6,035 nucleotides of DNA, taken from Pseudomonadota bacterium. GTDB taxonomy: Bacteria; Pseudomonadota; Gammaproteobacteria; Pseudomonadales; Pseudohongiellaceae. The notes beneath the pieces are model-generated. The model saw only the letters and a program-made list of their open reading frames with translations, searched no databases and was not told the DNA's origin. Position numbers and translations under genes: made by a program. Location of the stretch: contig JADFOC010000180.1 of NCBI GenBank assembly GCA_022563075.1, positions 1 to 6,035 on the forward strand. Reading direction: 5' to 3'. This document shows positions 1-6,035 of the stretch, in pieces. Position 1 is the stretch's first letter. Every line of letters begins with the position of its first letter.

Positions 1-785
1 TGATCAGTTTTGCAAAAGCTACCAGCAGTTTCAACCTGGTAGAGTTCCTTTGCCTTCAGCACATCGCAAGCATCATATTCATAGGAAATGGCAACTGGCA
101 CAATATGAAGTTGGTTGAGACTTTGGTTTAACGGCATTTTGCGTTGGCCCCTTGCCAGCATCTTTAATAATGCCGAGTCGGTCTTATCGATGCCGTCCTT
201 GGCTCTGCCCTCACGTTGTGCAATCCATACATTCTGGCTATTTCCAATGCAGTGGTGAATATATTCGGATAGCAGAACTAAGGCTTGCAGTAATTCTCTA
301 CCCTTGAGCGAACGTCTGACAATAAAGCTTTTATTCAACCGCATCAGGTCGCTGACGAAAGGTTTTTTCAGCAGGTTGTCACCAATCGCTATTTGCAGGG
401 TCTGATGGCCGGCGTGGTACAACATGTAATTCACGAAGGCCGGATCCATGACAATATCTCGATGATTACTGATAAATAAGTAGCTCCTGCCCGAGGTCAA
501 GTGCTGCATGCCGGAATGCGTCAAGTTTGTCGTCGTGTCTTCGATCATCTTGTCCATGTAACCCGCCACCACGTCCTGCATGCTGGCGACATTGTGCACC
601 CCCCGAAGTTGGCCCTGCAGCTTGCGCCGAGCCATAGCACGGGTCCAAGCAGGAAAAAAGCGTGTCATTCTAGGGGCATAAAAACTGGCAATACTGGTAA
701 GAAATTCCGGGTTGGTAATCAACTTATCCAACACCGGACGGATCTCATCGTCGTGATAGGGTCTGATATCTTTGAACCGATCCAT
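1..785 (-). CDS. PlsC/PlsB-type glycerolipid acyltransferase, 3'-truncated by window edge
   Basis: Read on the minus strand from ATG at 785, this frame stays open for 261 codons to the window edge, so the C-terminus is missing. The protein carries the four blocks of the glycerol-3-phosphate/1-acylglycerol-3-phosphate acyltransferase superfamily (PF01553). Block I is SNHRDIVMDP at residues 106-115, with the catalytic His108 and an Asp at 114. Block II lies around residues 135-158, ending in FIVRR. Block III is WIAQREGRAKDG at 187-198, in the place of the usual FPEGTRS. Block IV is LHIVPVAISYEY at 227-238. Members transfer an acyl chain from acyl-CoA or acyl-ACP to a glycerol-phosphate or related acceptor at the inner membrane; the exact acceptor here is not deducible. 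About 100 residues precede block I, longer than in classical PlsC. The start has only a weak ribosome binding site. The gene lies downstream of the ABC exporter gene on the same strand, so co-transcription is plausible. The family call is firm, the substrate is not. Confidence 0.85.
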   Translation of the reverse strand, partial: MDRFKDIRPYHDDEIRPVLDKLITNPEFLTSIASFYAPRMTRFFPAWTRAMARRKLQGQLRGVHNVASMQDVVAGYMDKMIEDTTTNLTHSGMQHLTSGRSYLFISNHRDIVMDPAFVNYMLYHAGHQTLQIAIGDNLLKKPFVSDLMRLNKSFIVRRSLKGRELLQALVLLSEYIHHCIGNSQNVWIAQREGRAKDGIDKTDSALLKMLARGQRKMPLNQSLNQLHIVPVAISYEYDACDVLKAKELYQVETAGSFCKTD

Positions 786-805
786 TGTACTATATTCTTA
801 TTTAT

Positions 806-846
806 CAGTTAGCTACATGATATAACTAATGTAGGATCTATAACTG
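806..846 (-). repeat. Nested inverted repeats in the acyltransferase leader
   Basis: Two inverted repeats are nested in the 93-base gap between the ABC gene and the acyltransferase start. The outer arms are CAGTTA (806-811) and TAACTG (841-846). The inner arms are CTACAT (813-818) and ATGTAG (829-834), with a 10-base loop. In RNA they would form an interrupted hairpin about 20 bases upstream of the acyltransferase ATG. There is no GC-rich stem and no clean U-run, so an ordinary intrinsic terminator is unlikely. A leader hairpin, an operator or chance are all possible. Confidence 0.35.
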
Positions 847-878
847 GCTTAAGCGTCGTAGAGACCATCGCTCGGCTA

Positions 879-2711
879 CTAATTATTGGCCACTCGCGCT
901 GGCGGTGTCTGCTTGATGTCACCGAGCGAGTCGGCCATCGGATCACTGAACTGCAAATTGGCCAGATTGGCATACAGAGCGCAGTCTTGCATCAATTCCC
1001 GATGCGATCCCTGCGCGATTAATCTACCGCGATCCAGCACCACTATCCGATCCACATTCATCACCGTCGCCAGGCGATGGGCAATAATCAACGAGGTTCG
1101 ATTCTGCATCAGCTGCTCAAGCGCCAACTGCACCTGGCGTTCACTCTCCGCATCCAGAGCGCTGGTGGCCTCATCCAACAATAATATTTCCGGATCTTTG
1201 AGTATGGCGCGGGCGATAGCGAGTCGCTGTTTCTGCCCCCCAGACAAACGAACGCCGACTTCTCCAAGATAGCTGTCATAGGTATCGGGTAATTCGCTAA
1301 TAAAATCACTGGCATAGGCAGATTCCGCCGCCTGTCGCACCGCGTCATCGCTGGCATCTGGTCGCCCATAACGAATGTTGTCCCATACATTACCGGTGAA
1401 CATCGCCGGTTGCTGGGATACCACGGCGATGTGGCGACGTAACTCCATTGGATCAAGCTCTCGAATATCGATGCCATCCAGGGTGATAGCGCCAGCTTGG
1501 GGATCGTAGAAACGCAGTATTAAGTCAAACAGCGTCGACTTGCCGGCACCCGATGGACCCACTAGCGCGACATTTTCACCAGGCTCGATGTTGAGAGTAA
1601 TCTGATCCAGTGCCCGGATTTCCGGGCGTGAAGGATAGGAGAAGCTAAGTCCGTTCAGGGCCAGTGCACCCTTTGGTTTGCCATTAAATGTTTTAGGATG
1701 TGCTGGTGCGGTAATTTCATTTTCCGCATAGAGTAACTCCATCAGTCGTTCCAACGCGCCCGCCGCGCGTTGCAGTTCACTGATCACCGTGCTAATTGCG
1801 GCTACGGCCATAGCGACCATGAACGCGTACACCACAAAGGCGGTAAGTTCACCTGCCGACATGTCACCGTTAATCACATCCTGACCACCGACCCAAATCA
1901 TGAGGGCCACCGCGCAGAACACCAGCGTCGTCACCACGGTGATGAGAATTGAGCGAGTCCAGATGCGCGCTAAAGCGACTTTCAACGCGGCTTCAACATG
2001 GGCGCCAAACTGAGCTCGGTCATACTCCTGGTGGTTATAAGCCTGAACTGTCTTTATCTGCAAAATGCTTTCGCCAACGTAGGCACCGACATTGGCTATC
2101 TCATCTTGAGAACTGCGTGACAAGCGCCGCACACGGCGACCGAAAAACAAGATCGGGCCGACTACCAGAGGGATGCAAATCATCACCACGGACGTTAAAC
2201 GTGGATTGGTAATGAATAGAAACATGGTGCCAAATATCAGAATGAGTATATTTCGCAGCGCTATCGACGCCGACGACCCAATGACCGTTTGAATCAGCGT
2301 GGTGTCGGTAGTGATGCGCGATTGGATCTCGCCGCTGAGATTGGATTCGAAGTACCCTGGATGCAAGCCAATGATGTGTGAATAGACGGCCTTACGAATA
2401 TCGGCGGTAACCCGTTCACCGAGCCAGGATACCCAGTAAAAACGAGCGAAGGTCCCAAGGGCCTGGAGTATCGCAATGATCAGGAACCCGATAAGGGCCT
2501 GGTTGAGGGACGCGGTGGAACTGGCCACAAACCCTTGATCCACGATGATCCGCACGTATTGTACCAATCCAAGGCTGAGACCCGCGGTGAATACCAGTGC
2601 TATTGCGGCCCAGCTTATCTGTTTCTTGTAGGGTTTGAGATATTGAAACGCGCGGGAGAGATGAATACTGCTCGATTTGCTCTGCATGATGGCAATGTAA
2701 CAGCACCTCAT
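879..2711 (-). CDS. MsbA-related ABC exporter (fused permease and ATPase half-transporter)
   Basis: This complete 610-residue protein has the length and order of an ABC type-I exporter half-transporter, which works as a dimer in the inner membrane. Six hydrophobic segments lie near residues 33-53, 72-92, 147-168, 172-192, 255-275 and 288-310. The ATPase domain follows from about residue 348. It has Walker A GPSGAGKST (385-393), the Q-loop at Gln433/434, signature LSGGQ (489-493), Walker B ILLLDE with catalytic Glu514, D-loop SALD (517-520) and switch His545. No catalytic residue is missing, so a homodimer would be ATPase-competent. The segments ARFYWVSWLGERVTADIR and TTLIQTVIGSSASIALRN resemble the MsbA-related group I know as TIGR02204, rather than MsbA itself. 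Likely cargo is a lipid, glycolipid or hydrophobic compound, but this is not shown. Start choice is uncertain: ATG at 2711 gives an odd Cys-rich MRCC lead, ATG at 2687 gives MQSKSS, and neither has a good Shine-Dalgarno. An in-frame stop lies about six codons upstream of 2711. The acyltransferase gene follows on the same strand. Confidence 0.93.
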   Translation of the reverse strand: MRCCYIAIMQSKSSSIHLSRAFQYLKPYKKQISWAAIALVFTAGLSLGLVQYVRIIVDQGFVASSTASLNQALIGFLIIAILQALGTFARFYWVSWLGERVTADIRKAVYSHIIGLHPGYFESNLSGEIQSRITTDTTLIQTVIGSSASIALRNILILIFGTMFLFITNPRLTSVVMICIPLVVGPILFFGRRVRRLSRSSQDEIANVGAYVGESILQIKTVQAYNHQEYDRAQFGAHVEAALKVALARIWTRSILITVVTTLVFCAVALMIWVGGQDVINGDMSAGELTAFVVYAFMVAMAVAAISTVISELQRAAGALERLMELLYAENEITAPAHPKTFNGKPKGALALNGLSFSYPSRPEIRALDQITLNIEPGENVALVGPSGAGKSTLFDLILRFYDPQAGAITLDGIDIRELDPMELRRHIAVVSQQPAMFTGNVWDNIRYGRPDASDDAVRQAAESAYASDFISELPDTYDSYLGEVGVRLSGGQKQRLAIARAILKDPEILLLDEATSALDAESERQVQLALEQLMQNRTSLIIAHRLATVMNVDRIVVLDRGRLIAQGSHRELMQDCALYANLANLQFSDPMADSLGDIKQTPPARVANN

Positions 2712-2944
2712 GGAAAAGCAAATTCAACCCGGTTTTCCACCCAATTGCGGTAAATCAAGAAAAATCTCACAAAAACCGCATTAAAGTGCCATTACTGGCT
2801 CTAGCGACTGGCGAAACCGTCGATTTAGAACCATACTTTTTCAAACAATACCGCGTTTTGGCAGGACATTGGATGTTACGGCCGGTTTGCCTCTGTCGCG
2901 ATTTTACTTGGTTCCAAGCATTGCCGGGTTTACAAGGAGAGTAA
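2712..2944. other. Divergent spacer with an unexplained open frame fused in phase to the next gene
   Basis: This 233-base spacer must contain the promoters of the exporter (minus) and the DUF2971 gene (plus), yet I found no convincing -35/-10 pair on either strand. On the plus strand a frame is open from 2690 to a TAA at 2942-2944, directly abutting and in phase with the GTG start at 2945. From GTG 2786 it would encode 52 residues (beginning VPLLALATGETVDLEP, ending LPGLQGE). It has no Shine-Dalgarno and I recognise no family, so I do not call it a gene. Confidence 0.3.
2934..2939 (+). promoter_or_regulatory. Ribosome binding site AAGGAG for the DUF2971 gene
   Basis: AAGGAG lies five bases before the GTG at 2945. 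It is the strongest Shine-Dalgarno in the window and fixes the non-ATG start, since a TAA stop in the same frame sits immediately before that GTG. Confidence 0.8.
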
Positions 2945-3847
2945 GTGAGTTACAGACAGCCGACTTCGCTGGTCAAGTTTACTGATGCTGACTCGGGTTT
3001 ATGCATACTGTCGGACGGTGCACTGCGTTGGAGTGCCCCCTGTCTATTTAAAGATCCTTTTGAACTGGATCATCACACCACGCTGAATTTTGATTCGAGA
3101 CTACTCCTCACCGCCTGTGTGAAGAATACCCTGGGGCTCATTTTTTCACGTGACGATCCAAAGGGTATGAGTCCGCTGATCAAAGCCATTCGGCGTTGGC
3201 GCCTGGAGGATCGTTTCGATTCCGAGGAAGAAGCAGAGGAAGTACTTACCCAGCTACTCATGAGTATGGTCCAGCAACGGGAACCAGAACTATTGGGCCT
3301 AATTCGTGGATGGCAACGTTATAGCCGCGGCGTACGCATCCTGTGCCTCAGTCAAGGTCACGACAATGTGAGCCTGTGGGATAAGAATGCAGCCGAGCAT
3401 ACCGGCCTGGCGATTCGCTTCGCCTGCGGTGACGATACCAGCCTGGAAGCTCCAAAAGCGATGAAATATACCGACAATAAACCAGAAATTACCGCATTAT
3501 CTGAACAATTGGATATCCTCATGCATCAGGCAAATTTCCAGATAGAGGAAGGTTTTGCCGAGAAGTTTTTATGCAAGTCGAAACTCTTTGCCAAGGAAAA
3601 AGAATGGCGCTTGCTGAAAACCTTTGACGAAGTCGATACCGAGGAAGAAGAAGCCCAATGGTTTAGGGATTTACAATTTAAGCATTCCGAGGTGATGGCG
3701 ATTTATTTCGGTGCCGAAATGGAGCAAAAGAAAAAACAGGAAATCAACCGCATTATTCAACGCAAATACAAAAAAGCGAAATTGTATCAGGCTAATCCCT
3801 TACACGAAAAATTTGAGTTGGATTTCGAACGACTCAATCCCACCTAG
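2945..3847 (+). CDS. DUF2971 family protein
   Basis: This is a complete 300-residue cytoplasmic protein starting at GTG, with no signal peptide or membrane segment. It matches the pattern I know for DUF2971 (PF11185). An N-terminal segment ends in LRWSAPCLFKDPFE (27-40), the family's 'xxxsaFNDPFE' block. Next comes ILCLSQ (132-137), then NVSLWDKNAAEHTGLAIRF (141-159), the family's 'lmW..Ya..hkG..i.F' block, and the C-terminal KEKEWRL (217-223). Two acidic clusters (DSEEEAEE at 92-99 and DTEEEE at 231-236) and a lysine-rich stretch (262-279) are visible. The biochemical function of DUF2971 is not established to my knowledge. The conserved Trp145, Glu151/His152 and Glu220-Trp221-Arg222 suggest an enzyme active site, but that is inference. 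The gene stands alone: the exporter upstream is divergent, and the small gene downstream is convergent with a 14-base gap. That gap holds no visible terminator. Confidence 0.85.
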   Translation: MSYRQPTSLVKFTDADSGLCILSDGALRWSAPCLFKDPFELDHHTTLNFDSRLLLTACVKNTLGLIFSRDDPKGMSPLIKAIRRWRLEDRFDSEEEAEEVLTQLLMSMVQQREPELLGLIRGWQRYSRGVRILCLSQGHDNVSLWDKNAAEHTGLAIRFACGDDTSLEAPKAMKYTDNKPEITALSEQLDILMHQANFQIEEGFAEKFLCKSKLFAKEKEWRLLKTFDEVDTEEEEAQWFRDLQFKHSEVMAIYFGAEMEQKKKQEINRIIQRKYKKAKLYQANPLHEKFELDFERLNPT

Positions 3848-3861
3848 CGCCACTCTCCAAA

Positions 3862-4119
3862 CTAATCTGCATCCTCTTCAGAATCGAAATCCAGATCGGC
3901 GAGTAGATCTTCTTCGGATTCGTACTTTTCACCTTTACAGAAGGCCACCAGCCTGTACCAATATGTCTTGATAGCTATGCTGATCACTGCAATGCCTGCA
4001 ATAAGCCCCTGTACTAGCATGCTGCCAATATTGGGATCCAGGTAGGCATAGGCTGGGTGATTGAAACCGGCAATACAACTGATAACCACACAGATCGGTA
4101 ATAAATTGCGTCTAGTCAC
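3862..4119 (-). CDS. Small signal-peptide/membrane protein with YLDP motif and acidic tail
   Basis: This is an 85-residue protein. I place the start at GTG 4119, preceded by a strong AAGGAAGGA, rather than at the in-frame TTG at 4140 that would overlap that site. Residues 1-25 look like a signal peptide: MTRR positive end, hydrophobic core LLPICVVISCIAG, and AYA before a predicted cut after Ala25. The mature part begins YLDPNIGSMLVQ, followed by a hydrophobic helix (about 33-51) and then KTYWYRLVAFCKG. The last 20 residues are strongly acidic (EEDLLADLDFDSEEDAD). I recognise the layout 'Y-L/I-D-P-G-T-G-S-hydrophobic helix-aromatic/basic' as a recurrent small bacterial membrane protein of unknown role. 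The usual GTG of that motif is NIG here. The gene is divergently paired, across 147 bases, with the methyltransferase gene. I recall such small proteins near similar methyltransferases elsewhere, which would suggest a shared envelope-glycan role. That association is from memory and unverified. Confidence 0.75.
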   Translation of the reverse strand: MTRRNLLPICVVISCIAGFNHPAYAYLDPNIGSMLVQGLIAGIAVISIAIKTYWYRLVAFCKGEKYESEEDLLADLDFDSEEDAD

Positions 4120-4127
4120 GTCAGTTT

Positions 4128-4136
4128 TCCTTCCTT
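4128..4136 (-). promoter_or_regulatory. Ribosome binding site deciding the GTG start at 4119
   Basis: On the minus strand AAGGAAGGA ends eight bases before GTG at 4119. It would lie inside the coding region if the TTG at 4140 were used, so it favours the shorter 85-residue form, which also has a cleaner signal peptide. Confidence 0.65.
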
Positions 4137-4150
4137 GCAAAATAGCCTGG

Positions 4151-4161
4151 ATTGTTACAAT
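4151..4161. promoter_or_regulatory. 11-base palindrome ATTGTTACAAT, possible operator
   Basis: ATTGT and ACAAT flank a single central T, giving a perfect 5-bp dyad. It lies 31 bases upstream of the small membrane protein start and about 105 bases upstream of the methyltransferase start. A site here could act on both divergent genes. It is short and AT-rich enough to occur by chance. Confidence 0.25.
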
Positions 4162-4254
4162 ATCACCTTGGATTCGTCACCCCCGAAGTATACGAGATGT
4201 AGTGCGTCATTACTATATCCAAAATCTACCCCAAGTGGTTTCTGTTTATTTTTT

Positions 4255-4259
4255 AAGGA
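4255..4259 (+). promoter_or_regulatory. Ribosome binding site AAGGA for the TTG start at 4267
   Basis: AAGGA lies seven bases before TTG at 4267. The only in-frame ATG further out (4135) has no such site, overlaps the leader of the divergent gene, and would add 44 residues that look like translated intergenic DNA. Confidence 0.65.
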
Positions 4260-4266
4260 CGAAAAA

Positions 4267-5664
4267 TTGCCGAGCGGTCAAATTCTAGCTTCTTCCTTTC
4301 GAGATCCCAGCGGATTCTTGTTTAGAGAATCTGGAATATTATATCGGCAGGTCAATAAAAGTTACGCCAGCAATTACGACAAACTAATGAATAGGGGTTT
4401 ATATGCGACATTGACCAAACTAAACCTCCTGATACCGCATCAGGAAGTAGATCCTAAACTAGCCCTCAGTAATTCAAGTTATAAAATCCTGCAACCAACA
4501 CCACTAAAATACATTTCTTACCCACACGAATGGTGCTTTAGTCAATTAAAAGACGCTGCGTTAGCCACCTTAAAGATTCAACAGATTGCACTGCGATTCG
4601 ACATGGTGCTGAAAGACGCCAGTGCCTACAACATTCAATATCATGACGGCAAGCCTATTCTCATAGACACCTTGTCGTTCGAACAATACCAGGAAGGATC
4701 ACCATGGTTAGCCTACAAGCAATTCTGTCAGCACTTCCTGGCACCATTGGCGTTGATGAGTTACACCGATGCTAGATTAAACCAACTGTTTCGCGTTTAC
4801 ATAGACGGCATACCTTTGGATTTGGCCAGCTCTCTGTTACCACGCCGAACCTATACTAAATACTCAATACTTTCGCACATTCATTTACACGCCAAGACGC
4901 AAGCCAAGTACGCCGGTAGCGGCGATCCGAATCGAGTCCCAAAAAAAGCAGGCAAGATCAAAAAATCAGCCTATAGCGCATTGATCCAGAGTATTCAATC
5001 GGCGGTTCGAGGACTACACTGGAAATTGCCCGCAACCGAATGGGGAGATTACTATGCGGGGACGAATTATCAATTGCACTCGATGCAGCACAAGCAAGAC
5101 TTAGTGGCTGAATATCTTCAAGCTATAGCTCCCGAACCCGGCCTGGTGCATGATCTGGGTGCAAATACGGGTCAATTTAGCCGCGTCGCTGCCGACCTGG
5201 GACATGCGGTGATTGCGCACGATATTGATGTGGCTGCCGTAGAGAAAAACTATCTCTGTGGTTTAAAGAATAAGGAGTCGAAGGTCCTGCCCCTGCTATT
5301 GGATTTAACCAATCCTAGCCCAGCGATGGGCTGGAGTTTGAGCGAAAGAATGTCATTTGTGGAAAGATGCCGGGGCAACCTGGTTATGGCATTGGCACTC
5401 ATTCATCATCTCGCCATAGCCAACAATGTACCACTCAATGTGCTTGCCAAATTCTTTGGTGAGATAGCAAGCTCGCTAATAATCGAATTTATCCCGCGCG
5501 AAGATTCGCAGGTGAAAAGATTGCTCGCTTCACGCCAGGATATATTTGAACATTATAACGAAGCACAATTCGAACGGGCATTCTCTGTGTATTTCCACAT
5601 CGAGCGCAAAGATAAAATTCGAGAAAGCGAACGTACTCTTTATTTAATGAGTTTGATCATTTGA
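4267..5664 (+). CDS. NoeA-like two-domain protein: kinase-like N-terminal region and class I SAM methyltransferase
   Basis: From TTG 4267 this encodes 465 residues; an ATG at 4135 would give 509. The C-terminal half (about 255-465) is a Rossmann-fold SAM-dependent methyltransferase. Motif I is VHDLGANTGQF (294-304), the acidic end of strand 2 is AHDID (317-321), DLTNPSPAMGW lies at 346-356, and LVMALALIHHLAIANNVPL (372-390) and IIEFIPRED (405-413) follow. The N-terminal half begins ASSFRDPSGFLFRESGILYR and includes SYPHEWCFSQLKDAA (84-98), LKDASAYNIQ (115-124), ILIDTLSFE (131-139), QFCQHFLAPLAL (152-163) and GIPLDLASSLLPRRT (181-195). The whole resembles proteins annotated as class I SAM methyltransferase or nodulation protein NoeA. 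The N-terminal LKDASAYN...ILID has the D-x4-N and later Asp spacing of a kinase catalytic loop (Asp117, Asn122, Asp134). No signal peptide or membrane helix is visible, so it is probably cytoplasmic. Substrate unknown; a glycan or its lipid-linked precursor is my guess. Confidence 0.85.
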   Translation: MPSGQILASSFRDPSGFLFRESGILYRQVNKSYASNYDKLMNRGLYATLTKLNLLIPHQEVDPKLALSNSSYKILQPTPLKYISYPHEWCFSQLKDAALATLKIQQIALRFDMVLKDASAYNIQYHDGKPILIDTLSFEQYQEGSPWLAYKQFCQHFLAPLALMSYTDARLNQLFRVYIDGIPLDLASSLLPRRTYTKYSILSHIHLHAKTQAKYAGSGDPNRVPKKAGKIKKSAYSALIQSIQSAVRGLHWKLPATEWGDYYAGTNYQLHSMQHKQDLVAEYLQAIAPEPGLVHDLGANTGQFSRVAADLGHAVIAHDIDVAAVEKNYLCGLKNKESKVLPLLLDLTNPSPAMGWSLSERMSFVERCRGNLVMALALIHHLAIANNVPLNVLAKFFGEIASSLIIEFIPREDSQVKRLLASRQDIFEHYNEAQFERAFSVYFHIERKDKIRESERTLYLMSLII

Positions 5665-5705
5665 GTTGATTCACCTGGGTCGAGTGAATGCCACAAGATT
5701 AAACC

Positions 5706-5737
5706 CAACACTGATTAATTAGGACAACACTGATTAA
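5706..5737 (+). repeat. Perfect 13-base tandem direct repeat, 19-base period
   Basis: CAACACTGATTAA occurs at 5706-5718 and again at 5725-5737, with six bases between the copies. The flanks carry partial echoes (GATTAAACC at 5697-5705 and 5732-5740). The repeat ends 20 bases before the amidohydrolase ATG. The period is close to two DNA helical turns, as for a paired regulator site, but a slippage duplication is equally possible. Confidence 0.6.
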
Positions 5738-5757
5738 ACCAACAATCGGAAACCAAT

Positions 5758-6035
5758 ATGCCTGTCAATCAATCCTGGCTCGACCAAGTCGAAGAACCAG
5801 CTCTCGAACCAGAGCTACCCATCTGCGATCCCCATCATCACCTTTGGGATCGCCCCCAGAGTCGATACCTGTTAGACGAGTTGCTGTTGGACACAGACAG
5901 CGGTCACAACGTGCGCTCCACCGTGTTCGTCGAGTGCATGTCCATGTATCGCCACAGTGCTACCACCGCCATGGCACCGGTAGGAGAAACAGAATTCGTA
6001 CAAGGCATCGCCGCACAGAGTGCCAGCGGACAGTA
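5758..6035 (+). CDS. Amidohydrolase-2 family metal-dependent hydrolase, 3'-truncated by window edge
   Basis: From ATG 5758 the frame is open for 92 codons to the window edge. After a short leader (MPVNQSWLDQVEEPALEPEL) comes ICDPHHHLWDRP (22-33), the first metal-binding strand of TIM-barrel amidohydrolases, with the H-x-H pair His26/His28. YLLDELLLDT (37-46), GHNVRSTVFVECMSMYR (49-65) and PVGETEFVQGIAAQSASG (74-91) follow. This pattern matches PF04909/COG3618, the group of L-fuconolactonase and 2-pyrone-4,6-dicarboxylate hydrolase. Members hydrolyse lactones or related ring compounds in the cytoplasm. The substrate cannot be told from this fragment. A weak GGAAA sits six bases before the start. 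The gene starts 93 bases after the methyltransferase gene on the same strand, with a direct repeat between them, so it could be read through or have its own promoter. Confidence 0.88.
   Translation, partial: MPVNQSWLDQVEEPALEPELPICDPHHHLWDRPQSRYLLDELLLDTDSGHNVRSTVFVECMSMYRHSATTAMAPVGETEFVQGIAAQSASGQ

What the first reader, a model, noticed from the sequence alone, without database searches (positions are those of the whole stretch)
4267..4860. Kinase-like catalytic loop hidden in the N-terminal half of the methyltransferase protein
Seen: LKDASAYN (Asp117, then four residues, then Asn122), followed 12 residues later by ILID (Asp134). Protein kinases and aminoglycoside phosphotransferases have HxDxxxxN with the metal-binding Asp about 12-13 residues after the Asn. 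The preceding SYPHEW and the helix FSQLKDAALATLKIQQIALRF sit where the hinge and the helices before the catalytic loop would be. SGFLFRESGILYR resembles the first N-lobe strands, but with Arg27 rather than a clear strand-3 Lys. Inference: the 'unknown' half is a divergent kinase or pseudokinase fused to a SAM methyltransferase. WbdD, which caps O-antigen chains by phosphorylation and methylation, is a precedent for the combination but has the opposite domain order. If right, this could be a glycan capping or modifying enzyme.
Basis: partly seen in the sequence, partly recalled or inferred. Interest (0 to 1): 0.72.

Follow-up and report, generated by a model that had tools for sequence, protein, structure and literature searches.

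The report
Kinase–methyltransferase fusion, NoeA family
This gene belongs to a widespread bacterial protein family whose front half keeps a nearly invariant kinase-type motif and whose back half carries the paired histidines of the enzyme that caps O-antigen sugar chains, so it likely adds a phosphate and then a methyl group to a surface molecule; the kinase part was already predicted in print, but the methyl-phosphate chemistry would give the nodulation gene noeA a testable job.

Summary
The motif is real. The 465-residue protein at 4267-5664 is a full-length relative of nodulation protein NoeA. In 325 distinct family rows, Arg27 (321 of 321 ungapped), Asp117 (324), Asn122 (325) and Asp134 (325) hardly vary and persist down to 25% identity. 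The predicted model (pLDDT 87.5, pTM 0.89) places strands and helices in kinase order around them. A 2022 survey, PMC9758233, already predicts this family (Lani_1194/NoeA) as kinase-like plus methyltransferase, with Arg for Lys. So the reading is sound but not new. My additions: the methyltransferase half carries, at the aligned place, the two histidines WbdD needs to methylate a phosphate, where 24 of 24 aligned controls read Glu-His; overall similarity to WbdD is no greater than to those controls. One divergent relative links the kinase half to WbdD's kinase (probability 60%). A small YLDPGTGS membrane protein accompanies the gene in 67 of 80 loci, often with a sulfatase-like enzyme, once on a phage contig. 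Best mechanism: phosphorylate, then methylate the phosphate; untested. Weak points: the kinase half was not fold-searched alone and, as a family profile, matches no kinase.

The parts
4267..5664 (+). Kinase-methyltransferase fusion gene, NoeA family, 465 aa, TTG start (an AAGGA at 4255-4259 lies 7 bases upstream)
   Evidence: Translation and upstream bases; many homologues start within a few residues of this place; annotated noeA of Sinorhizobium is 34% identical over 97%
4267..5025 (+). Kinase-like N-terminal half, residues 1-253
   Evidence: Nearly invariant R/D/N/D, predicted secondary-structure order, published family assignment (PMC9758233)
4345..4347 (+). Arg27, likely stand-in for the strand-3 Lys
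   Evidence: 321 of 321 ungapped rows, 4 gapped; lies in strand 24-30
4528..4533 (+). Glu88-Trp89, invariant pair in the hinge-like linker before helix 91-110
   Evidence: 325 of 325 rows; kept in the 11 rows
4615..4617 (+). Asp117, predicted catalytic-loop Asp
   Evidence: 324 of 325 rows, one Glu
4630..4632 (+). Asn122, predicted metal-binding Asn
   Evidence: 325 of 325 rows
4666..4668 (+). Asp134, predicted metal-binding (DFG-type) Asp
   Evidence: 325 of 325 rows
5026..5661 (+). Class I SAM methyltransferase half, residues 254-465
   Evidence: Structural matches span model residues 254-465; HHalign to WbdD methyltransferase E about 1e-11
5050..5052 (+). Tyr262, candidate counterpart of WbdD Tyr16
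   Evidence: 325 of 325 rows; the pairing is only guessed from the ends of the structural alignment, and HHalign does not cover WbdD Tyr16
5404..5409 (+). His380-His381, aligned with WbdD His132-His133
   Evidence: 324 and 325 of 325 rows; alignment
5632..5634 (+). Arg456, aligned with WbdD Arg203
   Evidence: 325 of 325 rows and global alignment
3862..4140 (-). Small membrane protein with YLDP(N)xGS motif, divergently transcribed
   Evidence: Same kind of ORF within 1.5 kb of the fusion gene in 67 of 80 loci

Best explanation
The protein is a fused two-domain member of the NoeA family that likely phosphorylates an acceptor with its kinase-like N-half and then likely methylates that phosphate with its C-half, which would leave a methyl-phosphate group on a membrane-associated glycan or glycolipid. 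Shown here: the gene, its family, the nearly invariant catalytic positions, and the alignment of the paired histidines with those of WbdD. Predicted: the kinase fold. Inferred: ATP use, the order of the steps, methylation of the phosphate rather than another group, and the acceptor. The small YLDPGTGS membrane protein would anchor or dock the enzyme at the membrane, and the sulfatase-like membrane enzyme would act on the product on the outer side; both roles are guesses.
For: R27, D117, N122 and D134 nearly invariant in 325 rows and kept in the 11 rows of a set reaching 25% identity. Predicted order strand, strand with R27, helices, two strands, linker, long helix, strand, D117..N122, two strands, D134, with N-to-D spacing 12, within the 12-16 seen in kinases. 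Independent published assignment (PMC9758233). C-half against the WbdD methyltransferase profile: 97.4-97.8%, E 1.2e-11 to 4.8e-12, with H380-H381 and R456 on H132-H133 and R203, residues whose mutation in WbdD stops methylation but not phosphorylation (PMC3482155, passages). Of 30 control methyltransferases, 24 aligned and 24 of 24 read Glu-His there. Divergent relative L267 aligns to the WbdD kinase loop in register, 60%, E 8.5e-5; 0 of 300 shuffles and 0 of 400 other ORFs score as high. The two characterised kinase-methyltransferase glycan terminators seen in papers make methyl phosphate. Surface-glycan settings: a viral contig beside tail-fibre and glycosyltransferase genes, and a locus whose neighbours read by eye as sugar-nucleotide genes.
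Against: The N-half profile as a whole matches no kinase family above background; only 1 of 334 members reached the WbdD-kinase score and the median is at background. No significant Pfam kinase hit; RIO1 at E 0.07-0.21 in 2 of 22 members. The N-half was not fold-searched alone. The strand-3 Lys is Arg, and no helix-C Glu is identifiable. The C-half is no closer to WbdD than to ordinary methyltransferases: as single sequences, WbdD scores 96.3% (E 1.5e-9) and the best control 97.2% (E 4.2e-11); a sequence-profile search of the PDB ranks METTL5 first (E 0.002) and WbdD at 0.012. His-His is not unique to phosphate methylation: the WbdD paper says NodS and RebM carry two His or two Tyr there. Arg is at the Arg456 place in 10 of the 24 aligned controls. 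Many of those controls look like one enzyme type, so the Glu-His count is not 24 independent cases. Glycan genes are not consistent neighbours, and no acceptor is known.
Confidence: 0.45

Rival explanations
1. The two halves are both active but modify different positions of the same molecule: the kinase half phosphorylates, the methyltransferase half makes an ordinary O- or N-methyl group, as other Nod-factor enzymes do.
Against: His380, His381 and Arg456 are as invariant as the kinase residues, and 24 of 24 aligned controls lack the first His.
Confidence: 0.28
2. The N-half is a pseudokinase or substrate-binding domain that binds nucleotide or phosphate and only positions the acceptor for the methyltransferase.
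For: No strand-3 Lys and no identifiable helix-C Glu; whole-family profile below detection.
Against: Catalytic-loop and metal positions are kept in nearly all of 325 rows and down to 25% identity; pseudokinases usually lose them (general knowledge).
Confidence: 0.13
3. The N-half uses ATP for another transfer, for example nucleotide transfer, or acts on a protein or small metabolite rather than a glycan.
For: Kinase-fold enzymes with other transfers are known (recalled); the acceptor is unknown here.
Against: The partner genes encode membrane proteins, and two loci have glycan-type neighbours.
Confidence: 0.09
4. Residues 1-253 are not kinase-like at all; the motif is a coincidence in a new fold.
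For: No significant profile match for the family as a whole; N-half not fold-searched alone.
Against: Shuffle odds of about 1 in 1,000 to 2,000 for the spacing alone, the matching predicted topology, the L267 match and the published assignment from remote-homology searches and structure models.
Confidence: 0.05

Closest known systems
NoeA of Sinorhizobium meliloti / Lani_1194 family (PMC9758233)
   Same: Full-length homologue (34% identity over 97%); same kinase-then-methyltransferase order, same Arg/Asp/Asn/Asp; noeA is also preceded by a small YLDPGTGS ORF
   Different: Here the sulfatase-like (NoeB-type) partner is not next to the fusion gene; a relative lies on another contig. The paper reports that neighbour in 38% of neighbourhoods. 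The small membrane gene is divergent here, not upstream on the same strand
WbdD, O9a O-antigen chain terminator
   Same: Kinase plus methyltransferase; H380-H381 and R456 align with H132-H133 and R203; one divergent relative aligns with the kinase loop
   Different: Opposite domain order; no room for the C-terminal coiled-coil ruler in the 465-residue protein; kinase half far more divergent; the methyltransferase half is no closer to WbdD than to ordinary methyltransferases
Klebsiella O7 terminator ORF6 (PMC11231755, abstract and passages)
   Same: A kinase domain lacking sequence similarity to other known kinases, joined to a methyltransferase, making methyl phosphate; shown by a D441A mutant
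   Different: Described as methyltransferase-kinase, with coiled coil and a predicted carbohydrate-binding module; its sequence was not compared here
Aminoglycoside phosphotransferase, fructosamine kinase, Kdo kinase and Pkinase families
   Same: D-x4-N and a D 12-16 residues later
   Different: No significant profile match; the strand-3 Lys is Arg

Membership tests
NoeA / Lani_1194 kinase-methyltransferase family | Full-length sequence homology to NoeA | tested here: met
   tblastn 34% identity over 97%, E 6e-61, to annotated noeA; 325-row alignment
NoeA / Lani_1194 kinase-methyltransferase family | Conserved catalytic Asp, Asn, Asp and Arg in place of Lys | tested here: met
NoeA / Lani_1194 kinase-methyltransferase family | C-terminal class I SAM methyltransferase domain | tested here: met
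Protein-kinase-like superfamily | Two-lobed kinase fold | tested here: inconclusive
   Secondary-structure order fits, but the N-half was not fold-searched alone
Protein-kinase-like superfamily | Catalytic-loop D-x4-N and metal-binding Asp 12-16 residues on | tested here: met
Protein-kinase-like superfamily | Strand-3 Lys | tested here: not met
   Arg in 321 of 321 ungapped rows; PMC9758233 takes the Arg as the Lys equivalent. I therefore say it works like one and file it only under NoeA/Lani_1194
Protein-kinase-like superfamily | Significant profile match to a known kinase family | tested here: not met
   Family profile at background; of single members only L267 reached 60%, E 8.5e-5, with the WbdD kinase. 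PMC9758233 reports remote-homology support by its own methods
WbdD | Methyltransferase first, kinase second | tested here: not met
   Order reversed
WbdD | Phosphate-binding His-His in the methyltransferase | tested here: met
   Alignment with H132-H133
WbdD | Phosphate-binding Arg203 | tested here: inconclusive
   Arg456 aligns and is invariant, but Arg occurs there in 10 of 24 aligned controls
WbdD | Methyl-phosphate product | not testable with these tools
   Needs an assay

The most novel reading that the evidence does not exclude
The NoeA family is a second, independently arranged lineage of methyl-phosphate-installing enzymes (kinase first, methyltransferase second), working in a mobile envelope-modifying module with a YLDPGTGS membrane protein and a sulfatase-like enzyme. 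The module is found from Chloroflexi to rhizobia and on a viral contig, and methyl-phosphate modification is what the host-range gene noeA does.
Probability: 0.35. Interest if true: 0.72.

Novelty: new member of a known kind. Interest (0 to 1): 0.47.

Why it matters
noeA and noeB have been known as host-range nodulation genes since 1995 (title of Ardourel et al. seen in reference lists) and are still described as hypothesised to modify the Nod factor (PMC9048898, passage). Relatives number at least 8,000 proteins (cap reached). If the C-half methylates a phosphate made by the N-half, there is a precise product to look for, methyl phosphate, in a large family mostly named only as methyltransferase or hypothetical protein in the listed hits. 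It would also show the WbdD-type reaction assembled in the opposite domain order.

Tried and rejected
Sequence searches of the protein or its N-half against PDB chains, Pfam and NCBIfam named no known family for the N-half. HHalign of the N-half family profile against APH (11 of 30 loci kept), Kdo (13 of the 22 given, of 30 fetched), Pkinase (27 of 30) and fructosamine kinase (21 of the 24 given, of 30 fetched) profiles gave probabilities of 0.3-1.0, much as 18 gene families from the same loci did (0.0-0.5), while four pairs of kinase families found each other at 94.5-97.6. Dropped loci were those whose cropped match was not a single clean frame with the expected motif, or was 150 residues or shorter. 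The WbdD kinase profile against the N-half profile gave only 9 columns (2.8%). Adding divergent members did not help the profile; in that call's 55 comparisons the best was L267 with the WbdD kinase (60.3), the next a control, L266 with the methyltransferase half (14.2), then the divergent set with the WbdD kinase (12.0).

The 50 rows shown are matches of the methyltransferase half; the absence of kinases there says nothing against a kinase fold.

I considered Glu60 as the missing ion-pair Glu and dropped it: it is Glu in 298 of 325 rows but D, Q, A, L or a gap in 7 of the 11 rows. In one search, 6 of the 30 control ORFs gave no significant alignment, probably because the wrong ORF was picked. 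The AP-like gene rule is crude and misses some (L003 has none by the rule but a Pfam Sulfatase), so 41 of 80 is a lower bound. The YLDPGTGS pattern was written; two looser YIDPNTGG ORFs far from the fusion gene in L024 fall outside it. After checking the draft against the calls I lowered the best explanation from 0.5 to 0.45 and the novel case from 0.38 to 0.35, because one search shows ordinary methyltransferases as close to the C-half as WbdD is.

Full report
What is there. The window's open frame at 4267-5664 (+) encodes 465 residues from a TTG start preceded by AAGGA. The first-stage strings are present at the stated residues. The protein has at least 8,000 relatives at E <= 0.001 (only the 8,000 candidates sharing most words were scored). 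Pfam, NCBIfam and PDB sequence searches name nothing for the N-terminal half at a significant level.

Conservation. I aligned 325 distinct rows: the window, 240 proteins listed by two searches (the best 120 of each, one of them 100% identical to the window's protein), 80 loci from bacterial genomes (the best 80 of at least 590), and four plasmid loci. The rows are related and some loci may repeat listed proteins. Arg27 is Arg in 321 rows and a gap in 4; Asp117 is Asp in 324 (one Glu); Asn122, Asp134, Glu88 and Trp89 are unchanged in 325. In a separate 11-row set that reaches down to 25% identity to the window (L267, found), all of these and Tyr262, His380, His381 and Arg456 persist. The spacing of Asp, Asn and Asp among the 27 nearly invariant N-half positions is met by 196 of 200,000 letter shuffles and 94 of 200,000 random placements.

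Prior publication. PMC9758233 (2022; section 8 read in full, other passages found by term) names this family Lani_1194, with NoeA as homologue. It reports conserved counterparts of PKA D166, N171 and D184, Arg38 for K72, no identifiable ion-pair Glu, a methyltransferase in 94% of about two thousand homologues, and conserved neighbours (65% and 38% of 816 neighbourhoods). Its main text has no occurrence of 'methyl phosphate' or 'phosphate' as word beginnings. So the kinase reading is known; the window adds a member. Eight paper searches (titles and abstract starts seen) showed no paper proposing methyl phosphate for this family; I opened five of the listed papers (PMC9758233, PMC3482155, PMC9048898, PMC10945364, PMC11231755), by passages or sections, and the library lacks most subscription papers.

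Link to WbdD. I took WbdD from the O9 locus of E. coli HS and 120 relatives. The WbdD paper's residues are where it says, and H132, H133, R203, D351, N356 and D369 are unchanged in 121 of 121 rows. HHalign joins the NoeA-family C-half with the WbdD methyltransferase at 97.4% (E 1.2e-11) and 97.8% in global mode, placing His380-His381 on H132-H133 and Arg456 on R203. In WbdD, alanine at H132, H133 or R203 leaves phosphorylation but abolishes methylation of the phosphate (PMC3482155, passages). Control: of 30 top PF13489 methyltransferases from the window's class, 24 aligned and 24 of 24 read Glu-His at that place; many look like one enzyme type. The same control cuts against a special closeness: as single sequences the best control (97.2%, E 4.2e-11) scores above WbdD (96.3%, E 1.5e-9), and 10 of the 24 have Arg at the Arg456 place. 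The WbdD paper also says NodS and RebM have two His or two Tyr there. So the His-His pair is suggestive, not proof.

For the kinase halves the family profile does not match WbdD or other kinases. The most divergent relative, L267, does match the WbdD kinase: 43 columns, probability 60%, E 8.5e-5, with D..N..D and the following Trp in register. None of 300 shuffles of it and none of 400 other ORFs scored as high (best control 29.1 against 35.8); but only 1 of 334 family members reached that score and the median is at background.

Neighbourhood. A short ORF with a YLDPGTGS-type motif and a hydrophobic segment lies within 1.5 kb of the fusion gene in 67 of 80 loci, 66 of 73 with at least 500 bases upstream, and none matches the pattern in the other 677,643 bases of the same loci. 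The window has it at 3862-4140 (-). The S. meliloti nod operon has it too, as a hypothetical 71-codon ORF between nodL and noeA. A membrane gene with an alkaline-phosphatase-type motif lies within 2.5 kb in at least 41 of 80 loci; of five such genes tested, four hit Pfam Sulfatase and one hit nothing. In the window's genome (74% complete) a gene 45% identical to the partner in a same-genus genome is on contig C130; the ORF upstream of it there is not the fusion gene, and it runs off the contig end. Of 58 genomes searched among relatives, the window's own included, 4 have the fusion gene. Of 398 genomes of the phylum, 9 (own included) match across the N-half; the other listed matches begin at profile position 208 or later. 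One viral contig carries the module directly after a tail-fibre gene and before a two-domain glycosyltransferase that hits GtrB-like O-antigen conversion families weakly (E 6e-5) and Pfam glycosyltransferases strongly; that it is a complete phage was not checked. A divergent locus has neighbours that read by eye as sugar-nucleotide genes (L290).

How it likely works. The best account is a cytoplasmic enzyme that phosphorylates a hydroxyl of a glycan or glycolipid and then methylates the new phosphate, as WbdD does, with the domains in reverse order. A second characterised kinase-methyltransferase terminator, from Klebsiella O7, also makes methyl phosphate, with a kinase domain described as lacking sequence similarity to other known kinases (PMC11231755, abstract and passages). 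The chemistry and the acceptor are inferred. I put the kinase-like nature of the N-half at about 0.85, an active kinase at about 0.75, and the complete methyl-phosphate mechanism at 0.45.

Verdict. Observation confirmed, interpretation supported, family and kinase assignment already in print. The new and testable parts are the methyl-phosphate prediction, the unnamed small membrane partner and the module on a viral contig.

Noticed in passing
L082 3754-3969 (S. meliloti pSymA) and window 3862-4140 (-): A hypothetical 71-codon ORF with the YLDPGTGS motif sits between nodL and noeA; the same kind of small membrane protein accompanies the fusion gene in 67 of 80 loci, and the two copies scanned have no Pfam family.
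   Followed up: partly
L257 4681-11353 (IMG/VR contig): A contig from the viral collection carries small membrane protein, NoeA-like fusion and sulfatase-like gene next to a tail-fibre gene and a glycosyltransferase, as surface-converting phage genes often are (recalled).
   Followed up: partly
L267 / L289 4396-5838: A divergent relative (25% identity to the window) whose catalytic loop reads DAYPWN..VDF.SI, close to WbdD's DVRPWN..IDFGSI; it may bridge the two kinase families.
   Followed up: partly
G000:C130:2974-4689: The window genome's sulfatase-like NoeB relative lies on another contig, apart from the fusion gene, unlike in the same-genus genome G012, where they adjoin.
   Followed up: partly
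window 2945-3847 (+): A 300-residue protein just under the Pfam cut-off for DUF2971 (20.9 against 22 bits).
   Followed up: no
window 879-2711 (-) and 3-785 (-): By eye an ABC exporter with fused membrane and ATPase parts and an acyltransferase-like protein, possibly lipid export; not searched.
   Followed up: no
L225 22967-25093 (-): WbdD of E. coli HS is annotated only as class I SAM-dependent methyltransferase; its kinase is unnamed in the record.
   Followed up: no
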